Source: an uncultured bacterium
Lineage (GTDB): Bacteria; Armatimonadota; UBA5829; DSUL01
Assembly (NCBI GenBank): GCA_937967775.1
Contig: CALCJH010000436.1
Location: forward strand, 1-11,817
Reading direction: 5' to 3'
DNA length: 11,817 nt
Shown here: in pieces, positions 1-11,817 of the stretch
Numbering within the stretch: the first letter of the stretch is position 1
Layout of the letters: each line of letters starts with the position of its first letter
Translations under genes and position numbers: made by a program
The notes under the pieces: generated by a model
What the model was told of the DNA's origin: nothing
The model's input: only the letters and a program-made list of their open reading frames with translations
The model's database searches: none

Positions 1-648
1 TAGAAGGGCGGGAGCACTGTGGAACACCAGGTCTCGACCCTCTCTCCATCCCCGGACATACGTCTCGGCCAGCGGACGGATGAACGTGCGGAACAGATCG
101 TGCGCCTGCCGCCTCATCAGAGGCCGCATAAGCGTGAGGAGCCAGGGGCGGAACATTTTGAGGAAGGCTGCATATCCTTCAACCACTCCTGCGGCCACCT
201 CCCTCACTTTCTCGCGCCCGCAGACGATGGTGCATCCCACGTCCCAGGGAGGAACCCCCATCGGGGCGGAGGCAGCCATCTGCACAATGCGGCGCAGGAT
301 CTCGGGCGGCACCTCCTCGTCGCTGAAGTGCCGGACGCTGCGGCGGGACTCCATCAGTGCCTGCAGCGCATCGCCCCCGGCGCGCGCCTCCTGCGGCGGC
401 AGCTCAAACAGATCCTCCGGAGAGACGCCGCGCCCGGTCACTGAGATGGCGTCCCCGGGACAGACCATCATACAGTGTCCGCACGCGATGCACCCTAGCA
501 GGCTGTCCTCCCGAGCTTGAAGGCGCCCTTCATCGAGGAACAAAACATCTGCCGGGCAGATTCGCGCGCACTGGCCACAGCCAGCACAGTTTGCAGGGTC
601 GATCAAGACCGTCCCCTGCTCCCGAAACAGACTGTGTGCCACTGCCAC
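1..648 (-). CDS. Ferredoxin-nitroreductase fusion protein (partial, 3' end outside window)
   Basis: This minus-strand reading frame stays open from base 735 to the left edge, so the C-terminus is missing and 216 codons are seen. I chose GTG at 648-646 because AGGAGA (660-655) lies six bases upstream; GTG at 642 is an alternative. Residues 21-32 (CAGCGQCARICP) and 53-64 (CIACGHCMMVCP) are two classic CxxCxxCxxxCP motifs that bind two [4Fe-4S] clusters. From about residue 97 a nitroreductase domain begins, with RRSVRHFSDEEVPPE at 102-116, the arginine-rich FMN-phosphate region of this family. Known ferredoxin-nitroreductase fusions of roughly 270 residues use FMN and pass electrons between the clusters and the flavin in the cytoplasm; the natural substrate is usually unknown. 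It is transcribed away from the sugar genes and is probably not part of that operon. Confidence 0.9.
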   Translation of the reverse strand, partial: MAVAHSLFREQGTVLIDPANCAGCGQCARICPADVLFLDEGRLQAREDSLLGCIACGHCMMVCPGDAISVTGRGVSPEDLFELPPQEARAGGDALQALMESRRSVRHFSDEEVPPEILRRIVQMAASAPMGVPPWDVGCTIVCGREKVREVAAGVVEGYAAFLKMFRPWLLTLMRPLMRRQAHDLFRTFIRPLAETYVRGWREGRDLVFHSAPALL

Positions 649-654
649 TGCGGC

Positions 655-660
655 TCTCCT
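655..660 (-). promoter_or_regulatory. Ribosome binding site deciding the start of the nitroreductase fusion
   Basis: On the minus strand AGGAGA is followed by six bases and then GTG at 648. This favours 648 over the in-frame GTG codons at 693, 675 and 642. Confidence 0.55.
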
Positions 661-763
661 ATCTGAGTGATACACCGCGCGGCCGTAGGCCACCCTGTCG
701 GGCCAGCGGTGGGAGGGGAAAAACGAGGGTTTGATCTACTGTGCAAAAACGAACCGCATTTGT

Positions 764-792
764 ATTCTATCACGCCGAGAGACATCGGACAA
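764..792 (-). promoter_or_regulatory. Possible sigma-70-type promoter for the nitroreductase fusion
   Basis: On the minus strand TTGTCC (792-787) and TAGAAT (769-764) are separated by exactly 17 bases. They match the TTGACA and TATAAT consensus at 4 and 5 of 6 positions. Transcription would start near 757 and leave a leader of about 110 bases. Only sequence similarity supports this, and the sigma-factor preference of this organism is unknown. Confidence 0.35.
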
Positions 793-1033
793 TCGCCAAC
801 CCCGTGAAGGAGCGGTCGCCCCGGCAACCCTGTCTGCGGGCAGGTGTTTCACGCGACGGCATCGTGGGAGCGGGGGGTGAGCGCATCGCGTCTCGGTCCA
901 GGCCGGGGGCGCGAGTCACGAGCGAAAGGTTGGCGGCGCGGGCTCAGCCCTTTTGCTCCGGCGCGCAAGTCCCCGGGTCAAATAAGCTTCCCACGTTCGT
1001 CTCGGTTTTCTTGAGTTTTCATTGCAAAACCCA

Positions 1034-1062
1034 TTTACTCGGGGCCGGAGGTGCGGTATGCT
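1034..1062 (+). promoter_or_regulatory. Weak possible promoter upstream of the prepilin-like gene
   Basis: TTTACT (1034-1039) and TATGCT (1057-1062) are 17 bases apart. Each matches the sigma-70 consensus at 4 of 6 positions. Transcription from here would read through the inverted repeat at 1076-1090 and the 19-bp motif before reaching the gene at 1230. A start closer to the motif is equally possible. Confidence 0.22.
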
Positions 1063-1075
1063 GAAATCACAGAAG

Positions 1076-1090
1076 GCACCGATCAGGTGC
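1076..1090. promoter_or_regulatory. Short perfect inverted repeat, possible operator or hairpin
   Basis: GCACC and GGTGC are perfect inverted arms flanking a 5-base centre, GATCA. The element lies just downstream of the weak promoter-like hexamers at 1034-1062, where a repressor site could sit. The arms are only 5 bp and there is no T-run, so a terminator is unlikely. Chance occurrence is quite possible. Confidence 0.25.
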
Positions 1091-1160
1091 TGAAGGCATT
1101 TATTCCTCCTTCTTGCTAAACCTTTAGACCGGCAGAGAGGGAGGTTGGAACACTTTGAAT

Positions 1161-1179
1161 ATGCACATTATGCACCTTA
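1161..1179. promoter_or_regulatory. Candidate operator, copy 1 of a duplicated 19-bp motif
   Basis: The sequence ATGCACATTATGCACCTTA is identical to 5149-5167, and both copies are preceded by TGAAT (here directly, there with one extra A). Inside it TGCACATTATGCA (1162-1174) is a 13-bp near-palindrome with 10 of 12 paired positions symmetric, which suits a dimeric regulator. It can also be read as two tandem 9-bp units, ATGCACATT and ATGCACCTT. It ends 50 bases before the start codon at 1230, within the leader or promoter zone. The regulator is not encoded in the window. Confidence 0.6.
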
Positions 1180-1218
1180 GTGATCATGCGATGAGCGACA
1201 GGGTCTGCTCTGAAAGCT

Positions 1219-1223
1219 GGTGA
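1219..1223 (+). promoter_or_regulatory. Ribosome binding site supporting the start at 1230
   Basis: GGTGA can pair with the UCACC part of the 16S rRNA 3' tail and lies six bases before ATG 1230. The alternative ATG at 1284 has no comparable upstream purine-rich sequence. Confidence 0.4.
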
Positions 1224-1229
1224 ACTCCG

Positions 1230-2033
1230 ATGGCAGCGTGCATTTCTACTCTCAGGCGTCATGGGCTTTCCCGATGCGCCGGGATGGTCATTACCCGGCG
1301 CCGGGCCGACCGACGACAGGGATTCACTCTCATCGAGCTTCTGGTCGTCATCGCGATCATAGCCATTCTGGCGGCCATCCTGTTCCCTGTGTTTGCGGCT
1401 GCCCGCGAAAGGGGCCGGCAGTCAGCCTGCCTGGCTCATCAGAACGAGCTGGGCAAGGCCATGATGATGTATGTAGACGATCATAAGGGTTTCTTCCCGC
1501 GAGGCTATTTCACGGTCCAAGAACCCCGCCCCGGGTCGGTGATCCTCCTCAGCGTACCTGGCAGGACACCGTGGGGTTACGTGTACTGGGGACTGGAGAA
1601 GTACTGCAGCAGTTCCTGGAAGATCCTGATCTGTCCGTCCGACCCCTTGACCTTCAATCCAGGATTCGGAGGATCCGCCTCTTACGCATACAACTCCTGG
1701 TATCTTGGCAACATGACTCCGGACTGGCAGGTGCGAGGCCCCCAGATCCGCGATGCCCAGATCGCTAACCCTGCCCAGACGGTGATGATCATCGAAACCC
1801 AGCCCCATCCGGTGCAGTATCAGGGGCAGTGGATCCGCACCGACCACGCATACCCGCCGTCCATCTCCAGGGGTCAGTACCCGGGCTACGGCGGCATCCC
1901 GAAGGGTTACGACAGCTTCACCGCCTCCCGTCACAGGAAGGGGTTGAACGTCACCTGGGCAGACGGACATGCCAGCTGGATGCCCAAATACGGGGATCTG
2001 AGTAAGGACGATACTCTGTGGGATCTCGAATAA
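1230..2033 (+). CDS. Prepilin-like protein with N-terminal cleavage/methylation motif and C-terminal WADGH motif
   Basis: The 267-residue product starts with an Arg-rich leader, then G31 followed by FTLIELLVVIAIIAILAAIL, a textbook type IV prepilin/pseudopilin motif with Glu at +5. A prepilin peptidase would cut between G31 and F32, leaving a single hydrophobic helix. The next stretch (FPVFAAARERGRQSACLAHQNELGKAMMMY) and the C-terminal NVTWADGHASWM match the DUF1559-like pseudopilin-type proteins that are numerous in Armatimonadota and Planctomycetota. Their exact role is not established; a membrane-anchored, periplasmic or surface function is likely. In-frame TGA at 1221 limits the start to ATG 1230 or ATG 1284 (leader of 13 residues); GGTGA at 1219 favours 1230. 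It lies 60 bases before the first oxidoreductase gene and just after motif copy 1, so it is probably co-regulated with the sugar genes. Confidence 0.9.
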   Translation: MAACISTLRRHGLSRCAGMVITRRRADRRQGFTLIELLVVIAIIAILAAILFPVFAAARERGRQSACLAHQNELGKAMMMYVDDHKGFFPRGYFTVQEPRPGSVILLSVPGRTPWGYVYWGLEKYCSSSWKILICPSDPLTFNPGFGGSASYAYNSWYLGNMTPDWQVRGPQIRDAQIANPAQTVMIIETQPHPVQYQGQWIRTDHAYPPSISRGQYPGYGGIPKGYDSFTASRHRKGLNVTWADGHASWMPKYGDLSKDDTLWDLE

Positions 2034-2093
2034 GCGACCAGCCACGCCCACTCCCGGCCGGTCAGGGGATGCGAGCAGAGAAAGGAGAGTGAA

Positions 2094-3065
2094 GTGAACG
2101 TTGCTATCATTGGCTGCGGGGGGATCGCCCGGGCGCACGCGGAATGCGTGCGAGAGTTTGAGGAAGACCATCTGGTGGCTGTCGCGGACATTGACCGCGA
2201 AGCGGCGGAGCGCTTCGCGGCCCAGTGGGGAGGTAAGCCTTTCCCCACAGTCGAGAACTTGCTGGCTGAGACGCTGCCCGATGCAGCTATCGTCTGCACC
2301 CCTCCGAACACACACCGGGCGGTGGTCAGTGCGTTGCTGACCGCTGGAGTGCCGGTGCTGTGCGAGAAGCCGCTGGCGCACATCGTCCGTGACGCGGAGG
2401 CGCTGGCGGATCTCGCGGGAGAGACCGGGCTACCGGCCTATGTGGCCTACTGCCATCGTTTCAATCCGGCCGCGCGGCTGATGCGCGACTACGTCGGGCA
2501 GGGACGGACAGGCCGAGTTCATACCTTCCGGAACGCTTTCATCGGCTTTGCTCCGCACCTTACGACAGCCTGGAGGACCGAACCGGATATCTCAGGCGGC
2601 GGGTGTCTGATGGATAACGGCAGCCACAGCGTTGATCTCCAGCAATTCATTCTGGGACCGATTGCCGACGTCTATGCCAGCCTTCACTTTGACGGGCAAG
2701 GACGTGGGGACGTAGCTGCAGATCTTCTGACGATAAGCGAATCGGGCGTTGCAGGACTCATCAGTGTCAGCTATGTCAGCCCTAAACCAGAAGCCCGGTT
2801 CGAAATCATTGGTAACGAAATGGCGCTGGAATACGACTACGCCACCAGCGGGGCAACGGTTACGGCATACCGCCCGGGACACGACCCCGAACGCCTTCCG
2901 CTCCCGGCGGGATGTGATGTGCGCTTCATCGAGCAGTACCGCGCCTTCCGCGAGGCGCTACAGGGCCGTCCGACGGACCTGGCCACCTTTGAAGACGGCC
3001 TCAGCGTTTCGCGCATCATAGACCGCTGTCAGCGGCAGGCTGGCATCACAGGGGGCATCGCGTGA
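2094..3065 (+). CDS. Gfo/Idh/MocA-family NAD(P)-dependent oxidoreductase (first copy)
   Basis: The 323-residue product has the two-domain layout of the family. An N-terminal Rossmann fold carries IIGCGGIA (5-12) and an acidic D32 after the second strand, which suggests NAD(H) preference. C90-EKP-L94 is the conserved EKP motif whose Lys takes part in catalysis and cofactor binding. GGGCLMDNGSHSVDL at 168-182 matches the GGGxxxDxGxHxxDL motif, with D174 and H178 as likely active-site residues. Such cytoplasmic enzymes oxidise or reduce hydroxyl groups of sugars, inositols or related compounds; the substrate cannot be assigned. GTG 2094 is chosen because AAAGGAGA (2081-2088) precedes it by five bases and the frame begins directly with the Rossmann strand. 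Its stop overlaps the next gene by four bases. Confidence 0.92.
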   Translation: MNVAIIGCGGIARAHAECVREFEEDHLVAVADIDREAAERFAAQWGGKPFPTVENLLAETLPDAAIVCTPPNTHRAVVSALLTAGVPVLCEKPLAHIVRDAEALADLAGETGLPAYVAYCHRFNPAARLMRDYVGQGRTGRVHTFRNAFIGFAPHLTTAWRTEPDISGGGCLMDNGSHSVDLQQFILGPIADVYASLHFDGQGRGDVAADLLTISESGVAGLISVSYVSPKPEARFEIIGNEMALEYDYATSGATVTAYRPGHDPERLPLPAGCDVRFIEQYRAFREALQGRPTDLATFEDGLSVSRIIDRCQRQAGITGGIA

Positions 3066-4123
3066 GCGGGGGAGCTTTGTCGGACGCGGGAGTTCCCGGC
3101 ATCGGCCTGGTCGGGTGTGGCATCATCTCGCAATGCCTGTTGGAGGGCGCAGAGCTAGCAGGCATCCCGATCCGTGCTGTCTGTGATGTGGACAGGGGAA
3201 AGGCCGCTCGTACCGCGCAGCGGGTTGGAGCGTATGTCCGGGAGACGTATGAGGAGTTGCTGGCGGACCCGGAGATCCAGGCGGTCATCATCGCTCTGCC
3301 GAACGATGCCCACTACCTTGCTGCGCTTAAGGCGCTTGATGCCGGGAAACACGTTTTCTGCGAGAAGCCTCTCACCACATCAGCCGCCCAGTCGCTGGAG
3401 GTTGCCCGGCGGGCAGAGACAAGCGGGCTGGTCTTCCAGATGGGCTACATGAAACGCTTCAATCCCGCCTTTTCTGCTGTCAAGCAGAGGCTGCACCAGA
3501 TCGCGCCGGTCACAACGGCCTCTTTCCGGCTGACGGTATCGGGAGATCCGGTCCTGGAGGGCCCGGGCAGGGAACCATCAAGCTGGCACGCCGACATCGA
3601 GCGGGCTGGAGGTGGCTTTCTGGTGCACTCGGGAAGCCATCTGCTGGACCTGATGATGTTCTACTTCGGTCTTCCGGAGGCGGTGTGGGGCTCACTGAGA
3701 CGCGATGCCAGCGGCAATGAGTATGCCAACAGCTTCATGTTCCGCTTCCCGGACGGGCTGCACGTCAGCCTGCAGATGGTCCAGACCCGAGCCCGGGGAC
3801 TTGGCTATGCTGGCAGCACGTGGGAAGAGATTGTCGAGGTCAATGGTGTGAACGGACGACTGGCGGCGCAGGGAGCCGACTGGATGGGCAAAGTTCCTCC
3901 CCGCGCCTCCTTCCATCCCGCAGATGGGGAAGGCCCGAGAGAACTGTTTACCTTCTGGGAATCGCAATGGGCGGAGGAGATGAAAGCCTTCGTAACGGGT
4001 ATCGCAGAGGGCCGTTGCCTGGGAAGCACCGCTGCCGATGGATACCGTGTGGACTATGTGCTGGAGCAGTTGAAGCGTCTGGAGAACGAAAGCGGTCTGC
4101 TGGAGTTGCGGTATGAACTCTGA
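3062..4123 (+). CDS. Gfo/Idh/MocA-family NAD(P)-dependent oxidoreductase (second copy)
   Basis: The 353-residue product starts at GTG 3062 inside the stop of the preceding gene (GTGA overlap), with AGGGGG at 3050-3055 as ribosome binding site. This points to translational coupling. The Rossmann motif GLVGCGIIS is at residues 15-23, acidic D42 ends the second strand, EKP is at 101-103, and GGGFLVHSGSHLLDL at 183-197 is the C-terminal active-site motif with H193. In that motif the usual Asp is replaced by His (position 189), so it differs from the upstream paralogue. The two proteins are clearly divergent, with no sign of recent duplication, which suggests different steps or substrates. The substrate is unknown. 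Its stop overlaps the following dehydrogenase gene by 11 bases. Confidence 0.92.
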   Translation: MSGGALSDAGVPGIGLVGCGIISQCLLEGAELAGIPIRAVCDVDRGKAARTAQRVGAYVRETYEELLADPEIQAVIIALPNDAHYLAALKALDAGKHVFCEKPLTTSAAQSLEVARRAETSGLVFQMGYMKRFNPAFSAVKQRLHQIAPVTTASFRLTVSGDPVLEGPGREPSSWHADIERAGGGFLVHSGSHLLDLMMFYFGLPEAVWGSLRRDASGNEYANSFMFRFPDGLHVSLQMVQTRARGLGYAGSTWEEIVEVNGVNGRLAAQGADWMGKVPPRASFHPADGEGPRELFTFWESQWAEEMKAFVTGIAEGRCLGSTAADGYRVDYVLEQLKRLENESGLLELRYEL

Positions 4124-5105
4124 CCGAACAGCAGGCAAAGAGATGCGGGCGATGGTCCTTACGGGCAAGGACCGGTTGGAGCTGCAGGAGGTGGACCGGC
4201 CGGAGATCCACCCGGAGGGTGTGCTCGCCAGAGTGGAGGCCGTAGGGATCTGCAACGCTACCGATCTGAGGGTTGTGGAGGCTGACGACCCGACGACGGT
4301 CTGGCCGAACAGGCCTTGGCCTGTGATCCTGGGGCACGAAGTCTGCGGAGTTGTGGAGGAGGTGGGAGCGGAAGTGCAGGGCTGGCAGTCGGGCGACCGG
4401 ATCGCCGGCTGGTGCCCACCCTGCGGAGGATTTGCGGAGTTTTGCCAGTTATACCCAAGCTATATGGCCGCAGTCCGGGTGCCCCCGGAGATGCCTGCCG
4501 AAGAGGCGGCGCTTCTGGAGCTGGCAATCGGGACGACACGATATTTCATGCCCGACGAGGTGATGAGCCGGGTTCGAGCGGCCCGATCGGCGCTGGTGCT
4601 AGGACTGGGACCATCCGGGCAGTTATATGTCCGCGAGTGCGGTCTGCTGGGGATCCCGCAGGTCCTCGCGAGCGACCGGCACGAGGCGCGCCGTAAACTG
4701 GCTCGTGAGATGGGCGCGGCCGAAGTATTCGAGGGTGGGAAAGAGCCCTTCCGCACTCTGCGGGACAGAGGGCAGACGGTGGATGTGGTGATTGACACAA
4801 CCGGCCGGGATCTTGTGGACGACATCCTGCAAGTCCTCGCGCCCGGAGGAGTCATTATCCCGTTCGGGGTGGGGGTGGACTGGGAGTCTAAAAGATCCCT
4901 CCTGGACGAGCGGGGAATCACGCTGCCCAGTGCGCATCTGAAAGAGGCCCGCCTGGCCGCACCGCAGGTCCTAGAGTGGGTACGAAAAGGAAGGCTGCCG
5001 GTGTTCAAGCTGATAACCAGGACCGGCCGACTCGAAGACATACCTGATGCGCTTCAGTCTTTGCGGGAGAGGCGTGACATCAAAGTGATCATTCGCCCCT
5101 GTTAA
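4113..5105 (+). CDS. Medium-chain zinc-type alcohol/polyol dehydrogenase
   Basis: The 330-residue product belongs to the MDR superfamily. VGICNATDL (44-52) and ILGHEVCGVV (72-81) are the catalytic-domain signatures, with C47, H75 and E76 as likely catalytic-zinc ligands. GDRI (94-97) is followed by CPPCGGFAEFC (101-111) instead of the full four-cysteine structural-zinc lobe, so that lobe is shortened or lost. GLGPSG (164-169) and acidic D188 indicate NAD(H) binding. The start at 4113 has GGAG at 4102-4105 seven bases upstream; ATG 4143 is an alternative. It overlaps the preceding oxidoreductase gene by 11 bases. Family members oxidise secondary alcohols of sugars and polyols. The likely role is one redox step in a sugar or cyclitol pathway, substrate unknown. 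Confidence 0.88.
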   Translation: MNSDRTAGKEMRAMVLTGKDRLELQEVDRPEIHPEGVLARVEAVGICNATDLRVVEADDPTTVWPNRPWPVILGHEVCGVVEEVGAEVQGWQSGDRIAGWCPPCGGFAEFCQLYPSYMAAVRVPPEMPAEEAALLELAIGTTRYFMPDEVMSRVRAARSALVLGLGPSGQLYVRECGLLGIPQVLASDRHEARRKLAREMGAAEVFEGGKEPFRTLRDRGQTVDVVIDTTGRDLVDDILQVLAPGGVIIPFGVGVDWESKRSLLDERGITLPSAHLKEARLAAPQVLEWVRKGRLPVFKLITRTGRLEDIPDALQSLRERRDIKVIIRPC

Positions 5106-5148
5106 AGGGTCCCCGACGGTCCTTGCGGGGCTGAATGGCAACTGAATA

Positions 5149-5167
5149 ATGCACATTATGCACCTTA
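5149..5167. promoter_or_regulatory. Candidate operator, copy 2 of a duplicated 19-bp motif
   Basis: This is the exact second copy of ATGCACATTATGCACCTTA, again preceded by TGAAT (5143-5147). It lies in the 94-base gap after the dehydrogenase gene and ends 32 bases before the glycosidase start at 5200. AATAAT at 5145-5150 matches 5 of 6 positions of a -10 hexamer and overlaps the motif's left edge, although the best upstream -35-like sequence (TTGCGG, 5124-5129) is at a short 15-base spacing. Overlap with a promoter would suit repression. The two in-frame ATG triplets in the motif are not the gene start. Confidence 0.6.
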
Positions 5168-5184
5168 TTTCACAGACTCCGTCC

Positions 5185-5191
5185 AAGGAGG
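5185..5191 (+). promoter_or_regulatory. Ribosome binding site deciding the glycosidase start at 5200
   Basis: AAGGAGG is a perfect Shine-Dalgarno core, eight bases before ATG 5200. Upstream in-frame ATGs at 5149 and 5158 lack such a site and fall inside the conserved motif, so the longer N-terminus (MHIMHLISQ...) is very likely not translated. Confidence 0.8.
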
Positions 5192-5199
5192 TCAGGCGG

Positions 5200-8100
5200 A
5201 TGGCCGAGGCGATGATACGTTGCTGGATCAGTGCGAGCCTCGCGCTGGCAATGACGGCGGGAGGAGGGACCATGGGGTATGCATCCGAGTTCGACCCCCT
5301 GAAGGAACTCCACGAAAGGGAGCGGACCGTGACCGCGTCCTGGACTGCCGAGCCCCCGGCGGTTGACGGCGTTATCAACCCCGGCGAGTGGGACTGCGCG
5401 GCAGCGACCGCAGGATTCCACAGCGCGACTGAGGTCTCGCTGCTGCCGGAAAGCCCGGTGATCTTCACCGCGTATGGACAGAGTCACATCTATGTGCTGA
5501 TCGTCACCCCGCAGGACGCCTCGCGGCCGCTTTCAGCGCGTGTCACAGAGCGCGATGTCGCCGCTCTGGTGAGCGACGACAGTATCGAACTGTTCCTGAG
5601 CCCAGACCTGAAAAACGTCTTTCAATTCATTACCAACCCCGCCGGTATAACGGCGGACCTCAAGAATGATACTCTGCATTGGAGCGGCGAGTTCAAAGCC
5701 GCGGCAGGGGAGATCGAAGGATCCGCTCTCCCGGCGGAGTGGGGACTTCCGGCCGGGAAATACTGGTTTGCGGAGTTTGCCATCCCTTACTCTACACTGG
5801 AAACTTCAAAGCCGTCGGCAGGCGATCGCTGGAGCATCAATGCTGCCGTAAATCGCGCCGGGCCGTGGGCGGCGCTGAGTGAGCGGAAGGACAAGCTCTT
5901 CTCCCACATTCCCGATCACGCCGCACTGATCTTTCTTGGGCCGGGGGAACCGTATGTCCAGTTGACCACACTGGGGGCGTTTCATTTCGGGGAACCAGCT
6001 CCTGCCGGGCGGGTGTTCAACCCGGGTAGTAATCCCATCCGCGTCAACCTGGACCTGGATATGCGCAAGGAGGGCAGCCGGACCACCGAGGACGCCTACC
6101 GCACCATCATCGGCGCTATCAAGTCCTTCAGCACCGTTCTGGACGTGCCGCCATCTTCCAACCGAGCTTTTAGCTTTCCGAACGAAGCCAAGGACACCAC
6201 CATTGACCGGCTGGCCATCCGGATGGCTCTGGCGGGCGAAGACGGCAAAGCCCAACAGGATCTTGTGCTGCGGCGAGGCAAAGTGCAGGTCCTTCCGCCG
6301 CTTGTCCTTCGGATCGGGAATGTGCCTTCGCGCCGCTACTCCATTCTGACGGCCGAGACTTCCGGCCTGAAGAGCCGGCTGAAGGAGAAGCCGGTAACCT
6401 TACGGGTTACCGTGCAGGATCAGGAGGGCAAGACTGTGCTGACGCGGCAGACGGCGGGATCCGCCGGGCAGCATGAGCTGCGTCTGGACTGGAACCGTCT
6501 CCCCGCTGGCGAGTACCAGTGCAAAGTAACCGCAACTTCGGTTGAGGGAGACGAGATGGCTTCCGCCGAAACATCCTTCCATATTCCGGAAGACCCTGTC
6601 TGGCTGACCAGCACCATTTACGATAACTACGGGAAGACCGACCGCGTACCTCTGCCCTGGCGCCCAGTCAGGATGAACGGGCGGACGCTGGATATCTGGG
6701 GCCGGACGGTCACCTGGGAGCCCACCAGCATTTTGCCTTCCAAAATCAAGAGCCTTGGTGTGCACCTGCTGGCCGAACCCATGAAGCTGGTGGTGTCGGC
6801 CGGTGGTCAGGAGTTTGCCATTCCGATGGACTCGTTCCGCGTCACAGCGCAGAACCGCAAACGGGTCACGTTCTTCGCGGAAGGGAAGGCCCGGGGCATC
6901 GGCGTCCGCGCGGATATGTTCGCGGAGTTCGACGGGTTCATCTGGGTGCAATTGACCCTCACAGACCAGATCGAGGGGCGGAAAGTTGATTCCTTGCGCG
7001 TCCTCACCAGAATGGACGCGTCACAGACCCATCTGTACCAGACCTTCACGAGGAATCTCACGGGCGCCATTCCAGACAAACCTGTCCGGATCGCCTGGCA
7101 GCCGTTGCCGAACGAATCCATCGTAAACTTCTATCACTGGCTGGGCAATGAAGACCGGGGGCTCGGTTTCACCTTCGCCACCCTCCAGCACTGGATTCCT
7201 CGCTCGGAGGACAACTTCGCAACCATCATCCCGGGCAAAGACAGGCACACCTACGCCATCAACCTGATCGAACGGCCGGCGTCTCTCGACGGGCGGCGGT
7301 TTGTCTTCGGCATCCAGGCCACGCCCATCAAACCCCTGCCACCGGACTGGCACGGCATGGTGGCCACCAGCAAGCACTGGCAACCCTGGCGGTTCTCGAA
7401 CCAGAAGCCTGAGTGGGTGGACATTGAACTGGTGTGGCCGGAGCCGATGACCACCATCATGCTCGGGCTCAACAACCCCTACAACGTGGATGCGAAGCAG
7501 TTTCTGGAGCATCTGAAAGAGTCGCACGATCGTGGTGTCTCCCTGGTGACGGTGGCATCCTGCCCGCAGAAGATTTCGCATCACGACCACTGGATGCGGG
7601 ATTTCGACCTGGAGTGGAAGAACCTGCCGGAATCCGTATTGAACTGGAACGGTGTGCCCACCTACCAGAACTGCGGACGTTCCTATACCCTCCGGAAGTG
7701 GCTGTTCTACGGCTGGGCGGTGGAAAACGTTCAGAAGCTGGGCACGGATGGTATCTACTTCGACGGATGGCAGTCGGGCCAGATGGGCTGCTGGAATCCG
7801 CATCACGGTTGCGGGTGGGTGGATGAAGAAGGCCGCAGGCACCTGACGGTGCCTGTGCTGGAGGGTCGCGAGTTCAATCAGCGGATGTGCCTCTTCCTGG
7901 AGGACCATGTCAAAGCTCCGCATTTTCTGGCGGAGGGAGCGCCCGAGCGCCCGGGGTTCCCCAGATACCACTACTGGATCCATTCTTGGGAGTTCGTGCC
8001 GTCCGTGATGGGCTATGCCACCGAGTGGCTGACCGGGGAGTTCACCGGTTACCCCCAGACGGGCACCAGCACGTTTGATCCGGCAGGGTCTTTTGCGGAC

Positions 8101-8661
8101 TGTATTGGGCTGGACTTCTTCCGCACCCGAGGGCTTTCCACCAACTACGGCGTCACCAACTTGTGGCTTCCCATGATCTGGGAGGACGAGGAGGAGCTGA
8201 AACGGGACCAGCAGACAGTCATGGCGCTCGCCTGGTTCCTTCCGCATGGAGTCCCCATCGGAGGAGCGAGCTACCTGAACCGCCAGACTTTGATGGAGGT
8301 GCTGGACGTCCTCTACCGTTACAACCACCGCCACGCAGAGTTCACTCCAGGATGGCGCGCAAACCCGTTCTGGACGATAGAAAGCCCGCGTTCGCGCGAA
8401 GTGATGGTGGCCACCTGGAAGACTAAGGGGCAGAACCGGGTGCTGGCCGTTGTTTCTAACCTGCAGTTGAAAAAGGACGCGGAAGTCACTTTGCGCTGGA
8501 CCGGCTTTCCCGGAGCCCGTTTCGTGAATGCCCGCACCGGAGAGGATCTGACTCCGCGACAGGGACGGCTGACAGTCACGCTGAAGCCCGAGACATTTGT
8601 TCTCATTGCAGCAGAGAGGGAACGCGAGACACCCACCCATCGGGGAGCCGACCGCAGATGA
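5200..8661 (+). CDS. Exported multidomain glycoside hydrolase-like protein (CBM9/DOMON-like plus GH123_N/DUF6067-like and TIM-barrel-like regions)
   Basis: With the start at 5200 the product has 1153 residues and begins with a signal-peptide-like segment (R7, hydrophobic 9-20, possible cut after YAS, residue 29). Residues of about 47-246 resemble a CBM9/DOMON-type carbohydrate-binding module (PPAVDGVINPGEW, DDSIELFLSPD, EFAIPYSTL). Residues of about 367-468 look like an Ig-like beta domain. A beta-rich region of about 470-710 (DIWGRTVTWEPTSILPSKIK) recalls the GH123_N/DUF6067 family. A barrel-like region of about 744-1080 contains LGTDGIYFDG, with D850 and D855 as candidate active-site acids. 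A short beta domain ends the protein. Activity and substrate are not assignable by eye; a periplasmic or extracellular glycosidase is the best guess. It follows motif copy 2 and overlaps the next gene by four bases (ATGA). Confidence 0.8.
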   Translation: MAEAMIRCWISASLALAMTAGGGTMGYASEFDPLKELHERERTVTASWTAEPPAVDGVINPGEWDCAAATAGFHSATEVSLLPESPVIFTAYGQSHIYVLIVTPQDASRPLSARVTERDVAALVSDDSIELFLSPDLKNVFQFITNPAGITADLKNDTLHWSGEFKAAAGEIEGSALPAEWGLPAGKYWFAEFAIPYSTLETSKPSAGDRWSINAAVNRAGPWAALSERKDKLFSHIPDHAALIFLGPGEPYVQLTTLGAFHFGEPAPAGRVFNPGSNPIRVNLDLDMRKEGSRTTEDAYRTIIGAIKSFSTVLDVPPSSNRAFSFPNEAKDTTIDRLAIRMALAGEDGKAQQDLVLRRGKVQVLPPLVLRIGNVPSRRYSILTAETSGLKSRLKEKPVTLRVTVQDQEGKTVLTRQTAGSAGQHELRLDWNRLPAGEYQCKVTATSVEGDEMASAETSFHIPEDPVWLTSTIYDNYGKTDRVPLPWRPVRMNGRTLDIWGRTVTWEPTSILPSKIKSLGVHLLAEPMKLVVSAGGQEFAIPMDSFRVTAQNRKRVTFFAEGKARGIGVRADMFAEFDGFIWVQLTLTDQIEGRKVDSLRVLTRMDASQTHLYQTFTRNLTGAIPDKPVRIAWQPLPNESIVNFYHWLGNEDRGLGFTFATLQHWIPRSEDNFATIIPGKDRHTYAINLIERPASLDGRRFVFGIQATPIKPLPPDWHGMVATSKHWQPWRFSNQKPEWVDIELVWPEPMTTIMLGLNNPYNVDAKQFLEHLKESHDRGVSLVTVASCPQKISHHDHWMRDFDLEWKNLPESVLNWNGVPTYQNCGRSYTLRKWLFYGWAVENVQKLGTDGIYFDGWQSGQMGCWNPHHGCGWVDEEGRRHLTVPVLEGREFNQRMCLFLEDHVKAPHFLAEGAPERPGFPRYHYWIHSWEFVPSVMGYATEWLTGEFTGYPQTGTSTFDPAGSFADCIGLDFFRTRGLSTNYGVTNLWLPMIWEDEEELKRDQQTVMALAWFLPHGVPIGGASYLNRQTLMEVLDVLYRYNHRHAEFTPGWRANPFWTIESPRSREVMVATWKTKGQNRVLAVVSNLQLKKDAEVTLRWTGFPGARFVNARTGEDLTPRQGRLTVTLKPETFVLIAAERERETPTHRGADRR

Positions 8662-9548
8662 AAAAGATCGGATTCATAGACCATTACCTGAAGAACTTCC
8701 ACGCGGCTATCTACCTTAAGCTGATCCGCGAAGGCAGCTTCGGGGACCGTTTCGACGTTGCCTACGCCTACGGGGAAGTGTCCGTTGACGGCGTGGACAG
8801 CAGGAAATGGTGCGAGGAAAACGGTGTCGAGCTGCTGGAGAGCCCGGACCGGCTGGTCGAGAACTCGGATTGCATCGTCGTGCTTGCGCCTAACAACTCG
8901 GAGCGTCACTGGGATCTTTGCCAGGAAGCGCTTCGATCAGGAAAGCCGGTTTACGTTGACAAGACATTCGCCCCTGACACAGAGACGGCGGTCAGGTTGA
9001 TTGACCTGGCAGTGAGCTCGGGCACCCCCATGTTCACCACCTCCGCCCTGCGGTTCGTCCCGGAAATCCGGGAGTTCCGGGAAGGGATCGGCAAGCAGCA
9101 TCCGGCTAGGGCGGTGAGTGTTCGGGGCCCGAGCTCCTTCGCCGTTTATGCAGTACATGTCATCGAGCCGCTGGTGATGCTGCTGGGACACGGAGCCTCA
9201 TCCGTGACCTACTTTGGAGATGGCAGTTTTATGCAGTTCGGCGTCAGCTATCCGGACGGACGCATTGGCGGCTTCAATCTCTTCGAACCGGGTTGCTCTA
9301 TTGGCGATCAATGGTACGGCCATCCCTTCGAAGCCAGCATTATCTTCGGCGAAGGGACGGTCGCCTACCGGTTTACCACCGGCGATATGTTCCGCGACCT
9401 GGCGGACGCAATGTGCGCCTTCTTTGAAGGCGGCCCTTCCCCTGCCCCCTATGAAGACACCATTGAGGTGATGGTGCTCATCGAAGCTGGACGGGAGGCG
9501 ATGGCCAGACCCGGAGAGCAGATTCCCGTGAAAGGACGCAGGAACTGA
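8658..9548 (+). CDS. Divergent Gfo/Idh/MocA-like oxidoreductase (third copy)
   Basis: The 296-residue product starts at ATG 8658, overlapping the glycosidase stop by four bases. The fold is recognisable: a Rossmann-like start (KKIGFIDHYLKNFHA), the pattern IVVLAPNN followed by ALRSGKPVYVDKTF, and a C-terminal sheet region. It is atypical, though. The GxGxxG loop is absent, EKP is replaced by VDKTF (100-104) with K102 kept, and the GGGxxxDxGxH motif is replaced by VYAVHVIEPL (163-172). The opening MKKIGFIDHYL recalls a separate subfamily of putative oxidoreductases seen in sugar-utilising bacteria. Cofactor use may differ from the two upstream paralogues, or the protein may have a non-redox role. 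It lies between two glycosidase-like genes, so a sugar-related substrate is likely. Confidence 0.8.
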   Translation: MKKIGFIDHYLKNFHAAIYLKLIREGSFGDRFDVAYAYGEVSVDGVDSRKWCEENGVELLESPDRLVENSDCIVVLAPNNSERHWDLCQEALRSGKPVYVDKTFAPDTETAVRLIDLAVSSGTPMFTTSALRFVPEIREFREGIGKQHPARAVSVRGPSSFAVYAVHVIEPLVMLLGHGASSVTYFGDGSFMQFGVSYPDGRIGGFNLFEPGCSIGDQWYGHPFEASIIFGEGTVAYRFTTGDMFRDLADAMCAFFEGGPSPAPYEDTIEVMVLIEAGREAMARPGEQIPVKGRRN

Positions 9549-9551
9549 ACC

Positions 9552-11552
9552 ATGCAGGGACGCGGCATCCAGGCCACGGCGGAAAGAGAGCACGCCAGCG
9601 GGGGACACCTCCTACTGCGCGGCCGCACCTGGCTAATGGAGGTAAGCCCTGAGTCCGGTTGGGCAGAACTCAGCCTGCCGGATCACACACCTCTCTTCCG
9701 CTTCCCGGCAGCAGCGAGGACGGTTCTGGCTGACGGCAGGGAAGAGGAAACGCCGAGCGCTGCCCATTGGAGCGCCGAGGAGGACGGGCGAGTGGTCTTG
9801 ACTGCGCGGGGAACGGTCTGGGCGGAGCATAACCTGAGCTTTGAGGCGCACGAGGACTTCCTGCTCGTCCGGTTCCACGCTAAGGCAGCAACTCCTCTGC
9901 GGGTGCGCGAGACCATGCTTTTCTCCCGCGACAGACGCGGTTTGGAGCTCGGCTGCATACTGGAAGGGTTCGCCCCGGCTCCAGTGCACGGGCGCGACGG
10001 GGAAGAGGCGCTGTTCTCAACGGTTCCGTGCTCCACGACCGTGCAAAGCTATCTCACGCCGCCTCCAGCCCTGGTAGGAATCCATATGCCCGCAGGCTGG
10101 GCCGGGATAGGACTGGCCAGCTTGCCCGACGCCGAAGGAATGCTTCTCACCGACACCTGGGAGGCGCTCATAGATCGACCGTCCGGGCACATCGAAACCG
10201 GTGCCGGGGAATACTACTCGCCCCCGCCCGTTGTGTGTGTCTTCGCTGAGGATCCCTGGTCTCTGGTGGAAAGATTCCGGACTGCGCTGGTGGAACTCGG
10301 GGAGACCGGCGCCACGCCGATCGAGGAACGCAGCCTTCCCGACTGGTGGAAGTCCCCGTTCTATTGCACCTACGGGGACCAGATCATCGAGATGCAGCCG
10401 CACTGGTGTACAGACCGCGACTGGGCTCACCCTGCTTATACATCGGACTGGGTCAGGGAGAAGGTTGCAGCGCTGGAACGGCGGCTGGACTGGAACGGTT
10501 TCACGGTGATCATTGACGCGTTCTGGACAGATCCCTGGAACGCGGACCCGGTTCCCTCAGCGCGGTTTGAAGATCTTCCTGAGCTCATAAGGTGGCTCCA
10601 CGCTCGCGGGCATAAAGTGCTTCTCTGGTACTTTCCCTTCCATACAGCCCTGACAGGTGGACACGGGTGCCTGGCCAGGGAGTTCCAAGTGCTGGATCCG
10701 GGCTTGCCGGAAGATGCGGTGGAGGGATCTATTGACGCCACCGCCCCCGGCTTTCGTGCTTACGCCGCCGAGATCTCACGCCGGATGTTCGGAAGGAAGG
10801 GCCTCGATGCAGATGGGGTAAAGCTGGATTTCCTGTTCCGGCTTCGCAGTCCCGCAAATGCCCGCTACCATCGTCCGGAACAGGGCATGGGTCTCCGGGA
10901 AGCTCGCCTGTGGCTAGAGATCTTCGCCGAAGAGGCCCGGAAGGTCAAACCTGATGTGCACATCAACTGGAGCGCTGGCGATCCCCGCTTCGATGGCCTG
11001 TTCAGCAGCAACAGGACGCACGATGTGCACCGGGATCCTCTGGAAATCCAGCGCCGGGCCCGTATCTGCACCGCGGGCTGCCCCGGCACGCCGGTGCAGA
11101 TGGATGGCTGCCTGATGCGTGCGTCCTGGGCGGAGGAGGCCTATCTGGCCGCTGCGGTCTACGGGATCCCCTCCCTCTATTACAGCCATACGTTCCATGG
11201 GGGCGACCCGATCCCGAATGAGACTATGGGCATTCTGGCCACCCTTCTGCGGCTTGCTGCAGAGAAACCGTGGGGACGCGCCCGCTTTCTGGGTTACGGA
11301 AGATGGCAGCTGGAGAGCGCAGGAAAGATCGTGGCCGAGAGTGTCGAGGGGCGGGCTCTCGTGATGTTTCCTTCCAACGCTGAGGGGCGGATCTTCAGTC
11401 TGGACAGCAGAAGACGGCGACTGCCTCTCCATGGGCGCACCCTAGCAGGAATCGAGCCCCGGCCCGCGGCGCTGATGGTCCGAGGCGGCCAGGTGGAGGC
11501 CGACTGGGTTCGCGGAACCCTGTACCGCCTGTCTGTGAAGGAGGAGACCTGA
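9552..11552 (+). CDS. GH36-like (clan GH-D) glycosidase, probably cytoplasmic
   Basis: The 666-residue product has no signal peptide. Residues 1 to about 255 form a beta-rich N-terminal domain, as in GH36 alpha-galactosidases. The barrel starts near residue 261 (SLPDWWKSPFYCTYGD). It includes FTVIIDAFWTDPWNADP, then RFEDLPELIRWLHARGHKVLLWYFPF, the typical pattern of GH31/GH36 enzymes. GLDADGVKLDFLF at 417-429 matches the KxD signature of clan GH-D, with D426 as the likely nucleophile. The acid/base residue is not certain; acids near PVQMDG are candidates. GH36 members act on alpha-galactosides, alpha-N-acetylgalactosaminides or as raffinose/stachyose-type transferases; specificity cannot be read here. 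The start has AGGA at 9540-9543 and lies three bases after the upstream stop. Its own stop overlaps the next start by one base. Confidence 0.82.
   Translation: MQGRGIQATAEREHASGGHLLLRGRTWLMEVSPESGWAELSLPDHTPLFRFPAAARTVLADGREEETPSAAHWSAEEDGRVVLTARGTVWAEHNLSFEAHEDFLLVRFHAKAATPLRVRETMLFSRDRRGLELGCILEGFAPAPVHGRDGEEALFSTVPCSTTVQSYLTPPPALVGIHMPAGWAGIGLASLPDAEGMLLTDTWEALIDRPSGHIETGAGEYYSPPPVVCVFAEDPWSLVERFRTALVELGETGATPIEERSLPDWWKSPFYCTYGDQIIEMQPHWCTDRDWAHPAYTSDWVREKVAALERRLDWNGFTVIIDAFWTDPWNADPVPSARFEDLPELIRWLHARGHKVLLWYFPFHTALTGGHGCLAREFQVLDPGLPEDAVEGSIDATAPGFRAYAAEISRRMFGRKGLDADGVKLDFLFRLRSPANARYHRPEQGMGLREARLWLEIFAEEARKVKPDVHINWSAGDPRFDGLFSSNRTHDVHRDPLEIQRRARICTAGCPGTPVQMDGCLMRASWAEEAYLAAAVYGIPSLYYSHTFHGGDPIPNETMGILATLLRLAAEKPWGRARFLGYGRWQLESAGKIVAESVEGRALVMFPSNAEGRIFSLDSRRRRLPLHGRTLAGIEPRPAALMVRGGQVEADWVRGTLYRLSVKEET
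11538..11546 (+). promoter_or_regulatory. Strong ribosome binding site for the last gene
   Basis: AAGGAGGAG lies inside the final codons of the GH36-like gene and five bases before ATG 11552. It supports a real gene start overlapping the upstream stop (TGATG), which suggests coupled translation. Confidence 0.75.
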
Positions 11553-11817
11553 TGTCTTCGTTCCTGGCACGGTCTGTGGACTTTGCGCGTCACAACGAGG
11601 AGGTGCGAGCCCTGTGGGATGCGTTCCATCGGCGCGAGGCGCACCGGGCTCCTTGCGTTGTGGGAGGCAGCATCAGCAACTACTTCCTGAACCCGGACCT
11701 GAACACCCGCGGCTGGGAGTTCCGGGACTACTTCCAGGACGTTCACATCCAGATTCAGGCCCAGCTGGAGTTCCAGGAGTGGCTGAGTTTCCACGTGCTC
11801 TGCGACCGTGAGATGGG
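11552..11817 (+). CDS. URO-D (uroporphyrinogen decarboxylase)-family-like protein, partial N-terminus
   Basis: The frame is open from ATG 11552 to the right edge (88 full codons), so the C-terminus is missing. It begins MSSFLARSVDFARHNEEVRA, continues LWDAFHRREAHRAPCVVGG, then YFLNPDLNTRGWEFRDYFQD and IQAQLEFQEWLSFHV. This LNPxLNxxGxxFxDYFxD pattern followed by QLEFQ-W is one I associate with URO-D-superfamily proteins of environmental bacteria. Some members of that superfamily are corrinoid-dependent methyltransferases rather than haem enzymes. The catalytic part is not in the window, so the assignment rests on the N-terminal pattern only. It overlaps the GH36-like gene by one base and has a perfect ribosome binding site, so it is in the same operon. 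Confidence 0.55.
   Translation, partial: MSSFLARSVDFARHNEEVRALWDAFHRREAHRAPCVVGGSISNYFLNPDLNTRGWEFRDYFQDVHIQIQAQLEFQEWLSFHVLCDREM

Follow-up and report, generated by a model that had tools for sequence, protein, structure and literature searches.

A conserved pair of 19-bp sites as candidate operators of a sugar-degradation cluster in Armatimonadota

An exact 19-bp duplication just upstream of two gene blocks in an uncultured bacterium of the Armatimonadota phylum raises the question of whether its two copies are regulatory sites, which protein may read them, and how many genes they may serve. The stretch analyzed (the window, 11,817 nucleotides; Table 1) was compared with its own genome (G000), a one-contig genome of the same genus (G001), a more distant genome of the same family (G003), and a further genome (G002). 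The contig of the window stops short of the GH130, regulator, and symporter genes. The counterpart of its truncated last gene in G001 encodes a URO-D-family protein, followed by two GH130 proteins, a GntR/LacI regulator, an AraC-type response regulator, and an SSF symporter; the G003 cluster likewise contains GH130 genes, a regulator with a GntR helix-turn-helix (HTH) and a LacI-type sensor, an AraC-type response regulator, and a sodium symporter. Unit 1 would thus comprise prepilin-Gfo/Idh-Gfo/Idh-dehydrogenase genes, and unit 2 GH123-like-Gfo/Idh-unknown-URO-D-GH130-GH130-GntR-AraC-SSF genes. The two are separated by 94 bp, in which the scan found no terminator, and a hairpin ahead of site B2 folds no better than shuffled sequences (z -0.10), so the basis for dividing the cluster into two units is formed by the sites together with this gap. 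The second 19-mer copy is in frame with the downstream open reading frame (ORF; ATG at 5149); a Shine-Dalgarno-like AAGGAGG (5185-5191) precedes position 5200, and judged from these signals the latter is most likely the start of the GH123-like gene.

Table 1. Features of the window and their coordinates
Feature	Position	Strand	Remarks
Element A, GTTTTC-N4-CAAAACCC	1015..1032	+	Partly palindromic (GTTTT...AAAAC)
Candidate unit 1 promoter	1034..1062	+	TTTACT, 17 bp, TATGCT; 8/12 consensus letters, below scan threshold
Site B1, first 19-mer copy	1161..1179	+	Conserved core TGCACATTATGCACC at 1162-1176
Prepilin-like protein, first gene of unit 1	1230..2033	+	N-terminal methylation motif, DUF1559/SBP_bac_10
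Gfo/Idh/MocA oxidoreductase, unit 1	2094..3065	+	
Gfo/Idh/MocA oxidoreductase, unit 1	3062..4123	+	
Zinc-type alcohol/polyol dehydrogenase, last gene of unit 1	4113..5105	+	
Weak candidate unit 2 promoter	5123..5150	+	TTGCGG, 16 bp, AATAAT; -10 abuts site B2
Site B2, second 19-mer copy at 5149-5167	5149..5174	+	Footprint reaches TTTCACA (to 5174) in G000, G001, G003
Large protein, first gene of unit 2	5200..8661	+	GH123 N-terminal-domain similarity
Gfo/Idh-type protein, unit 2	8658..9548	+	
Protein without Pfam or NCBIfam match, unit 2	9552..11552	+	Appears glycosidase-like by eye
Start of URO-D counterpart gene, cut at contig end	11552..11817	+	88-aa piece without Pfam match

The first-pass annotation had reported the duplication as exact and put its chance expectation at 5 in 10,000. 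The sequence ATGCACATTATGCACCTTA is indeed identical at both sites, with no other match within 3 mismatches in the window, and none of 200 dinucleotide-preserving shuffles contained a match within that limit. The composition-adjusted expectation for identical 19-mer pairs on both strands (~0.0014 per window) is of the same order as the earlier figure, and falls to 2e-6 when just the 630 intergenic bases surrounding both sites are considered. Apart from the 19-mer, the window contains a single repeat of at least 16 identical bases, a 16-mer inside coding sequence (7308/9563). TGAAT, said to precede each copy, is present at both but out of register, with one extra A before the 19-mer at the second copy. 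The end of site B1 lies 50 bp from the start of the prepilin gene.

Both sites recur in all three genomes found with the locus. In the syntenic locus of G001 they have 0 and 1 mismatch, and in G003 they occupy the same two places as diverged versions with 1 and 3 mismatches (TACACATTATGCACC ahead of the prepilin gene and AACACATTGTGCACC ahead of the GH123-like gene); the motif therefore stands ahead of orthologous genes in G000, G001, and G003. Three-way alignments of the two regions contain 89/289 and 79/215 invariant columns overall, the best 15-column windows reaching 14/15 and overlapping the sites (at the first promoter also element A), and the exact 15-mer windows 13/15 and 12/15. The gene upstream of site B1 is different in each of the three genomes. 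Because both sites sit at the same two places in relatives, within the best-conserved islands despite the differing upstream gene, we regard the 19-mer with high confidence as a selected cis-regulatory pair. Among GH123-like proteins, 3/3 close orthologs (68-100%) carry the site, and none of 17 paralogs or distant relatives has one within 3 mismatches in the stretches covered, some of which are short or match only part of the protein (e.g., L180/L201, L188-L191), with the upstream region possibly missing.

The first-pass annotation had further suggested that the motif may define a regulon controlling the sugar locus, to be checked by looking genome-wide for sites ahead of prepilin-like, Gfo/Idh, and glycosidase genes. 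A cis-regulatory pair for the sugar locus is well supported; a wider regulon with sites ahead of other genes of these classes is not. At 0-1 mismatch, G000 and G001 each contain only the two locus sites, and their 2-mismatch sites (three and five, respectively) all lie inside ORFs, as do, when long open frames are included, 10/10 after addition of the two listed for G002. This inspection covered the 2-mismatch sites of G000 and G001 and those listed for G002, and at 3 mismatches the second site of G003. Within this scope, a genome-wide regulon is not supported. Counts at up to 3 mismatches, compared with a reversed-pattern control that differs from the 19-mer pattern in dinucleotides, were 49 vs 22 in G000, 60 vs 51 in G001, 58 vs 36 in G002, and 47 vs 35 in G003. 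In the species-genome collection, the exact 15-mer occurs at at least 115 loci, and no relative of the locus was found among the matches listed (three weak matches with 14 query proteins). The stretches around 0-1 mismatch matches in G017, G020, G022, G024 (twice), G035, and G046 contain no homolog of eight window proteins. In L090 (Armatimonadetes), G017, and G024 (C426), the 15-mer match lies inside a shared stretch that looks coding by eye.

The search for a co-conserved regulator, which the first-pass annotation had suggested, led to the protein with a GntR HTH and a LacI-type sensor encoded in the cluster of G001 and G003, where the AraC-type protein is equally co-conserved. The N-terminus of the G001 protein is a GntR winged HTH (PF00392, 2.2e-13, residues 12-75) matching AraR 4egy, and its C-terminus is a Peripla_BP_3 LacI-like sensor (PF13377, 5.8e-19) matching structures of the LacI family as well as the AraR sensor 3tb6; the G003 ortholog is 73% identical and keeps the same gene order. 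In G000, the gene is expected to lie within an assembly gap, because contig C364 ends inside its AraC-type neighbor. Orthologs at E 1e-45 were found in 2/291 genomes of the phylum, both of which bear the sites, and G002 has neither an ortholog at E 1e-30 nor a site at 0-1 mismatch. Directly ahead of the regulator gene, no copy within 3 mismatches was found in G001 or G003, a point against the mechanism proposed below.

The recognition helix of this protein, VCHKTVQ, is invariant in 15/15 aligned sequences, down to 43% identity. It is shared by the distant orthologs P0008-P0014 (43-51% identical), which have no copy in the 291 genomes of the phylum. In two more distant GntR/LacI homologs (G112 and G118; 31-33% identical) the helix differs and nearby matches have 4 mismatches, which weighs on neither side. 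The canonical G-contacting arginine is absent from the helix, position 38 being His and position 42 Gln in an alignment to YvoA (Table 1 of PMC4494728). The canonical GntR operator pattern (NyGTNxACNy) is likewise absent, the core TGCACATTATGCACC having no GT ahead of AC on that strand, although the second G003 site does contain GTGCAC. A helix that lacks the canonical GntR arginines fits a site in which the customary GT...AC half-sites are missing.

From these sequence features we propose that one regulator, probably the product of a gene at the far end of this cluster, controls the cluster alone via both sites. The 19-mer would be an operator, occurring twice in one cluster near the 5' end of each unit, and the AraR-type GntR/LacI protein would bind both copies as a repressor. 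Without sugar, it would shut both units, its own gene included; sugar from the locus substrate would fill the LacI-like domain, and the regulator would then leave the DNA. The 19-mer of site B2 ends 17 bp before AAGGAGG. It should therefore coincide with the promoter core or follow it, as is expected of a repressor operator and not of a classical upstream activator site. To the whole mechanism, a GntR/LacI repressor acting at the operator pair, we assign a probability of roughly 0.55.

At neither site did the promoter scan detect a sigma-70-like promoter, and both candidate promoters are absent from its list. For unit 1, three genomes retain TTTAC and its spacing to GTNCGGTA, the -10 being weaker in G003; if real, this promoter would place site B1 ~90 bp downstream of the transcription start, which counts against the proposed mechanism. 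The unit 2 candidate is not convincing in relatives. Element A has a single exact match in each of G000, G001, and G003, invariably at the first promoter, whereas the closest match in G002 differs at 1 position; with up to 2 mismatches allowed, it occurs 4 times vs 5 for the control in G000, 15 vs 7 in G001, 23 vs 13 in G002, and 8 vs 7 in G003.

The AraC-type protein is the main rival to the GntR/LacI regulator. In G001 and G003 this response regulator is encoded after the GntR protein, and in G000 it is present but cut by the contig end; its HTH part is nearly invariant among the three genomes. It might bind the 19-mer as direct repeats (TGCAC, 9 bp spacing, with TTTCACA added at the second site), leaving the GntR/LacI protein to act elsewhere, e.g., at element A. 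The first-pass annotation had described TGCACATTATGCA as a near-palindrome expected for a dimeric regulator while allowing a 9-bp direct repeat. A dimeric palindrome is possible (5/6 inverted pairs), but 5/6 positions also match as a direct repeat, so symmetry does not decide between the two readings. Pooling the six sites gives 27/36 for the inverted and 26/36 for the direct reading, and another repeat containing CAC is present at the second site. Conservation within the site is asymmetric, with a right-hand CC in 6/6 sites and A/T at the mirrored left positions. Site B2, however, appears to lie too near the Shine-Dalgarno-like AAGGAGG to act as a classical activator site, and activation by AraC-type proteins usually involves repeats that are longer and spaced differently; we therefore consider binding by the AraC-type protein unlikely, if worth keeping in view.

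A regulator encoded elsewhere in the genome is an improbable reader: regulators acting in trans are many, but G000 and G001 contain no other 0-1 mismatch site, and a locus-specific regulator is what one would typically expect for a local two-site target with two regulator genes beside it. The location of the 19-mer just ahead of both gene blocks, beside AT-rich AATA(A)T, might also suit a core promoter element of a special sigma factor instead of an operator; this is quite improbable, since such a factor normally serves more promoters than the two 0-1 mismatch copies in G000 and in G001 would provide, and the sites show no sigma-70-like match. Function at the RNA level, either through a structured leader or through a short leader peptide (MHIMHL), would agree with the ATG CAC ATT ATG frame opened by both copies in G000 and G001, yet the first ATG is absent at both G003 sites (ATACAC, AAACAC), no Rfam match was found in the window, and folding does not exceed that of shuffles (z 0.64 and -0.02), which makes it very unlikely. 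Chance, recent duplication, or an assembly artefact can practically be dismissed, given that the sites keep their two positions across three genomes, two of which are assemblies other than that of the window, and that 0.0014 pairs are expected.

The proposed GntR/LacI repressor can be placed among known systems. It resembles LacI in its sugar-sensor fold (Peripla_BP_3) and in the proposed position of its site at the transcription start, and differs in having a GntR-type instead of a LacI-type DNA-binding domain. The sensor domains of FarR, NagQ, NanR, and BioR differ from that of the candidate. These GntR-family regulators also combine a GntR HTH with sites outside NyGTNxACNy (direct repeats for FarR, NagQ, and NanR), although the site sequences are other ones (PMC4494728). 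AraR of Bacillus subtilis regulates a local sugar regulon through operators spread over several promoters, its own among them, with some operators arranged in pairs, and its boxes are 16 bp long (e.g., ATACATACGTACAAAT), in contrast to the core TGCACATTATGCACC found here (PMC4218819). AraR and the candidate share a GntR HTH joined to a LacI-type sensor; by alignment, His, Lys, Thr, and Gln of the candidate helix would take the places of Arg-63, His-64, Thr-65, and Arg-67 of AraR (PMC4494728).

Among the titles and abstract openings of open-access literature on Armatimonadota and regulons, no title concerned regulons of that phylum. More tentatively, an AraR-type clade with an invariant altered helix, so far mostly found in Armatimonadota, may read a new asymmetric operator and, together with the AraC-type regulator at element A, might form a two-input switch that places a DUF1559 pilin-like protein, possibly a surface sugar-capture part, under common control with glycosidases, Gfo/Idh dehydrogenases, and a sodium symporter. 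The conserved operator pair and the co-encoded candidate regulator would provide a concrete, testable regulator-site assignment in Armatimonadota, and would tie a DUF1559 pilin-like gene, whose family is of unknown function in Pfam, to the control of a sugar locus.

The 19-mer ATGCACATTATGCACCTTA was found on the + strand at both positions reported by the first-pass annotation, and no third copy occurs elsewhere in the window at ≤3 mismatches. Pfam matches assign the genes after the first site (putative unit 1) to a prepilin-like DUF1559 protein, a pair of Gfo/Idh oxidoreductases and a zinc-type dehydrogenase. The second site is followed by putative unit 2, which encodes a large GH123-N-like protein, one of Gfo/Idh type and one of 666 aa that has no Pfam match. 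The window is one entire contig (C436, 11,817 bases) of an assembly listed as 69% complete (G000), and its last gene, of which only the start precedes the contig end, has a URO-D family counterpart in the same-genus genome G001. The prepilin-like gene heads a sugar operon and keeps this place in three genomes; DUF1559 now carries the Pfam name SBP_bac_10.

Coordinates of sites and genes at the locus and in related genomes
Feature	Location	Strand or basis
19-mer, first site	window 1161-1179	+
19-mer, second site	window 5149-5167	+
Element A, G000	window 1015-1032	zero-mismatch search
Element A, G001	C1:202259-202276	zero-mismatch search
Element A, G003	C108:14213-14230	zero-mismatch search
Prepilin-like gene	window 1230-2033	
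GntR/LacI regulator gene, G001	L131:7602-8648	-
WD40-repeat gene, G001	L132:2524-5220	
GH123-like paralog, G000	C364 (L200)	
GH123-like paralog, G001	C1:173456-175759 (L197)	
GH123-like paralog, G002	C62 (L198)	
GH123-like paralog, G003	C88 (L199)	

Checked at orthologous genes, the motif stands upstream of both orthologs in G001 and in the same-family genome G003. A search allowing one mismatch returned it in 9 of 61 genomes and only twice in G001 (one contig of 3.29 Mb), 3988 bp apart, a spacing identical to that of the window, before orthologs of the same two genes; the locus proteins of G001 and the window are 83-93% identical (one 63-aa piece, 81%). The first site of G003 (TACACATTATGCACC) lies upstream of the prepilin ortholog, and the second (AACACATTGTGCACC, three mismatches, positioned as in the window) was located outside the one-mismatch search, on the contig that encodes the GH123-like ortholog, a protein of 68% identity.

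The comparison comprised three genomes and six sites, one of the four listed family genomes being without the locus. In the two upstream three-way alignments (89/289 and 79/215 invariant columns overall), the top 15-column windows, with 14/15 columns invariant, overlap both sites, and windows on the exact 15-mer core have 13/15 and 12/15. The gene lying 5' of the first site varies: the window has a ferredoxin/nitroreductase there, G001 a WD40-repeat gene and G003 an MFS transporter, so conservation at this site belongs to the downstream unit. The G001 WD40-repeat protein (898 aa, 13 matched WD40 stretches) is encoded divergently from the prepilin operon. The conserved footprint of the second site extends to TTTCACA, and TTCACA also occurs at the first site of G003. 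The core proposed to be near-palindromic scored 27/36 in the inverted reading, yet a direct repeat scored almost equally (26/36).

The G001 cluster continues with URO-D, two GH130 proteins, a 349-aa GntR-HTH/LacI-sensor protein, a receiver/AraC-HTH protein and a sodium:solute symporter; the order is the same on a single contig of G003 (GH130, cut; GH130; GntR; AraC; SSF). In G000, a cut AraC-type gene and the symporter lie at the end of contig C364, so the window's own GntR/LacI gene most likely falls in an assembly gap. Searches for orthologs of this regulator detected them in 2 of the 291 genomes of the phylum (E 1e-45) and in 15 clusters of a large protein database (E 1e-40), one of which (P0015) is short and has no precomputed GntR domain. 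The closest named relative (96% identical to the G001 protein) is labelled Armatimonadota, and the window's organism is taken on this basis to belong to that phylum; P0011, a distant member, is labelled Firmicutes. The helix VCHKTVQ is identical in 15/15 aligned sequences (the G001 protein and the other 14; orthologous group P0001-P0014), with overall identity down to 43%, and two remote homologs (31-33% identical) carry other helices. Whereas canonical GntR proteins, per the contact table of PMC4494728, use Glu/Arg and a recognition-helix Arg, the G001 protein, aligned with YvoA, has Thr/Leu, His and Gln at these positions, and therefore a site without GT...AC half-sites would be expected. 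These residues are compatible with, and not proof of, its pairing with the 19-mer.

A wide sugar regulon with further sites, as first suggested, is not supported for this 19-mer by the sequence searches. Whole-genome scans of G000 and G001 gave no further site at 0-1 mismatch; sites with two mismatches lie within mechanically called ORFs (3/3 and 5/5, respectively), and two listed for the same-family genome G002 fall in long open frames. In G002 the regulator has no ortholog at E 1e-30, the 0-1 mismatch search gave no site, and the GH123-like protein is only 41% identical. Among 20 GH123-like matches, the site accompanies the 3/3 close orthologs, and the remaining 17 have none at ≤3 mismatches within the stretches searched. 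At ≤3 mismatches, each of the four family genomes had more matches to the motif than to a reversed-pattern control (60/51 in G001, 49/22 in G000, 47/35 in G003 and 58/36 in G002). These four genomes also encode a GH123-like paralog (41-42% identical), in G000 on the symporter's contig, around which the 15-mer is absent at ≤3 mismatches.

Element A (GTTTTC-N4-CAAAACCC) matches without mismatch exactly once each in G000, G001 and G003, only upstream of the prepilin operon and 147-161 bp 5' of the first site (element start to 15-mer start); G002 has no zero-mismatch copy. It likewise overlaps top-scoring 15-column windows at the first promoter and adjoins a candidate promoter, TTTACT-17-TATGCT, scoring below the scan's threshold. 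Element A could be the site of the AraC-type protein or another activator.

The 19-mer itself is most likely a repressor operator for two units. The second copy ends 17 bp 5' of AAGGAGG at 5185 (in G003, by eye, the gap to AGGGAG is similarly short), so transcription would be expected to start at the site or very close to it. A classical activator would then have too little space upstream, and the position favors repression. The promoter and terminator scan detected no sigma-70-like promoter at the two sites, nor any terminator separating the units, so the two-unit arrangement is itself one that we infer. With the regulator gene in the second unit, the circuit would be autoregulated, as PMC4218819 describes for AraR and its ara boxes. 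Because the cluster contains GH130 and Gfo/Idh genes, its composition suggests a sugar ligand, possibly a mannoside or other glycoside processed via oxidised intermediates.
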